Shown: piece by piece, positions 1 through 64,000 of the stretch
Layout of the letters: each line of letters opens with the position of its first letter
How positions within the stretch are numbered: position 1 is the first letter of the stretch
NCBI RefSeq assembly: GCF_015278315.1
Contig: NZ_JADIJE010000008.1
Coordinates: 62,001-126,000 of the forward strand
DNA length: 64,000 bases
Direction: 5' to 3'
DNA from: Microbacterium ureisolvens
GTDB taxonomy: Bacteria; Actinomycetota; Actinomycetes; Actinomycetales; Microbacteriaceae
The notes under the pieces: model-generated
Databases searched by the model: none
Told to the model about the DNA's origin: nothing
The model's input: only the letters and a program-made list of their open reading frames with translations
Made by a program: the position numbers and the translations under genes

Positions 1-703
1 TGAAGCACGCGCGCAGCTGGTGATCGGTGAAGCGCGCGAAGTCGAGGCGCTGCGCCGGGTTCACGACCGACGGTGCGGCCGCCGGCGCACCGACGTGCTC
101 CCATTCGCCGTAGCGCTGGCCCCAGAACGTGGTGCCCCACGCGGCGTTGAGGGCGTCCAGCGTGCCGTACTTCTCACGCAGCCAGTCGCGGAAGGCGCGC
201 ACGGACTGCTCGGAGTAGTCCTCGCCGACGGGCACACCGTACTCGTTGTGGACGTGCCACATGACGACGGCCGGATGCGAGCCGTAGCGCTCCGCCAGTG
301 CCGACGCGATGCGCACGATCGCCTCGCGGTAGGCGGGCGACGCATGCGAGGCCATGCCGCGCGCGCCGAAGCCCATCGTGACGCCGTCGCGCGAGACCAC
401 GCGGGCGTCGGGGTGGTTCGCGAAGAACCAGGCCGGGGGAGAGGCGGTCGGCGTGCCGAGATCGGCCGAGATGCCGTTCTCGTGCAGCAGGTCGAGGAGC
501 TCGTCGAGCCACGCGAAGTCGAAGACGCCCTCGCTGGTCTCGATGAGTGCCCACGCGAAGATGCCGACGCTGACGAGGTTGACCCCGGCCTCGCGCATGA
601 GGGCGACGTCTTCGCGCCACACCTCTCTCGGCCACTGCTCGGGGGTGTAGTCGCCGCCGTAGGCGATCCCCCTGATCTCGGGCCAGCGGTCGGGCGAGCT
701 CAT
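1..703 (-). CDS. GH42 beta-galactosidase, 5' part (runs off the window)
   Basis: The first 234 residues of a glycoside hydrolase family 42 enzyme, which removes terminal beta-galactosyl residues from oligosaccharides. The reading starts MSSPDRWPEIRGIAYGGDYT, the typical GH42 opening, and contains the WHVHNEYG stretch whose Glu is the family's acid/base catalyst. The nucleophile Glu and the trimerisation domain lie beyond the window edge. No signal peptide is visible, so a cytoplasmic enzyme acting on imported oligosaccharide is inferred. It is divergent from a LacI-type regulator, and two palindromic operators lie between the two genes, so substrate-induced derepression is likely. Confidence 0.9.
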   Translation of the reverse strand, partial: MSSPDRWPEIRGIAYGGDYTPEQWPREVWREDVALMREAGVNLVSVGIFAWALIETSEGVFDFAWLDELLDLLHENGISADLGTPTASPPAWFFANHPDARVVSRDGVTMGFGARGMASHASPAYREAIVRIASALAERYGSHPAVVMWHVHNEYGVPVGEDYSEQSVRAFRDWLREKYGTLDALNAAWGTTFWGQRYGEWEHVGAPAAAPSVVNPAQRLDFARFTDHQLRACF

Positions 704-767
704 AACACTCCATCGGGTCGGGGGCAGGTGCGATCCTGCGGGTGGGGCGGTGGCCGGCGTCGTGATG

Positions 768-785
768 ACTGTGACCGGTCACAGT
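768..785. promoter_or_regulatory. LacI-type operator 1
   Basis: Perfect 18-bp palindrome ACTGTGACCGGTCACAGT with the central CG typical of LacI-family operators. It lies about 65 bp upstream of the GH42 start, where it can block that promoter. Confidence 0.8.
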
Positions 786-836
786 TCTACCCGAGCGGAC
801 GTCGTCGGGCACGGGTCCGCTCGGAACCGTTACCCA

Positions 837-854
837 ACTGTGACCGGTCACAGC
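837..854. promoter_or_regulatory. LacI-type operator 2
   Basis: Second copy of the same site; the 16-bp core CTGTGACCGGTCACAG (838-853) is identical to the first. The two centres are 69 bp apart, and this copy lies just upstream of the regulator's own -10 box (TAGAGT, 894-899), which suggests autoregulation and possibly looping between the sites. Confidence 0.8.
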
Positions 855-907
855 CTTGGCCGTGTCGGCGCGTCGCACCGCGTCCGGCGGGAGTAGAGTC
901 GCTGGTC

Positions 908-1924
908 GTGGAGGAGACGACATCGGTGCGGCGCAAGCCCACGATCCGCGACGTGGCCGCGGCTGCCGGCGTCTCGCGCGGCACCGTGTCGCGCGTCATC
1001 AACGGGGGCCATTGGGTGTCGCCGGACGCGCGGGTGGCTGTCGAGGAGGCGATCCGGCGCACCGGGTACACGGCGAACCACGCTGCGCGCAGCCTCGCCA
1101 CCGGGCGGTCGGGCTCGCTCGCGTTCCTGCTGACCGAGCCGCAGCACCTCCTCTTCCAGGACCCGACCTTCGCGCTCCTGCTGCGCGGGGCCGCCGAGGC
1201 GCTCGCGCAGCGGTCGATGACACTGGTGCTCCTGGTCGCCGGCACGCCAGCGGAGCGCGCGAACGTCGCCCACTTCGTCAGCGCGGGCCATGTCGACGGC
1301 GTGCTGCTCATCTCATCGCACGAGGCCGATCCGCTCGTGGACGAGCTGCTCGAGGCGGGGGTCCCCACCGTGTGCTGCGGCATCCCGCTCGGTCATGAGT
1401 CCCAGGTGCCGACGGTCTCGGTCGATGAGATCGGGTCGGCCCGCGAGATGACCCGCTACCTGCGCGGACGCGGCCACCGGCGCATCGCCATGATCGCCGG
1501 CCCTCACGACACGCCGGGCGGCAAGTTCCGCCTCGTCGGCTTCGAAGAGGAGATGGGCGACGAGTTCGACCCCGCGCTCGTCGAGGAGGGCGACTACAGC
1601 CAGGAGTCGGGCGCCGTCGCGATGGCCAGGCTGCTCGAGCGCACGCGCGACATCGACGCCGTCTTCGCCGCGAGCGACCTGATGGCAGCCGGAGCCGTGG
1701 CGACCCTCCGCAAGGCGGGCCTGCGGGTGCCCGAAGACATCGCGGTGGCCGGCTTCGACGACTCCGGCCTGGCGGCCACGCACGAGCCGGCGCTGACGAC
1801 CATGCGGCAGCCGTGGGAGCGGATCAGCGACGGGATGGTGTCGCTGCTGCTCGACGTGATCGACGGTGGCCGGCCCGAGCCGCTCACCCTCCCCACGACC
1901 CTCGTCGTGCGCGACAGCGCGTGA
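908..1924 (+). CDS. LacI-family transcriptional regulator
   Basis: A 338-residue sugar-responsive repressor. The N-terminal helix-turn-helix (about residues 12-33, TIRDVAAAAGVSRGTVSRVI) and hinge (AARSLATGRSG) are classical, followed by a periplasmic-binding-protein-like sensor domain with the usual VDGVLLIS and IAVAGFDDS segments. The GTG start at 908 is preferred over the upstream in-frame sequence because TAGAGT lies 8 nt before it, as for the other leaderless genes here, and because the protein then begins just before the HTH. The divergent GH42 gene and the twin palindromes indicate a local repressor of galactoside use. The effector is unknown. Confidence 0.92.
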   Translation: MEETTSVRRKPTIRDVAAAAGVSRGTVSRVINGGHWVSPDARVAVEEAIRRTGYTANHAARSLATGRSGSLAFLLTEPQHLLFQDPTFALLLRGAAEALAQRSMTLVLLVAGTPAERANVAHFVSAGHVDGVLLISSHEADPLVDELLEAGVPTVCCGIPLGHESQVPTVSVDEIGSAREMTRYLRGRGHRRIAMIAGPHDTPGGKFRLVGFEEEMGDEFDPALVEEGDYSQESGAVAMARLLERTRDIDAVFAASDLMAAGAVATLRKAGLRVPEDIAVAGFDDSGLAATHEPALTTMRQPWERISDGMVSLLLDVIDGGRPEPLTLPTTLVVRDSA

Positions 1925-2005
1925 GCCGAGTGTTACGTCCAGCCCCTCCGAGGCGTGCGGACGGGGGCGTCCGGTCACAGCGGCGGTGGCGGCATCCGCG
2001 CTGAC

Positions 2006-2017
2006 TAGACTCGTCGG
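2006..2017 (+). promoter_or_regulatory. Leaderless -10 box of metG
   Basis: TAGACT (2006-2011) followed by 6 nt and the GTG start of metG. No ribosome-binding site is present, so transcription probably starts at or next to the start codon. Confidence 0.65.
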
Positions 2018-3598
2018 GTGACTTCCGGCCCCTCGTCCTTCTACATCACGACGCCGATCTACTATCCGAGCGACGTGCCCCACATCGGCCACGGCTACAC
2101 CACCGTGGCGGTCGACACGCTCGCGCGCTGGCACCGCCAGGCGGGCGACGACACCTGGATGCTCACGGGCACCGACGAGCACGGCCAGAAGATGATGCGC
2201 GCGGCCTCGGCGAACGGGGTCACGCCCCAGGAGTGGGTCGACAAGCTCGTCACCGAGGCGTGGTTCCCGCTGCTGGAGACGTTGGACGTCGCCAACGACG
2301 ACTTCATCCGCACGACCCAGCAGCGCCACGAGGAGCGCGTGCAGCAGTTCGTGCAGGCCATCTTCGATCGCGGCTACATCTACGCCGGCGAGTACGAGGC
2401 GCTGTACTGCGTGGGCTGCGAGGAGTTCAAGCCCGAGTCCGAGATCGTCGACGGCACGGGTGCCTTCGAGGGCCTCAAGGTCTGCGCGATCCACTCCAAG
2501 CCGCTGGAGCTCCTCCAGGAGAAGAACTACTTCTTCAAGCTCAGCGAGTTCCAGGACAAGCTGCTCGAGCTCTACTCGACCGTGCCTGACTTCGTGCGCC
2601 CCGAGTCGGCGCGCAACGAGGTCGTCTCGTTCGTCAAGAACGGCCTCAAAGACCTGTCGATCTCGCGCTCGGCGTTCGACTGGGGCATCCCGCTGCCGTG
2701 GGAGGAGTCTCACGTCATCTACGTGTGGGTCGACGCGCTCCTGAACTACGCCACCGCCATCGGCTACGGCGAGGACCCCGAGGGGTTCGCCCGCCGCTGG
2801 CCGGCGTACCACATCGTCGGCAAGGACATCCTGCGCTTCCATGCCGTCATCTGGCCCGCGATGCTGATGGCCGCCGGCCTCGAGGTGCCGCGCGGCGTCT
2901 TCGCGCACGGCTGGCTGCTCGTGGGCGGCGAGAAGATGTCGAAGTCGAAGCTCACCGGCATCGCGCCGACCGAGATCACCGACGTCTTCGGCTCGGACGC
3001 GTACCGGTTCTACTTCCTGTCGGCGATCGCGTTCGGCCAGGACGGCTCGTTCTCGTGGGAGGACCTCTCGGCCCGCTACCAGGCCGAGCTCGCCAATGGG
3101 TTCGGCAATCTCGCCTCGCGTACGACGGCGATGATCGAGCGCTACTTCGAGGGGATCGTGCCGCCCGCCGGCGCCTACACCGAGGCCGACCTGCACATCC
3201 AGAAGACGGTGGCGGATGCCGCGACCGCCGCGGACGCCGCGATCGAGCGGTTCCGCATCGATGAGGCGATCTCGTCGATCTGGACCATCGTCGATGCGCT
3301 GAACCTCTACATCACCGAGAACGAGCCGTGGGCGCTGGCCAAGGACGAGACGCAGCGCGAGCGCCTGGGCACCGTGCTGTACACGGCGGCCGAGGGACTG
3401 CGCGCCCTCGCGGTGCTGCTGTCGCCGGTGATGCCGGTCTCGACCGAGAAGCTGTGGATCGCGCTCGGCGCGGCCGAGTCGATCGGGCGGCTGCACGACC
3501 AGCCCCTCCGCGAGGCGGGCGCATGGGGTGCGCTCACGCCCGGCACCTCGGTGAACGGCCTCGCGCCGCTGTTCCCGCGCGTCGAGCAGTCGGTCTGA
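2018..3598 (+). CDS. metG: Methionyl-tRNA synthetase
   Basis: Charges tRNA-Met with methionine, for initiation and elongation, in the cytoplasm. The 526-residue class I synthetase shows HIGH (PHIGHGY, residues 21-27), the KMSKS loop (GGEKMSKSK, about 303-311) and, in the connective domain, a zinc knuckle CVGC followed by CAIH; a second CxxC pair is not obvious. The C-terminal dimerisation domain found in longer MetRS proteins is absent. The GTG start at 2018 fits the leaderless -10 box. It is followed by tatD, as in many actinobacteria. Confidence 0.97.
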   Translation: MTSGPSSFYITTPIYYPSDVPHIGHGYTTVAVDTLARWHRQAGDDTWMLTGTDEHGQKMMRAASANGVTPQEWVDKLVTEAWFPLLETLDVANDDFIRTTQQRHEERVQQFVQAIFDRGYIYAGEYEALYCVGCEEFKPESEIVDGTGAFEGLKVCAIHSKPLELLQEKNYFFKLSEFQDKLLELYSTVPDFVRPESARNEVVSFVKNGLKDLSISRSAFDWGIPLPWEESHVIYVWVDALLNYATAIGYGEDPEGFARRWPAYHIVGKDILRFHAVIWPAMLMAAGLEVPRGVFAHGWLLVGGEKMSKSKLTGIAPTEITDVFGSDAYRFYFLSAIAFGQDGSFSWEDLSARYQAELANGFGNLASRTTAMIERYFEGIVPPAGAYTEADLHIQKTVADAATAADAAIERFRIDEAISSIWTIVDALNLYITENEPWALAKDETQRERLGTVLYTAAEGLRALAVLLSPVMPVSTEKLWIALGAAESIGRLHDQPLREAGAWGALTPGTSVNGLAPLFPRVEQSV

Positions 3599-3680
3599 TC
3601 AGCGCGTCACCGGAGCTTCCGTGTCCCGTTCTCCCGCCTCCATGTCCCAGTTTCCGCGGCTCCGCGACCCCTTTTCGGGC

Positions 3681-3722
3681 CGAAAGTGGGACACGCATGA
3701 GCGAAAGCGGGACACGCATGAG
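3681..3722 (+). repeat. 21-bp tandem duplication carrying the tatD start codon
   Basis: Two head-to-tail 21-bp units (3681-3701 and 3702-3722) differ at one position; each contains GGGACACGCATGAG. Each holds an ATG in the tatD frame, so the start codon is duplicated seven codons apart. Related words in opposite orientation (GTGTCCC at 3621, CATGTCCC at 3641) lie upstream. Confidence 0.8.
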
Positions 3723-4629
3723 TGAGCCGAGAGTGCCGTACCCCGATGCGACCGCCGACCCGTCGCAGTACGTGCGCACGCGCGAGAAGGGCTCGCGCGA
3801 CGTCTCATACCCCGACGCGCCCGAGCCCCTGGCGGTGCCGGTGTACGACAACCATGCCCACCTCGAGATCGAGGACGGCGTCGGCCTGTCGCTCGACGAT
3901 CAGCTCGAGCGCGCGGGCGAGGTCGGCGTGGTCGGCGTCGTGCAGGCAGGTGGCGACATCGAGTCGAGCCGGTGGTCGGCGTGGGCCGCGGCATCCCATC
4001 CCCGCATCCTCGCGGCGGTCGCCATCCACCCGAACGAGGCGCCCGCGTACGCCGAGGCGGGCAGGCTCGACGAGGCGATCGGCGTGATCGACGAGCTCGC
4101 CGCGCAGCCGCGGGTGCGCGCGATCGGCGAGACGGGCCTGGACTTCTTCCGCACCGACGACGGCGGGCGGCCGGCGCAGTTCGAGAGCTTCGAGGCGCAC
4201 ATCGCCCTGGCCAAGAAGCACGGCGTCGCGATGCAGATCCACGACCGCGACGCGCACGAGGCGGTGCTCCAGACGCTCGAGCGCGTCGGCGCGCCGGATC
4301 GCACCGTGTTCCACTGCTTCTCGGGCGACGCCGACATGGCCCGCATCGCGGGCGAGCGCGGCTACTGGTTGTCGTTCGCCGGCAACATCACGTTCAAGAA
4401 CGCGCAGAACCTTCGCGATGCGCTCGCGGTGATCCCGCGCGAGCGGATCCTGGTCGAGACGGATGCCCCGTTCCTGACACCGACGCCGCACCGCGGCCGG
4501 CCGAACGCGCCGTACCTGATCCCGGTGACGGTGCGGTTCATGGCCGCCGAGCTCGGCGTCGACGTCGACGAGCTGTCGGCGCAGATCGCGGCGAACACGC
4601 TCGAGGTATACGGCTCCTTCGAGGACTGA
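3697..4629 (+). CDS. tatD: TatD-family metal-dependent hydrolase
   Basis: A TIM-barrel amidohydrolase-fold protein; characterised TatD proteins are Mg-dependent 3'-5' exonucleases. Visible metal and active-site elements are DNHAHLE near the N-terminus, GETGLDFF, the HDRDAH and VFHCFSG histidines, and ETDAPFLTP near the C-terminus. ATG 3697 and ATG 3718 are both in frame and both lie in a duplicated 21-bp unit, so the start is ambiguous by seven codons. The N-terminal 40 residues, rich in Pro, Asp and Arg, are longer than usual. It sits between metG and rsmA, the usual actinobacterial setting. The following NUDIX gene starts 18 nt after its stop. Confidence 0.92.
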   Translation: MSESGTRMSEPRVPYPDATADPSQYVRTREKGSRDVSYPDAPEPLAVPVYDNHAHLEIEDGVGLSLDDQLERAGEVGVVGVVQAGGDIESSRWSAWAAASHPRILAAVAIHPNEAPAYAEAGRLDEAIGVIDELAAQPRVRAIGETGLDFFRTDDGGRPAQFESFEAHIALAKKHGVAMQIHDRDAHEAVLQTLERVGAPDRTVFHCFSGDADMARIAGERGYWLSFAGNITFKNAQNLRDALAVIPRERILVETDAPFLTPTPHRGRPNAPYLIPVTVRFMAAELGVDVDELSAQIAANTLEVYGSFED

Positions 4630-4647
4630 GCAGGCGCGGAGGCGGCG

Positions 4648-5160
4648 GTGGACGACGAGCTGTGGGACCTGACGGATGCCGCCGGCACCTCCCTCGGGCG
4701 CACCCATCGCCGGGGCGACCCGGACTTCCCCGCCGGCCTGTTCCACATCGTGGCGTCCGTGTGCGTCGTGCGCGAGGACGGCCTGGTACTCATGACGCGG
4801 CGCGCGGAGGCGAAGGACTGGGGGCTCACCTGGGAGTTCCCGGCCGGGAGCGCCCTGACCGGCGAGACGAGCGCGCAGGCGGCGGTGCGCGAGCTGCGCG
4901 AGGAGACGGGCGTGCAGGTGGGGACGTCGCAGCTGAAGCTCGTCGGGCGCCTCACCGAGCGCACGGCGCTGTTCGACGTCTATGTCGTCCACGTCCCCGG
5001 GGATCCCGTGCTGGCGCTCGACCCCGCCGAGGTGTGCGAGAGCGCGTGGGTGCCTCTCGCCGAGGCTCTGCGTCGCGGCGCGGACGGCGAGATGGCCGGC
5101 CCCTGGACCCCGCGGCTCGAGGCGCTCGGCGCCCTGCTGACCGAGCTCGTGAGCCGGTAG
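4648..5160 (+). CDS. NUDIX hydrolase
   Basis: A 170-residue hydrolase of a nucleoside diphosphate linked to another moiety. The full Nudix box GX5EX7REUXEEXGU is present (ending in AAVRELREETGV, about residues 76-87). The AEAKDWGLTWEFPAGS lead-in resembles IDI/MutT-like NUDIX proteins, and the actual substrate cannot be read from the sequence. The GTG start at 4648 follows a GGAGG-like site, and the gene is probably cotranscribed with tatD. Confidence 0.85.
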   Translation: MDDELWDLTDAAGTSLGRTHRRGDPDFPAGLFHIVASVCVVREDGLVLMTRRAEAKDWGLTWEFPAGSALTGETSAQAAVRELREETGVQVGTSQLKLVGRLTERTALFDVYVVHVPGDPVLALDPAEVCESAWVPLAEALRRGADGEMAGPWTPRLEALGALLTELVSR

Positions 5161-5170
5161 TCGGCACGCC

Positions 5171-5809
5171 TCACGCCCGCCCGGTGCCGGTGCGTCCTTC
5201 CGGCACCGCCAGTGCGTCGGGGATCGCGGTACGGACGAGCGTGACGAGGGTGCCGCGCAGCAGAGCCTCGAGCTGGGCCCGCGTGATGTCGTCGACGATC
5301 AGCCACCTGCGGGTCAGGGACGTGGCGTAGGCGGAGTACCCGTGGAGCGCGGACCGGACGACGGGGTGGTCGCGCACATCGTGGAGCCCGACGATCTCGC
5401 AGATCTGGTCGGCCATCGCGTCGATGTACTCGTCGACGATGCGCGCGAGGTCGTCCTCGAGCGTCGAGCCGAGGTAACGGGATGCCGTCAGCCACGTCTC
5501 CCGCCCCCGTGCGGCCATGCCGACCCAGCCCGTGACGCCGATCGCGATCCGCTCCTCGAGCGACGCGGTCTCGGGGAAGGACGGCCCATCGAAGCGGGGC
5601 TCGCCGAGAAGTCGCGCCAGGACGGCGACGTGGAGCTGTCGTCGCGTGGGGAAATAGTGGCTGAGGAGCCCCCGGCTGACTCCGCACGCGGCGGCCAGCT
5701 CGCTCGCCGTCACGTGCTCGTACGGCCGCGTCGCGAAGACGGTGCTCGCGGCCGCGACGATCGCCTCGCGCCGTTCGTCGGGCGGCAGACGGCGACGCGG
5801 GGAGTCCAT
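5171..5809 (-). CDS. TetR-family repressor, probable regulator of the rubber oxygenase
   Basis: A 212-residue one-component repressor. The N-terminal HTH (ERREAIVAAASTVFATRPYE followed by VTASELAAACGVSRGLLSHYF) is typical of TetR proteins; the C-terminal ligand domain is helical and unassigned. ATG 5809 is chosen because the HTH then starts at the normal position. The gene is divergent from the Lcp-type oxygenase. A perfect 16-bp palindrome lies immediately downstream of the oxygenase -10 box. TetR regulators next to lcp genes (LcpR) are known in other actinobacteria, so this role is inferred with fair confidence. Confidence 0.88.
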   Translation of the reverse strand: MDSPRRRLPPDERREAIVAAASTVFATRPYEHVTASELAAACGVSRGLLSHYFPTRRQLHVAVLARLLGEPRFDGPSFPETASLEERIAIGVTGWVGMAARGRETWLTASRYLGSTLEDDLARIVDEYIDAMADQICEIVGLHDVRDHPVVRSALHGYSAYATSLTRRWLIVDDITRAQLEALLRGTLVTLVRTAIPDALAVPEGRTGTGRA

Positions 5810-5875
5810 GGAGCCATCCTGCCTCAGTCCGTGCGCGGCTCCGGCGAGTGCCCGCAGCATGGTTGCGATTGCTTG

Positions 5876-5904
5876 TTGTCACCCTGGCAATAAGCCTCTA
5901 CCAT
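5876..5904 (+). promoter_or_regulatory. Promoter of the lcp-like gene
   Basis: TTGTCA (5876-5881), a 17-bp spacer, then TACCAT (5899-5904). The predicted transcription start is near 5911, inside the palindromic operator. The oxygenase gene has a Shine-Dalgarno sequence (AAGGAG, 5954-5959), so this mRNA carries a leader. Confidence 0.6.
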
Positions 5905-5909
5905 CCGAA

Positions 5910-5925
5910 GTGAATCGCGATTCAC
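5910..5925. promoter_or_regulatory. TetR-type operator over the lcp transcription start
   Basis: Perfect 16-bp palindrome GTGAATCGCGATTCAC, beginning 6 bp after the -10 hexamer. Its size and position suit a TetR dimer blocking transcription. Confidence 0.75.
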
Positions 5926-5965
5926 AAGCGCGACCCCCCATGGAACACGGACGAAGGAGTTCGAT

Positions 5966-7189
5966 ATGGCAGACATCAGCAGACGGAAGCTCCTGCTCGC
6001 CGGCGGTGCGATCGGGGCCATGGGTGCCCTGAACGTCGTCTCGCCCGTCCACGCCTGGACATGGAACTCACTCGGCTCCATCGCCGCGACGGATTCCGTG
6101 CGTGATCCCCGTTTCGTCTGGGACGACCAGGTTGATCCGGTCATCGCCTCGCTGCTCGACCGGGGCGGCGTCCCTGCCGTCAACGCCACGCTCAAGCCCT
6201 GGGTGTACAACGGACAGCGCGTCCCCTCTGGCCTGCCCGCCGACGTCCAGGGCATCGTCGACATGGCGCGCACGCTGCCGTCGTGGGCCGACCTGCGCAA
6301 ACTCGACATCGCCTACCGGTTCGCCACCAAGCGCGGACTTTATCTCGGTGTGCTGTACGGAATGAACAGCGGCATGATGAGCGCCGCGATCCCGCGTGAG
6401 GCACGGGCCGTCTACTGGTCGAAGGGCGGCGCCGACATCCGCGATCGCATCGCCAAGACGGCGAAGCTCGGCTACGACATCGGCGCGTACCACGCGTACC
6501 GCCCCGACGGGAAGATGATCGTCACCTGCGTGAAGACGCGCCTCACCCACTCGGCCGTGCGCCACCTGCTCCCGCAGTCATCGCATTGGAGGGCGTCGGC
6601 AGACGAGCAGATCCCCATCAGCCAGTACGACATCCTCGTGACGTGGCACAGCCTGGCGTCGTCGGTGATGCAGAAGCTCGACGAATGGGGAGTGCGCATC
6701 CCCTCCGACGAGCGCGACGCCTATCTGCACCTGTGGCAGGTGACCGCGTCGATGCTCGGCGTCGACGACGAGTACATCCCCGTCAGCTGGGAGCAGGCGG
6801 AGCAGCAGCGCCAGCAGGTGCTCGTCCCCCTTCTCGCCCGCACCGATGAGGGCGTGAAGCTCGCCGACATGCTGGTGAACCTCGGCGAGTACATCGACTT
6901 CACGCTCGTCACCCAGCCGATCTTCGAAGCCGTCACGCGCTACATGCTCGGCGACACGGTCACCGACATGCTCGAGCTCACCCGGCGTCCGATCCTCGAG
7001 AAGACGGTCGAGGAGGCGTGGCCGATCTTCGTCAGGATCCGCGAGGCCGGCCTGCCGATCCCGCTGGCACCCACGATCTACTCGGCGTTCGAGGAGCTCA
7101 TCCGTCTGTTCGCGCTGTTCTATCTGAACCCGTTCCAGCAGATCAACATCGACATCCCCACCGGGAACAATCCCGATTACGAGCACTGA
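5966..7189 (+). CDS. lcp: Latex clearing protein-type rubber oxygenase (Lcp, DUF2236), Tat-exported
   Basis: A 407-residue secreted b-type heme dioxygenase of the family that cleaves poly(cis-1,4-isoprene) into aldehyde/ketone oligomers. A twin-arginine signal (SRRKLLLAGGAIGAMG) ends near HAWTW. Residues 161-165 read RIAKT and 191-195 read TRLTH. With an offset of three these match Arg164, Lys167 and Thr168 and the heme-ligand His198 of Lcp from Streptomyces K30, which is also 407 residues long (from memory). ATG 5966 follows AAGGAG. It is divergent from a TetR repressor with an operator on its promoter. The substrate could be another polyisoprenoid. Confidence 0.85.
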   Translation: MADISRRKLLLAGGAIGAMGALNVVSPVHAWTWNSLGSIAATDSVRDPRFVWDDQVDPVIASLLDRGGVPAVNATLKPWVYNGQRVPSGLPADVQGIVDMARTLPSWADLRKLDIAYRFATKRGLYLGVLYGMNSGMMSAAIPREARAVYWSKGGADIRDRIAKTAKLGYDIGAYHAYRPDGKMIVTCVKTRLTHSAVRHLLPQSSHWRASADEQIPISQYDILVTWHSLASSVMQKLDEWGVRIPSDERDAYLHLWQVTASMLGVDDEYIPVSWEQAEQQRQQVLVPLLARTDEGVKLADMLVNLGEYIDFTLVTQPIFEAVTRYMLGDTVTDMLELTRRPILEKTVEEAWPIFVRIREAGLPIPLAPTIYSAFEELIRLFALFYLNPFQQINIDIPTGNNPDYEH

Positions 7190-7221
7190 GCGACGTCGGG
7201 CCGGTGCTGCCGAGCCCGTGC

Positions 7222-8526
7222 TCAGTCGCGCAGCGGAAGGCCGCCGGCGCCGGGCTCCTCCTCGCCGGAGACCTCGTCGGCGTCCGCTGCGTCGAGCACG
7301 GGCTTGGCAGCGGCGATGTGCGAGATCGAGCGCCACACCAGGGCGAGGGTCACCGCCGAGCCGGCGAACGCGAACCACCAGGGGGCGGTGAGCCCGAACA
7401 GCTGCGCGAGCAGCCCGCCGATGAACTGCCCGATCACCAGCCCGCCGAAGACGCCGACCATGTTGACCGACGCGATGCGGCCCTGGAGCTCCATCGGGAC
7501 GAGGCGCTGACGCACGGTCGTCGAGATCGTGCCCCACACGAACGCATACAGGCCGAAGCCGAACATGATGACGAAAGCCACCGCGGGCGACGTCGTGAGG
7601 GCGAAGCACAGGTGCATGAGCACCTCGAGCGACAGGCACACGCGCATCAGCGTCGAGAACGAGACGTGCCGCTCGAGCCAGCCGAAGCTGAAGACCGCGA
7701 TGATGCCGCCGATCGCCGACGCGGTCGTGAGCGCCCCGTAGCCGACGGGCCCCATGCCGAGATGCTCGGTGGCGTAGAGGACGAGCACGCCCCACGGCGC
7801 GGCCCACGTCACGTTGAAGACCAGGATGATGATGACGAGGGTGCGCACGGGCGCGTTGTGGCGCAGCCATCGCAGGCCCTCGCGGATCGCGTGCGCCTTC
7901 GTGCCGCGCTCTGACTCGGGATGCTGCGGAACGGGTGTCCGCGCGATGCGCGAGATGAGCAGCACCGCGAGCGACACGCACAGCACCTGCAGCACGAACG
8001 GCCAGAACCAGCCGACCGCGAACAGGAAGGCGCCCAGCGGGGGCCCGGCCAGCTGGTTCGCGACGAGGTAGCCGGCCTGCATGCGCGCGTTGCCGATTCC
8101 GAGATCGGCGGGCTTGACCAGCATCGGGAGCAGGGTGCTGCCCGCCGAGTCGGCGAAGACCTCCGCCGTGCCGTACAGGAACGCCGTCGCCAGCACGAGC
8201 CACACGGTCGCCTGCCCGGTGACCAGGAACGCCACGAGGATCAGCACGATCACCGCACGCAGCCCGTTGGCGAGCATCACCAGCCGGCGTCGGTCGTGGT
8301 GGTCGGCGACCGCACCCGCCAGCAGGCCGAACAGCAGCCACGGCAGGAACTGCATCATGGCGCCGGCGGCGACGAGGATCGGCGAGGAGGTGAGCGACGC
8401 GATCAGCAGCGGCGCGGCGGCCAGCGCGATGCCGTCGCCGAGGTTGCTCGTCCACGACGACGCGAGCAGCCACCGGAAATCGGTGCCCAGGCGGCGTGGT
8501 GCGATCAGGTCGCCGAGCGAAGGCAT
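7222..8526 (-). CDS. MFS transporter, EntS/MFS_3-like exporter
   Basis: A 434-residue major facilitator protein with about 12 hydrophobic segments. The opening (FRWLLASSWTSNLGDGIALAAAPLLIASL) and the GLLAGAVADHHDRRRLVM loop (the family's GxxxDRxxRR motif between TM2 and TM3) place it with the MFS_3/EntS-like drug and siderophore exporters. The C-terminus is acidic and cytoplasmic. No siderophore or antibiotic genes lie nearby, so the substrate is unknown. The sugar porter upstream on the same strand ends 67 nt before this start, so cotranscription is possible. Confidence 0.85.
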   Translation of the reverse strand: MPSLGDLIAPRRLGTDFRWLLASSWTSNLGDGIALAAAPLLIASLTSSPILVAAGAMMQFLPWLLFGLLAGAVADHHDRRRLVMLANGLRAVIVLILVAFLVTGQATVWLVLATAFLYGTAEVFADSAGSTLLPMLVKPADLGIGNARMQAGYLVANQLAGPPLGAFLFAVGWFWPFVLQVLCVSLAVLLISRIARTPVPQHPESERGTKAHAIREGLRWLRHNAPVRTLVIIILVFNVTWAAPWGVLVLYATEHLGMGPVGYGALTTASAIGGIIAVFSFGWLERHVSFSTLMRVCLSLEVLMHLCFALTTSPAVAFVIMFGFGLYAFVWGTISTTVRQRLVPMELQGRIASVNMVGVFGGLVIGQFIGGLLAQLFGLTAPWWFAFAGSAVTLALVWRSISHIAAAKPVLDAADADEVSGEEEPGAGGLPLRD

Positions 8527-8593
8527 CCCGCCATCCTAGAGGCGGCAGCGGGGCCGCCATGACGGACGACGGATGCCGCGCCCGCAGCGCCCG

Positions 8594-10057
8594 TCACTTC
8601 CCGGCGGGCGCCCCGCCACGGTGGGTGAAGAGCGTCTCGGTCTGCTCGATGTCCATGCCCTTGGTCTCGGGCACGCGCCAGGCCACGTAGATGAAAGACA
8701 GCGCCGCGAACAGCGCGTACATCCCGTAGGTCAGGGGGAGCGACCACGTCGACATGACGGGGAACGAGATCGTGATGAGGAAGTTCGCGATCCACTGCGC
8801 CCCGGCAGCGACCCCCAGCGCCTTGCCGCGGATGCGGCTCGGGAAGATCTCGCCCAGGAGCACCCAGACCAGGGGGCCCCACGAGGCGCCGAAGCCGATC
8901 ACGAACACGTTCGCGGCGATGAGGGCGATCGGACCCCACGGCGCGGGGAGCACGACCTCGCCGGCGCTGTCGGTCTCGGAGAACAAGAACGAGATGGCCA
9001 TGAGGCCGAGCGACAGCGTCATCAGCACGGAGCCGGTCAGCAGGATCGGCTTCCGGCCGACGCGGTCCACGAGGAAGATCGCGATCAGGGTGACCAGGAC
9101 GTTCGTGATCGAGGTCACGACGCTGATCGTGAAGGAGTCGCTCTCGTCGAATCCGACCGACTGCCAGAGGCTGGTCGAGTAGTAGAAGATCACGTTGATG
9201 CCGACGAACTGCTGGAACACAGAGAGGATGATTCCCACCCAGACGATGCGCTGCAGCCCGAGCACGGGGCCGCGGAGGGAGACGCCGGCGTTCTTGCGAT
9301 CGGTCTCGATCGCCGTCTGCAGGTCGCGCATCGTGTGGTCGAGGTCGGCAGCCGGGACCAGGCGGGCGAAGATCTGGCGGGCTTCGTCGATGCGTCCCTT
9401 CGCGATGAGGTAGCGCGGCGACTCGGGGAGGGTGAAGGCGAGGATGCCGTAGACCGCGGCCGGCACGGCGCCGACGATGAACATCCAGCGCCACGCCTCG
9501 AGCCCGAACCACAGCACGTTGTCGGCGCCGCCGGCGGAGTTCGCAAGCAGCGCGTCCGACAGCAGCGCCGCGAAGATGCCGATCGTGATCGCGAGCTGCT
9601 GCAGCGAGGCGAGCCCGCCGCGGATCTGACGCGGTGCGATCTCGGCGATGTACGCCGGTGCGACGACCGATGCGATGCCGATGCCGAGCCCGCCGATCAC
9701 CCGCCAGAGCGCGAGATCCCACGCCGAGAACGCGAGGCCGGCGCCGATCGACGAGACGAAGAACATGATGGCGCCGAGGAACATCACCCGCAGGCGGCCC
9801 CATCGGTCCGACAGATTGCCCGCGATGATCGCGCCGACCGCACAGCCGAGCAGGGCGATGGCCACGACGAACCCGGTGATGACGTCGTTGAGCGCGAAGT
9901 CCCGCGAGATCGAGTCGACCGCGCCGTTGATGACCGAGGAGTCGAAGCCGAAGAGGAAGCCGCCCACCGCCGCCGCGACCGACAGGCCGATCGCTCGTCG
10001 CCCGTAAGGACTGCGGAGGGAGAACGCGTCTGCGGGGATCGAGCCGGTCGAGTGCAT
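8594..10057 (-). CDS. Sugar porter family MFS transporter
   Basis: A 487-residue proton-sugar symporter-type protein. Sugar-porter signatures are all visible: GFLFGFDSSVINGA in TM1, the DRWGRLRVM loop, PESPRYLIAKGR before the central loop, QQFVGINVIFYYS in TM7, DRVGRKPILL and the C-terminal PETKG. The ATG at 10057 is preceded at 7 nt by TAGCGT on the same strand, which supports it over longer in-frame extensions. A pentose or hexose substrate is likely but not determinable; a link to the GH42 locus is not shown. Confidence 0.9.
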   Translation of the reverse strand: MHSTGSIPADAFSLRSPYGRRAIGLSVAAAVGGFLFGFDSSVINGAVDSISRDFALNDVITGFVVAIALLGCAVGAIIAGNLSDRWGRLRVMFLGAIMFFVSSIGAGLAFSAWDLALWRVIGGLGIGIASVVAPAYIAEIAPRQIRGGLASLQQLAITIGIFAALLSDALLANSAGGADNVLWFGLEAWRWMFIVGAVPAAVYGILAFTLPESPRYLIAKGRIDEARQIFARLVPAADLDHTMRDLQTAIETDRKNAGVSLRGPVLGLQRIVWVGIILSVFQQFVGINVIFYYSTSLWQSVGFDESDSFTISVVTSITNVLVTLIAIFLVDRVGRKPILLTGSVLMTLSLGLMAISFLFSETDSAGEVVLPAPWGPIALIAANVFVIGFGASWGPLVWVLLGEIFPSRIRGKALGVAAGAQWIANFLITISFPVMSTWSLPLTYGMYALFAALSFIYVAWRVPETKGMDIEQTETLFTHRGGAPAGK

Positions 10058-10144
10058 GCTCGTCACGCTATCGGGCGGTCGACCGCGGGGCGAGGGCATG
10101 CGTGGCGCGTCGCCCGCGTGGTATGAGGCCGTACAGTGAAACGC

Positions 10145-11005
10145 ATGCCCGTGACACTGCTCGGTGCGGCCGAGATCCGCGCGCTCGCCGCCGACCTCGA
10201 CGTCACCCCGACCAAGAAGCTCGGGCAGAACTTCGTCGTGGACGCCAACACCGTCCGCAAGATCGTGCATGTCGCCGAGGTCCGCGCGGGCGATCGGGTG
10301 GTCGAGGTGGGGCCGGGGCTGGGGTCGCTCACGCTGGCGATCCTCGAGGCCGGGGCATCCGTCACGGCCGTCGAGATCGACCACCGCCTCGCCGAGCGGC
10401 TCCCTGCGACCGCCGCCGCGCACGGCGTCCCGGACGGCGCCCTGACCGTCGTCGACGCCGATGCGCTGCGCGTCACCGAGCTGCCGGGCGAGCCTACGGT
10501 GCTGGTGGCGAACCTGCCCTACAACGTCAGCGTGCCGGTGCTGCTGCACTTCCTCGAGACCTTCCCCGGGCTCGATCGAGGCGTCGTCATGGTGCAGGCA
10601 GAGGTCGGGGAACGCCTCGCGGCCCCGCCCGGGTCGAAGGTGTACGGGGCGCCGAGCGTCAAGGCCGCGTGGTACGGACCCTGGCGACTGGCGGGCACCG
10701 TGTCGCGGCAGGTGTTCTGGCCGGTGCCCAACGTCGACAGCGTGCTCGTCGGGTTCCATCGCGACTCCGAGCCGCGCGGCGACGAGGATCTGCGCCGCCG
10801 GACGTTCGCGATCATCGACGCCGCCTTCCAGCAGCGGCGCAAGATGCTGCGGCAGGCGCTCTCGCAGGTGCTCGGGGGCAGCGCGGGTGCGGCATCCGTC
10901 ATCCTCGAGCGCGCGGGCGTCGCACCCACCGCCCGCGGCGAGGACCTCTCGATCGACGACTACGTGCGCATCGCCGAGGCCGCCTCTTCGCAACCTGCAA
11001 GCTGA
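10145..11005 (+). CDS. rsmA: 16S rRNA (adenine1518-N6/adenine1519-N6)-dimethyltransferase
   Basis: Dimethylates two adjacent adenines in the 3' hairpin of 16S rRNA late in 30S assembly. The 286-residue protein has the KsgA opening [11 protein letters not shown], the SAM-binding [12 protein letters not shown], the acidic VEIDHRL and the catalytic NLPYN motif. ATG 10145 lies 7 nt after TACAGT; a GTG three codons upstream overlaps that box and is less likely. In many actinobacteria rsmA is directly followed by ispE; here four genes, one of them on the other strand, are interposed. Confidence 0.95.
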
Positions 11006-11033
11006 AATTCAGCGGATCTTCACCGCGTCGTCG

Positions 11034-11084
11034 GGAACCTCCCGAAACACGCCGGTAACATTTCAGCGTTCGTCGTCCGGTAAC
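11034..11084. promoter_or_regulatory. Possible OmpR-family boxes (GlnR/PhoP-like)
   Basis: Pentamers GGAAC (11034), GAAAC (11044), GTAAC (11055) and GTAAC (11080). The central GAAAC-N6-GTAAC matches the box spacing described for GlnR. The set lies 41-91 bp upstream of the phosphoesterase start. Which regulator would bind is unproven. Confidence 0.35.
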
Positions 11085-11124
11085 ACAGGCAGATCGCCTC
11101 GCGGCGGACCGGAGTGAACCTGCC

Positions 11125-12045
11125 ATGCGCACCGCCGAGTACCCGGCTCCCGACCGCGTCCTTCTGCACCTCAGCGACACCCACCTGCGCGCCGCCGCGA
11201 CGCCGCGCCTCTTCGACGCCCTGGACGGCGCCGCGCGCCTGACCGAGGCGCTCGCCGCGATCGAGGCGAGCGGCATCCGGCCCGACGCCGTCGTCTTCAC
11301 CGGCGACCTCGTCGACCTCGGCGAAGCCGACGCCTACGCCGACCTGCGCGCGATCGTCGAGCCGGTCGCCGATCGCCTCGGCGCCCGCGTGCTGTGGGTG
11401 ATGGGCAACCACGACGAGCGCGGTGCCTTCCGCGAGAACCTGCTCGACGAGGCATCCGATCCGCGTCCGGTCGACCGGGTGGACGAGCTCGACGGCCTCC
11501 GCGTGATAACGCTCGACACCAGTGTTCCGGGCCATCACCACGGCGAGGTCCGCGACGAGCAGCTGGCATGGCTCGCCGAGGTGCTCGCGACGCCCGCGCC
11601 GCTGGGCACCGTCCTCGCGATGCACCACCCGCCGGTTCCGAGCGTGCTGCCGCTGGCCGCCAGCGTCGAGCTGCGCGACCAGAGCCGGCTGGCCGCGGTG
11701 CTGCGTGGCAGCGACGTGCGCGCCATCATCGCCGGTCACCTGCACTACTCGACCTTCGCGACGTTCGCCGGCATCCCGGTGTCGGTCGCGTCATCGACCT
11801 GCTACGCGCAGGACCTCACCGTCCCCGTCGGCGGAACCCGCCCGCAGGACGGCGCTCAGGCCTTCAATCTCGTCCACGTGTACGACGACACCGTGGTGCA
11901 CTCGGTGGTGCCCGTCGCGGCGCCGCTCACGCTCGAGCACATCGATGCCGACGAGGCTCGCCGGCGCCTGCTCGACGCCGGTGTCGCGCCTCTCACCGCC
12001 GCGCGGAGGGATGCGCCGACCGAGCCGATTCCCGTGCTGCGCTGA
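11125..12045 (+). CDS. Calcineurin-like metallophosphoesterase (CpdA/Icc-like)
   Basis: A 306-residue cytoplasmic phosphoesterase with all five metallophosphoesterase blocks: SDTHL (DxH), FTGDLVD (GDxxD), GNHD, MHHPP and GHLHYS (GHxH). The arrangement resembles the class III cyclic-nucleotide phosphodiesterase family, so cAMP or a related nucleotide is a plausible but unproven substrate. Possible OmpR-type boxes precede it. Its last 53 bp overlap, tail to tail, the 3' end of the Stealth-type gene on the other strand. Confidence 0.85.
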
Positions 12046-13579
12046 GCTCGTCGCGCTCCCACGGCGGGCGCACCGGGAACATGCGCTCCAGCACGCTGCC
12101 GATCGAGCGCACGCGGATCTCCTCGGGGACCTCCAGCTCACCGCCGTCGTTGAGGCAGAACATGTCCGCGTCGCAGCGCTCGGCGAGACGCTCCATGAGC
12201 CGCAGGCCCTTGGCCAGCGTCGTCTGCGCGTAGCGCACGCGGGGTGCTCGCGTGGCGATCGCGCGGCCGGTCAGCAGCGCGTAGTAGTGGTAGAGGCTGT
12301 TGGTCACCGAGATGTCGGTGGCGGAGCGGAACCGGGATGCCGCGGTCCGGGCGAAGTCCTCGGGGAAGGTCTCCTCGAGCTCGGCCATGACGCTCTTGCG
12401 CAGCGGTGCGGCACAGTGCTCGAGGTCGCGGACGATCGTCCGCCCGAACCGTTCCTTCAGCAGCGCACGGTTGACCCGCAGGCCGTTGTCGTGACCGCTG
12501 CGCTGGAGGGCGGGCTCTCCGGCGCCGATGCGCACCTCGCATTCGACGAACTTCGTGACGCCGCCCGGTGTGAAGAACATCTCCGGCTCGACCGGGCGCC
12601 CGAAGAACATGTCGTCGTTCGAGTAGAGGAAATGCTCGGCCAGGCCCGGGATGCGGTGCAGCTGCGCCTCGACCGCGTGCGAGTTGTGGGTCGGGAGCAC
12701 CGAGGGGTCGGCGAAGAACTCCTCACTGCGGACGATCGTGACCTTCGGGTGGTCCAGCAGCCAGGAGGGCGCCGGCGAGTCGGTAGCGATGAAGATGCGT
12801 CGCACCCACGGGGCGTACATGTGCACGCTGCGCAGGGCGTAGCGCAGCTCGTCGACGTGGCGGTAGCGGGCCGGGCCGTCGTCGCCCTCGCCGACGACGT
12901 ACTCGGCCAGCTGGGCGGCCCGCTGCCGCCGGAAGTCGCTGGATGAGCCGTCGACCCACGAGAAGACGAGGTCGATGTCTTCGGTGATCTCGAGCGGCTG
13001 CGGGTCGAACATGCCGGCGATGGTGCGCCAGATCCGTCCGTGCCGTTCCACGGTGGTGTAGGCGAGGTCCTCGGCAGGAGTGTGCCGGCGGGTCAGCGCG
13101 TTGTCGCGCGGTGCCTCGACGACGTCGTCCCCGAAGCGCCAGAACTCCAGATGCACGCCGACTGCGGGACCGTAGCGCAGCGAGCCGGCGCTGGTGATGC
13201 GCGGGCGGTACAGGCGCAGGACGGAAGGCGCGTCCGCGACGGCCGGCGCGTCGCACGCCAGCAGCGGGCCGCGGCCCTTGGCCTTGACGTACAGCGGCTC
13301 GCGCGTGCACACGGCGGCCAGGGCGCTCATCGCCTCGTCACGGTCGCGGAGGTCCACCACGAGCGCGGGGATCGTGCGGTCGTGCCGGATCAGCAGGGTC
13401 TGGATGCCCGCCTCGTCGAGCGCGGACGCGGTCAGCAGCAGATCGGCCTCCCGCGCGTCGTGAGGCGCGACGTCGTCGTGGACGAGATGGAGGATGCCGC
13501 GGTCCACGACCACGTCGGCCCGCTCGGTGAGCACGGTCCACGGATCGGCGGCATGCGGCAACGCAGACAGCAGGGTCAT
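11993..13579 (-). CDS. Stealth-family sugar-phosphate transferase
   Basis: A 528-residue protein with the four conserved Stealth regions in order: CR1 [14 protein letters not shown]2 ([20 protein letters not shown] through [14 protein letters not shown]), CR3 ([14 protein letters not shown]) and CR4 (DMFCLNDG). Stealth proteins are putative hexose-1-phosphate transferases that build phosphodiester-linked capsular or wall glycopolymers. The ATG at 13579 follows a strong GAAGGAGG site, and TATGGT (13641-13646, minus strand) could be its -10. No other polysaccharide genes lie nearby, which is unusual. The gene overlaps the phosphoesterase by 53 bp in convergent orientation. Confidence 0.85.
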
Positions 13580-13745
13580 GCGGTCCTCCTTCTCGGTCGG
13601 CGGCCGGCGGCGCCCGAACGCGTCCAGAGCCGGTCTCGACACCATAAGCGAGCGTCGGTTACGGCCGCGTTTCGCGCGAAGGGCCTTGACACAGGATCCA
13701 CCCGTGTGCCCTCGGCGCGCACCTGCGCGGGCGGCCCGACGTCGC

Positions 13746-13757
13746 TAGCCTGGACCG
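13746..13757 (+). promoter_or_regulatory. Leaderless -10 box of the aldo/keto reductase gene
   Basis: TAGCCT (13746-13751), 6 nt, then the GTG start at 13758. Confidence 0.6.
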
Positions 13758-14825
13758 GTGACCGAAGACGCGCGCTACCTGTCCCGTGGAGGAGATCTCC
13801 ACCGCCCCTACACCGCCGCCGCCGACCGCTACACCGGCGCCGACTACCGTCGCGTCGGCACGTCGGGCCTGACGCTTCCGCCCGTGTCGCTGGGCCTGTG
13901 GTGGAACTTCGGCGACAACATCCCCTTCGACAACCAGCGTGCGCTGCTGCGCCACGCGTTCGACCGGGGCATCACCCACTTCGACCTGGCGAACAACTAC
14001 GGCCCGCCCTACGGCACGGCCGAGACCAACTTCGGCCGCATGATGCGCGAGGACTTCGCCCCCTACCGTGACGAGCTCATCATCTCGTCGAAGGCCGGCT
14101 ACGACATGTGGCACGGTCCCTACGGCAACGGCGGCTCCCGCAAGTACCTGATCTCCAGCGCCGAGCAGTCGCTCACGCGCATGGGCATCGACTATGTCGA
14201 CATCTTCTACTCGCACCGCGTCGATCCTGATGTGCCCGTCGAAGAGACGGTCGGCGCCCTCGACACGCTGGTGCGGCAAGGCAAGGCCCTCTACGTGGGG
14301 ATCTCGTCGTACAGCGCGGAGCGGACGGCGGTCGCGGCATCCGTCGCCCGCTCGCTGGGCACTCCGCTGGTGATCCACCAGCCGGCCTACTCGATCCTCA
14401 ACCGGTGGGTCGAGGACGGCCTGACCGGCGTGCTGCGGCAGGAGGGCATGGGCGCCATCGCGTTCACGCCGCTCGCGCAGGGCCTGCTCACCGACAAATA
14501 CCTGGGCGGCGGCGACGCCGACCGCGCCCAGCAGCGCGCCTCGCTGCCGAGGGGGCCTCTCAGCGACAAGGGGCTGTCGACCCTGCGCTCGCTCGACGTC
14601 ATCGCCAAGGAGCGCGGGCAGACGCTCGCGCAGATGGCCATCCAGTGGGTGCTGCGCGACCCGGTGGTCGCGTCGGCCCTCATCGGGGCCTCGCGACCGG
14701 CACAGCTCGACGAGAACCTCAAGGCACTCGAGGGGCCCGCCTTCACGACGGAGGAGCAGGAGCGCATCGACGCGCTGTCGGACGGCATCGACGTGGACCT
14801 CTGGGCGGAATCGGCGAACCGGTGA
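13758..14825 (+). CDS. Aldo/keto reductase, YghZ-like
   Basis: A 355-residue NADPH-dependent carbonyl reductase. The catalytic tetrad is visible: Asp and Tyr in [13 protein letters not shown], Lys in ISSKAGYDM, His in FYSHRVD. The [14 protein letters not shown] insertion and the length match the AKR14/YghZ (glyceraldehyde-3-phosphate or methylglyoxal reductase) branch. Its stop overlaps the ispE start (GTGA), so the two are translationally coupled, although no functional link to isoprenoid synthesis is known. Confidence 0.9.
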
Positions 14826-15748
14826 GCGAGGCTCTCGCCGCCGACGGCGTCCGGGTGCGGGCGCCCGGCAAGCTCAACCTCTTCTTCGAGGTCGGCGGCG
14901 TGCACGCGGACGGCTACCACGACGTCGCGTCGGCGTACCAGGCGGTCTCGCTGTACGAGGACGTGTGGGCCTCGCCGTCCGACGAGTTCACGGTTGCGGT
15001 CTCGGGCACGGTCGACGTGTCGGGCGTCCCCGCCGACGACCGCAACCTGGCGGTGCGCGCGGCTCGGCTGGTGGCTCAGCGCATCGGCCACGCGGGCGGC
15101 GTCCACCTCGACATCGTCAAGCACGTCCCGGTGGCAGGCGGCATGGGCGGAGGATCCGCGGATGCCGCGGCCGCCCTCGTCGCCTGCGACGCGCTGTGGG
15201 GCGCCGAGCTCGGCAGCGCCGAGCTGCACAAGCTGGCCGCCCGCCTCGGGGCCGACGTGCCCTTCGCGCTCATGGGAGGCACCGCCGTCGGGACCGGTCG
15301 GGGAGACCAGCTGAGCCCCGCGCTCGCGAAGGGCCGCTTCGACTGGGTCGTGGTGCCGTCGGATGCAGGGCTGTCCACCCCCGAGGTGTACGGCCACCTC
15401 GACGAGCTCCGGTCGCGCCCCGACATCACCACCGGCGCCCGCGTTCCGGCCGTCGCGCCGACCGTGCTCCAGGCGCTGCGCGCGGGCGACCCGGTGGCGC
15501 TGGCCGAGCACACACGCAACGATCTGCAGATCGCGGCGCTGTCGCTGCGCCCGGAGCTGCGCGAGGTGCTGGAGCTGGGCGAGGAGTCCGGGGCGCTGGC
15601 GGGGCTGGTGTCGGGGTCCGGCCCTACGCTGGCATTCCTGACGGCCGACCCCGAGTCGGCCCTGGAGCTGCAGATCACCCTGTCCGCCGCCGGGTACCAG
15701 GCGCTCCACGTGCACGGGCCGGTGGCCGGTGCACGCGTCGTGAACTGA
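14822..15748 (+). CDS. ispE: 4-diphosphocytidyl-2-C-methyl-D-erythritol kinase
   Basis: Phosphorylates CDP-methylerythritol in the MEP pathway to isopentenyl diphosphate. The 308-residue GHMP kinase begins [16 protein letters not shown] and carries the ATP-binding glycine loop [16 protein letters not shown] and the C-terminal [10 protein letters not shown]. The GTG start at 14822 overlaps the stop of the aldo/keto reductase; no separate promoter is evident, so coupled translation is expected. It is followed after 57 nt by the Eis-like gene. Confidence 0.95.
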
Positions 15749-15805
15749 CACCGGCGCGGAAGAACGTCACGAGGTCCGCCCCCGCGGACACGGAGAGGAA
15801 GTCGC

Positions 15806-17164
15806 ATGAACACGATCGCTCCCGCAGTCGCCGCGGACGAGACCGCACGCGAGGCCTTCCGCGAAGGCGAGGTCGACCAGGAGTCGGCCGCCCGACTCGC
15901 CGAGAACGGCCTGGAGTACCGTCGCGTCGCGGTCGACGGCGACGAGTACGTCGGCTGGCTGCAGTCCGTCGCCCGCGGGTTCCAGGACGGCGAGCGCACC
16001 GACGAGCAGATCGCCGCATCGCGCGAGCGCAGCGGCTACCGCAGGCTCACCGGCGTGTACGACCCGGCGGCGCCGGTTGACGCTCCGGTCGCGACGATCG
16101 CGTCGTGGCTGGGGGAGCTCACCGTGCCCGGAGCAGCGACGATCCCGTCGTGTGCGATCTCGGCGGTCACCGTGGCCCCGACGCACCGCCGCCGGGGCGT
16201 CGCCCGGGCCATGCTCGAGGGCGAGCTGCGCGCGGCGCGGGCCGCCGGCATCCCGATGGCGATGCTCACGGTGAGCGAGTCCCAGCTCTACGGCCGGTAC
16301 GGGTTCGCCTCGGCCGCCCCGGCGGCGTCGTTCGAGATCGAGACCAGGCGCGCGGTGTGGACCGGGCCGCGCCCCGAAGGGCGCGTCGACTTCGTCGGCC
16401 GCGAGCGCGTGCGCGAGGTGCTGCCGGTCCTGCACGAACGGGTGCGCCACCGCGCGCCGGGAGAGATCGACGTGCAGAGCAGCCAGTGGGACAACATCGC
16501 CGGGGTGTGGCCGGGTGCCGAGAAGGCGACCGAGAAGCGCGCGGTGCAGTACTCCGACGCTGCCGGCGAGGTCCGCGGCGCGGCGGTGTACACGGTGCGC
16601 GAGAACCACGACGACTTCACCAAGGCCACGGTGAACGTCCACTACCTCCTGGCCGAGACCGACCACGCGTACGCGGCGCTGTGGCGGTTCCTCCTCGAGC
16701 TCGACCTCGTCGCTTCCGTTCACGCCGGGGAGCTCTCGGTCGACGAACCGGTGCTGTGGATGATCGCCGACCGACGGGCGGCCAAGACGACCGTGCGCGA
16801 TCACCAGTACGTCCGCATCCTCGATGTCGCCACCGCCCTCGAGGCCCGCCGCTACGCAGCGCAGGGCACGCTCGTGCTCGACGTCGCCGACCCGCTGGGG
16901 CTCGCCGCCGGCCGGTACGTGCTGACGGTCGACGCCGACGGGGCCGGCACCGTACGGCGCCTCGCAGAGGGTGAGACGGCGGAGGGCATCGCCGTCGCGC
17001 TCGGGATCACCGAGCTGTCGGCCGTCTACCTCGGCGGGGTGTCGCTCGCGACCCTCACCGCAGCCGGGCGCGTGACGGTGACGCCGACGGAGCCTGGCGA
17101 CGTGGCGAAGGCGACCGCCGTGCTCGGCTGGCACACGGCGCCGCGGCTGAGCATCTGGTACTGA
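15806..17164 (+). CDS. Eis-like GNAT acetyltransferase
   Basis: A 452-residue protein with the layout of mycobacterial Eis: an N-terminal GNAT domain with the acetyl-CoA loop VAPTHRRRGVARAMLEGEL (about residues 122-140), a second degenerate GNAT domain, and a C-terminal sterol-carrier-like region ending SIWY, where the terminal carboxylate is catalytic in Eis proteins. Such enzymes acetylate amines on aminoglycosides, polyamines or proteins. An intact N-terminal domain suggests activity. ATG 15806 follows a GAGAGGAAG purine run. Confidence 0.85.
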   Translation: MNTIAPAVAADETAREAFREGEVDQESAARLAENGLEYRRVAVDGDEYVGWLQSVARGFQDGERTDEQIAASRERSGYRRLTGVYDPAAPVDAPVATIASWLGELTVPGAATIPSCAISAVTVAPTHRRRGVARAMLEGELRAARAAGIPMAMLTVSESQLYGRYGFASAAPAASFEIETRRAVWTGPRPEGRVDFVGRERVREVLPVLHERVRHRAPGEIDVQSSQWDNIAGVWPGAEKATEKRAVQYSDAAGEVRGAAVYTVRENHDDFTKATVNVHYLLAETDHAYAALWRFLLELDLVASVHAGELSVDEPVLWMIADRRAAKTTVRDHQYVRILDVATALEARRYAAQGTLVLDVADPLGLAAGRYVLTVDADGAGTVRRLAEGETAEGIAVALGITELSAVYLGGVSLATLTAAGRVTVTPTEPGDVAKATAVLGWHTAPRLSIWY

Positions 17165-17238
17165 CGGTCGACCTCCTCGGCCGAGCCGACGTCGCTGGCG
17201 CCTTGCGCGCCGCCGGCGTCGCCTAGCCTTGAGGGGAC

Positions 17239-19053
17239 ATGGCACATCTTCTGGGGGCCGAGGCCCTGCACCTGGAGTTCCCGACGAAAGTGGTCTTCGA
17301 CCGCGTGTCGCTGGGCATCGACGAGGGCGACCGCATCGGCGTGGTCGGACGCAACGGCGACGGCAAGTCGAGCCTGCTGGCGATGCTCGCCGGCCGGCTC
17401 GAACCGGACGGCGGCCGGGTGACCGTGCGCGGGGGAGTGCGCGTCGGCGTGCTCGACCAGGCCGACACCCTCGACGACGCGCTCACGGTGCGCGAGGCCG
17501 TCGTCGGCGATCGCCCGGACCACGAATGGGCCGGCGATGCCCGCACGCGCGACGTCATCGCGGGACTGCTCGGCGACCTCTCATGGGACGGACCCATCGC
17601 CGGACTCTCGGGCGGCCAGCGCCGGCGGGTGTCGCTCGCGGCGCTCCTCGTCGGCGATCACGACGTGATCTTCCTCGACGAGCCGACCAACCACCTCGAT
17701 GTGGAGGCCATCGCCTGGCTCGCCGAGCACATCAAGCGACGCTGGCCGGCGAATCAGGGAGGCCTCCTCGTCGTGACCCACGACCGGTGGTTCCTCGACG
17801 AGGTGTGCAACACGACGTGGGAGGTGCACGACCGCATCGTCGAGCCCTTCGAGGGCGGCTACGCGGCCTACATCCTCCAGCGCGTGGAGCGCGACCGGCA
17901 GGCTGCCGTCATCGAGCAGCGCCGCCAGAACCTCGCTCGCAAAGAGCTCGCGTGGCTGCGTCGCGGCGCGCCCGCGCGCACGTCGAAGCCGAAGTTCCGC
18001 ATCGACGCCGCCAACGTGCTCATCGCCGACGTGCCCGAGATCCGCGACGCCACCGAGCTGCGCTCGCTCGCGGTGTCGCGCCTGGGCAAGGACGTCGTCG
18101 ACCTCCTCGACGCCGCGGTCTCCTACGACGGGCGCGAGGTGCTGCATCCCGTCGAGTGGCGCATCGCCCCCGGCGAGCGCACCGGGATCCTCGGCGTCAA
18201 CGGCGCGGGCAAGTCGACCCTGCTCGGTCTGGTGGCCGGTGATGTCGAGCCGACCGCGGGGCGTGTCAAGCGCGGCAAGACCGTGAAGGTCGCCACCCTC
18301 ACGCAGCGGCTCGACGAGCTCGAGGAGCACCTCGACGACCCCGTGCGCGTCGTCATCTCGCGGCTGCGCACGACGTACACCTTCGGCAGCGGATCCAAGG
18401 CGCAGGAGCTCACCCCCGGCCAGCTGCTGGAGAGCATGGGGTTCCAGAGCGCGCAGCTCTCCACGCCGGTCAAGGATCTCTCGGGCGGCCAGAAGCGCCG
18501 GCTGCAGCTCCTGCTGATCCTCCTCGAGCAGCCGAACGTGCTGATCCTCGACGAGCCGACCAACGACCTCGACACCGACATGCTCGCCGCCATCGAGGAT
18601 CTCCTGGACTCGTGGCCCGGCACGCTCCTGGTCGTCTCGCACGACCGGTACTTCATCGAGCGCGTCACCGACCAGCAGTACGCGATCCTCGGCGGCCACC
18701 TGCGTCATCTTCCGGGCGGCGTCGACGAGTACCTGCGTCTGCGCGAGCGCGAGAAGTCGGCGCCTGCCGCAACCTCGAAGGCGACGGATGCCGCGGCCGC
18801 GGCATCCGTCCCGTCCCCGGCGTCGGCGCTGTCGGGGCAGGAGCTGCGCGCCGCGCAGAAGGAGGTCGCCGCGCTCGAGCGCCGCCTCGAGAAGCTCGAG
18901 GGGCAGATCGCCGCCGCGCGCACCGCGCTGGCCGACCACGACCAGTCGGACTACGTCGGCCTCGGCGCCGAGATGGCGCGCATCGGCGAGCTCGAGAAGG
19001 AGCGCGACGGCGTCGAGGAGCGCTGGTTCGAGGTCACCGAGCAGATCGGCTGA
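17239..19053 (+). CDS. ABC-F family ATPase (Uup/EttA-like)
   Basis: A 604-residue soluble twin-ATPase without membrane segments. Walker A motifs are GRNGDGKSS and GVNGAGKST, signatures LSGGQRRR and LSGGQKRR, and Walker B motifs VIFLDEPTNHLD and VLILDEPTNDLD. A long C-terminal coiled coil (about residues 530-604) follows an Ala-rich linker, as in Uup-type proteins that act on ribosomes or branched DNA. The linker codons contain a 28-bp perfect DNA palindrome. The -10 box TAGCCT (17224-17229) is 9 nt before the ATG. This gene follows ispE in many actinobacteria. Confidence 0.92.
   Translation: MAHLLGAEALHLEFPTKVVFDRVSLGIDEGDRIGVVGRNGDGKSSLLAMLAGRLEPDGGRVTVRGGVRVGVLDQADTLDDALTVREAVVGDRPDHEWAGDARTRDVIAGLLGDLSWDGPIAGLSGGQRRRVSLAALLVGDHDVIFLDEPTNHLDVEAIAWLAEHIKRRWPANQGGLLVVTHDRWFLDEVCNTTWEVHDRIVEPFEGGYAAYILQRVERDRQAAVIEQRRQNLARKELAWLRRGAPARTSKPKFRIDAANVLIADVPEIRDATELRSLAVSRLGKDVVDLLDAAVSYDGREVLHPVEWRIAPGERTGILGVNGAGKSTLLGLVAGDVEPTAGRVKRGKTVKVATLTQRLDELEEHLDDPVRVVISRLRTTYTFGSGSKAQELTPGQLLESMGFQSAQLSTPVKDLSGGQKRRLQLLLILLEQPNVLILDEPTNDLDTDMLAAIEDLLDSWPGTLLVVSHDRYFIERVTDQQYAILGGHLRHLPGGVDEYLRLREREKSAPAATSKATDAAAAASVPSPASALSGQELRAAQKEVAALERRLEKLEGQIAAARTALADHDQSDYVGLGAEMARIGELEKERDGVEERWFEVTEQIG
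18783..18810. repeat. 28-bp perfect palindrome inside the ABC-F gene
   Basis: Half-site GACGGATGCCGCGG followed directly by its exact reverse complement; it encodes the Ala-rich linker TDAAAAASV. It joins one GGATGCC and one GGCATCC heptamer, words that are unusually frequent across the window. Confidence 0.85.
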
Positions 19054-19176
19054 TAGCCCGAACTCCTCGAGCTTCGGCGGTGTCCACGGCATCCTCGACG
19101 AGTCAGCGGCGTGCTGGCAGGTCCTCCGGAGTGCGCACTGCCGTGCCCGCCACCTCGCGGTCGCGCCGGTCCGCGC

Positions 19177-19680
19177 TCAGTCGGCCGAGTCGAACCCCAG
19201 ACTGAGCTTGCGCAGCAGGGCGGCCAGTCGCTCGCGGTCGGCGCGCGAGAGGCTGTCGAGGAGGAGCGCTTCGGCGTCGACGAGTCGCGTGATGGCGGCA
19301 TCCACGCGGATCCGTCCTTCATCGGTGAGGGTGACCAGCACGCTGCGGCCGTCGTCGGGATCCGCTTCGCGGCGCACCAGGCGACGCCCCACCAGGCGGT
19401 CGATGCGGTTGGTCATCGTGCCGCTCGAGACGAGCGTCTGCAGCAGCAGCTGCTTGGGGCTCAGCTGGAACGGCTCGCCCGCGCGCCGCAGCGCCGACAG
19501 CACGTCCCACTCCCACGGCTCCAGCTCGCTGCGCTTGAACGCGTCGCGCCGCGCGCGGTCGAGGTGCCGCGAGAGGCGGTCGACCCGCGACAGCACGCCG
19601 AGGGGAGAGAAGTCGAGGTCGGGGCGCTGCGTGGTCCACGCCTCGACGATGCGGTCCACCTCGTCGCTCTGCGCCGTCAT
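19177..19680 (-). CDS. MarR-family transcriptional regulator
   Basis: A 167-residue winged-helix regulator. Helices around EPWEWDVLSALRRAG, recognition region PKQLLLQTLVSSGTMTNRIDRL and wing VRREADPDDGRSVLVTLTDEG are canonical. ATG 19680 lies 6 nt after GATAAT on the minus strand, so a leaderless start fits. No divergent effector gene is adjacent (tRNA-Gln and glmU follow), so the target is unknown and may lie elsewhere. Confidence 0.88.
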   Translation of the reverse strand: MTAQSDEVDRIVEAWTTQRPDLDFSPLGVLSRVDRLSRHLDRARRDAFKRSELEPWEWDVLSALRRAGEPFQLSPKQLLLQTLVSSGTMTNRIDRLVGRRLVRREADPDDGRSVLVTLTDEGRIRVDAAITRLVDAEALLLDSLSRADRERLAALLRKLSLGFDSAD

Positions 19681-19779
19681 GCCCCCATTATCCCGAGCCA
19701 GCCGCTTCGACGAGCTCAGCGACAGGTGCGCGGTCTGGCAGACTTGTCGGGCGGCGCCCGGCACCCGGAATCGTCGCGG

Positions 19780-19851
19780 TCCGCCGTGGTGTAATGGCAG
19801 CACGACAGCCTTTGGAGCTGTGAGGTCTAGGTTCGAGTCCTGGCGGCGGAG
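19780..19851 (+). tRNA. tRNA-Gln (anticodon TTG)
   Basis: A 72-nt gene folding into a full cloverleaf: acceptor TCCGCCG/CGGCGGA with discriminator G at 19851, anticodon stem ACAGC/GCTGT around loop CTTTGGA (anticodon TTG at 19812-19814), and T-arm CTAGG-TTCGAGT-CCTGG. No CCA is encoded. Only one nucleotide separates its last base from the glmU start codon. Confidence 0.97.
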
Positions 19852-19852
19852 C

Positions 19853-21325
19853 ATGACCGACACCCCCCGCGACAACGCACTGGCCGTCATCGTCCTCGCT
19901 GCCGGCCAGGGCACCCGCATGAAGTCGACGCTGCCCAAGGTGCTGCACCGCATCGGCGGCCGCCCCCTCGTCGGGCACGTGCTCGACACCGCCCTCGCCC
20001 TCGAGCCGGACCGCCTGGTGGTGGTCGTGCGGCACGAGCGCGACCTCGTCGCCGACGCGGTGAGCAGCGCGGTCCCCGCAGCGGTCGTCGTCGACCAGGA
20101 CGACATCCCCGGCACCGGACGCGCCGTCGAGGTCGCCCTCGATGCGCTCGAGGACTTCGCCGGGGACGTGCTGGTGCTGAGCGCCGACGTGCCGCTCCTG
20201 GAGGCCGATACGCTCGCCACCCTCGTGGCCACCCACCGCCACGGCGCCGTCGCGGCGACGCTCCTGAGCGCCTCGGTCGACGACGCCACCGGGTACGGCC
20301 GCGTGATCCGCGACGCGGACGGCACCGTGTCGCGCATCGTCGAGCAGAAGGATGCCACGGCGGACGAGGCATCCGTCACCGAGATCAACGCCGGCGTCTA
20401 CGTGTTCCAGGCGACGGCGCTGCGCACCGAGCTGGCACTCGTGGGCACCGCCAACGCGCAGGGCGAGAAGTACCTCACCGACGTGGTCGCGCTGCTGCGC
20501 GGCGACGGGTTCGCCGTCGCCGCCCAGTCGGCTCCGGATGCCGCGGCCGCCCTCGGCGTCAACGACCGCGTCCAGCTGGCGGAGGCCGCCCGCGTGCTCA
20601 ACGCGCGGACCGTCCGGCGCTGGCAGCTGGAGGGCGCCACGATCCTCGACCCCGCCACCACGTGGATCGACGTCGACGCGAAGCTCGCCCCCGACGTGAC
20701 GGTGCTGCCGAACACGCACATCCTGCGCGCCACCGTGATCGCCTCGGGCGCGATCGTCGGCCCCGACACCAGCCTCGTGGACTGCGAGGTGGGGGAGGAC
20801 GCCACCGTCACCCGCACCGATGCGACCCTCGCCGTCATCGGCGCCCGCGCAACCGTCGGCCCCTTCGCCTACATCCGCCCCGGCACGTACCTCGGCGACA
20901 ACGGCAAGATCGGCACCTTCGTCGAGACGAAGAACTCCACCATCGGCGAGGGCAGCAAGGTGCCGCACCTGTCGTACATCGGCGACACGACGATCGGCAG
21001 GCATGTCAATCTCGGAGCGGGCGCGATCACCGCGAACTACGACGACATCGCCAAGCACCGCACCGAGATCGGCGACGAGGTGCACTCCGGCTCGCACAAC
21101 GTCTTCGTGGCGCCCGTTAGGATCGGAGACGGCGCGAAGACCGGGGCAGGGGCGGTCATCCGCAAGGATGTGCCCGCCGGTGCCCTCGCTCTCAGCGTCG
21201 CCCCTCAGCGCAACGTCGAGGGTTGGGTCGAGAAGAACAGGCCGGGAACCGGGGCGGCGGATGTCGCAGCCAAGGCCCGCAGCGCACAGAAGGCGGACGA
21301 TGGCGCGCAAGAAGAAGACCGTTGA
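19853..21325 (+). CDS. glmU: Bifunctional GlcN-1-P acetyltransferase / GlcNAc-1-P uridyltransferase
   Basis: Makes UDP-GlcNAc for peptidoglycan and wall polymers. The 490-residue protein has the uridyltransferase domain (VIVLAAGQGTRMKSTLPKVLH, DQDDIPGTGRAV, then EINAGVYVF) and a C-terminal left-handed beta-helix acetyltransferase domain (VETKNSTIGEGSKVPHLSYIGD, GAGAITANYD). The ATG at 19853 is one base after tRNA-Gln, so there is no room for a ribosome-binding site; after tRNA 3' processing the mRNA would be nearly leaderless. The end overlaps prs by 26 bp. Confidence 0.95.
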   Translation: MTDTPRDNALAVIVLAAGQGTRMKSTLPKVLHRIGGRPLVGHVLDTALALEPDRLVVVVRHERDLVADAVSSAVPAAVVVDQDDIPGTGRAVEVALDALEDFAGDVLVLSADVPLLEADTLATLVATHRHGAVAATLLSASVDDATGYGRVIRDADGTVSRIVEQKDATADEASVTEINAGVYVFQATALRTELALVGTANAQGEKYLTDVVALLRGDGFAVAAQSAPDAAAALGVNDRVQLAEAARVLNARTVRRWQLEGATILDPATTWIDVDAKLAPDVTVLPNTHILRATVIASGAIVGPDTSLVDCEVGEDATVTRTDATLAVIGARATVGPFAYIRPGTYLGDNGKIGTFVETKNSTIGEGSKVPHLSYIGDTTIGRHVNLGAGAITANYDDIAKHRTEIGDEVHSGSHNVFVAPVRIGDGAKTGAGAVIRKDVPAGALALSVAPQRNVEGWVEKNRPGTGAADVAAKARSAQKADDGAQEEDR

Positions 21326-22334
21326 GCTCGACCGGGCGAACGACATCGCCCCGGGACTCGTCGCGAAGACGAAGAAGCGCCTCGTGGTCGCACGGGGAAG
21401 CTCCCACCCCGAGCTCGCGGCCGAGGTCGCCGCGCAGCTGAGCACGGAACTCGTCCCCACCGAGTACCGCACGTTCGCGTCGGGCGAGATCCTCACGCGC
21501 TTCGAGGTCTCGATCCGCGGCTGCGACCTGTTCCTCATCCAGAGCTTCGGGCCGCCGGTCAACGAGTGGATGATGGAGACCCTCATCATGCTCGACGCCG
21601 CCAAGCGCGCGTCGGCCAAGCGCATCACGGTGGTCGCGCCGTACTTCCCGTACTCGCGTCAGGACAAGAAAGGACGCGGCCGCGAGCCGATCAGCGCGCG
21701 CCTGGTCGCTGATCTGTTCAAGACGGCGGGCGCCGACCGCGTCATGAGCGTCGACCTGCACGCCGCGCAGATCCAGGGCTTCTTCGACGGGCCCGTCGAC
21801 CACCTGTTCGCGAAGCCGGTGCTGCTGGAGTACTTCGAGAACACCCTCAGCGACGCCGACCGCGAGCGACTGACGGTCGTCTCGCCCGACACGGGCCGCG
21901 TGCGCGTCGCCGACCAGTGGTCCGACAGCCTCGGGGCGCCGCTGGCGATCATCCACAAGCGCCGCGACCCCAACGTCGCCAACCAGGTCACCGTCAACGA
22001 AATCGTCGGCGCCGTCGACGGACGCGTGTGCCTCCTCGTCGACGACATGATCGACACCGGCGGCACGATCGTCAAGGCGGCCGAGGCGCTCAAGGCCAAC
22101 GGCGCCGTCAAGGTCATCGTCGCCGCCACGCACGCGATCTTCAGCGACCCGGCCGCCACCCGCCTGCAGAGTCCGGCGATCGACGAGGTGGTGGTGACCG
22201 ACACGGTGCCGATCCCTGCCGAGAAGCGCTTCTCGACCCTTACGATTCTGCCTATCGCACCGTTGCTCGCGCGTGCGATCCACGAAGTGTTCGAGGACGG
22301 CTCCGTCACCAGCATGTTCGACGGCGCCGCCTGA
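21300..22334 (+). CDS. prs: Ribose-phosphate pyrophosphokinase
   Basis: Makes PRPP from ribose-5-phosphate and ATP for nucleotide, histidine and tryptophan synthesis. The 344-residue class I enzyme shows PYFPYSRQDKK, the catalytic flexible loop region, VDLHAAQIQGFF, and the PRPP-binding VCLLVDDMIDTGGTIVKA. It carries about 20 extra basic N-terminal residues (MARKKKTVELDR). ATG 21300 overlaps glmU by 26 bp in another frame, a coupling also common in relatives. Confidence 0.95.
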   Translation: MARKKKTVELDRANDIAPGLVAKTKKRLVVARGSSHPELAAEVAAQLSTELVPTEYRTFASGEILTRFEVSIRGCDLFLIQSFGPPVNEWMMETLIMLDAAKRASAKRITVVAPYFPYSRQDKKGRGREPISARLVADLFKTAGADRVMSVDLHAAQIQGFFDGPVDHLFAKPVLLEYFENTLSDADRERLTVVSPDTGRVRVADQWSDSLGAPLAIIHKRRDPNVANQVTVNEIVGAVDGRVCLLVDDMIDTGGTIVKAAEALKANGAVKVIVAATHAIFSDPAATRLQSPAIDEVVVTDTVPIPAEKRFSTLTILPIAPLLARAIHEVFEDGSVTSMFDGAA

Positions 22335-22391
22335 CGCCGGCACCGGGTCGAGACACCGGCTCCGCGGCGGCGACGGAAGGACGAGACATCC

Positions 22392-25190
22392 ATGACGCAG
22401 CCGCTGAGCCCCGCACCGCTGACGGAGGCGCGGCTGACCGTCGCCCGCCCCTGGGCACTGCCGGTCGACGACGTGCTGGCTCACCTCGAGGCCGACGCGG
22501 GCGGACTGCGCGCCGATGACGCGGCGGCGCGACTGGAGATCGCCGGTCCGAACCGGCTGCCGGAGCCCGCGCGCAAGCCCGCGGTGCTGCGCTTCCTCTC
22601 GCACTTCAACGACACGCTGATCTACATCCTGCTCGGCGCCGCCGTGATCAAGGCGCTCATGGGCGACTGGCTGGACTTCTGGGTCATCATGGTCGTCGCG
22701 ATCATCAACGCGGTGATCGGCTACATCCAGGAGGGGCGGGCCGAGAAGGCCCTGGCCGGAATCCGGGGGATGATCTCGGCGGACGCCAGCGTGCGCCGCG
22801 ACGGCGGCTGGGTCACCGTCACGGCAGCCGATCTGGTGCCCGGCGACGTCGTGCGGCTCATGCCCGGAGACAAGGTCCCCGCCGACCTGCGGCTGCTGCA
22901 GTCGTTCCAGCTGCGCATCGACGAGGCGGCGCTCACGGGGGAGTCCGTGCCGTCGTCGAAGACGACCGATCCCGTCGCAGCGGAGGCGGGTGTCGGCGAC
23001 CGCGGATCGATGGCCTTCTCGGGCACGATCGTGAGCGCCGGACAGGGACGCGGCGTCGTGACCGCGACCGCCACCGACACCGAGCTCGGACGCATCCAGA
23101 GCCTGGCCGACGAAGCCGACGCGCTGGCGACGCCGCTCACCAGGCAGCTCGACAGCTTCGGACGTGTGCTCACCGTGGTCATCCTGGGCATGGCGGCGGT
23201 CATGCTGATGATCGGGCGCTTCCTGCACGGGATGCCGTTCGACGAGATCATCTCGGCGGCCGTCGGGTTCGCGGTGGCGGCGATCCCGGAGGGCCTTCCC
23301 GCGCTCGTGACGATCACGCTCGCGATCGGCGTGCAGCAGATGGCACGTCACAACGCCATCACCCGCAAGCTCCCCGCCGTGGAGGCACTGGGCTCGGTCA
23401 CCACGGTGTGCTCCGACAAGACCGGCACGCTGACCCGCAACGAGATGACGGTGCGCCACATCGTCACCCCGCTGGCGGAGTACGACGTCACCGGCCTCGG
23501 CTACGTCCCCGAGGGCGAGATCGTCCGCGTCGGCGAAGCCGCGACGGCGGAGACCACCGCGGCCGACTCACCGTCGGCCGACCGTGGCGACCTGGCAGCC
23601 ATCCTCGCGATCGCCACCTTGTGCAACGACGCGCACATCGTGCGCGGCGACGACGGCGCGTGGACCCTCGTGGGCGAGCCGACCGAGGGCGCGCTGAAGG
23701 TCGTGGCGATGAAGGGCGGCGTCGGGAGTGCCGGCGGACGCCGCGTCGCGGTGATCCCCTTCGACTCGGCCAACAAGCTGATGGCGACCCTCAACGAGGG
23801 TGCGCGATCGGGCGGCGCTTCGGGGGAGGTCTCACGCGCCATCCTGGTGAAGGGCGCTCCCGACCGGCTGCTGGAGCGCTCGCTCACCCAGCGCGGGGCG
23901 GACGGCGCCGAGCCCCTCGATCTGGCGCGCTGGGAGCAGGCGATCGCGCGCCTCAGCGGTCAAGGGCTGCGAGTGCTGGCCGCGGCCCGCAAGCCCGTGC
24001 GGGCCACGACCGACGAGTTCGCCCTCGACGACCTGGTCGACCTCGAGTTCCTGGGCCTATGGGGCATCGTCGACCCGCCCCGGCCTGAGGCCGTCGAGGC
24101 GATCGCCGACTGCCACGCCGCCGGCATCCGCGTGAAGATGATCACGGGCGATCACGCCGGTACAGCGCTCGCGATCGCGAACGAGATGGGCCTGGCGGGC
24201 GCCGACGCGGACGTGCTGACGGGCGCCGAGCTCGAGGCTCTCAGCCAGGAGCAGCTGCGCGAGGTGGTGCGCGACGTCGACGTATATGCGCGCACCAGCC
24301 CCGAGCACAAGATCCGCATCGTGCGGGCGCTGCAGTCCCACGGCGAGGTCGTCGCGATGACCGGGGACGGGGTGAACGACGCACCCGCGCTGACGCGCGC
24401 CGACGTCGGCATCGCGATGGGCATCAAGGGCACCGAGGCCACCAAGGAGGCCGCCGAGTTCGTCCTCGCGGACGACAATTTCGCGACGATCCGCAGCGCG
24501 ATCGCCGAAGGGCGGCGCATCTACGACAACCTCCGCAAATCCGTGGTCTTCCTCCTGCCTACGAACGGCGCGCAGTCGCTCGTCATCCTGGTCGCGGTGG
24601 TGTTCGGACTGGCGCTGCCGGTGACGAGCGTGCAGGTGCTGTGGGTCAACATGATCACGGCCGTCACCCTCTCGCTCGCACTCGCCTACGAGCCGGCGGA
24701 GCGGGGCATCATGCGACGGCCGCCGCGGGCTACGGGCGGCCCGATCATCAACCGCGGCGAGCTCGGATTCATCCTCGTCGTATCGCTCCTCATCGGCGGC
24801 GCCACCATGGGCGTCTTCTACGGTGTGGTGGCGACCGGTGTCGACATCGAGGTCGCCCGCACCGAGGCCGTCCTCATGCTCGCGCTCGGACAGCTCGCTT
24901 ATCTGCTCAACTGCCGCTTCCTCACCCGCTCGAGCCTCACCCTCGACGTGCTGCGCGGCAACCGGGCCGTGTGGTTGTCGGCGCTCGCGCTCGTCGTGCT
25001 GCAGCTCGTCTACACCTACGTTCCCTTCATGAACGTGCTCTTCGACTCACGACCGCTGGCCCCCGCAGACTGGATCGTCCCGATCGGCGCGTCGATCGGC
25101 ATCTTCCTGGCGGTCGAGGCGCTGAAGGCGGTGCTGCGGGCGCGGTCCTCCTCATCGCTCGCGGCGGGCTCGCTCAAAGGCGGCTCATAG
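22392..25190 (+). CDS. P-type cation-transporting ATPase, P2A/CtpF-like
   Basis: A 932-residue membrane pump that exports a cation using ATP. It has the actuator LTGESVP, the phosphorylation site CSDKTGTLT with Asp342, MITGDHAGTA, and the hinge GDGVNDAPAL. M4 reads AAIPEGLP, as in Ca-type pumps, but M6 reads WVNMITAVTLSLALAYEP: the Asp that binds Ca in SERCA is replaced by Ala, as I recall for mycobacterial CtpF. Ca, Mn or Na are possible substrates. ATG 22392 follows GGAAGGA. It probably extends the glmU-prs operon. Confidence 0.88.
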   Translation: MTQPLSPAPLTEARLTVARPWALPVDDVLAHLEADAGGLRADDAAARLEIAGPNRLPEPARKPAVLRFLSHFNDTLIYILLGAAVIKALMGDWLDFWVIMVVAIINAVIGYIQEGRAEKALAGIRGMISADASVRRDGGWVTVTAADLVPGDVVRLMPGDKVPADLRLLQSFQLRIDEAALTGESVPSSKTTDPVAAEAGVGDRGSMAFSGTIVSAGQGRGVVTATATDTELGRIQSLADEADALATPLTRQLDSFGRVLTVVILGMAAVMLMIGRFLHGMPFDEIISAAVGFAVAAIPEGLPALVTITLAIGVQQMARHNAITRKLPAVEALGSVTTVCSDKTGTLTRNEMTVRHIVTPLAEYDVTGLGYVPEGEIVRVGEAATAETTAADSPSADRGDLAAILAIATLCNDAHIVRGDDGAWTLVGEPTEGALKVVAMKGGVGSAGGRRVAVIPFDSANKLMATLNEGARSGGASGEVSRAILVKGAPDRLLERSLTQRGADGAEPLDLARWEQAIARLSGQGLRVLAAARKPVRATTDEFALDDLVDLEFLGLWGIVDPPRPEAVEAIADCHAAGIRVKMITGDHAGTALAIANEMGLAGADADVLTGAELEALSQEQLREVVRDVDVYARTSPEHKIRIVRALQSHGEVVAMTGDGVNDAPALTRADVGIAMGIKGTEATKEAAEFVLADDNFATIRSAIAEGRRIYDNLRKSVVFLLPTNGAQSLVILVAVVFGLALPVTSVQVLWVNMITAVTLSLALAYEPAERGIMRRPPRATGGPIINRGELGFILVVSLLIGGATMGVFYGVVATGVDIEVARTEAVLMLALGQLAYLLNCRFLTRSSLTLDVLRGNRAVWLSALALVVLQLVYTYVPFMNVLFDSRPLAPADWIVPIGASIGIFLAVEALKAVLRARSSSSLAAGSLKGGS

Positions 25191-25271
25191 GACCGGTTGA
25201 CAGGATCGTGAGCGACGCAGACCGCGTCGCGCACCATTCACACGAGCCAGACCCGAGCCAGGAGGACCGTC

Positions 25272-25748
25272 ATGATCCGCACCGCACTCGCTTCCCGCCC
25301 TGTCCGCGCCGGCGCGGCGCTCTCCGCCGCCGCCGGCATCGCGCTCCTCGCCGGATGTGCGCCCACCGCATCCGAGGCCGAAGAGCCGACGACCACCGAC
25401 GCGGAGACCTCCGAGTCCACCGACTCGGGCTCGGCGGGCTCCGGGTCGGGCTCGTACGCCGACGGCACCTACACCGCCGAGGGGTCGTACGCGACGCCCG
25501 AGTCGGTCGAGAAGATCACCGTCACGGTGACCCTCGCCGACGACGTGATCACCGATGTCGAGGTGACCGGAGACCCGCAGAAGCGCGAGTCGGAGCAGTA
25601 CCAGGGCCAGTTCATCGGCGGCATCGCCGACGTCGTCGTCGGTGAGGACATCGACGACATCCAGGTCAGCCGCGTCGCCGGCTCGTCGCTCACCAGCAAC
25701 GGCTTCAACGAGGCGATCGAGTCGATCAAGACCGAGGCCGCGGGCTAG
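25272..25748 (+). CDS. FMN-binding-domain lipoprotein
   Basis: A 158-residue exported lipoprotein with signal peptide, lipobox LLAGC (Cys29), a Ser/Thr/Glu/Gly-rich linker to about residue 62, then one FMN_bind domain ending VAGSSLTSNGFNEAIESI. In this family FMN is esterified to a Thr near the C-terminus; Thr141 is the candidate acceptor, though the site is SSLT rather than the common SGAT. It would carry electrons outside the membrane. ATG 25272 follows GGAGG, and apbE starts 2 nt after its stop, which supports a flavinylated role. Confidence 0.88.
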   Translation: MIRTALASRPVRAGAALSAAAGIALLAGCAPTASEAEEPTTTDAETSESTDSGSAGSGSGSYADGTYTAEGSYATPESVEKITVTVTLADDVITDVEVTGDPQKRESEQYQGQFIGGIADVVVGEDIDDIQVSRVAGSSLTSNGFNEAIESIKTEAAG

Positions 25749-25750
25749 AT

Positions 25751-26722
25751 ATGACCGCCGCCGCGGCGTCGTGGCGCTTCGACGCGATCGGCACGGGCTG
25801 GGAGGTCGTCACCGAGCGACCCCTGCCCGCGCCGGTCCGCGCCACGGTGACGGCCCGGATCGATGCGTTCGACCGGGACTGGTCGCGGTTCCGGACCGAC
25901 TCCGCGGTGAGCGCGCTCGCGCGCGGGGGCGGCTCGATCGCCGCGCCCGTGGACGCCGTCGCCATGCTCGACGCTCTCGCCGCACTCTCGGCAGCGACCG
26001 GGGGAGCGGTCAACCCGCTCGTGGGCGACTCGCTCGACGCGCTCGGCTACGGCGTGGACTACTCGTTGCGCAGCGGCCGGCCCGTTCCGGCCCCCGGCGA
26101 CTGGATCGAGCGCCTGAGCTGGCGCGACGGTCGCCTCGCCCTGCGCGAGCTCGCCACCGTCGACGTCGGTGCGCTCGGGAAGGGCCGGCTCGTCGACCTC
26201 GTGCTCGAGATCGTCGGCAGCTCCGTGGACGGCGACGTGACGGTCGACGCGAGCGGCGACCTCGCGGTCCGAGGGCGTCCGCAGCGCATCGGGCTGGAGC
26301 ATCCGTACGACGCCCGCCGCGCCATCGGGGTGTGGGAGGTGACGGATGCCGCGCTCTGCGCCTCCGCCGTCAACCGGCGCGCATGGCCGTCGGCGACGGG
26401 GGAGACGCTGCATCACGTGCTCGACGCCCGCACCGGGCAGCCGGTGCGCACGATCGCGGCGACCTGGGCCGTCGCGCCGGAGGCGATGATGGCCGACGCG
26501 ATCGCCACGGCGCTGTTCTTCGACGGCGGGCCGCGCCTCGCCCACCAGTGGGGAGTCGAGTGGGTGCGCATGACCACGGACGGCCGCGTCGAGTGGTCGC
26601 CGGGATGTCACGCCGATCTGTTCGTGCGAACCGATGCCGGCGCCCGCACCGCACCGGCTTCGCGACCGACCGGCGGCCCGCGGACCGTGGCGGGTCCTCG
26701 ACCGAATAGCCTGGAACGGTGA
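25751..26722 (+). CDS. apbE: FAD:protein FMN transferase
   Basis: Attaches FMN covalently to Thr/Ser of exported flavoproteins; the obvious client is the lipoprotein encoded 2 nt upstream. The 323-residue protein has the ApbE features VDVGALGKGRLVD, DASGDLAVRG, HHVLDARTGQPV and the Mg-binding AMMADAIATALFF. No clear export signal is visible, unlike many ApbE lipoproteins, so its location is uncertain. A 40-residue Pro/Arg/Thr-rich C-terminal tail is unusual. The stop overlaps the MOSC start. Confidence 0.92.
   Translation: MTAAAASWRFDAIGTGWEVVTERPLPAPVRATVTARIDAFDRDWSRFRTDSAVSALARGGGSIAAPVDAVAMLDALAALSAATGGAVNPLVGDSLDALGYGVDYSLRSGRPVPAPGDWIERLSWRDGRLALRELATVDVGALGKGRLVDLVLEIVGSSVDGDVTVDASGDLAVRGRPQRIGLEHPYDARRAIGVWEVTDAALCASAVNRRAWPSATGETLHHVLDARTGQPVRTIAATWAVAPEAMMADAIATALFFDGGPRLAHQWGVEWVRMTTDGRVEWSPGCHADLFVRTDAGARTAPASRPTGGPRTVAGPRPNSLER
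26707..26718 (+). promoter_or_regulatory. Internal leaderless -10 box before the MOSC gene
   Basis: TAGCCT (26707-26712), 6 nt, then GTG 26719. It lies within the apbE 3' end, so the MOSC and RnfD-FNR genes may have a second promoter. Confidence 0.5.
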
Positions 26723-27273
26723 CCGAGCCCCTCCCCGGACACGTCGTCGCGGTCGCCCGTGACGACGCGCATCGCTTCAGCAAGCCGACGCGCGAGAGCA
26801 TCACCCTGATCGCCGGCCTCGGCGTCGAGGGCGATGCGCACGCCGGCGCCACCGTCCAGCACCTCTCCCGCATCCGGCGCGACCCCACGACGCCGAACCT
26901 GCGCCAGGTGCACCTGATCCATGCCGAGCTCTTCGACGACGTCGCCGCCCGCGGCCACGAGGTGGCCCCCGGCGCCCTCGGCGAGAACATCACGACCTCC
27001 GGCATCGATCTGCTCGCCCTGCCGCGAGGAGCCCGACTCGAGGTCGGGGACGAGGCCGTGGTCGAGATCACGGGCCTGCGCAATCCCTGCGCGCAGATCA
27101 ACGGCATCTCGGAAGGACTCATGAAGGAGCTGGTCTACGTCGACGAGGCGGGCGACACCGTGCGCCTGGCGGGCGTCATGTCGGTCGTCCTGCGCGGCGG
27201 CGTCGTCCGCCCGGGTGACGGCATCCGCGTCATTCTGCCTGCGGGCACTCCCGAGCCCCTGCAGCCGGTGTGA
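26719..27273 (+). CDS. MOSC domain protein
   Basis: A 184-residue beta-barrel protein of the molybdenum-cofactor sulfurase C-terminal family. The conserved Cys is present in TGLRNPCAQI, together with LGENITTSGIDL and the VLRGGVVRPGDGI end. Stand-alone MOSC proteins include YiiM-type proteins acting on hydroxylaminopurine and amidoxime-reducing proteins; the role here is unknown. It overlaps apbE by 4 nt and is followed after 4 nt by the RnfD-FNR fusion, so it sits inside the electron-transfer cluster. Confidence 0.88.
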   Translation: MTEPLPGHVVAVARDDAHRFSKPTRESITLIAGLGVEGDAHAGATVQHLSRIRRDPTTPNLRQVHLIHAELFDDVAARGHEVAPGALGENITTSGIDLLALPRGARLEVGDEAVVEITGLRNPCAQINGISEGLMKELVYVDEAGDTVRLAGVMSVVLRGGVVRPGDGIRVILPAGTPEPLQPV

Positions 27274-27277
27274 TCCG

Positions 27278-28840
27278 ATGGGCACCCTCACCGCTGTATG
27301 GAACCGCGTCTTCGCGGTGCTCGGCCGCATGTCGATGTACCGCCTCGTCTACCTGGCGCTCGCCGCGCTAGCCGTCGTCGCGCTGCTGCTGTCGTTCTTC
27401 GGCCTCGTCGGCCCGGGTCCGCTGGAGCTGGTCGTCACCCTCCTGGTGCTGGCCGCCGTCTGCGTGGGGGTGGATGCCGCGGCCCAGCGGGTGATGCACC
27501 TGCCCTGGCGCCTGGAATCCTCGCTCATCACCGCGCACATCCTGCTCTTCGTCCTGCGACCGACCCTCGACCTCGTCGGCCTCGCGGGGATCGCACTCGC
27601 TGCGGCCGTCGCATCGCTGTCGAAGTACGTGCTCGCCTGGCGCGGCCGCCACATCTTCAACCCCGCCGCCGTCGGTGCGACGGTCGTCACGCTGCTCAGC
27701 CTGGTGTGGCCGGGACTCGGGTCGTCGGCGTGGTGGGTGGGCACGCCGGCGCTCGCCGCGCCGGTCATCGTGCTCGGCCTCGCGGTGCTCGTGCGCACCG
27801 AGAAGCTGCGGGTGGTGGCGGTGTTCCTCGTCATCGCCGTCGGCGTCGCCGTCTTCCGCACGGCGGCGCAGTATCAGGCGGCCGGGCTCGAGGTCGAGGT
27901 CCTCGACATGCTGTGGCCCATCCTGTGGTCCTCGCCGTTCCTGTTCCTCGGCGCCTTCATGCTGTCGGAGCCGCTCACGCTGCCCCCGCGCCGCTGGCAG
28001 CAGCTCACCGTCGCGGCCGTCGTCGGCGTGCTGGCGGGCTGGCCGCTGCCGATCGGCGACATCACCCTCGGTCAGGAGCGCGCGCTACTGGTGGGCAACC
28101 TCATCGCTTTCGCGTTCGCCGTGCGCACGGCGGTGCGGCTGACGCTCGTGTCGCGCGCCGAACCCACGCCGACGGTCGAGGAGCTGACCTTCCGCGTGCA
28201 CGACCGCCTCGCATTCCTGCCGGGTCAGTACCTGGAGCTCGAGGTGCCGCACCGGCACCCCGACGCCCGCGGGACGCGGCGCGAGTTCAGCATCGCCTCC
28301 GCCCCCGAGGATCTGCCGCTGCTCAAGGTGGCGTTCAAGGACGGCAAGAGCACGAAGCCGCTGAGCTCGTACAAGAAGGCGCTGGCGCAGGTCGCGCCCG
28401 GCGACGACCTGGCCATCACGGGCGTGTGGGGCGACTTCCTGCTGCCCAAGCGCGACGCCGCTCCGATCCTGATGGTTGCCGCCGGCATCGGCGTGACGCC
28501 GTTCGTGTCGCAGCTGCGGCACGTCCGGGCGGCGGGGCTGGATCGCGACATCGTGCTGGTCTACGTGGCGTCGGATGCCTCGGAGCTGGCGTTCCGCGAC
28601 GAGATCGAGGCGTCCGGCGCCCACGTCGTCGTCTTCACGCGCGACCGCCCTGCCCATCTGCCGGAGCACTGGCAGTGGGCGCGGGGCGTGCGCCTGGATG
28701 CGGACGGCCTCCTGCGCGTCGTGCCCGACATCGGCTCGCGCCACGCGTACATCTCGGGGCCTGCCGGCCTCATCGCCGAGCTCGCGCCGGCGCTGGAGCG
28801 CGCCCGCTCGATCACCACCGACGCCTTCAGCGGCTACTGA
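27278..28840 (+). CDS. RnfD/NqrB-like membrane domain fused to FAD/NAD(P) oxidoreductase
   Basis: A 520-residue fusion. Residues 1 to about 290 hold around nine membrane segments with the RnfD/NqrB-type motif GRHIFNPAAVGAT (123-135). Residues about 300-520 form a ferredoxin-NADP-reductase-like module with FAD motif RREFSIASAP, then AAGIGVTPFVSQL for NAD(P). A typical SGAT flavinylation motif is not visible in the membrane part. The inferred path is NAD(P)H to FAD, across the membrane, to the FMN lipoprotein. Start ATG 27278 is 4 nt after the MOSC stop. Confidence 0.85.
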   Translation: MGTLTAVWNRVFAVLGRMSMYRLVYLALAALAVVALLLSFFGLVGPGPLELVVTLLVLAAVCVGVDAAAQRVMHLPWRLESSLITAHILLFVLRPTLDLVGLAGIALAAAVASLSKYVLAWRGRHIFNPAAVGATVVTLLSLVWPGLGSSAWWVGTPALAAPVIVLGLAVLVRTEKLRVVAVFLVIAVGVAVFRTAAQYQAAGLEVEVLDMLWPILWSSPFLFLGAFMLSEPLTLPPRRWQQLTVAAVVGVLAGWPLPIGDITLGQERALLVGNLIAFAFAVRTAVRLTLVSRAEPTPTVEELTFRVHDRLAFLPGQYLELEVPHRHPDARGTRREFSIASAPEDLPLLKVAFKDGKSTKPLSSYKKALAQVAPGDDLAITGVWGDFLLPKRDAAPILMVAAGIGVTPFVSQLRHVRAAGLDRDIVLVYVASDASELAFRDEIEASGAHVVVFTRDRPAHLPEHWQWARGVRLDADGLLRVVPDIGSRHAYISGPAGLIAELAPALERARSITTDAFSGY

Positions 28841-28925
28841 GCCCGTGTGCTCCGCCGCGCCCGCGGCACGTGCGCTCCGTCCGCCCACGGCCCGCGGCCC
28901 GTGGCCCGATGAAGCCCGATGAAGC

Positions 28926-28998
28926 CCGCGAGAGTACAGCTGGTCGCCGAGATCCGGGTTGGTTCCCGCCCCCTCGTCGACCAGCAGTACTCTCGCGG
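28926..28998. other. 73-nt long hairpin between convergent genes
   Basis: Arms CGCGAGAGTACAGCTGGTCG (28927-28946) and CGACCAGCAGTACTCTCGCG (28978-28997) pair with one mismatch. The interior continues with CGAG/CTCG and CGGG/CCCG, closing on a TTGGTT loop. It lies between the RnfD-FNR fusion and the convergent histidine kinase gene. No T-run follows. It could be a bidirectional terminator, a structured RNA or a mobile palindrome. Confidence 0.8.
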
Positions 28999-29014
28999 AG
29001 AAGGTGACGGGTGG

Positions 29015-30607
29015 TCAGGCGGGGGTGACCGGGTCGGCCGGACGGGCGGGGAGGCGCACCTCGAAGGTGGTGTCTCCCGGTGCGCTCGTGACACGGATGC
29101 TGCCGCCGTGGGCATCGACGATGGCTCGGGCGATCGAGAGGCCGAGGCCGGTGCCGCCGGTCTGACGCGCGCGCGAGCGGTCGCCGCGCGAGAAGCGCTC
29201 GAAGAGCTCGTCCGTGATCGCCGGATCTATGCCGGGGCCGTCGTCGTGCACGCGCAGCACCGCGTCGCGGCCGTTGCGGGTGACGCTGACCGTGACCGTC
29301 GTGCCGGCCGGGGTGTGCGTGCGCGCGTTGGCGAGGAGGTTCGCCGCCACCTGGTGCAGGCGCCCGGCATCGCCGGCGATGAGCACCGGCTCGTCGCCGA
29401 CCTCGAGCACCCACTCGTGGTCGGGGCCGGTGGGTGTGACGTCGCCGACCGCGTCGATCGCCAGGCGCGTCAGGTCGACGGTGCCGTAGACGAGCTCCTG
29501 CCCCTCGTCGAGCCTTGCGAGCAGCAGCAGATCCTCGACGAGCGAGGTCATGCGCAGCGACTGCGCCTGGATGCGCTCGAGCGATGCCTCGGTCGTCTCC
29601 AGTGTCATGGCCTCCGGTCCGCGTGCCTCACGGGGCGCGCGCCCGAGCGCCTTGAGCGAGAGCTCGGAGTACCCGCGGATCGACGCGAGCGGGGTGCGCA
29701 GCTCGTGGCTGGCGTCGGCGACGAAGGCGCGCATGCGCTCCTCGTTGCGCTGGCGGGCGCTGAGCGACTCGTCCACGTGGTCCAGCAGTGTGTTGAGCGC
29801 GGCGCCCACACGGCCGACCTCGGTGCGCGGGTCCGACTCGCGCACCGGGACGCGCTCGGCGATCGAGACCTCGCCCTGGGCGAGCTGCTGGGCAGACACG
29901 CGGGCCGCGGTGTCGGCCACGGCACGCAGCGGTGCGAGCCCGCGGCGGATCGTCCACGCGGTCGCGACGGCCAGCAGGATCAGACCACCCGCGGTGAGCA
30001 GGCCGATGGTCGTCAGCATGCGGGTGAGCGTGTCGCTGATCCCCGCTCGCGACAGACCGACGATCGCGTACGCGTTTCCGAGTGCGACCGGTTCGATCCG
30101 GTAGGTGCCGAGGTCGTCGATCGTCACCACGAGCTGACCCCGCTGCTCTTCGACGCTCGCGACGATCCCGCTGATCTGCGCGTCGGTGAGAGCCACGATG
30201 TCGCCGTCCGAGTCGACGACCGCGGCCGTCGGCCGGCCCGGGGTGGACTCGACCGCGAGAAAGTACCCGGGTCGCGCCGGCTGCTGTTGCTGGAGGATCT
30301 GCTCGGCGGAGAGACCTGTGGCGATCGGACCACGCAAGAACTCGACGCTCTGGCGCGCGGCCTTCACCTCGTTGTCGAGCTGGGTTTCGAGGACCTGTCC
30401 GAGGATGGCGCTCGTCGCGACCGCGACCAGCACCATGATGAACGACGTGATCCCGACCACGGTGACGATGAGCTTGCGCTGCAGCGTCCACGGCGCGCGC
30501 CGGGGGAGCTCCTCGTCGTTCGTGGCGTCCGCGGGCCCGGCGGCGTCGGACGTCTCGCCCGGCGCGGTCGCGCGGGTCGCGGCATCCGTCATCTTCTCTA
30601 CCGTCAT
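29015..30607 (-). CDS. Sensor histidine kinase
   Basis: A 530-residue membrane kinase. A 40-residue Ala/Asp/Glu-rich cytoplasmic N-terminus is followed by TM1 (about 46-70), an extracytoplasmic sensor region (about 71-195), TM2 (about 199-220), HAMP, the dimerisation/phosphoacceptor box DASHELRTPLASIRGY with His301, and an HATPase domain with NLLANARTHTPAG, DDGPGID and GGTGLGLSIA. The ATG at 30607 overlaps the regulator stop (ATGA). The likely job, from the divergent transporter, is sensing an envelope stress or an exported compound. Confidence 0.93.
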   Translation of the reverse strand: MTVEKMTDAATRATAPGETSDAAGPADATNDEELPRRAPWTLQRKLIVTVVGITSFIMVLVAVATSAILGQVLETQLDNEVKAARQSVEFLRGPIATGLSAEQILQQQQPARPGYFLAVESTPGRPTAAVVDSDGDIVALTDAQISGIVASVEEQRGQLVVTIDDLGTYRIEPVALGNAYAIVGLSRAGISDTLTRMLTTIGLLTAGGLILLAVATAWTIRRGLAPLRAVADTAARVSAQQLAQGEVSIAERVPVRESDPRTEVGRVGAALNTLLDHVDESLSARQRNEERMRAFVADASHELRTPLASIRGYSELSLKALGRAPREARGPEAMTLETTEASLERIQAQSLRMTSLVEDLLLLARLDEGQELVYGTVDLTRLAIDAVGDVTPTGPDHEWVLEVGDEPVLIAGDAGRLHQVAANLLANARTHTPAGTTVTVSVTRNGRDAVLRVHDDGPGIDPAITDELFERFSRGDRSRARQTGGTGLGLSIARAIVDAHGGSIRVTSAPGDTTFEVRLPARPADPVTPA

Positions 30608-31332
30608 TGCGGAGCCTTGATCATGTAGCCGACGCCGCGCACCGTGTGGATCAGGGGCTCGTGGCCGGCGTCGATCTTCTTGCGGAGGTACGAGATGTAC
30701 AGCTCGACGACGCTCGACCGGCCGCCGAAGTCGTAGTTCCACACGCGGTCGAGGATCTGCGCCTTCGACACGACGCGGCGCTGGTTGCGCATGAGGTAGC
30801 GCAGCAGCTCGAACTCCGTCGCGGTGAGGTCGATCTCGGTGCCGGAGCGCTCGACCTCGTGGCTGTCCTCGTTGAGGGTGAGGTCGCCGACGCGGAGGAT
30901 CGGCTCGGCGCCCGCGGCGTGCGCGGTGCCGGCCCGGCGCATGAGCCCGCGCAGCCGCGCGACGACCTCTTCGAGGCTGAAGGGCTTGGTGACGTAGTCG
31001 TCGCCGCCCGCGGTGAGCCCGGCGACGCGGTCGCTGACGGCGTCCTTCGCGGTGAGGAACAGCACCGGCACGTCGTCGCCGGCTTGGCGCAGCCGCTGCA
31101 GCACCGCCATGCCGTCGAGATCGGGCATCATCACATCCAGCACCATGGCGTCGGGCTCGAACTCGCGCGCCGACTGCAGCGCCTCGAAGCCCGACCCCGC
31201 GGTGCGCACCTCCCAGCCCTCCATGCGCAGCGCCATCGACAGCAGGTCGGTGAGCATCTGCTCGTCGTCGACCACGAGAACGCGGAGGTTCGAGCCGTCG
31301 GGACGCAGCAGGGCGGGTGCGGGGTTCGTCAT
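30604..31332 (-). CDS. OmpR/PhoB-family response regulator
   Basis: A 242-residue partner of the kinase. The receiver domain has VVDDEQ, phospho-acceptor Asp66 in MVLDVMMPD, and LTAKD and VTKPFS switch residues; the C-terminal winged helix ends SVVELYISYLRKKID then HTVRGVGYMI. CACAAT (31339-31344, minus strand) lies 6 nt from the ATG. Three CATAG repeats at 11-12 bp steps lie just upstream, in place of a -35 element, which suggests positive autoregulation. Confidence 0.94.
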   Translation of the reverse strand: MTNPAPALLRPDGSNLRVLVVDDEQMLTDLLSMALRMEGWEVRTAGSGFEALQSAREFEPDAMVLDVMMPDLDGMAVLQRLRQAGDDVPVLFLTAKDAVSDRVAGLTAGGDDYVTKPFSLEEVVARLRGLMRRAGTAHAAGAEPILRVGDLTLNEDSHEVERSGTEIDLTATEFELLRYLMRNQRRVVSKAQILDRVWNYDFGGRSSVVELYISYLRKKIDAGHEPLIHTVRGVGYMIKAPQ

Positions 31333-31338
31333 GGGTCC

Positions 31339-31381
31339 ATTGTGGACGCCTTGCTATGTGCTTCCTATGGAGCCCGCTATG
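31339..31381 (-). promoter_or_regulatory. Response regulator promoter with direct CATAG repeats
   Basis: On the minus strand: CATAG (31381-31377), CATAG (31369-31365), CATAG (31358-31354), then CACAAT (31344-31339) and 6 nt to the ATG. The 11-12 bp phasing is typical for tandem binding of OmpR/PhoB-family dimers. Confidence 0.65.
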
Positions 31382-31510
31382 TGCGGGCTGTGAAATCGGC
31401 GCTCCGGCCCATTCCGAATCGCTCACTTCGCGGTCCTGACCGCTGACGAACGGCAGTGTGCGCGATTCGAAGGAACGGGGACGGATGCCGGGGCTCGCGG
31501 CATCCCGTTT

Positions 31511-31526
31511 CATACGGTCTCCATAG
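31511..31526 (+). promoter_or_regulatory. Matching response-regulator site before the ABC transporter
   Basis: CATAC-N6-CATAG on the plus strand, the same words and 11-bp spacing as before the regulator gene and in the same orientation relative to the transporter genes. A -10-like TAGCGT follows at 31559-31564. Confidence 0.55.
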
Positions 31527-31604
31527 CTCGTTCCGGCGCTTCGCATGAGAGCGCTTCTTAGCGTCTGAGCGACGGCCGGCGCAGCGCCCGCCAGGAGGAG
31601 ACCC

Positions 31605-33089
31605 ATGTACATGACCTATCTGCGGCGGGAGCTGGCCGGCCGCAAGAAGCAGACGATCATCGTGGCCGCCGGCCTCGCGATCGCGATCGCGCTCGTGATG
31701 ATCGTCAACGCGCTCGCCGCGGGCGTGAGCGCGGCCCAGGCGCAGGCGCTGGAGTCGGTGTACGGTGTCGGCACCGACCTCACGGTGACCGGCGCACAGG
31801 CCGAGCCGGGCGAAGGGGGCCCCGCGCGCTTCGACTTCGGGGAGGACGGCGGGTCGACCGCCGCCGACGGCACCACCGAGCTCAGCCAGTCGCGGCTCGT
31901 GACCGAGCCGATGCGCTCGACCCTCGACGCCGCCACGCTCGACACCGTGACCGGCGTCGAGGGCGTGGGCGCGGCGTCCGCCGCTCTCAGCCTCACCAAC
32001 ATGACCTTCTCGGGTGAACTCCCGCAGCGGCAGGGCGACACCGGCGAGTCCGGCACGGCGACGCCGGGCGAGCCGCCCGCGCAGGGCGACGTCGGCGGGG
32101 GCGGCGGCTTCGGCGGCGGCTCGTTCGGCGTCGACTCGTTCACGGTGCTGGGCATCGACCCGTCGGCGGACGCCGTCGGTCCGCTCTCGGCGGTCGCCGT
32201 CTCGGACGGACGCGGGCTCCAGGCGTCGGACGAAGGCGAGTACGTCGCGGCGCTCGACGCGACCTACGCGACGAGCGCCGACCTCGGCGTCGGCGACACG
32301 ATCGACGTGGGCGGCCAGGTGTTCGAGGTCGTCGGCATCGTCGCCTCGACGTCCGACGAGGCCGACACCGCGTCGAACGTCTACGTCCCGCTGGACGTCG
32401 CGCAGGAGCTCTCGGGTGCCGGCGAGGTCATCTCGACCGTCTACGTGCAGGCGGACTCGTCCGACGCCATCGCCTCGGTGCAGGCGGCGCTGCAGGAGGA
32501 GCTCCCGGACGCCACGGTGAGCTCGCAGGCCGACCTCGCCTCGACGGTCTCGGGATCGCTGTCGAGCGCTTCGGCCCTGATCACCAACCTGGGCACCTGG
32601 CTCTCGCTCATCGTGCTCGCCGTCGCACTCGTGCTCGCGGTGCTGTTCACGATCTCGGGAGTCTCCCGCCGCACCCGCGAGTTCGGCACGCTGAAGGCCA
32701 TCGGCTGGTCCGACGGGCGGGTGGTCGGCCAGGTGGCCGGCGAGTCCGTCGCGCAGAGCGCGATCGGCGGAGCGGCAGGCCTCATCATCGGGTTCGCCGG
32801 CATCGCCCTGATCAACCTCATCTCGCCGACGATCTCGACGGCGCCGTCGGCGGAGAGTTTCGGACCCGGCGGCGGTCAGGGAGGCCCGACGGGCGGCGGT
32901 GGAGGCGCCTTCGGCGACGCCATGATGCAGTCCGCGGGCAGCGACATCGTCCTCACCGCGCCGGTCACGCTGTGGGTCGTCCTCGCGGCGGTCGGCATCG
33001 CAGTGCTCGGCGGTCTCGTCGCGGGTGCCTTCGGCGGCTGGCGCGCGGCACGGCTCAGCCCGGCCGAGGCCCTCCGATCGGTCGGCTGA
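31605..33089 (+). CDS. MacB/FtsX-like ABC transporter permease
   Basis: A 494-residue membrane component. TM1 lies near residues 17-40, then a large extracytoplasmic region (about 45-320) with Gly-rich and acidic low-complexity stretches, then three C-terminal membrane segments with FtsX-type elements (SRRTREFGTLKAIGWSDGRV; GWRAARLSPAEALRSVG). Such proteins use mechanotransmission to export peptides, lipoproteins or toxins rather than simple channel transport. ATG 31605 follows AGGAGGAGA. It forms an operon with the ATPase and is probably controlled by the divergent two-component system. Confidence 0.9.
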   Translation: MYMTYLRRELAGRKKQTIIVAAGLAIAIALVMIVNALAAGVSAAQAQALESVYGVGTDLTVTGAQAEPGEGGPARFDFGEDGGSTAADGTTELSQSRLVTEPMRSTLDAATLDTVTGVEGVGAASAALSLTNMTFSGELPQRQGDTGESGTATPGEPPAQGDVGGGGGFGGGSFGVDSFTVLGIDPSADAVGPLSAVAVSDGRGLQASDEGEYVAALDATYATSADLGVGDTIDVGGQVFEVVGIVASTSDEADTASNVYVPLDVAQELSGAGEVISTVYVQADSSDAIASVQAALQEELPDATVSSQADLASTVSGSLSSASALITNLGTWLSLIVLAVALVLAVLFTISGVSRRTREFGTLKAIGWSDGRVVGQVAGESVAQSAIGGAAGLIIGFAGIALINLISPTISTAPSAESFGPGGGQGGPTGGGGGAFGDAMMQSAGSDIVLTAPVTLWVVLAAVGIAVLGGLVAGAFGGWRAARLSPAEALRSVG

Positions 33090-33154
33090 GGCATCCCGTG
33101 TCCGACTTCATCCCCACCGCACCCCGACCCACCTCACCGACGGGAGAGCACGGC

Positions 33155-33880
33155 ATGACCATGATCGACAGCGAGCCGGCGACGGATCCGGATGCCGCGC
33201 CCCGGGCGCAGTACCGACTCGAAGGCGTCACTCGCACCTACACCCAGAAGGGCCGGGTCGTGAAGGCGCTCGCAGGCGTGGACCTCACCATCGACGCCGG
33301 CGACTTCGTCACGATCCAGGGGCCGACCGGCGGTGGCAAGTCGACGCTCCTGCAGCTCCTCGGCGCCCTCGATCGGCCCAGCAGCGGATCCGTGCACCTG
33401 GGCGAGATCGACATCGCGACCGCGACGGGGCGCGAACTCGGCCGCATCCGCGCGCACGAGATCGGCTTCGTCTTCCAGGGCTTCAACCTCATCCCGACCC
33501 TCACCGCCCGCGAGAACGTCGACATGGCGCTCGAGCCGCTCGGACTGTCGAAGGACGAGCGGGTCGCGCGGGTCGCCGAGGCCCTCGCCCACGTGGGTCT
33601 CGCCGAGCGCGCCGATCATCGGCCGGGCGAGCTGTCGGGCGGTCAGCAGCAGCGCGTCGCGATCGCGCGGGCGATCGTCAAACGGCCACGGGTGCTCCTC
33701 GCCGACGAGCCGACGGGCAACCTCGACGAGAGCATGCGCGACGAGATCCTCGCGGTGCTGCAGACGCTCAATGATGACGGCCTCACGCTCATCGTCGTGA
33801 CCCACGACTCGGCCGTCGCGCGCCGCGCGCGGCGTCGCCTGCGCCTGGACAAGGGCACCGTGCGCGACGTCACGCGCTGA
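33155..33880 (+). CDS. ABC transporter ATPase, LolD/MacB type
   Basis: A 241-residue ATPase with Walker A GPTGGGKST, Q-loop VFQGFNLIPTLTARENV, signature LSGGQQQRVAIARA, Walker B VLLADEPTGNLD and the H-loop VVTHDS. ENV after the Q-loop is typical of the MacB/LolD group and matches the FtsX-like permease 65 nt upstream. ATG 33155 is chosen; a second ATG two codons on is possible. Antimicrobial-peptide export or resistance is a common role of such kinase-linked pairs but is inferred here. Confidence 0.92.
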   Translation: MTMIDSEPATDPDAAPRAQYRLEGVTRTYTQKGRVVKALAGVDLTIDAGDFVTIQGPTGGGKSTLLQLLGALDRPSSGSVHLGEIDIATATGRELGRIRAHEIGFVFQGFNLIPTLTARENVDMALEPLGLSKDERVARVAEALAHVGLAERADHRPGELSGGQQQRVAIARAIVKRPRVLLADEPTGNLDESMRDEILAVLQTLNDDGLTLIVVTHDSAVARRARRRLRLDKGTVRDVTR

Positions 33881-33891
33881 CGGTCCGGCCG

Positions 33892-34881
33892 TCAGCCCGC
33901 CGAGCGGGCATGGGCCGCGATGCGATCGAAGAGCGCATCGCGGCCCTCGTCGATCTCCTGCGCGGCGGGGTCGGCGTCGTGATATGCGAGGATGCGCCGC
34001 GCGCCCTCGTCGAACGTCACGGTCGTGCGGAACTCCGGCACCAGCTGTGTCACCTTCGAGACGTCGAAGACCATCGAATGCGCCTTGTCGCCGATGAGCG
34101 TCGGCCCGAGCTCGGGCTCGAACGCGGCGATGGTGTCGGAGGCGACGTGCACGAGGTCGGGCGACGCGACGCCGGCGGCATCCGCGAGCCAGCCGTAGAT
34201 CTGGTTCCAGGTGGGCGCGTGGGTGCCCGTGATAGTGAAGGCCTCTCCGATGGCGGCGGGATTGCCGAGCAGCCCGGTGAACGCGACGGCGAAGTCGTCG
34301 GCGTGCGTGATCGTCCACAGGCTCGTGCCGTCGCCGTGGACGATCACGGGCTTGCCCGCGCGCATGCGGGCGATGTCGGTCCAGTGGCCCAGGGTGGGCA
34401 GCATCCGCTCGTCGTACGTGTGCGACGGCCGGATGATCGTCACGGGCAGTCCGCGCTCGCGGTGGGCGCCGACCAGGACGTCCTCGCACGCGATCTTGTC
34501 GCGGGAGTACTGCCAGAACGGGTTGCGCAGCGGCGTCGACTCGGTGACGGGGAGCCGGCGCGGCGGCTTCTCGTACGCGGATGCCGAGCTGATGAAGACG
34601 TACTGGCCGGTGCGGCCTTCGAACAGGTCGAGGTCGGTCGCGATGTGCTCGGGTGTGAACGCCAGGAACTCGGCGACGACGTCGAAGCGGCGGTCGCCCA
34701 GAGCCGCCCGCACCGCCCGCGCATCGCGGATGTCGGCCTCGATGAGCTCGACCTCCGGCGGCAGCGGCCGCCGCCCGCTGCCCCGGTTGAGGACCGCGAC
34801 CCGATGCCCCAGTGAGACGGAGCGGCGCACGCACGCCGCGCTGATGGTTCCGGTGCCGCCGATGTAGAGGATGCTCGTCAC
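33892..34881 (-). CDS. NAD-dependent epimerase/dehydratase family protein
   Basis: A 329-residue extended-SDR protein. The Rossmann motif ILYIGGTGTIS is at the N-terminus, with VFISSASAYEK and YSRDK (the YxxxK catalytic pair) and a THADDFA substrate-region segment. It resembles the atypical, CSP41-like branch, whose substrates are poorly known. GTG 34881 is placed 7 nt after TAGGCT on the minus strand. It is convergent with the ABC ATPase (11-nt gap) and divergent from the flavoprotein gene. Confidence 0.85.
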   Translation of the reverse strand: MTSILYIGGTGTISAACVRRSVSLGHRVAVLNRGSGRRPLPPEVELIEADIRDARAVRAALGDRRFDVVAEFLAFTPEHIATDLDLFEGRTGQYVFISSASAYEKPPRRLPVTESTPLRNPFWQYSRDKIACEDVLVGAHRERGLPVTIIRPSHTYDERMLPTLGHWTDIARMRAGKPVIVHGDGTSLWTITHADDFAVAFTGLLGNPAAIGEAFTITGTHAPTWNQIYGWLADAAGVASPDLVHVASDTIAAFEPELGPTLIGDKAHSMVFDVSKVTQLVPEFRTTVTFDEGARRILAYHDADPAAQEIDEGRDALFDRIAAHARSAG

Positions 34882-35002
34882 CTTCGCGAGCCTACGCCGC
34901 GCACAGGCGGTCACGGCTCGCGCCGAGCCGGTGGCGGCCCCTCCCGCCGATGGCGGCGGGGCCCTCTCGCCAATGTCGGCGGAGCGCCCTAGCGTGTCGG
35001 TC

Positions 35003-36343
35003 ATGAGCAACGACCTCAGCAGCGGTGCCGTCGGCACCGTCATCCGTCCGGGCGACCCCGAGTGGGAATCCGCCCGCCGCTTCCACTCCGGCATCGGCAC
35101 GCCCGCCGCCGTCATCCGCGCCGCCACCGTCGACGACGTGCGCGGGGCCCTCCGCTACGCCTCGGCCGAGCACCTCGACGTCATGATCCGCGGGGGCGGT
35201 CACAGCGCCTGGGGCGGCGTGCCGGGCGGCCTCACACTCGACATCTCCGCCCTCGACGACATCCAGATCCAAGGCACGAGGGTGCGCATCGGCGGAGGAG
35301 CGCAGTGGGGCGCCGTCGCGCACGCGCTCGCCGAACGCGGCCTCGGCATCAGCTCCGGCGACACGGCGTCGGTGGGCGTCGGCGGCCTCACGCTCGGCGG
35401 CGGCATCGGCTGGATGGTCCGCGCGTGGGGGCTCGCCGCCGACCAGCTCGTCGGCGCCCAGCTCGTCACTGTGCGCGGCGAGGTCGTGGAGGCGACGGAT
35501 GCCTCGCACCCGGAGCTGCTGTGGGCGCTGCGCGGCGGCGGCGGCAACTTCGGGGTGGTCACTCGCTTCGACTTCGAGGCGCATCACCTCGGCGGCGTGG
35601 TGCATGCGGTGTACGGGATCGAGGGCGACGCGCGCCCGATCCTCCGCGCGTTGCGAGACCTCATGGCGAGCGCCCCGCGCGACCTCACCCTCACCTACAT
35701 GGACGTTCCGGCGATGGATCCCAGCGCCCCCGCCGGCGCCTCGATCACCGCGGTGTGGATCGGCACCGACGAAGACGCGGCACGTCGGGCCTTGGCCCCG
35801 CTGGCGGGCGCCCCAGGGGTGGCAGAGCGCGAGTTCGGTGTACAGGAGTATCCCGACGTGCTGCTCGAGGCGCCCGAGTTCGACCCCGAGCAGCCGATGC
35901 CGGGCTTCGTCGGCGGCAATGCCCTGCTGACCGTGCTCGACGACGACGCGATCGAACGGATCGTGACGTTCCGCGAGCAGAACCCGGCGTCGGTCGCGTT
36001 CCTGCGGTCCCTCGGCGGGGCGTACGGCGACGTCGCGCAGGACGATTCCGCCTTCCCCGGCCGCGCCGCGACCTGGTTCGCGATGGCCGGGGCCTTCGAC
36101 GTGCCGGGCCTTCTCGACGACGCGGCGCGGGCAGCTGCGCTGGCGGCATGGGAGGCGATCGAGGCCAAGGGCTGCGGGGTCTACGGCAACTTCTCCGTCT
36201 CGGCCGACGCGGAGTTCGCCGAGCGGATGTACCCGCCGGCGACGATGGAGCGTCTTGCCGCGGTCAAGCGCGAGTGGGATCCGGGGAACGTGTTCTGCCG
36301 CAACCACAACGTCAAGCCGGCTCCGAACGGCCAGGCGGGCTGA
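35003..36343 (+). CDS. BBE-like FAD-linked oxidoreductase
   Basis: A 446-residue flavoprotein of the berberine-bridge-enzyme/PCMH family. The RGGGHSAWGG motif carries the His that binds FAD covalently; SVGVGGLTLGGGIGWMVRAWG, ELLWALRGGGGNFGVVT and the C-terminal BBE segment CGVYGNFS (with DPGNVFCRNHNVKP) follow. The usual second, Cys-linked attachment site is not apparent, so single covalent linkage is likely. No signal peptide is seen. Oxidation of a sugar or alcohol is plausible. ATG 35003 lies 7 nt after TAGCGT (34990-34995). Confidence 0.88.
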   Translation: MSNDLSSGAVGTVIRPGDPEWESARRFHSGIGTPAAVIRAATVDDVRGALRYASAEHLDVMIRGGGHSAWGGVPGGLTLDISALDDIQIQGTRVRIGGGAQWGAVAHALAERGLGISSGDTASVGVGGLTLGGGIGWMVRAWGLAADQLVGAQLVTVRGEVVEATDASHPELLWALRGGGGNFGVVTRFDFEAHHLGGVVHAVYGIEGDARPILRALRDLMASAPRDLTLTYMDVPAMDPSAPAGASITAVWIGTDEDAARRALAPLAGAPGVAEREFGVQEYPDVLLEAPEFDPEQPMPGFVGGNALLTVLDDDAIERIVTFREQNPASVAFLRSLGGAYGDVAQDDSAFPGRAATWFAMAGAFDVPGLLDDAARAAALAAWEAIEAKGCGVYGNFSVSADAEFAERMYPPATMERLAAVKREWDPGNVFCRNHNVKPAPNGQAG

Positions 36344-36435
36344 CCCTACAGTCCTGCCCGCGGCGGCCGACCGCGCGGGGCTGAGCCCGCCGGCCCGACC
36401 CCGCCGGCCGACCGCGTCGGCCGGATCCATCGCAG

Positions 36436-36477
36436 ACGCCGAAGGCGGGTCCCCACGAGGGGACCCGCCTTCGGCGT
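36436..36477. terminator. Bidirectional terminator hairpin
   Basis: Perfect 19-bp stem ACGCCGAAGGCGGGTCCCC with its reverse complement around the loop ACGA, between the convergent BBE-like gene and gnd. Confidence 0.85.
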
Positions 36478-36491
36478 GTGCGCGCGAGGCG

Positions 36492-38099
36492 TCAGTGGGT
36501 GTCTTCGGCCTCGATCTCGGTGCGGTCGCCCGACCACAGCGTGTGGAAGGTGCCTTCCCTGTCGATGCGCTTGTAGGTGTGGGCGCCGAAGAAGTCCCGC
36601 TGTCCCTGGATGAGGGCGGCGGGCAGGCGCTCGGCCCGCAGGCCGTCGTAGTACGACAGCGACGACGAGAACGCCGGGGCGGGGATGCCGGCGCCGGCAG
36701 CGGCCGACACGATGCGTCGCCACGCGCCCTGGGCGCGGCCGAGCGCCTCGACGAAGTACGGCGCGGTCAGCAGCACGGGGAGTTCGGGCTGGGCGTCGTA
36801 GGCGTCGGCGATGCGGTTGAGGAACTGGGCGCGGATGATGCAGCCGGCGCGCCAGATCTTCGACACGGCGCCGAGGTCGATGGTCCAGTCGTACTCGGCT
36901 GCGCCGGCGCGGATCTCGTCGAAGCCCTGCGAGTACGCGACGATCTTCGACGCGTACAGCGCGAGGCGCACGTCCTCGATGAACGCTTCGGCGTCGTCGA
37001 CCTGCAGCCCCTCCGAAGGGCCGGGGAGATCGCGTGAGACTTCGCGCTGCTCCGGGTGGGACGACAGCGAGCGGGCGAAGGTGGCCTCGGCGATGCCCGA
37101 CACCGGCACACCGAGCGACAGCGCGGTCTGCACGGTCCAGGCCCCGGTGCCCTTGGCGCCGGCCTGGTCGAGGATGACGTCCACCAGTGGCTTGCCGGTC
37201 TCGGCGTCGACCTGGCGCAGCACCTCGGCGGTGATCTCGATGAGGTAGGACTCCAGCTCGCCGCGGTTCCACTCGGCGAACACCTCGGCGATCTCGGCGG
37301 GAGACTTGCCGGTGCCACGGCGGATCAGGTCGTAGGCCTCGGCGATGAGCTGCATGTCGGCGTACTCGATGCCGTTGTGCACCATCTTCACGAAGTGGCC
37401 GGCGCCGTCGTGGCCGACGTGCGTGACGCACGGCTCGCCCTCGGCGACGGCGGCGATCGACTTGAGGATCGGGCCGAGGGTCACCCACGACTCGTCCGAG
37501 CCACCAGGCATGATCGACGGGCCGTTCAGGGCGCCTTCCTCGCCGCCGGAGATGCCGGCGCCGACGAAGTTGATGCCCGTCTCGCGGACCGCCTTCTCGC
37601 GGCGGATGGTGTCGGTGAAGAGGGCATTGCCGCCGTCGACGATGATGTCGCCCGGCTCGAACACCTCGATGAGCGAGTCGATGACGGCGTCGGTGGGGCG
37701 GCCGGCCTTCACCATGATGACGGCAGTGCGGGGCTTGCTGAGCGACGCCGCGAACTCCTCGTACGAGAACGCCGGCACGAACTCGGCCTCGGGGTGCGCC
37801 TCGGTGAGCTCGTCGGTCTTGGACCGGCTGCGATTGAACACCGCGACGGTGTTGCCTTCGCGCGAGGCCAGGTTGCGGGCGAGGTTCGAGCCCATCACCG
37901 CGAGGCCCACGACGCCGATGTTCGCCGTCGCGGCGGCGGCCGACTCCGGCCCCTCGGGCTCGGGGGTCGGGCGCTCGACGTCCTCCGGCGCCGGTGCGGC
38001 CTCGTGCGCCGTCGTCGCCTCGTCAGGCGCCTGGTCCTGATCCGTCGAGATGTTGGTCTGGGCCGGGCTGTCGGTCACTGTGGGGTCGTTCGAGGACAC
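36492..38099 (-). CDS. gnd: 6-phosphogluconate dehydrogenase, decarboxylating
   Basis: Oxidises 6-phosphogluconate to ribulose-5-phosphate, making NADPH. The 535-residue protein has the NADP motif IGVVGLAVMGSNLARN at residues 61-76, NRS, substrate loops SGGEEGA and KMVHNGIEY, and the C-terminal helical domain. The first 60 residues are an extra Ala/Pro/Glu/Asp/Thr-rich segment not needed for the fold. GTG 38099 follows AGGAG, and no later start is available before the NADP motif. A -10-like TAGGCT lies at 38130-38135 on the minus strand. It is paired with gntK upstream. Confidence 0.95.
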   Translation of the reverse strand: MSSNDPTVTDSPAQTNISTDQDQAPDEATTAHEAAPAPEDVERPTPEPEGPESAAAATANIGVVGLAVMGSNLARNLASREGNTVAVFNRSRSKTDELTEAHPEAEFVPAFSYEEFAASLSKPRTAVIMVKAGRPTDAVIDSLIEVFEPGDIIVDGGNALFTDTIRREKAVRETGINFVGAGISGGEEGALNGPSIMPGGSDESWVTLGPILKSIAAVAEGEPCVTHVGHDGAGHFVKMVHNGIEYADMQLIAEAYDLIRRGTGKSPAEIAEVFAEWNRGELESYLIEITAEVLRQVDAETGKPLVDVILDQAGAKGTGAWTVQTALSLGVPVSGIAEATFARSLSSHPEQREVSRDLPGPSEGLQVDDAEAFIEDVRLALYASKIVAYSQGFDEIRAGAAEYDWTIDLGAVSKIWRAGCIIRAQFLNRIADAYDAQPELPVLLTAPYFVEALGRAQGAWRRIVSAAAGAGIPAPAFSSSLSYYDGLRAERLPAALIQGQRDFFGAHTYKRIDREGTFHTLWSGDRTEIEAEDTH

Positions 38100-38259
38100 A
38101 CGTGCTCCTGAGGTTGAATCGTCGCTTTCAGCCTAGAGTCTGGCGCGTCCGTGTTACACGGCATGGCCGGGTGCTCACGCCGCGCTGCGGCCGGATGTGA
38201 GCTCAGGACTTCGGGTGCCGGCTCGCGGCTGATGCAACGAGCCTAGCCCGGGCCGCACA

Positions 38260-38274
38260 CGGGCCTCCGGCCCG
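38260..38274 (-). terminator. Probable gntK terminator
   Basis: Short GC-only hairpin CGGGCC-GGA-GGCCCG read on the minus strand, 4 nt after the gntK stop codon. Confidence 0.45.
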
Positions 38275-38277
38275 ATG

Positions 38278-38790
38278 TCATGAACGCTCGAGGTCGAGCT
38301 CCGACGCGATGAAGTCGGCCTGCTGGTCGGAGGCCATTGCGAGGTCGACGTCGATCGCCCGCTCGTCGGGCCCGGGCGCCTCCAGCGTCGCGAACTGCGA
38401 ATCCAGCAGTGCGGGCGGCATGAAGTGACCCTGGCGCCGCATCATCCGCTCGAACACGACAGCCGGGTCGCCGGTGAAGTTCACGAATGTGACGTTGTCG
38501 CGCCGCAGGATGTCGCGGTACGAGCGCTTGAGCGCAGAGCAGGTCACGATCCCCGGCTCTCCGGCGTCGCGTCGCTCGTCGATCCAGTCCGCGATCAGTC
38601 CCAGCCAGGGGATGCGGTCGTCGTCGGTCAGCGCGTGGCCACGCCGCATCTTCTCGACGTTGGCGGCGGGGTGGAGGTCGTCGCCCTCCTGGAACCGCCA
38701 GCCGAGCCGGCCCGACAGCATGGCTCCCACCGTCGACTTGCCGGTGCCCGACGGCCCCATGAGGACGAGGATCGGTGCGTTGCTGGTCAT
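38278..38790 (-). CDS. gntK: Gluconokinase
   Basis: Phosphorylates gluconate to 6-phosphogluconate, the substrate of the gnd product encoded next to it. The 170-residue GntK-type kinase has Walker A GPSGTGKST (residues 12-20), the conserved EGDDLHPAANVEKM, and FMPPALLDSQFATLE. Gluconate permease and GntR genes are not present, so uptake must be encoded elsewhere. gnd follows after 178 nt and seems to have its own promoter. Confidence 0.93.
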   Translation of the reverse strand: MTSNAPILVLMGPSGTGKSTVGAMLSGRLGWRFQEGDDLHPAANVEKMRRGHALTDDDRIPWLGLIADWIDERRDAGEPGIVTCSALKRSYRDILRRDNVTFVNFTGDPAVVFERMMRRQGHFMPPALLDSQFATLEAPGPDERAIDVDLAMASDQQADFIASELDLERS

Positions 38791-38881
38791 GTGCGAACTC
38801 CGCGACAGAAGGGCAGGCCGAGCCGGTGCCGACGCGACACCGCGGCGTCGGGAGCGGTACGGCGGCGGTGGGCCGGAACGC

Positions 38882-39004
38882 TCAGTCCTTACGGTAGCCC
38901 TGGCGGCCGAGGCTCCAGAACGCGAGCACCGTGCCCAGGGCGCCTACTGCGGCCATGGCGCCGATGAGCCAGAGAAGAGCGTGGCTCCAGAAGCCGTAGT
39001 CCAT
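38882..39004 (-). CDS. 40-residue single-span membrane protein
   Basis: A short gene with a good Shine-Dalgarno (GGAGGA) 5 nt before ATG 39004. The product is MDYGFWSHALLWLIGAMAAV followed by a second hydrophobic half and a positively charged end (RQGYRKD), i.e. one membrane helix at about residues 8-30 with the C-terminus probably inside. Function unknown. It lies between gntK and rplY, on the strand opposite to rplY. Confidence 0.6.
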   Translation of the reverse strand: MDYGFWSHALLWLIGAMAAVGALGTVLAFWSLGRQGYRKD

Positions 39005-39062
39005 GGGGGTCCTCCGTGAGAAGCGCGAAGCAGTGCGTTCCTCATCGTAGCGGGGGCGCTGG

Positions 39063-39068
39063 TAGACT
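39063..39068 (+). promoter_or_regulatory. -10 box of rplY
   Basis: TAGACT, about 206 bp before the rplY start. This implies a leader of roughly 200 nt containing a small hairpin (GCGAGG-GAT-GCCTCGC type, about 39081-39096). Such a leader could hold autoregulation, but no known ribosomal-protein element is recognised. Confidence 0.45.
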
Positions 39069-39274
39069 CGTGTCGAACTTCGGCGAGGGATGCCTCGCGC
39101 CCGTCGATCGCGGCGGGCTGCGGCATCCGTGATCGACGCGGTGATGCCGGCCCAGCGGGCTTTCCTCACGCGCGTGCGTTCGAGTCGAATTCAGGCACAC
39201 CGCCGCCCCATGCCCCCGGCCAGCCGCTTCGCAGGCCGATCTACAACGGGCCCACAGCCCGCAAGGAGAACCTC

Positions 39275-39916
39275 ATGTCGACCGAACCCGACACCAAGGT
39301 CCGCGCCGAGTTCCGCGAGAGCTTCGGCAAGGGCTTCGCCCGCCGCCTCCGCGCCGCCGGCAAGATCCCCGCCGTCATCTACGGCCACGGCACCGACCCC
39401 GTCCACGTCGCCCTTCCGGGCCACCAGGTCTCGCTGCTCGTCCGCCGCGCCAACGCGGTGCTCGAGCTCGACCTCGACGGCAAGGAGCAGCTGACGCTCG
39501 TCAAGGACGTCCAGAAGGACCCGGTGCACCAGATCATCGAGCACATCGACCTCCTCGTCGTGAAGAAGGGCGAGAAGATCCAGGTCGACGTCCCCGTCGT
39601 CGTCCTGGGCGAGCCCGCCGCCGGCACGATCGTCAACCTCGACGCCACGTCGGTTGCGCTCGAGGTCGAGGCCACCCACATCCCCGAGCACATCGAGGTC
39701 GACGTCGAGGGTCTCGAAGAGGGCACCCACGTCACCGCAGCCCACCTGAAGCTGCCGAAGGGCGCGACGCTGGTCGCCGAGCCCGAGCTGCTCGTCGTCG
39801 CCATCGCGATCCCGGCTGCGGCGATCGCGGCCGAGGAGGAGATCGCCGAGGCCGACGCCGAGGTCGCCGCCGAGCAGTCGGAGGCGTCCGAGGAGGCCGC
39901 GGAGGCCGCCGAGTAA
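39275..39916 (+). CDS. rplY: 50S ribosomal protein L25/Ctc-type
   Basis: Binds 5S rRNA in the large subunit. The 213-residue protein is the long Ctc form: N-terminal L25 domain (VRAEFRESFGKGFARRLRAAGKIPAVIYGHG) plus the TL5 C-terminal beta domain (IPEHIEVDVEGLEEGTHVTA), then an Ala/Glu-rich acidic tail. ATG 39275 follows AAGGAG. It is followed by a strong terminator and then pth, the usual neighbour in actinobacteria. Confidence 0.95.
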   Translation: MSTEPDTKVRAEFRESFGKGFARRLRAAGKIPAVIYGHGTDPVHVALPGHQVSLLVRRANAVLELDLDGKEQLTLVKDVQKDPVHQIIEHIDLLVVKKGEKIQVDVPVVVLGEPAAGTIVNLDATSVALEVEATHIPEHIEVDVEGLEEGTHVTAAHLKLPKGATLVAEPELLVVAIAIPAAAIAAEEEIAEADAEVAAEQSEASEEAAEAAE

Positions 39917-39932
39917 TCGACTCGATTTCCGG

Positions 39933-39970
39933 AGCGAGGGGGTGCGGTCGCCGCACCCCCTCGCTTCGTC
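39933..39970 (+). terminator. rplY terminator
   Basis: Perfect 15-bp stem AGCGAGGGGGTGCGG with its complement around loop TCG, followed by a short pyrimidine stretch (TCGTC). Confidence 0.8.
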
Positions 39971-40018
39971 TCACGAGAGCCCGCGCTGTGCGATGCGGGT
40001 TCGGGCAGGATGGATCAC

Positions 40019-40603
40019 ATGGCAGAGACCTGGCTGGTCGTGGGCCTCGGCAACCCCGGACCCCGCTATGAGCTGACCCGGCACAATGTGGGGCAGCTCG
40101 TGGTCGACGAGCTGGCGGGCCGGCGCTCCGAGACCTTCAAGGCTCACAAGGCGAACGCCCGCGTGGTCGAGACCTGGCTGCGTCCGGGCGGCGCGAAGCT
40201 CGTGCTCGCCAAGCCCAACACCTTCATGAACGTCTCCGGCGGGCCCGTGGCCGGCCTGGCGAAGTTCTACGGCATCGAGCCCGACCACGTCGTGGTCGTG
40301 CACGACGAGCTCGACATCCCGTTCGACACCATCAAGCTCAAGGTCGGCGGCGGACACGGTGGCCACAACGGCGTGCGCGATGTCGCCAAGGCGCTCGACA
40401 CGGCGGACTTCCCGCGCGTGCGGGTGGGGATCGGACGCCCCGCGGGCCGCCAGGACGCCGCGGACTGGGTGCTCGACCCGTTCGGTGCGACCGAGCGCAA
40501 GAATCTGCCGATCCTCGTCGGAGACGCCGCCGATGCGGTCGAGCAGCTGGTCGCCGACGGGCTGCTCGCGGCTCAGCAGAAGCACCACGCCCCGCGCGTC
40601 TGA
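40019..40603 (+). CDS. pth: Peptidyl-tRNA hydrolase
   Basis: Releases peptides from tRNAs dropped by ribosomes. The 194-residue protein has GLGNPGPRYELTRHNVG with catalytic His, PNTFMNVSG, HDELDIPFD, and the GGHGGHNGVRD segment. Two in-frame ATGs exist (40010 and 40019); 40019 is favoured because CAGGAT (40006-40011) lies 7 nt before it and overlaps the first ATG. Confidence 0.95.
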   Translation: MAETWLVVGLGNPGPRYELTRHNVGQLVVDELAGRRSETFKAHKANARVVETWLRPGGAKLVLAKPNTFMNVSGGPVAGLAKFYGIEPDHVVVVHDELDIPFDTIKLKVGGGHGGHNGVRDVAKALDTADFPRVRVGIGRPAGRQDAADWVLDPFGATERKNLPILVGDAADAVEQLVADGLLAAQQKHHAPRV

Positions 40604-40624
40604 CGGGCCCGGGTGCGGCGCGAG

Positions 40625-41227
40625 TCAGCCGCCGATGCCGCTGCCCGCGGTGAGTCCGGCGGTGAGGACGCCCTGCATCACGACGCCGAAGACGATCGGG
40701 CCGAGGGCGGCGATGACGACGGCGGCGATACCCGCGCCGCGTCCGCGCCCGGTGATCATCGCGACCATTCCCTGCACCAGGGCCCACAGGCCGATCACGG
40801 TGCCGGCCCAGAAGGCGACCTCGCCCGTCAGCACCCAGTCGCGCACAGGCGCCAGGACCGACCAGTCGAAGTCCGCGTCGAACGCGCGCGTCGTGATCTC
40901 GCGACCGGCACCGACGCCGATGCGGAAGGCCGCGATGCCCCCGACGACGCTCGCGCCTATGGTCGCGAAGAGCGCCAGTCCCAGCGCGACGAGTCCGAGC
41001 GCGCCGCTACGCCGAGCCGGCGCGGGAGTGCCGTACGAGGACACGGATGCCGCGCCCTGCGCGCCGGAGCCGGGCACCGGTGCGCCGGCACCCGGTGCCG
41101 GGTAGCCCGCGGGCGGGACGTACCCGGCGGGCGGCGCGTAGCCGGACGGGGGCGCGTACGCGCCCGCGGGTGGGGCGGACCATCCCGGCGAGGCGGGCTG
41201 GTGCGGGGGCGCGTCGGGCTGGCTCAC
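40625..41227 (-). CDS. Proline-rich membrane protein (DUF4190-like)
   Basis: A 200-residue protein with a disordered N-terminal half made of repeats such as PPAGY (about residues 15-50), then three hydrophobic segments (about 76-100, 135-158, 165-190) ending in Gly-rich GSGIGG. This layout is common for small actinobacterial membrane proteins of unknown role, often cell-envelope associated. It is convergent with pth (21-nt gap) and divergent from mfd. Confidence 0.75.
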   Translation of the reverse strand: MSQPDAPPHQPASPGWSAPPAGAYAPPSGYAPPAGYVPPAGYPAPGAGAPVPGSGAQGAASVSSYGTPAPARRSGALGLVALGLALFATIGASVVGGIAAFRIGVGAGREITTRAFDADFDWSVLAPVRDWVLTGEVAFWAGTVIGLWALVQGMVAMITGRGRGAGIAAVVIAALGPIVFGVVMQGVLTAGLTAGSGIGG

Positions 41228-41371
41228 ACGCTCATCCTAGGAGCCGGCCGCCGCGGTCCGACCCCGTGGCGGCCCACCCGGGAGCCCGGATCGCGGACGG
41301 GCCGGCCGGGCGACGTGCGGCATTCCGCCCCTTGGCGATCCTCGCCCGAATCCGATGTCGTCGCCGGGAAC

Positions 41372-41383
41372 TAGACTCGTCCG
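41372..41383 (+). promoter_or_regulatory. Leaderless -10 box of mfd
   Basis: TAGACT (41372-41377), 6 nt, then GTG 41384; the same arrangement as metG. Confidence 0.6.
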
Positions 41384-44300
41384 GTGACAGTTCCCGGGAT
41401 CGTGCGCGCCCTCGAACAGGCTGAACCGTTTCGGGACGCGGTGGCGGCGGCATCCGTCGATGCCGACTTCTCGCTCGTGGAAGGGCTCGACGCACCGCTG
41501 CTCGCGGCCCTGCTCGAAAGGCGCCGAGCTGCCGGCAAGCCGCCGGCGGTGCTGCTCGTCGCGCCCACGGGGCGCCGCGCCGAGTCGCTGGGCCCCGCCC
41601 TCGGGGCCCTGCTGCCGGGCGCCGAGGTGCTGCACTTCCCGGCGTGGGAGACGCTGCCCCACGAGCGCCTGAGCCCCAGCGCCGAGACCGTCGGAGCGCG
41701 CCTGGACGTCCTCGCGCGCATCGCGAAGTGGGACGCCGCGACGCCGCTGGTCATCACCGCCTCGGTGCGAGGGGCGATCCAGCCGCTCGCCGCGGGGCTC
41801 ACGGACGTGCCGCCCATCGAACTCGTCGTCGGCGGACGCGGGCACGACCTGGGCGACGTGTCGGCCCGACTCGTCGAACTCGCGTACCACCGCGTCGACA
41901 TGGTCTCGCGGCGCGGCGAGTTCGCGGTGCGCGGCGGCATCCTCGACGTCTTCCCGCCGACAGCCCCCCATCCGTACCGCGTGGAGTTCTTCGGCGACGA
42001 GGTCGACGAGATGCGGGCGTTCTCGGTCGCCGACCAGCGCTCGCTGCCCGGCGAGGTGCGCGAGGTCACGCTGCTGCCCAGCCGTGAGCTGCTCCTCACC
42101 GACGCCGTGCGCGGCCGCGCCCGGCAACTCAAGGACGAGTTCCCCGGCCTCGCGGGCATGCTCGAGAAGATGTCCGAGGGCATCCCGGTCGAGGGCATGG
42201 AGTCGCTCATGCCCGCCGTCGTCGACCGGCTGGTGACGCTCGTGGACTATCTGCCCGAAGGGTCGGCCGTCGCACTCGTCGATCCCGAGCGCGCGGTGAC
42301 CCGCGCCATCACGCTCGGCGAGACGAACCGCGAGTTCCTCGAGGCCGCCTGGAGCGCCGCCACCGCCGGAGCGACCACGCCGATCGACCTCGGCGCGGGC
42401 GACTTCCTGACCCTGCCCGACCTCCGCGAGGCCGCCCGCGATCGCGACGGCGTGTGGTGGACGCTCAGCGCCTTCGACTCGGGACAGGCGGATGCCGCCG
42501 CCGAAGGCCTCATCGACGACGACATCGACGTCGCGCTCGAGGCCGCGGCCGCCATCCGGGTTCCGGGCACGGCGGTGCCGTCGTTCCAGGGCAATGTGGA
42601 CGGCGCGACCGAGCACATCGGTGCGCTGCTCGCCGACGGATGGCGGGTCGTCGTCGCGGCATCCGGCGCCGGACTGGTCGAGCGGGCGCGCGACGTCCTC
42701 GCCGAGCGCGGAATCGCGGCACGCAAGGTCGACGAGGTGATGCACGCACCCGAGCCGGCCGTCGCCCACGTCGTGCTGAGCGTGCTCGAGCGTGGCTTCG
42801 AGGTGCCCGCGGCCAAGCTCGCGGTCATCACCGAGTCGGAGTTCTACGGCCGCACGATCGGCGGCGACAACCGCGTCGTCAAGAAGCTCGCGTCGCGGCG
42901 CAAGGCCGTGGTCGACCCGCTCAAGCTGAACGCGGGCGACTACGTCGTGCACGCCACGCACGGCATCGGCAAGTTCGTCGAGCTCACGCAGCGCGAGGTG
43001 TCCAGCGGGGGTCGCAACGCGGTCAAGAGCGTGCGGGAGTACCTCGTGCTGGAGTACGCGCCGTCCAAGCGCGGCTACCCGGGCGACAAGCTGTTCGTGC
43101 CCACCGACCAGCTCGACCTGCTGTCGCGCTACGTCGGCGGCGAGGCGCCGAGCCTGTCGAAGATGGGCGGGAGCGACTGGTCGCAGGCCAAGAGCAAGGC
43201 GCGTCGCGCGGTGCGCGACATCGCGGTCGAGCTCGTGAAGCTCTACTCGGCGCGCATGGCGGCGAAGGGGCACGCGTTCGGCCCCGACACCCCGTGGCAG
43301 CGCGAGCTGGAGGAGGCGTTCCCGTTCGCCGAGACGCCCGACCAGCTGCAGACGATCGAGGAGATCAAGGCCGACATGGAGAAGCCGATCCCGATGGACC
43401 GGCTCCTCTCGGGCGACGTCGGCTTCGGCAAGACCGAGGTCGCCGTGCGCGCCGCCTTCAAGGCGATCCAGGACGGCAAGCAGGTCGCGATGTTGGTTCC
43501 GACGACGCTCCTCGTCAAGCAGCACCTCGAGACGTTCACCGAGCGCTTCGCCGGCTTCCCGGTGAAGGTGCGGCCGCTGTCGCGCTTCCAGACCGACAAG
43601 CAGGCACGCGACACGATCGCCGGGCTCGCCGACGGCACCGTCGACATGGTCATCGGCACGCACCGGATCCTCACCGAGAAGGTCCTGTTCAAAGACCTCG
43701 GGCTCATGATCATCGACGAGGAGCAGCGGTTCGGCGTCGAGCACAAGGACCAGCTGAAGAAGCTCAAGACCAACGTCGACATCCTGGCGATGAGCGCGAC
43801 GCCCATCCCGCGCACGCTCGAAATGGCGGTCACCGGCATCCGCGAGATGTCGACCCTGCAGACGCCGCCCGAGGACCGGCATCCGATCCTCTCCTACGTC
43901 GGCGCCCGCAACGACAAGCAGATCGCGGCGGCCATCCGTCGCGAGCTCCTGCGCGAGGGCCAGGTCTTCTACGTGCACAACCGCGTGCAGTCGATCCAGC
44001 GCGTGGCCTCCGAGCTCGCCGAGCTCGTGCCCGAGGCGCGCATCGCCGTGGCGCACGGGCAGATGGGCGAGCACCAGCTCGAGCAGGTCGTCGACGACTT
44101 CTGGGAACGCAAGGCCGACGTGCTCGTCTCGACGACGATCATCGAGACCGGCCTCGACATCTCGAACGCGAACACGATCATCATCGACCGCGCCGACAAG
44201 TACGGCCTCAGCCAGCTGCACCAGCTGCGCGGCCGGGTCGGCCGTGCGCGCGAGCGGGCGTACGCGTACTTCATGTACGACGACCTCAAGCCGCTCAGCG

Positions 44301-45013
44301 AGACCGCCGCCGACCGGCTCGAGACGATCGCCGTCAACAACGATCTGGGCTCGGGCATGCAGGTCGCGCTCAAAGACCTCGAGATTCGCGGGGCGGGGAA
44401 CCTCCTGGGCGCCGAGCAGGCCGGCCACATCGCCGGCGTGGGCTTCGATCTGTACCTGCGCATGATCGGCGAAGCGGTCGCGACCTTCCGCGGCGAGGAG
44501 ACCGAAGGACCCACCGAGCTGCGGCTGGAGCTTCCGGTGCAGGCACGCATCCCGGAGGCGTACATCGACAGCGAGCGGCTGCGCCTGGAGGCGTACCAGA
44601 AGCTCTCGGCCGCAGCATCCGTCACCGCGAAGGACGACGCGATCGACCTCGTCATCGAAGAGCTCACCGACCGCTACGGCGAGCCGCCGTCGGAGGTCGA
44701 AGGTCTGCTCGCGGTCGCCCGGCTGCGGCGGCGCGCAGGTGCCGCCGGCCTCGCCGATGTCGTCGCGATGGGGCCGAACCTGCGCATCGCGCCGGCGAAC
44801 CTGCCCGACTCGATGCGCGTGCGCCTGCAGCGCCTGCATCCCAAGGCGAAGCTCGTCGCGGGAGGAGAGGCGATGGTGGTGCCGCTGCCCACGGCCGGCG
44901 GCGAGCCGCTCGGCGACGCGGAGCTCATCGCGTGGGTCGCGCAGCTGATCGAGCAGCTCTGGCCCGAGAAGAAGCCCGGAACGGATGCCGCGGCCCCAGC
45001 AGCGACCGCCTGA
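41384..45013 (+). CDS. mfd: Transcription-repair coupling factor
   Basis: Displaces RNA polymerase stalled at DNA damage and recruits UvrA. The 1209-residue protein has the UvrB-like N-terminal region (LLVAPTGRRAESLGPAL, LHFPAWETLPHERLSP), the polymerase-interacting Tudor-like domain (HATHGIGKFVELTQRE), helicase motifs (GDVGFGKTEVAVRAAF near residue 680, DEEQRFG near 778, SATPIPRTLEM, QLRGRVGRARERAYAY) and the C-terminal TRCF domain. The last codons fall in the first unit of a 19-bp tandem repeat, which supplies the stop codon. Confidence 0.97.
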   Translation: MTVPGIVRALEQAEPFRDAVAAASVDADFSLVEGLDAPLLAALLERRRAAGKPPAVLLVAPTGRRAESLGPALGALLPGAEVLHFPAWETLPHERLSPSAETVGARLDVLARIAKWDAATPLVITASVRGAIQPLAAGLTDVPPIELVVGGRGHDLGDVSARLVELAYHRVDMVSRRGEFAVRGGILDVFPPTAPHPYRVEFFGDEVDEMRAFSVADQRSLPGEVREVTLLPSRELLLTDAVRGRARQLKDEFPGLAGMLEKMSEGIPVEGMESLMPAVVDRLVTLVDYLPEGSAVALVDPERAVTRAITLGETNREFLEAAWSAATAGATTPIDLGAGDFLTLPDLREAARDRDGVWWTLSAFDSGQADAAAEGLIDDDIDVALEAAAAIRVPGTAVPSFQGNVDGATEHIGALLADGWRVVVAASGAGLVERARDVLAERGIAARKVDEVMHAPEPAVAHVVLSVLERGFEVPAAKLAVITESEFYGRTIGGDNRVVKKLASRRKAVVDPLKLNAGDYVVHATHGIGKFVELTQREVSSGGRNAVKSVREYLVLEYAPSKRGYPGDKLFVPTDQLDLLSRYVGGEAPSLSKMGGSDWSQAKSKARRAVRDIAVELVKLYSARMAAKGHAFGPDTPWQRELEEAFPFAETPDQLQTIEEIKADMEKPIPMDRLLSGDVGFGKTEVAVRAAFKAIQDGKQVAMLVPTTLLVKQHLETFTERFAGFPVKVRPLSRFQTDKQARDTIAGLADGTVDMVIGTHRILTEKVLFKDLGLMIIDEEQRFGVEHKDQLKKLKTNVDILAMSATPIPRTLEMAVTGIREMSTLQTPPEDRHPILSYVGARNDKQIAAAIRRELLREGQVFYVHNRVQSIQRVASELAELVPEARIAVAHGQMGEHQLEQVVDDFWERKADVLVSTTIIETGLDISNANTIIIDRADKYGLSQLHQLRGRVGRARERAYAYFMYDDLKPLSETAADRLETIAVNNDLGSGMQVALKDLEIRGAGNLLGAEQAGHIAGVGFDLYLRMIGEAVATFRGEETEGPTELRLELPVQARIPEAYIDSERLRLEAYQKLSAAASVTAKDDAIDLVIEELTDRYGEPPSEVEGLLAVARLRRRAGAAGLADVVAMGPNLRIAPANLPDSMRVRLQRLHPKAKLVAGGEAMVVPLPTAGGEPLGDAELIAWVAQLIEQLWPEKKPGTDAAAPAATA

Positions 45014-45114
45014 AGCCGTCGCGAGCCGGGACCCGCCACGACCGCCTGAACCCGTCGCGACCGCCGGAACCCGCGGCGACCGCCGGAACCCGCCACGACC
45101 GCCGGACCAGCGAC
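45003..45114 (+). repeat. 19-bp tandem repeat at the mfd stop codon
   Basis: Six imperfect units, consensus CGACCGCCGGAACCCGNNG, starting at 45003, 45022 (shortened to 17 bp and divergent), 45039, 45058, 45077 and 45096. The mfd TGA (45011-45013) is inside unit 1. The period is not a multiple of three, so copy-number change would not extend mfd. Confidence 0.85.
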
Positions 45115-45225
45115 CGCACGCACTAACCGCAGCCCCCGCGGCGACGCCTGACCGGCCGCGTCGGTTCGCCGACCGGATGCCCCGCGCCGTTTGACCGCGC
45201 CGCTGACGGCCGCCACGATGGGGGC

Positions 45226-45978
45226 GTGATCGATCAGCAGCAGGTATGGGACGAAGACGTCGCTCAGTCGTACGACACCCCGGGCGAGGGCATGTTCGCC
45301 GATGACGTGCTCGGGCCCACCGTGGCGACACTGGCAGAGCTCGCCGGTGGAGGCGCCGCCGTCGAGTTCGCGATCGGCACGGGCCGGGTGGCGATCCCGC
45401 TCCGCGAAGCCGGCGTGCCGGTGTCGGGTATCGAGCTCTCGCACGCGATGATCGCCCGCCTGCGCGAGAAGGTCGGAGAGGACGACATCCCCGTCGTCCA
45501 GGGCGACATGGCGACGGCCTCGGCGGGGGAGGGGTTCGCGCTGGCGTACCTGGTGTTCAACACGATCTCCAACCTCCTGACGCAGGAGGAGCAGGTCGAG
45601 TGCTTCCGCAACGCCGCACGCCACCTCGCGCCCGGCGGGCGCTTCGTCATCGAGCTCTGGGTGCCGCAGCTGCGCGCGCTCGCACCGGGGCATGCGGGCA
45701 CCGTCGAGGTCAGCGAGCCCGGCTATGTGCTCGTCGACACGATCGACACTCTCACCCAGCGACTCACGTCGCACCACTTCCGGTTCGGGCCGGACCTCGC
45801 CGACGGGCGCGAGGCGCGGGTCGGGCGCTCGCCCCACCGCTACATCTGGCCGAGCGAGCTGGACCTCATGGCTCAGCTCGCCGGGTTCACACGCGAGAGC
45901 CGGTGGGCGAACTGGCGCCGGGAGGAGTTCACGGGGGAATCGCTCAGCCACGTCTCGGTCTACCGGCTGCCGGGCTGA
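45226..45978 (+). CDS. Class I SAM-dependent methyltransferase
   Basis: A 250-residue methyltransferase with SAM motif I VEFAIGTGRVAIPL, the acidic residue of motif II in VSGIELSHAM, VVQGDMAT, and a motif IV-like ALAYLVFNTISNLL. Tryptophans near the C-terminus (RWANWRREEF) are typical of small-molecule methyltransferases of this group. The substrate is unknown. GTG 45226 lies 6 nt after CACGAT. Confidence 0.85.
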   Translation: MIDQQQVWDEDVAQSYDTPGEGMFADDVLGPTVATLAELAGGGAAVEFAIGTGRVAIPLREAGVPVSGIELSHAMIARLREKVGEDDIPVVQGDMATASAGEGFALAYLVFNTISNLLTQEEQVECFRNAARHLAPGGRFVIELWVPQLRALAPGHAGTVEVSEPGYVLVDTIDTLTQRLTSHHFRFGPDLADGREARVGRSPHRYIWPSELDLMAQLAGFTRESRWANWRREEFTGESLSHVSVYRLPG

Positions 45979-46024
45979 GAGGCCCGGCCGCCCACCCGCC
46001 GGCCGCGGGACCGGCCGTCGACCG

Positions 46025-46055
46025 ACTGAGCGGCGGCGGACGCAGGCCGCTCAGT
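46025..46055. terminator. Hairpin between convergent genes
   Basis: Stem ACTGAGCGGC/GCCGCTCAGT with an 11-nt loop, between the methyltransferase gene and gdhA; a plausible bidirectional terminator without a T-run. Confidence 0.5.
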
Positions 46056-46090
46056 TGCGGAGCCGATGGTCGCCGGCCTGCGGGTCGAGA

Positions 46091-47545
<1,455 letters not shown>

Positions 47546-47584
47546 CTACGCTGGGCGCATCCACGAAGGCGGGAGGCAGGAACG

Positions 47585-48184
47585 ATGAGGTTCGAGCACC
47601 TCGGGGCGCAGCCCCGCATCCACCCCGACGCGGTCGTCGCCGCCACCGCCGTGATCAGCGGTGACGTCGAGATCGGCGCGGACTGCCAGATCCTCCACGG
47701 GGCCGTCATCACCGCGGAGGGCGGGGCGATCACCCTCGGCGCGAACGTGATCGTGATGGAGAACGCGCTCATCCGCGCCATCGCCACCAACCCGGTGCAC
47801 ATCGCCGATCACGTGCTGGTGGGACCCATGGCGAGCATCTCGGGCGCGGTGGTGGAGGAGGAGGTTTTCCTCGCCACCGGGACGCGTGTCTTCAACGGCG
47901 CGCACCTCGGGGCGCGCAGCGAGGTGCGCATCAACGGCGTGGTGCACCTGCGCACGACGCTGCCGGCCGACTCCACGGTGCCGATCGGGTGGGTCGCCGT
48001 CGGCGATCCGGTGCAGATCCTGTCGCCCGACCGGCACGAGGAGATCTGGGCCGCCCAGCGAGAGCTCGACTTCCCCGGGTACGTCTTCGGTCTGGACCGC
48101 GAGACCCCCGACCTGATGGTGCAGCTGACCGAGCGCTACGGTCGCAGCCTCGCCCGCCACGCCGACGACCGCCGCCTCGACTGA
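47585..48184 (+). CDS. Left-handed beta-helix protein, gamma-carbonic-anhydrase-like
   Basis: A 199-residue hexapeptide-repeat protein of the YrdA/PaaY group. The repeat region spans about residues 10-130, followed by a C-terminal helix. In the canonical turn the sequence GHxAxxHG holds two metal-binding histidines; here it reads VGPMASISGA, so both are missing, while LHGAVI keeps one upstream His. Enzymatic carbonic anhydrase activity is therefore doubtful. ATG 47585 follows GGGAGG; TACGCT (47547-47552) is a possible -10. Confidence 0.82.
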   Translation: MRFEHLGAQPRIHPDAVVAATAVISGDVEIGADCQILHGAVITAEGGAITLGANVIVMENALIRAIATNPVHIADHVLVGPMASISGAVVEEEVFLATGTRVFNGAHLGARSEVRINGVVHLRTTLPADSTVPIGWVAVGDPVQILSPDRHEEIWAAQRELDFPGYVFGLDRETPDLMVQLTERYGRSLARHADDRRLD

Positions 48185-48261
48185 ACCGCGCGGGTCTCGG
48201 TCCCCCACGACGGTGAGGGAGACGGATGCCGCGGCCCGCGGCGTCCGTTCGTTTCGAGAAG

Positions 48262-48432
48262 TCAGTCCCAGACGAGGCCGCAGTCGCGGCAGCAGAGCTC
48301 GAGGCGGTCGACCCAGCCGTCGTCGAGGGCGTCTCGACGATCCCACTCGATCCGGAACCACCGCGGCTCGGTCGCCCGCACATCGAGCGACCCGCATTCG
48401 GGGCAGACTTCGGCGACGATGATCCGTGCCAT
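48262..48432 (-). CDS. 56-residue zinc-ribbon miniprotein
   Basis: MARIIVAEVCPECGSLDVRA and on to LELCCRDCGLVWD: two Cys pairs (CPEC and CRDC) form a predicted zinc ribbon. TACCGT (48444-48439, minus strand) lies exactly 6 nt before ATG 48432, the leaderless arrangement used by many genes here, which supports it as a real gene. Function unknown; nucleic-acid or protein binding is typical for such ribbons. It lies downstream of ppc on the same strand. Confidence 0.72.
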   Translation of the reverse strand: MARIIVAEVCPECGSLDVRATEPRWFRIEWDRRDALDDGWVDRLELCCRDCGLVWD

Positions 48433-48515
48433 GGCGCCACGGTACGCCGCGGCCTCCGCGATCGCGGGTGCGACGCGCGGACGGCGGCGATCGACCGGGA
48501 TCCACGCGGCGGGCG

Positions 48516-51188
48516 TCAGCCGGTGTTCTGCAAGCCGGCCGCGACACCCGAGACCGACAGCAGCAGCAGGCGCTGCAGCTCGGGGTCGACGGGTGCGCCC
48601 TCGGGCGCCTCGCGCAGCGCCCGGAGCGCCCGCAGCTGCAGCAGCGAGAGCGCGTCGACGTAGGGGCTGCGCATCTTGACAGCGCGCTGGAGGACCGGTT
48701 TGTTGCCGAGGAGCTCCGTGCCGCCGGTGATGCGGATCACCCAGTCGCGCGTGAGCCGCATCTCGTCGCGCACGAGCTCGGCGAGGTCGTCGCGGTCGCC
48801 GAGTTCGAGGTAGTGGCGCGCGATGCGGTCGTCGGTCTTGGCCAGGCTCATCGCCACGTTGTCGATGAGCGTGCGGAACAGCGGCCACTCCTGATAGGCG
48901 CGCTGGAGCAGCGGCTCGTCGCCGACCGCGTCGAGCGCGGTGCCCAGGCCGAACCAGCCGGCGAGGTTGATGCGCGCCTGCGTCCACGCGAACACCCACG
49001 GGATGGCGCGGAGGTCTTCGAGCGACTCCACCGACAGGCCGCGGCGGGCAGGCCGCGACCCGAGCGCGAGCAGCCCGATCTCCTCCATGGGGGTGACGCG
49101 CGCGAACCACGGGGCGAAGCCGGGCGCCTTCACCAGCGAGAAGAACCGCTCGCGGGAGGCGCCGTCGAGCGTCGCCGCGATCCCGGAATAGGTGTCGGCA
49201 GCCGCGCGGTTGCGCTCCTCGTTCGAGGGGGAGGAGGCGAGCAGGATCGCGGCGGCGACCTGGTCGATGTGCCGCATGGCGATGGCGGGGTCGCCGTAGC
49301 GGGCGAAGATGACCTCGCCTTGCTCGGTGAGCTTGAACCGGCCGTCCACCGAGTGCGGCGGCTGCGCCATGATGGCGGAGTTGGCGGGTCCGCCGCCGCG
49401 GCCGAGGGCGCCGCCGCGGCCGTGGAACAGCGTCAGCTCGATGCCGTTCTCGTCGGCCCAGGCCGCGATCTTCGCCTGTGCCTCGTACAGAGCGAGGTTG
49501 GCGGCGACAGGACCGACGTCCTTGGAGGAGTCGGAGTACCCGAGCATGACCTCCAGGCGCCGGCCGGTCGCCTCCAGGCGGGCGGCGAACTCGGGGTGTT
49601 CGACGATCTCGGCCAGGATCCGGGGCGCGGCCTGCAGGTCGGCGAAGGTCTCGAACAGCGGGATGACGTCGAGCACGGGCGGCGTGCCGTCGGGGCCTAC
49701 GGCGAACCGGGCCAGGCGGTGGACGTTGGCGAGGTCGTCGGCGGACTGTGTGAACGAGACGATGTAGCGGCCGGCCGCGCGGGGCCCGTACCGCTCCTGG
49801 AGGAAGCCGACCGTGCGGATGACGTCGAGCACCTCTTCGGCGAGCTCGCTGCGCGGCGCGTCCGACTCGAGCTCGGCGAGCACCTTGGCGTGCACGGCCG
49901 AGTGCTGGCGCACCTCGAGCTCGGTGAGGTGGAAGCCGTAGGTCTCGACCTGCCACAGCAGCTGCTGCAGGTGCCCGTACGCCTGACGGGGTGCGCCGGC
50001 CTGGACGAGCGAGTCCTGCACGACGCGGAGGTCGGCGAGCAGGTGCTCGGGGTCGCGGTAGGCGAGGTCGGCGTCGCGGGCGCGGGTCGCCTCGATCTTG
50101 CGCGAGATCAGCAGCATGATGCGGCGGTGCGGCTCGTCGGGGGAGCGCTTGGCGATGTCCTTCGCGGCGTCCTCGTCAGCCGCCTTGAGGCGCCGCCACA
50201 GCGCGAGGAGCGCCTCGCTCGGCGGGGTGGTCGTGGCGTCGAGGGTGAGCGTGCGGCCGATGCGGCTCGTGGTGCGGGCGAGGCCCAGGAGGACGTGCTC
50301 GCTCGCGATGGCGGAGGCCTTGCGGGTGACGGATGCCGTCACGAACGGGTTTCCGTCGCGGTCGCCGCCGACCCACGACCCGATGCGCACGAACGGGCGC
50401 ACGACGGGGGCCCGGCCCCCGGCGGCGGGCCCCTGGAGGGCGTCGTCCACGCGGCGGTACACGTGCGGGACGGCGGTGTACAGGGTGTCGTCGAACACCG
50501 CCATCACGGCGCGCACCTCGTCGGTGGGCGAGGGCTTCTCGGGCCGCAGCGGAGCGGTGCGCCACAGCGTGTCGATCTCCTCGAGCATGCGGCGCTCGGC
50601 TCGTCGCTCGTCGGCGCCGCCGCGGAGCGACGCGTCGTGCTCCTCGAGGAGGGTCGCCAGCCGGCGGATGCTCGTCGACACCGCACGGCGGCGGGCCTCG
50701 GTGGGGTGCGCCGTGAACACCGGGTGGAAGCGCATGCTCTGCAGGCGCTTGAGAGCGGTGTCGTCTCCGACCTCGGCCGCCAGGCGCACGAACGCCGCGG
50801 CGACCGAGTCCGTCGCCTGCTCGCGGTCGGGGCGGCCGTCGCGCTCGCGGAGGATGCGCACGCGCTGGTGCTCCTCGGCGAGGTTCACGAGGTGGAAGTA
50901 GGCGGTGAAGGCCCGGGCGACCTCGTCGGCGCGGGCGATCGTGAACGAGTCGGCGATGGCTGCCGCGCGGGCGAACGCCTCCGGAGTCTCGTCGGTGTAG
51001 GCCTGGATGGTCGCCGTGCGCAGTCGCTCGACATCCTCGTAGAGACCCGGCGAACCGCTCTCCCGCAGCACCTGGCCGAGCAGGGTCCCCAGCATGCGCA
51101 CGTCGCCGCGCATCTTCTCGGGAATGGCCTGCTCCGCCTCGAACCGTCCGACGAGGTCGATCGCTTCGGTGTGGGTGAGTTCACGCAT
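48516..51188 (-). CDS. ppc: Phosphoenolpyruvate carboxylase
   Basis: Makes oxaloacetate from PEP and bicarbonate to refill the TCA cycle. The 890-residue protein carries VFTAHPTEA with the catalytic His, [14 protein letters not shown], the GYSDSSKD and [14 protein letters not shown] loops, and the diagnostic C-terminal QNTG. ATG 51188 lies 6 nt after TAGCCT (51200-51195, minus strand), so the mRNA is predicted to be leaderless. Confidence 0.97.
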
Positions 51189-51200
51189 CTGTCCAGGCTA
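51189..51200 (-). promoter_or_regulatory. Leaderless -10 box of ppc
   Basis: TAGCCT at 51200-51195 on the minus strand, 6 nt, then the ATG at 51188. Confidence 0.6.
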
Positions 51201-51362
51201 ACGGCGCGCGGTTTCTCCGATGACACGGGCGCCGTTGTGTGACGCGCAGGTGCTCACGGCTGCCGGGTCGCCGGAAACCCGCTCGCTAGACTGGCCCGTG
51301 GAGCGCCGGGAAGTCTGGTCGGCACGCCCTTGACGACCCCGCGATCACCTCCTGGAGGCCCG

Positions 51363-52523
51363 ATGTCGCTTCTCCGCTCCGCCCGATTCCCCGCGATCGT
51401 CCTGCTGATCGCCGCCGCCCTCGGGCTGATCGTCGCCAATTCGCCCCTGTGGCCGGCGGTCGACGACGCCATGCACGCGTACATCGGCATCCCCGGCGTG
51501 TTCGAACTGAGCCTCTCGCACTGGATCAAGGACGGCCTGCTCGCGATCTTCTTCTTCGTGGTCGCCGTCGAGCTCCAGTACGAGCTCACGACCGGCCAGC
51601 TGAACTCCGCACGCAAGGCGATGCAGCCGGCGATCGCCGCCGCCGGGGGTGTGCTGGTGCCCATCGCGATCTACCTCGCCGTGGCGTGGGGCACGGACGC
51701 CGCGGCGGGGTGGCCGATCCCGACGGCGACCGACATCGCCTTCGCGCTCGGAGTCCTCGCGGTCTTCGGCAAGGGGCTGCCGGCCGCGCTGCGGGTGTTC
51801 CTCCTCGCACTGGCGATCCTCGACGACATCGTGGGCATCGTCTTCATCGCGGTGCTGTTCACGACCGGCGTGGACTTCGGCGCGCTCGCCGGCGCCGCGG
51901 TCGCCGTGGTCGCCTTCGGCATCCTCAGCCGCCTGCTCGACACGCGCGCCCGCGTGCCGGTCGCGATCCTGCTGGTGCTCCTGGCGATCACCACGTGGGT
52001 GCTCGTGTACAACTCGGGCGTGCACGCCACGATCGCCGGCGTCGTGCTGGGCCTGGCGATCGCGCAGCGGCCGGCGCTGCGGGTGCGGCACGAGCTGGAG
52101 CCGTGGGTCAACGGCATCGTTCTGCCCGTGTTCGCCTTCTCGGCGGCGCTCGTGGTGATCCCCGCCGTGCCGCTGGCGCAGCTGTCGCCGGCCTTCTGGG
52201 GCGTGCTGATCGCCCTGCCGGTCGGCAAGGTCGTGGGCATCGCCGTGTTCGGCTGGCTCTCGCTGAAGCTCTCCCATCGGGGCGGGCAGGCTCCGCTCGC
52301 CTTCAGCGACCTCGTCGCGGCAGGCGCCCTCGGCGGCATCGGCTTCACGGTGTCGCTCCTGCTCTCGGAGCTGGCTTTCTCGGGCGCTGCCGCGCTGCGC
52401 GACCAGGCGACGCTGGGCGTGCTCGCGGGTTCGGTGATTTCGCTCCTCCTGGCCGCAGGCCTCGTATCGTGGCGGGCATGGCACTATCGACGCCGGATGA
52501 CGACCGCAGCCGCCGCGAGCTGA
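51363..52523 (+). CDS. nhaA: Na+/H+ antiporter NhaA
   Basis: Exports Na+ in exchange for protons, for pH and salt homeostasis. The 386-residue membrane protein has PTATDIAFALGVLAVFG and the paired aspartates of TM5 in LAILDDIVGIVFIA, equivalent to Asp163/Asp164 of E. coli NhaA, plus GIGFTVSLLLSELAF near the end. ATG 51363 follows GGAGG by 6 nt. The 3' end overlaps the start of mazG by 46 bp in a different frame. Confidence 0.93.
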   Translation: MSLLRSARFPAIVLLIAAALGLIVANSPLWPAVDDAMHAYIGIPGVFELSLSHWIKDGLLAIFFFVVAVELQYELTTGQLNSARKAMQPAIAAAGGVLVPIAIYLAVAWGTDAAAGWPIPTATDIAFALGVLAVFGKGLPAALRVFLLALAILDDIVGIVFIAVLFTTGVDFGALAGAAVAVVAFGILSRLLDTRARVPVAILLVLLAITTWVLVYNSGVHATIAGVVLGLAIAQRPALRVRHELEPWVNGIVLPVFAFSAALVVIPAVPLAQLSPAFWGVLIALPVGKVVGIAVFGWLSLKLSHRGGQAPLAFSDLVAAGALGGIGFTVSLLLSELAFSGAAALRDQATLGVLAGSVISLLLAAGLVSWRAWHYRRRMTTAAAAS

Positions 52524-53305
52524 CCCCGACCGGCGGCACGCCCGATCCGCTGCGGGAGGCGGCCGACGTCATGCGCGCCGTGCGCGATCGCTGCGTGTGG
52601 ACGCAGCAGGTCGACCACCGCGCGCTCGTGCCCTACCTCGTGGAGGAGAGCTCCGAGCTCATCGACGCCGTGGAGGACGGCACGCGCGAGGAGCTGCGCG
52701 AAGAGCTCGGCGACCTGCTGTGGCAGGTGCTGTTCCACTCCGAGATCGCCTCGCGCGACGAGGACGATCCCTTCGACATCGACGACGTCGCACGGGGGCT
52801 CACCGAGAAGATGGTGCGGCGGCATCCGCATGTCTTCGGCGACGCGGTGGCGACGACGCCCGAGGAGGTGCTCGTCCACTGGAACGCCGCGAAGGCCGCA
52901 GAGAAGCACCAGCGCCGCTCCGTCCTCGACGGCGTGAGCGAGCGGATGCCGAGCCTCGCGCTGGCGCAGAAGCTCCTGTCGAAGGCGTCCCAGGTCGGCC
53001 TCGACCCCGCCCTCCCGCTCCGCCCGTCGCTGAGACCTCAGCCGGCGGACGAGACCGCGGGCGAATCCCGAGGTCTCGTCCCTCGATTGTCGTCTCACGG
53101 GGAGAACGTGGGCGGGCCGACGAGCGAGGCCGAGCTGGGCGAGGTCCTGCTGGAGCTCGTCGCCACCGCCCGGGCGAACGGGTGGGACGCCGAGCGCGCC
53201 CTGCGCGAGCGCCTACGCGGCCTCGAGCGCGATATGCGCGCCGCCGAGGCGACGCCGGACACGCCGCAGGGTCCCGCCGGGACCGAGGACGACGGCTCGG
53301 CCTGA
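52478..53305 (+). CDS. mazG: Nucleoside triphosphate pyrophosphohydrolase MazG
   Basis: Hydrolyses non-canonical or excess NTPs to NMPs. The 275-residue protein has the catalytic EESSELIDAVEDGTREELRE and ELGDLLWQVLFHSEIA helices and the WNAAKAAEK segment, but only one clear MazG domain. A linker of about 30 residues (from LPLRPSLRP to ENVGGP), rich in Pro, Arg and Ser, is encoded by a palindromic element and looks like an in-frame insertion. TATCGT (52465-52470) lies 7 nt before the ATG, inside nhaA. Confidence 0.9.
   Translation: MALSTPDDDRSRRELTPTGGTPDPLREAADVMRAVRDRCVWTQQVDHRALVPYLVEESSELIDAVEDGTREELREELGDLLWQVLFHSEIASRDEDDPFDIDDVARGLTEKMVRRHPHVFGDAVATTPEEVLVHWNAAKAAEKHQRRSVLDGVSERMPSLALAQKLLSKASQVGLDPALPLRPSLRPQPADETAGESRGLVPRLSSHGENVGGPTSEAELGEVLLELVATARANGWDAERALRERLRGLERDMRAAEATPDTPQGPAGTEDDGSA
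53047..53081. repeat. Palindromic element inserted in frame in mazG
   Basis: GGACGAGACC (53047-53056) pairs perfectly with GGTCTCGTCC (53072-53081), and CGGG/CCCG continues the stem to a CGAAT loop. A further GAGACCTC/GAGGTCTC pair overlaps it (53032-53039, 53070-53077). Confidence 0.75.
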
Positions 53306-53364
53306 GAGGGCACCGGGACCGGCCGGGGACGGAGGACCTCGGCCGGACCTGGAAAGATAAGGGC

Positions 53365-54693
53365 GTGGCATCCGTCAATCCGCCGCGCGGCATGCGCGAC
53401 TTCCTCCCCGCTGAAAAGGCCCGTCGCGAGCGCGTGCTCGCCGTCATCCGCGAGCGCTACCGCGCGCACGGGTTCGACGAGATCGAGACGCCGGTCATGG
53501 AGGAGTACTCGCGGCTGCACGCGGGCATCGGCGGCGACAACGAGAAGCTCGCGTACAACGTGCTCAAGCGCGGCCTCGACGCCGACGCGATCCGCGCCGC
53601 CGCTGACGACCCGGCGAGCCTCACCGACCTGGGCCTGCGCTACGACCTGACGGTCCCGCTCGCGCGGTTCTACGCCACCAACCGCGGCCAGCTGCCCTCG
53701 GTGTTCCGAGCGATCCAGATCGCGCCGGTGTGGCGGGCCGAGCGTCCTCAGAAGGGCCGCTACCGGCAGTTCGTGCAGTGCGACATCGACATCATCGGGG
53801 ATGCCTCGGCCCGCGCCGAGGCCGAGCTCGTGGTCGCGACGCTCGACGCCGTCGACGCCCTCGGACTCGAGGGCGGCAGCGTCCGCATCAACGACCGCCG
53901 TGTGCTCGACTGGATGCTCGACAGCTTCGGATTCGGGGCCGAGGAGCGTCCCGGGGTGCTCATCACCATCGACAAGCTCGACAAGATCGGCCCCGACGGC
54001 ATCGTCGCCGAGCTGCGCGAGCGGGGCGCGACCCCCGCGGCGGTCGACGCCTTCGACGCCTTCCTGCGCCGGCCGATGACGCTCGAGTACAACCCCTACG
54101 GCGAGCGGCAGATCCGCAAGGCGCTGCCCGACGATGCTCCCGCCGAGATCGTCGAGCACCTCGTCGGAATCGGCGAGGCAGTGGCGGCCGCGTGCGCTTC
54201 GACAGGCTCCGCAGCCGGTGCCGAGGCGGCCTCCGAGGGGCTCGCCGGAGACATCCCACTCGTCTTCGACCCGTTCCTGGTGCGCGGCATGGGCTACTAC
54301 ACCGGCACGATCTTCGAGCTCGCGCACCCGTCGGTCGACTACTCCCTGGGCGGCGGTGGTCGCTATGACGGCATGATCGGCCGCTTCCTGGGCCAGGACG
54401 CGCCGGCGGTGGGCTTCTCGATCGGCTTCGAGCGCATCGTCGACCTGGTGGCGGAGAGGACGGATGCCGCGGCCCCGGCCGTCGTGCTGGTGCACGACCG
54501 CGACGTGTCGCAGGGAGTGCTGCTCGCCCTGAAGGCCGGGCTGGTCGGCCAGGGCTCGCGGGTGCGCCTGGAGCAGCGGACCAAGAACCTCAAGGCGCTG
54601 CTCGAGCGGGGCGCGGCCGACGGCTACACCGCCTTTGCAATCGTGGCGCCGGGCACGACGTCGGACTCGCTCGAGGTCAAGCCGCTCGGTTGA
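53365..54693 (+). CDS. hisS: Histidyl-tRNA synthetase
   Basis: Charges tRNA-His. The 442-residue class II enzyme has PPRGMRDFLP, motif 2 (APVWRAERPQKGRYRQFVQ), the HisA boxes (LVRGMGYYTGTIFE; GGGGRYDGMI), motif 3 GFSIGFER and the C-terminal anticodon domain. Residues around CASTGSAAGAEAASEGLAG look like a low-complexity insertion; their DNA carries the repeat-like word CTTCGACAGGCTC (54197-54209). GTG 53365 is 6 nt after AAAGAT, a weak -10. Confidence 0.94.
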   Translation: MASVNPPRGMRDFLPAEKARRERVLAVIRERYRAHGFDEIETPVMEEYSRLHAGIGGDNEKLAYNVLKRGLDADAIRAAADDPASLTDLGLRYDLTVPLARFYATNRGQLPSVFRAIQIAPVWRAERPQKGRYRQFVQCDIDIIGDASARAEAELVVATLDAVDALGLEGGSVRINDRRVLDWMLDSFGFGAEERPGVLITIDKLDKIGPDGIVAELRERGATPAAVDAFDAFLRRPMTLEYNPYGERQIRKALPDDAPAEIVEHLVGIGEAVAAACASTGSAAGAEAASEGLAGDIPLVFDPFLVRGMGYYTGTIFELAHPSVDYSLGGGGRYDGMIGRFLGQDAPAVGFSIGFERIVDLVAERTDAAAPAVVLVHDRDVSQGVLLALKAGLVGQGSRVRLEQRTKNLKALLERGAADGYTAFAIVAPGTTSDSLEVKPLG

Positions 54694-54694
54694 T

Positions 54695-54711
54695 GTCAAT
54701 GAATTCTTGAC
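54695..54711. promoter_or_regulatory. Operator copy 1, GTCAA-N7-TTGAC
   Basis: Inverted repeat GTCAATGAATTCTTGAC covering the -35 hexamer TTGACG (54707-54712) of the small membrane protein gene, immediately after the hisS stop codon. Confidence 0.7.
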
Positions 54712-54722
54712 GCCGTTCCATT

Positions 54723-54739
54723 GTCAAGAGTAGGTTGAC
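54723..54739. promoter_or_regulatory. Operator copy 2, GTCAA-N7-TTGAC
   Basis: Inverted repeat GTCAAGAGTAGGTTGAC, same arms and spacing as copy 1 and offset by 28 bp. It covers the -10 box TAGGTT (54731-54736), which stands 18 bp after the -35 and 6 nt before the ATG. Confidence 0.7.
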
Positions 54740-54742
54740 GTC

Positions 54743-54997
54743 ATGAATGCTTCGACCTCTCGCGAGTCCGCCACACCCGGACGCATCGTCAGTCTGGCCG
54801 TCGCCGCGATCGCCGTCGGCCTCGTGCTCGTGATCCTCGGCGTCGGGTTCGACTGGGACGGCTTCGGCGGTGGGCTCGTCATCGGCGCCGGCATCGGCCT
54901 CGCCGCCGTCGGCATGTACTTCTGGGGCTACGCCAACGGGCTGCGGCGGCCGTCGTCGCGGGGGACGTGGCTTCCGAGCCGGGACGGACGCGGGTGA
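54743..54997 (+). CDS. 84-residue two-span membrane protein
   Basis: Two hydrophobic helices (about residues 15-35 and 43-62) separated by a short FDWDGFGGG turn, with an Arg-rich cytoplasmic tail. Function unknown. It has the best promoter in the window: TTGACG-N18-TAGGTT-N6-ATG, with two GTCAA-N7-TTGAC operators on it, so tight repression is expected. Its stop overlaps the start of the HTH-protein gene (GTGA), so the two form an operon. Confidence 0.8.
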   Translation: MNASTSRESATPGRIVSLAVAAIAVGLVLVILGVGFDWDGFGGGLVIGAGIGLAAVGMYFWGYANGLRRPSSRGTWLPSRDGRG

Positions 54998-55542
54998 GCG
55001 ATCTCGCCGATTCCATCGGCCGCGCCGTCCTCGCGGACGCCGGCGTCGGCGCCGATCAGACGCTGACTGCTGACGAGCATGTCGCCCTCGTCGCGGCGGG
55101 GGCCCGTGCGGAGACCGAGGTGCGAGCGATCCTGCACAGCGCCGTGACCGCCGCTCGGGCGGGCGGGGCGAGCTGGGCCCGCATCGGGGCGGAGCTGGGG
55201 ATGACGCGCCAGGCTGCGCAGCAGCGCTTCGGCACATCGGGAGCATCGCCGCGGCACGACCCCGCCGATGGCACCGCTGAGCGCTGGCTCGGGCCGGTGA
55301 CGGCCTTCGACGAGATGGCGGAGCTCGAACTCGCGGGGCGCGCCGGATGGCACACGGTCGAGGCGGGCACGCTCGCCCACCGGATGGTGCGCACCGACAC
55401 GCAGTGGGAGCATCGCCGCATCCTGTGGCGCGCTTCGCTTGCGGCCGAGCGCGCCGACGGCTGGGATGTGGGGTGCCGGGCCTTCCCGTGGGTCTACCTG
55501 ATCCGGGACCGCGGGATCCCGGCCGTCACGCCGGGGGAGTGA
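54994..55542 (+). CDS. HTH-containing protein
   Basis: A 182-residue protein with one helix-turn-helix-like segment (residues 58-80, GASWARIGAELGMTRQAAQQRF), resembling the sigma-region-4/homeodomain-like HTH common in actinobacteria. The C-terminal 90 residues are Trp- and Arg-rich and unassigned. GTG 54994 overlaps the previous stop, so translation is coupled to the small membrane protein. It is the natural candidate for binding the doubled operator upstream, but this is inference. The last 17 bp overlap the convergent APC permease gene. Confidence 0.75.
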   Translation: MSDLADSIGRAVLADAGVGADQTLTADEHVALVAAGARAETEVRAILHSAVTAARAGGASWARIGAELGMTRQAAQQRFGTSGASPRHDPADGTAERWLGPVTAFDEMAELELAGRAGWHTVEAGTLAHRMVRTDTQWEHRRILWRASLAAERADGWDVGCRAFPWVYLIRDRGIPAVTPGE

Positions 55543-56785
55543 GCCTGCCGCGCAGGCGCAGCGCCCGGTATACCACCCCGACACCGACGACCAGCACGCC
55601 GGCCACGACGGACTGCCAGGGGAGCGTGGCGGCGAGGACGAGGCATCCGATCCCGCCGACGACCTGCAGCGCGACGGGGTAGCGCCGGGCGTCGCCCCGC
55701 TGCCGGAGCGCGGCGAGGTTGGCGACGAAGTAGTACAGGAGCACGCCGAACGACGAGAAGCCGATGGCGCCGCGCAGGTCGACGAATGCCACGAGCATCA
55801 CCGTCGCGGCAGCCACGGCGAGCTCCGCGCGATGCGGCACGTGCCAGCGCGGGTGCACCGCGTCGAGGAGGCCCGGCAGGTCGCGCTCCCGCGACATCGC
55901 GAACGCGGTGCGACCGACACCGGCGATGAGGGCGAGCAAGGCGCCGAGCGACGCCGCTGCCGCGCCGACCCGCACGACCGGGTCGATCCACGCCCACCCC
56001 GACTGTGCGGCCGCCTCCGCGACCGGCTCGGTCGACGCCGCGACCGCGTCGGGGCCGAGTGCGCTCAGCACGGCGACGGCCACGACCGCGTAGACGGCGA
56101 GGGCGATCACGAAGGCGCCGACGATGGCCCGGGGGATCACCCGGCGCGGATCGCGCACCTCCTCGCCCATGGTGGCGATGCGCGCGTAGCCCGCGAACGC
56201 GAAGAACAGCAGACCCGCGGACTGCAGGATGCCGTAGCCGCCGCCCGTCCACAGCGCGTCGGCCGAGAGCCACTCCGGTGTCGCGCCGGCTGAGAAGGCG
56301 GCGGTGACGGCGGCCGCCAGAGCGCCGAAAGAGATGACGACGATGACGCGGGCGGCACCGGCGGTGCGGGTGACGCCGAACCAGTTCACCGCGGTGAGCG
56401 CCACGACCGCGGCGATCGCGACGGGACGCTCCCACCCGGCCGGCGCCGCGTAGGCGGCGAAGGTGAGGGCCATCGCGGCACAGCTCGCGGTCTTGCCGAT
56501 GACGAACCCCCAGCCGGCGACGAACCCCCACCACGGGCCGAGCTCCGCACGCCCGTAGGCGTACGTTCCACCTGAGGTCGGGTGAGCCGCCGCGAGCTGG
56601 GCCGACGACGTCGCATTGCCGAAGGCGACGATCGCGGCGATCGCGAGGCCGACGAGCAGACCGGTGCCCGCAGCATCCGCCGCCGGTGCCCACACCGCGA
56701 AGACACCGGCGCCGACCATCGAGCCGAGTCCGATGAACACGGCGTCGCCGAGGCCGAGGCGGCGCTGAAGCGAAGGGGACGTCAC
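55526..56785 (-). CDS. APC-family amino acid permease
   Basis: A 419-residue transporter with 11-12 membrane segments. The opening GLGDAVFIGLGSMVGAGVFAVWAP is the APC TM1 motif; HPTSGGTYAYGRAELG and FAFAGYARIATMGEEVRDP are also family features. Substrate unknown; amino acid or polyamine uptake is likely. GTG 56785 is chosen over the upstream ATG 56806 because TACCCT (56797-56792, minus strand) lies exactly 6 nt before it. Confidence 0.88.
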   Translation of the reverse strand: MTSPSLQRRLGLGDAVFIGLGSMVGAGVFAVWAPAADAAGTGLLVGLAIAAIVAFGNATSSAQLAAAHPTSGGTYAYGRAELGPWWGFVAGWGFVIGKTASCAAMALTFAAYAAPAGWERPVAIAAVVALTAVNWFGVTRTAGAARVIVVISFGALAAAVTAAFSAGATPEWLSADALWTGGGYGILQSAGLLFFAFAGYARIATMGEEVRDPRRVIPRAIVGAFVIALAVYAVVAVAVLSALGPDAVAASTEPVAEAAAQSGWAWIDPVVRVGAAAASLGALLALIAGVGRTAFAMSRERDLPGLLDAVHPRWHVPHRAELAVAAATVMLVAFVDLRGAIGFSSFGVLLYYFVANLAALRQRGDARRYPVALQVVGGIGCLVLAATLPWQSVVAGVLVVGVGVVYRALRLRGRLTPPA

Positions 56786-56862
56786 GGCCGAAGGGTAGCG
56801 CGCCACGGCGAACGCGCGATGAGGGCTTCCCGGCGCGTGCCGGCGCCCGACAGGATGGGCTC

Positions 56863-57303
56863 ATGACACTGCAGATCCGTACCGTGCTCGAGCCCTTCGG
56901 CCCGGCCACGGCCATCGAGTTGACCGACGACCAGGTGGCGGAGCTCGGCGGCGGCAAGCGTGCCGCGGTCGTCGTGGGCATCGGCGGGCGCACCGCACGC
57001 GTGCGGCTCGCCGTCATGGACGGGCGCAACGTCATCGGTCTGTCGAAGGCGGTGCGGGCACAGCTCGGCGTCGACATCGGCGACGAGGTGGACGCCACCG
57101 TCGACCTCGACACGGCCGAGCGCGAGGTCGAGGTGCCCGCCGAGCTGACAGCCGCCTTGGACGCCGCAGGAGCGCGCGCCGCGTTCGACGCGCTGACGTT
57201 CTCGCGTCGCAAGGAGCTCGCGCGCGGCGTCGCCGAGGCCAAGCGGCCCGAGACCCGCGAGCGCCGTGTCGCGGCCGTGATCGAGGAGCTCGCCGCGCCC
57301 TAG
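56863..57303 (+). CDS. YdeI/DUF1905 family protein
   Basis: A 146-residue protein with an N-terminal DUF1905 beta-barrel (FGPATAIELTDDQVAELGGGKRAAVVVGI, then LSKAVRAQLGVDIGDEVDATVDLD) and a C-terminal YdeI-type helical part (ALTFSRRKELARGVAEAKRPETRERRV). The family is loosely linked to bacteriocin and antimicrobial-peptide tolerance in some bacteria. ATG 56863 lies 6 nt after CAGGAT. Confidence 0.8.
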   Translation: MTLQIRTVLEPFGPATAIELTDDQVAELGGGKRAAVVVGIGGRTARVRLAVMDGRNVIGLSKAVRAQLGVDIGDEVDATVDLDTAEREVEVPAELTAALDAAGARAAFDALTFSRRKELARGVAEAKRPETRERRVAAVIEELAAP

Positions 57304-57425
57304 ACGGTGCCCCCGACGCTGCCGGACACGGCACGGTGTTCACGCGGCGCAGGGCAGGGCGGCAGCGCACCGCGTCGTCACCCCGGTGACGGCATCCGTT
57401 CACCTGGCTGTTGTCGCATGGGGCC

Positions 57426-58244
57426 ATGGCTCGTTCGGGTGAGATCGCGCCCAGGATCGCCGTCATCGGCGCGGCCGGTGTCGCGCTCGGCGCCGGACTG
57501 GTGCTGCTCGGAGGCCGCGCCGTGCTCACTCGCCAGGCCGCGGTCGCGCGCCGGCGAATCGGCAAGCCGCTCGGCGAGGAGGCGCTCGATGCCGACCGCG
57601 TGTGGGGCCGACGGCTGGACGGGCCGCCGCTCGAGCTCGTCGTGCTCGGCGACTCGATCGCCGCGGGCCTGGGCGCGGAGCGGCGGAAGGACACCCTGGG
57701 CGGGCGGCTCGCCAAAGGCATAGCGCGCGCGGAGCGCCGGCCGGTACGCCTGCGCACGGCGGCGGTCGTGGGGGCCGAGTCGTCGGTGCTCGCCGATCAG
57801 ATCGACGGGCTCCCGGCCGACTACCGGCCTGATGCCGCCGTCATCGTGGTCGGCGGCAATGACATCACCCATCGCGTACCGGTCGCGACATCCGTCCGCC
57901 ACCTCGAGGAGGCCATCGTCCGCCTGCGCGCTCGCGGCGCCGCGGTGGTCGTCGGCACGTGCCCCGACCTGGGCGCACTGCGCCCCGTGCCGCAGCCGCT
58001 GCGCGCGCTCGGGTCGCGGCTGTCGCGCCAGCTCGCCCACGCGCAGGCCGAGGCGGCTGTTCGGTGCGGCGCGCGGCCCGTCTCGCTGCGGCGTGCCGTG
58101 GGCCCGTTCTTCGTGACCCAGCCCGACGAGATGTTCAGCCTCGACCGCTTCCACCCGAGCGCACTCGGCTACCGCCGCACCGCCGAGGCGCTGCTGCCGG
58201 CGATCGTCGGCGCGCTCGCCGCCGTGCGCGTAGACGACGTCTGA
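57426..58244 (+). CDS. Membrane-anchored SGNH/GDSL hydrolase
   Basis: A 272-residue esterase-fold protein with an N-terminal hydrophobic anchor (about residues 9-33). Block I VVLGDSIAAGLGAE (catalytic Ser), block III VIVVGGNDITH, and the catalytic Asp/His pair in SLDRFHPSALGYRRTAEALL are all present. It probably acts outside the membrane on a lipid, wall or acyl-sugar ester; the substrate is unknown. Confidence 0.87.
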   Translation: MARSGEIAPRIAVIGAAGVALGAGLVLLGGRAVLTRQAAVARRRIGKPLGEEALDADRVWGRRLDGPPLELVVLGDSIAAGLGAERRKDTLGGRLAKGIARAERRPVRLRTAAVVGAESSVLADQIDGLPADYRPDAAVIVVGGNDITHRVPVATSVRHLEEAIVRLRARGAAVVVGTCPDLGALRPVPQPLRALGSRLSRQLAHAQAEAAVRCGARPVSLRRAVGPFFVTQPDEMFSLDRFHPSALGYRRTAEALLPAIVGALAAVRVDDV

Positions 58245-58253
58245 CCGCGCCCG

Positions 58254-58406
58254 CGTCCGAGACCTGGCCGCGTGGGAGGTCCGTGAACCTGGCCGCGAGG
58301 CGTCCGGAACCTGGCGTTATGGGCGTCCGAAAACCTGGCCGGAGACGGCGGCGCGCCGGCGAACGCGACGGCGCCCGGCGTGTCGCGCGACGGGCCAGGT
58401 TTTCGG
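58254..58406 (+). repeat. Intergenic repeat cluster built on CGTCCG/ACCTGGCC
   Basis: Four imperfect direct units of about 21-25 bp (beginning near 58254, 58280, 58301 and 58324), each GTCCG followed by A-rich bases and CCTGGC. The last, CCGAAAACCTGGCC (58327-58340), has an exact inverted partner GGCCAGGTTTTCGG at 58393-58406 across a 52-nt GC-rich interval. Confidence 0.75.
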
Positions 58407-58494
58407 CACCGAGCGTGGGGGAGGGAGGCTTCCTGCCGGGGCGCCGGGACTCGTGCCCGGGGCGGCCTCTCGGTGGGCGGCGTGACGTCGCCGA

Positions 58495-58971
58495 CTACGC
58501 TGCGGCGGCGGCCGCCGTCACGCGCTTCTTCTCGCGGATGTACACCTCGCGGCGCACGCGGGCGACGACATCGCCCCCGGCATCCGTGATGTCGGTCTCG
58601 AACCACTCGAGCACCTTCGCGCCCCCGCGGGCGCGCTCGCGGATCTCCTCGGCCTTCTCACGGGGCACCTCGAAGTGCGCCGTGATGACGCCGCGGCCGG
58701 GCTTCACGAACTCGATCTCGCCGCGCGTGTCCCACACGACGTAGTCGCGGCCGAGCTGGTGCATCACGAGCATGAAGAAATACGGGTCGGTCATCGCCGA
58801 CATCGAGCCGCCGAAGGCCGTCTTCACGTAGTTGCGGGTGAAGAGATTGACATGCAGCTCGACGGTCGCGCTGGTCCAGTCGGCGGCGAACCGCTTCACG
58901 CGAATACCGCTGAAGAGGTTCGGGATCCACAGGCTCATGCCGACGGCGAGGCGGCGGGGGGTCACACGCAT
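58495..58971 (-). CDS. DUF4442 hotdog-fold protein
   Basis: A 158-residue protein of the thioesterase-like hotdog superfamily (MRVTPRRLAVGMSLWIPNLF opening; NYVKTAFGGSMSAMTDPYFFM central helix region). Family members are predicted acyl-CoA thioesterases or acyl-binding proteins, with activity rarely tested. ATG 58971 gives the standard family N-terminus. The protein ends in six alanines. It is divergent from the GntR operon. Confidence 0.82.
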   Translation of the reverse strand: MRVTPRRLAVGMSLWIPNLFSGIRVKRFAADWTSATVELHVNLFTRNYVKTAFGGSMSAMTDPYFFMLVMHQLGRDYVVWDTRGEIEFVKPGRGVITAHFEVPREKAEEIRERARGGAKVLEWFETDITDAGGDVVARVRREVYIREKKRVTAAAAAA

Positions 58972-59037
58972 GGGCCCAGCTTGGCCGTCGCCAGCGGCGC
59001 GACGCATTCGGTTGGCGGATCTCCACAATTGCTGGCG

Positions 59038-59062
59038 CAACTTGTTCTAGTTGTCATAGAAT
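59038..59062 (+). promoter_or_regulatory. Promoter/operator of the GntR operon
   Basis: Inverted repeat CAACT-N6-AGTTG (59038-59053) just upstream of -10 box TAGAAT (59057-59062), which stands 6 nt before GTG 59069. The region is AT-rich compared with its surroundings. Confidence 0.6.
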
Positions 59063-59068
59063 TAATGC

Positions 59069-59440
59069 GTGTTAGTCCGAGTCGATCCCGAGAGCGACGC
59101 GCCGCTGTTCGCGCAGATCGCGGCTTCTGTGCGAGCGGATGCCGCGGCCGGCCGTGTCCGCGCCGGCGACAGGCTTCCGGCGGCCCGTGACATCGCCGCC
59201 GCGCTCCACGTGAACGTCCACACGGTGCTGCGGGCCTATCAGGACCTCCGCGACGAGGGGCTCGTCGAGCTCCGGCGCGGCCGCGGCGCTGTGGTCACCG
59301 AGCAGGCGGCGACGCTGGAGTCCCTGCACCACGACATCGAAGACCTCGTCGCGCGGGCGCGCACGGCGGGGCTCCCGCCCGACGCGCTCGCTGCCCTCGT
59401 GAAGGAGATCGCCACCCATGACGACCGCACCCCCCGCTGA
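59069..59440 (+). CDS. GntR-family regulator, YtrA type
   Basis: A 123-residue regulator with a GntR winged helix ([58 protein letters not shown]) and only a short C-terminal dimerisation tail, as in the YtrA subfamily, which usually controls adjacent membrane or ABC genes. It overlaps the CPBP gene by 23 bp, so it is the first gene of the operon it probably represses. Confidence 0.9.
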
Positions 59441-60413
59441 CCCCCGGACGCCCGCCGTCGCGACCCCGCCCACGCGCGTCGCCTGGCGCGACGTGATCGC
59501 CTTCATCCTCCTCGCGTGTGGCCTGGCGTGGCTCGTGACGGTCCCGCTCTGGCTCGGCGAAGGTCTCGCGTCGCCGCTGACGGGACTGCTGCTGCCGGTG
59601 ATGATGTTCACGCCCGCGGTCGCGACGCTCATCGTGATGTTCGCGTTCCGCGCCCCGGCCACGGGGCGGCTGAGGCACGTCGGCATGTGGCCGCTGCGGC
59701 CCGTCGGGCGATTCCTGCTCTTCATGGCGCTCGGCCTCGTGCTCCCGATCGTGGTGGTGATCGCCACCGTGCTGCTGGCCGGTGCCGTCGGCCTCGTGCG
59801 GCTGGACCTCGTGGAGTTCTCCGCGTTCGCCGATCAGCTCGCCGCTGCGGCGCCCGCCGGCACGCCGCTGCCTCCGATCGGCCTCCTCGTCGCGATCCAG
59901 CTCGCGATGATCCCGGTGGCGGCGATCATCAACAGCGCTCTCGCGTTCGGCGAGGAGCTCGGCTGGCGCGGCTGGCTGCAGACCGCGCTGCTGCCACTGG
60001 GACCCTGGCCCGCGCTGCTCATCACCGGCGCGGTGTGGGGCCTGTGGCACGCCCCGATCATCCTGCTCGGCTACAACTTCGCCCGTCCCGACATCACCGG
60101 CGTGCTCTTCATGGTCGGCGGCTGCCTCGCGTGGGGCGTGCTGCTCGGCTGGCTGCGCCTGCGCAGCGCGTCGCTATGGCCGGCGGTGCTCGCGCACGGC
60201 TCGCTCAACGCTGTCGGCGGCCTCGTGCTGCTGCTCGCGGCATCCGGCGCCGCTCCCGACCTCGCGATCGTCGGCGCGCTCGGCGTCGTCGCGTGGGGCG
60301 TCCTCGCGGTCGTGGTCGTGGCCATCGTGCTGCTGCGTCAGTTCCGCGCGGGCATGCCCGCTCCGGCGCGCGTCGCCGTGGCAGCGCCCTTCTCGGGGGG
60401 TGGCGTCCGATGA
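59418..60413 (+). CDS. CPBP-family intramembrane metalloprotease
   Basis: A 331-residue membrane protein of the Abi/Rce1-like family. Catalytic motifs: EELGWRG (about residues 179-185), [14 protein letters not shown] and [11 protein letters not shown] (HxxxN). Members include bacteriocin self-immunity and peptide-maturation proteases. It starts within the GntR gene and ends in an ATGA overlap with the DUF1648 gene, so the three are translationally linked. Confidence 0.9.
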
Positions 60414-61414
60414 CCCGCGCCGATCGTGTCGTCGGTCGCTTCCTGCTCGTCGCGCTGTGGCTGCCGGTCGCCTTCGTACTCGTCGGCGTCGTGGTGCAGC
60501 TGGCGTTCCTGCCGCAGGTGCCGGCCACCGTGGCAGTGCACTGGAACCGGGCGGGCGTCGCCGACGGCTTCGCCCCGGCCTGGACGCAGCCGGTGGCGAC
60601 CATCGGGTTCGGGCTCGGCATCCCGGCTCTCATCACCCTCACCACGCTGCCCGGCCTGCGTCGCGGCGAGCGCGGGGCCACGTATCGGCTCATGGGTGCC
60701 ACCGCGGCGGCGGTGTCGGCCCTGACTACCGTCGCTTTCACCACGACCTTCGTCCTGCAGGCCGGCCTCGGCACGGCGGACGACGCTCCCTCGGTGTGGC
60801 AGGCCCTGTTCGCCTCGCTCGCCGCCGCGGTGGTCGCCGGCGTCGGCGCGTGGTTCCTGCAGCCGCGCCAGGACGCGGCCGCCGCAGAGCCGTCGCCGGC
60901 GACGCCGCTCGCGCTGGGCCCCCACGAGCGCGCCGTGTGGGTGCGCACGACCGCCATGAAGACCAGCGCCGCGGTCGCGGTCGTCGCGGCCGCCCTCGTC
61001 GTCGCACTCGCGGCGGTCATCGCCTGGGTGGCCGGTGCTGACGCGGTGCTCGCGGGGGTGCTCACCGTACTCGCCCTCGTGCTGCTGGCGTTCGCGGCGA
61101 CGACCATCGCGTTCCACGTGCGCGTGGACGACACCGGACTCCACGTCCACTCGCTGCTCGGCCTCCCACGGTTCCGGGTCCCGCTCGGCGACGTCGCCGC
61201 GGTGACAAGGGTCGAGGTGAACCCGATGCCGGAGTTCGGCGGATGGGGTCTGCGCATGGGAGCTGGACGACGGTTCGGGGTCGTGCTGCGCACCGGGGAG
61301 GCGATCGAGGTGGTCCGCCGCAACGGCAGGCGGTTCGTCGTGACCGTGGACGACGCCGAAACAGGTGCGGCGCTGCTGGAGGCGCTGGTCGAACGGGCCG
61401 CCGCGAGGTCTTGA
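60410..61414 (+). CDS. DUF1648 (SdpI-like) membrane protein
   Basis: A 334-residue protein. The N-terminal DUF1648 signature LPQVPATVAVHWNRAGVADGF follows TM1; four to five further membrane segments follow (two near residues 60-110, one near 125-150, two near 180-235), and a soluble C-terminal PH-like domain (about 245-334) containing HVHSLLGLPRFRVPL. DUF1648 occurs in SdpI, the immunity and signalling protein of Bacillus toxin SdpC. ATG 60410 overlaps the CPBP stop. Confidence 0.82.
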   Translation: MTRADRVVGRFLLVALWLPVAFVLVGVVVQLAFLPQVPATVAVHWNRAGVADGFAPAWTQPVATIGFGLGIPALITLTTLPGLRRGERGATYRLMGATAAAVSALTTVAFTTTFVLQAGLGTADDAPSVWQALFASLAAAVVAGVGAWFLQPRQDAAAAEPSPATPLALGPHERAVWVRTTAMKTSAAVAVVAAALVVALAAVIAWVAGADAVLAGVLTVLALVLLAFAATTIAFHVRVDDTGLHVHSLLGLPRFRVPLGDVAAVTRVEVNPMPEFGGWGLRMGAGRRFGVVLRTGEAIEVVRRNGRRFVVTVDDAETGAALLEALVERAAARS

Positions 61415-61446
61415 CGCCCGGCGCCGCGTGCGGATTGGCTGTGGTC

Positions 61447-62115
61447 ATGGCCGATCCCACACCTGACACCTGGCGACGCGTCGACGCGTACCTCACCGAG
61501 CTGCTCGTCGGACACGACCCCGGTCTCGAGCAGGCGGTCTCCGATCAGAACGACGCCGGGCTGCCGGCCATCGAGGTCGCCCCCGTCAACGGCAAGCTGC
61601 TGCATCTCATCGCGCGCATGTCGGGCGCGCGCCGGGTGCTCGAGATCGGCACGCTCGGCGCATACTCCACCATCTGGCTGGCGCGGGCAGTGCCCGACGA
61701 CGGCCGGGTCGTGACCATCGAGGCCGAACCCCGCAACGCCGACCTCGCCCGCGCCAACCTCGATCGCGCGGGCGTGGGGGAGAAGGTCGAGATCAGGCTC
61801 GGGCGCGCGGCCGAGGTGCTGCCGACGCTGGACGAAGGCGATCCGTTCGATCTGGTCTTCATCGACGCCGACAAGGAGTCGAACACGATCTACCTCGACT
61901 GGGCAGCGCGCCTGGGCCGCCCCGGTACCGTCGTGATGGTCGACAACACCGTGCGCGGGGGAGAGGTGGCGAACCCCGCGACCGAGAATCCCCAGATCAT
62001 CGGGGTGCAGCGAGGACTCGAGATGCTCGGCCGTGACCCGCGGTTCGACGCGACCGCGATCCAGACGCTCGACGCGAAGGGCTACGACGGCATCGCGATC
62101 GCCCTCGTCGTGTGA
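61447..62115 (+). CDS. O-methyltransferase (catechol/caffeoyl-CoA type)
   Basis: A 222-residue class I methyltransferase with ARRVLEIGTLGAYSTIWLA (SAM motif I), VVTIEAEPRNADLARANL, and the metal-binding DLVFIDADKESN and VVMVDNTVRGG segments of cation-dependent O-methyltransferases. The substrate is unknown. ATG 61447 gives a normal family N-terminus. Two hairpin-capable repeats follow before the eno promoter. Confidence 0.88.
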   Translation: MADPTPDTWRRVDAYLTELLVGHDPGLEQAVSDQNDAGLPAIEVAPVNGKLLHLIARMSGARRVLEIGTLGAYSTIWLARAVPDDGRVVTIEAEPRNADLARANLDRAGVGEKVEIRLGRAAEVLPTLDEGDPFDLVFIDADKESNTIYLDWAARLGRPGTVVMVDNTVRGGEVANPATENPQIIGVQRGLEMLGRDPRFDATAIQTLDAKGYDGIAIALVV

Positions 62116-62146
62116 CGGCCGGCGACGGAACGGCCGGCCGGTTGAT

Positions 62147-62175
62147 GACGGATGCCTGTGGCCCCGGCATCCGTC
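62147..62175 (+). terminator. Hairpin with GGATGCC/GGCATCC arms
   Basis: GACGGATGCC, a 9-nt loop, then GGCATCCGTC: a 10-bp perfect stem about 30 nt after the O-methyltransferase stop and 5 bp before the eno -10 box. A likely terminator built from the window's frequent heptamer. Confidence 0.55.
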
Positions 62176-62180
62176 CTCAC

Positions 62181-63524
<1,344 letters not shown>

Positions 63525-63546
63525 TGCGCTGACAGCGTGACGAAGA

Positions 63547-63590
63547 CGAGAAGGGGGAGCCGTGGCCAAGACGACGGCTCCCCCTTCTCG
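63547..63590 (+). terminator. Hairpin after eno that contains the ftsB start region
   Basis: Perfect 17-bp stem CGAGAAGGGGGAGCCGT (63547-63563) with its complement at 63574-63590 and a 10-nt loop. The left arm contains the purine-rich ribosome-binding site, and the GTG at 63562-63564 spans the stem-loop junction. It could end eno transcription, sequester ftsB translation, or both. Confidence 0.75.
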
Positions 63591-64000
63591 TTCCCCCCGC
63601 ACGGGCACACCGCCCCGGCGACGGCCTGTGGCGGGTCGGCGCCCGGTCGATGTGCGGGCCTGGCTCGGCGGCATCCGCCTCTCCGGCTTCATGGTGATCA
63701 TGATGGGCCTCGTGGTCCTCGCCGCCTTCGTGCTCGTCCCCACGATCGGCACGTACGTCGACCAGCGGCAGCAGATCGCGGCGCTGGAGGCGGCGGTGCA
63801 GCTGAGCAGGGAAGAGGTGGCCGAGCTCGAGTCGCAGCGCGAGCGGTGGGAGGATCCCGCCTACATCACCACGCAGGCGCGGGAGCGGCTGTACTACGTC
63901 AAACCGGGTGAGGTCGTCTACCTCGTCGACGACGACCTGCCGCCCGAGCTCGAGCCGCAGGAGCAGGCGCCGGTGAGCGACGAGCTCGAGGCCGCCGACG
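63562..64000 (+). CDS. ftsB: FtsB/DivIC-like septum formation initiator, 5' part
   Basis: The first 146 codons of a bitopic cell-division protein of the FtsB/DivIC family, which links FtsQ and FtsL in the divisome. A basic Pro/Arg-rich cytoplasmic segment of about 38 residues is followed by one membrane helix (FMVIMMGLVVLAAFVLV) and a coiled coil with the family motif ERLYYVKPGEVVYLV. The gene runs off the window. GTG 63562 lies in a hairpin; GTG 63628 is an alternative start that would avoid it. Confidence 0.85.
   Translation, partial: MAKTTAPPSRSPRTGTPPRRRPVAGRRPVDVRAWLGGIRLSGFMVIMMGLVVLAAFVLVPTIGTYVDQRQQIAALEAAVQLSREEVAELESQRERWEDPAYITTQARERLYYVKPGEVVYLVDDDLPPELEPQEQAPVSDELEAAD

Follow-up and report, generated by a model that had tools for sequence, protein, structure and literature searches.

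An NQR/RNF-like flavinylation cluster in Microbacterium ureisolvens with a local MOSC gene

The window analysed here, a stretch of 64,000 nucleotides of the Microbacterium ureisolvens genome, contains a flavinylation cluster of the NQR/RNF-like class, to which a gene for a MOSC-domain protein has been added locally. The class is already known. The original prediction placed a compact cluster of four genes at 25272–28840, and the genes and their Pfam domains are indeed found there; it also knew of no characterised system with this exact composition. A claim that the arrangement is without precedent does not stand, since a two-subunit version is named and modelled in Meheust 2021 and Huang 2024. 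We consider it very probable that the system works as an Nqr/Rnf-like chain, in which electrons from NAD(P)H would pass through a membrane fusion protein to a lipoprotein carrying covalent FMN (attached by ApbE) and on to an acceptor, and in which the MOSC protein would be dispensable.

The cluster and its conserved neighbourhood

The four genes form a tightly packed operon on the forward strand. In order, they encode an FMN_bind lipoprotein of 158 residues, predicted to be a lipid-anchored extracytosolic flavin carrier (25272–25748); the FAD:protein FMN transferase ApbE, of 323 residues (25751–26722); the MOSC protein (26719–27273); and an RnfD/NqrB-FNR fusion of 520 residues (27278–28840). 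The lipoprotein and ApbE genes are separated by 2 bases, the ApbE and MOSC genes overlap by 4 bases, and 4 bases separate MOSC from the fusion if the latter starts at the ATG at 27278; an alternative GTG start in the same frame, at 27215, would run into MOSC. A search of Rfam over 24900–29400 returned nothing reaching the gathering score.

Loci were collected using the fusion. The best 80 of 190 comprise 75 from Microbacterium, two from Microbacteriaceae, two from Actinomycetes and one from Planococcus, as judged by title. All 80 contain ApbE and 78 contain the lipoprotein, the two exceptions being contigs that start inside ApbE. In a further 60 more distant loci, ApbE is present in 57, the lipoprotein in 56 and MOSC in none; at one of these (L171) about 2.6 kb separate ApbE from the lipoprotein frame upstream of it, at another (L174) the fusion is split, and at a third (L175) only the reductase part is found. 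A single ApbE-fusion chain suspected at L147 was rejected because the frame shifts at the junction. The gene set is conserved among relatives, and chance grouping is therefore excluded. As judged from these gene comparisons, the conserved unit consists of three genes, encoding the lipoprotein, ApbE and the fusion, which upholds the pairing of lipoprotein and fusion that had been predicted and, for these three genes, the conservation of the neighbourhood. We note that ApbE is also paired with a lipoprotein, with no fusion detected, at plasmid loci of Agrobacterium and Ensifer.

The fusion is found in 112 of 119 Microbacterium genomes and in 79 of 199 genomes of the family sample. A published class of electron-export system, for which we found no bench work, is thus close to a core trait of Microbacterium, which can be cultured in the laboratory.

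No conserved acceptor gene was seen in the neighbourhood. Clustering covered 2290 frames of 90 amino acids or more around the 60 distant loci, and the widest cluster covers 15 of the 60 loci and looks like an antisense frame of an isocitrate dehydrogenase, whose own frame is found at 14 loci (the names are our own reading). With no neighbouring frame common to more than 15 of these loci, a conserved acceptor gene next door was rejected. The original prediction had left the final acceptor unnamed, and rightly so. The reduced lipoprotein would pass its electrons to an acceptor encoded outside the cluster, which might be a small molecule, a quinone, ferric iron or a wall protein.

A more specific reading makes iron uptake the main role of the system, which would then act as an assimilatory ferric reductase. 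Meheust 2021 (PMC8238504) describes six NQR/RNF-like clusters accompanied by VIT1 transporters, and a relative on a Mesorhizobium plasmid lies near a VIT family gene. However, the 60 loci show no conserved iron-transport neighbour among clusters that are annotated in part, and DtxR/IdeR-like sites in 134 upstream regions are not in excess of the expectation from shuffled sequences, so that regulation by an iron box was discarded. We regard the ferric reductase reading as unlikely.

The fusion protein and the MOSC gene

The membrane domain of the fusion (approximately residues 13–285, 27314–28132) resembles RnfD and NqrB, and is followed by a cytosolic FAD/NAD(P)H reductase domain (approximately residues 284–519, 28127–28834). 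On the full-length protein PF03116 reaches 25.9 bits, under its cut-off of 27.7; on the membrane domain alone it reaches 28.7 bits, which is over it. PF00175, the NAD-binding family, scores 25.6 bits on the whole protein and 27.8 on the reductase domain alone (cut-off 22), and the reductase motifs GQ, RR and GxGxTP are invariant in 40 of 40 fusions. The predicted structure of the fusion has a mean pLDDT of 84.5 and a pTM of 0.66. It aligns with RnfD (8rbq_D: Z 22.4, 252 residues, rmsd 4.2; 9eri_D: Z 22.0, 240 residues, rmsd 3.8) and with NqrB (8evu_B: Z 21.1, 251 residues, rmsd 3.5), while its C-terminal half matches FNR-type domains including NqrF at Z of about 21 to 24 (23.9 for 4eh1_B and about 22 for NqrF chains). 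The 50 matches listed by Foldseek and the 60 listed by a profile search of solved structures are all chains of the reductase type, and not one bears an RnfD or NqrB label; the assignment of the membrane domain therefore rests on Pfam and on the structural alignments. Together these agree with the prediction that an NAD(P)H/FAD module and a membrane domain of Rnf/Nqr type are fused.

By analogy with the family, cytosolic NAD(P)H would reduce the FAD of the C-terminal FNR domain, and electrons would then move to a flavin in the membrane domain. An apparent flavin site is present there in the AlphaFold model published for a relative. This flavin is probably non-covalent. In the column that we read from our own alignment as equivalent to the covalent-FMN threonine of NqrB and RnfD, 40 fusions have T in 25, S in 7, N in 6, A in 1 and D in 1; as far as the alignment goes, the threonine is not conserved in the fusions, in agreement with Huang 2024. 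The window fusion has a threonine in this column, and might thus carry a second covalent flavin at that position.

From the membrane domain, electrons would travel outward in a one-way flow, without a complete Rnf/Nqr pump. The opposite direction, in which outside electrons enter through the lipoprotein and reduce NAD(P)+, is allowed in principle by Meheust 2021 (PMC8238504), but there is no conserved neighbour of any kind that could serve as electron donor, and a pump partner of the Rnf/Nqr kind that could power uphill flow is lacking: PF02508, which covers RnfA, RnfE, NqrD and NqrE, has no match in the window genome and matches 4 of 14 control genomes. We consider reverse flow extremely improbable.

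The MOSC gene (PF03473, E 3e-15) had been predicted to be a component of the system. It is packed into the operon with a 4-base overlap on one side and a 4-base gap on the other, and the MOSC proteins found beside the fusion in other genomes are 71–95% identical. It could on this basis be a functional fourth component, for example a partner for N-hydroxylated compounds (amidoximes) or for sulfur transfer that is fed electrons by the fusion. Its distribution argues against this. MOSC adjoins the fusion in only 15 of the 119 Microbacterium genomes and in none of the 60 distant loci; seven more Microbacterium genomes carry a homologue at some other position (E 1e-15), and G164, which is among these seven, lacks any fusion; and at L009 the match is limited to a 41-codon piece. 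In a quick tree, made with FastTree and subject to open forks and long-branch warnings, the MOSC label changes at least six times, and all 20 bearers fall inside one subclade of 34 rows. A fourth component is accordingly very unlikely, and MOSC was rejected as a core part because its occurrence is sparse and bound to one subclade. On the sequence evidence it is instead a passenger or local accessory, which would have been inserted later in one Microbacterium subclade and would not be needed for the electron path.

The lipoprotein and the place of flavinylation

The lipoprotein matches PF04205 at 26.8 bits (cut-off 22) and has a lipobox, LAGC, at residues 26–29 (25347–25358), whose last residue, Cys29, is invariant in a 35-row alignment. 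Covalent FMN would probably be attached at Ser139, within the variant flavinylation motif SRVAGSSLTS (residues 133–142, 25668–25697). This region aligns with VSGATYTS of the solved FMN-binding domain 8p2a (E 0.003). In the literature on multi-flavinylated proteins the consensus is Dxx[S/T]GA[S/T]; compared with this, the SRVAGSS of the window agrees at the G and the last S and differs at the D, the [S/T] and the A. The Ser variant [AGS]GSSLT is present in 134 of 135 lipoproteins, although these, like 138 ApbEs, were gathered with profiles made from the same proteins, so that relatives with other motifs are under-represented. In the same 135 proteins the GA[S/T] part reads GSS in 134, and 25 have D as the first residue of the motif. 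The collection yielded no lipoprotein at two loci (L172 and L173), and the Mesorhizobium plasmid relative has the canonical motif SGATLTS. Start codons were chosen by our own rules, and for at least seven lipoproteins the start is doubtful (L007, L009, L016, L022, L038, L051 and L080).

The window ApbE matches PF02424 (E 7e-35) and contains the motifs DVGALGKG, SGDL, HHVLD and ADAIATAL. Five motif patterns, which we take to be of the ApbE catalytic type, are all present in it, and each is found in 100 to 136 of 138 relatives. From its family and its adjacency, it would be the enzyme that attaches FMN to the lipoprotein.

A signal peptide on ApbE is typical, though not universal; that the window ApbE shows none went unremarked in the original prediction. 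None of the 138 cluster ApbEs, including that of the window, has a signal-peptide-like N-terminus by a home-made measure (a 12-residue hydropathy of at least 2.0 within the first 45 residues, or the first 60 for lipoproteins), whereas E. coli ApbE reaches the threshold and 116 of the 135 lipoproteins are positive. A second measure, an uncharged run of 14, is positive for 134 of the 135 lipoproteins and 2 of the 138 ApbEs, and negative for E. coli ApbE, whose run is 13. The domain-start motif lies within 40 residues of the chosen start in 127 of the 138, is absent from 9 and is 100 or more residues away in 2; several ApbEs are truncated or started too late (L013, L079, L096, L127, L140 and L172). 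The lack of a signal is not a speciality of the cluster, because none of 49 ApbEs in a sample of the actinomycete class reaches the hydropathy threshold either (loci L181–L230, with L226 unscored; L227 and L228 belong to the cluster type, since they carry the GSSLT lipoprotein).

The flavinylation step thus has no simple route: the proposed substrate is exported, yet no signal peptide is seen on ApbE. Export by Tat was rejected as a general answer, RR being present in the signal of only 13 of the 135 lipoproteins. One solution is that the cluster ApbE flavinylates a cytosolic protein, and that the lipoprotein uses loosely bound flavin or none. The absence of a hydrophobic N-terminal segment from all 138 cluster ApbEs would fit, as would the variant motif, and in Klebsiella, according to a review (PMC12052999), both an ApbE and its target are cytosolic. 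Against this, GSSLT is nearly invariant in the lipoproteins, which were gathered with a profile made from these very proteins; a single FMN_bind match and a single ApbE match occur in the window genome, and these two adjoin each other; and the pairing persists at the Agrobacterium and Ensifer plasmid loci where no fusion is detected. We think a cytosolic target distinctly unlikely. Somewhat better placed, and still only a tentative suggestion, is that ApbE works in the cytosol, adding FMN to the Ser-type motif of the lipoprotein precursor while this is unfolded or still nascent, and that the FMN-bearing chain is then exported via Sec. If true, covalent flavin loading before export in Actinobacteria would be the reverse of the extracytosolic order in Gram-negative bacteria and Listeria. 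Literature searches on signal-less ApbE or on Microbacterium found nothing on this cluster. A signal-less ApbE beside an exported lipoprotein, mostly as the sole ApbE match (another ApbE is absent from 41 of 59 Microbacterium genomes, counted by eye), offers a way to test where flavinylation takes place in Actinobacteria.

Comparison with known systems

The architecture of the window cluster is that of the NQR/RNF-like class named and modelled in Meheust 2021 (PMC8238504) and the Huang 2024 preprint (PMC10979944), which report it mainly from Actinobacteria and the candidate phyla radiation and describe the covalent site of NqrB/RnfD as not conserved. As in that class, an N-terminal NqrB/RnfD domain is fused to an NAD-binding domain and accompanied by an FMN_bind partner and ApbE. 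The class is defined by a distance of at most five genes from an ApbE or FMN_bind gene, at least one having a signal peptide or lipidation site; in the window the genes are adjacent and the lipobox is recognised by pattern. The inserted MOSC of the window subclade is a difference from the class as published, the term MOSC occurring 0 times in the main text of Meheust 2021 (PMC8238504). The same source counts 127 NQR/RNF-like clusters. Counts of this kind, based on Pfam, may be low because PF03116 and PF04205 score weakly: at E 0.001 they are detected in 17 of 40 fusions and 15 of 35 lipoproteins, respectively. We found no bench characterisation of the class in the literature searched.

The window system shares with Na+-NQR and Rnf the NqrB/RnfD membrane fold, the NqrF-type FAD/NAD domain and an FMN_bind partner of the NqrC/RnfG type. 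It differs from them in being a single fused chain, in the Ser-type motif of its FMN_bind partner, and in a genome with no match to NqrD/E or RnfA/E. The Listeria EET system, whose membrane module is Ndh2/EetAB, and the MsrQ-like flavinylation systems resemble it in carrying electrons from NAD(P)H to a flavinylated domain outside the cytosol. In the window the membrane module is of the RnfD/NqrB type, in contrast to that of Listeria and to the haem-binding MsrQ described in PMC8238504.

Organization and fold of the fusion

Four tightly packed genes lie at 25272–28840, as originally predicted, and encode an FMN_bind lipoprotein with a lipobox, an ApbE, a protein with a MOSC domain and a 520-residue chain in which an RnfD/NqrB-like membrane domain is fused to an FAD/NAD(P)H reductase domain. 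The prediction that an NAD(P)H/FAD module is joined directly to a Rnf/Nqr-type membrane domain is borne out by both the Pfam domains and the modelled fold. PF03116 scores 25.9 bits on the whole fusion, slightly below the cut-off of 27.7, and 28.7 bits on the membrane domain alone, slightly above it. The structure of the fusion was modelled from 45 sequences (the window protein and 44 relatives), with a mean pLDDT of 84.5. The first half of the model is similar to RnfD (8rbq_D, Z 22.4 over 252 residues; 9eri_D, Z 22.0) and to NqrB (8evu_B, Z 21.1), and the second half to FNR-type domains, including that of NqrF. Foldseek with the fusion model gave only reductase-type chains among the matches listed (best 50 of 1417), as did a sequence-profile search of solved structures among the best 60 of 172 matches. 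Across 40 aligned fusions, the invariant positions are GQ, RR and GxGxTP in the reductase half, and K116, N128, P129, E231 and T234 in the membrane half.

Conservation of the cluster and the place of MOSC

We defined a close set as the best 80 of 190 loci retrieved with the window fusion, nearly all titled Microbacterium, and a distant set of 60, about 55 of which belong to genera other than Microbacterium across Microbacteriaceae, Micrococcales and the wider Actinobacteria, with four more from Microbacterium. The neighborhood proposed as a four-gene set is conserved as a set of three. ApbE is found at 80/80 close and 57/60 distant loci, and the lipoprotein at 78/80 and 56/60; the two close loci without a lipoprotein are on contigs that start inside ApbE. 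A near full-length MOSC gene stands between ApbE and the fusion at 19/80 close loci and at 0/60 distant loci. In partly overlapping genome samples, the fusion is present in 112 of 119 at the level of the genus Microbacterium (E 1e-60), 79 of 199 in the family (E 1e-30), 35 of 297 in the order (E 1e-30) and 11 of 396 in the phylum (E 1e-20).

The proposed inclusion of MOSC in the electron-transfer set is not supported; the gene appears incidental to the cluster. MOSC homologues (E 1e-15) occur in 22 of the 119 Microbacterium genomes, beside the fusion in 15 and elsewhere in seven, one of which (G164) has no fusion. At one further locus of the close set (L009) the match is limited to a 41-codon piece. 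In a quick tree of 86 fusions all 20 MOSC-bearing rows fall inside one 34-row subclade, and the MOSC label requires at least 6 changes, against a shuffled mean of 18.3. This distribution best fits the arrival of an accessory gene in one lineage, followed by several losses. The host genome has a second MOSC gene on the same contig, about 67 kb away, and our literature search found no paper connecting MOSC with this cluster type.

Beyond the cluster genes, no neighboring frame is common to more than 15 of the 60 distant loci. A P-type cation ATPase (22392–25190, same strand) ends 81 bases upstream of the cluster and has homologues at 27/80 close loci. A response regulator/histidine kinase pair (29015–31332, minus strand) is convergent to the fusion; the regulator is found at 74/80 and the kinase at 76/80 close loci. 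A regulator–kinase pair is likewise convergent to the fusion in a Mesorhizobium plasmid relative, with PepSY adjoining and a VIT family gene upstream.

Several single loci deserve mention. At L158 and L150 an FMN_bind gene directly adjoins the fusion and no ApbE was detected; L158 is a second copy, and the other copy in that genome (L157 in G097) is accompanied by ApbE. A locus titled Planococcus sp. APC 4015 (L018) groups within Microbacterium, with a fusion 80% identical, and its source record is probably a mislabelled or mixed assembly. A 19 kb unannotated record of Pseudomonas sp. DR48 plasmid pDR48-1 (L236) contains FMN_bind, ApbE and a fusion of actinobacterial type, representing either transfer or a contaminant.

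Predicted flavinylation motif and apparently signal-less ApbE

The host genome (35 contigs, 4.49 Mb in total) contains one FMN_bind match and one ApbE match. The VSGATYTS of the solved domain 8p2a aligns with V[AS]GSSLTS of the cluster lipoproteins, in which, judged from this alignment, Ser would be the predicted FMN acceptor. [AGS]GSSLT is present in 134 of 135 lipoproteins, with SGASLT in the remaining one, and the Asp of the usual flavinylation motif in 25. Because this set was collected by a profile of GSSLT-type proteins, and because a Mesorhizobium relative has the canonical SGATLTS, the variant characterizes this actinobacterial branch and not the whole class.

The cluster itself is of modest interest; the order of flavinylation and export is the more interesting point. 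On our signal-peptide proxy (12-residue mean hydropathy of at least 2.0 near the N-terminus), the threshold is reached by 0/138 cluster ApbEs, by 116/135 lipoproteins and by E. coli ApbE. In the window ApbE the domain begins about 10 residues after the initiator, and of 59 Microbacterium genomes 41 have no ApbE match besides that of the cluster. This leaves three readings: FMN is attached by ApbE ahead of Sec export, ApbE gets out of the cell along a path that has gone unrecognised, or the lipoprotein lacks covalent FMN. Tat export of the folded, flavinylated protein does not offer a general explanation, since RR occurs in the signals of only 13/135 lipoproteins.

In a sample from the actinomycete class, 0/49 scored ApbEs reach the threshold, two of the 49 being of cluster type; the trait therefore extends beyond the window. 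Some apparently signal-less ApbEs in this sample (L181–L230) adjoin FMN_bind proteins with canonical VSGATYT motifs. On Agrobacterium and Ensifer plasmids, a signal-less ApbE adjoins an FMN_bind protein that has a GSS motif and whose N-terminus resembles a signal, and the stretches examined gave no fusion match. In these Rhizobiaceae plasmid loci (L234, 6545–7271; L235, 6824–7256) the ApbE is 40–44% identical to that of the window, and its neighbor is a small FMN_bind-like protein with the motif KLAGSSGT. Cytosolic ApbEs with cytosolic targets are described in a review (PMC12052999).

Proposed electron path and relation to NQR/RNF-like systems

Electrons from NAD(P)H would probably enter the fusion at the FAD of its C-terminal half and pass to a flavin in the membrane domain, then to FMN on the lipoprotein, and finally to an acceptor outside the described gene set. 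The column that we aligned with the covalent-FMN Thr of NqrB/RnfD is Thr in 25 of 40 fusions, including that of the window, Ser in 7, Asn in 6, Ala in 1 and Asp in 1. RnfA, RnfE, NqrD and NqrE have zero matches in the host genome, which therefore does not encode a complete pump of the Rnf or Nqr type.

The original prediction named no characterized system of this exact composition. Our literature search found no bench study of NQR/RNF-like systems; these were defined with this architecture by Meheust et al. (2021; PMC8238504), who describe 127 clusters, most of them from the candidate phyla radiation and Actinobacteria. In their proposal, electrons flow one way, starting from NAD(P)H. Such Pfam-based counts may be low, because at E 0.001 PF03116 is detected in 17/40 of these fusions and PF04205 in 15/35 lipoproteins. 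Huang et al. (2024; PMC10979944) modelled the complex and noted the NqrB/RnfD flavinylation site as missing. The assignment of the window cluster to this published NQR/RNF-like class is well supported.
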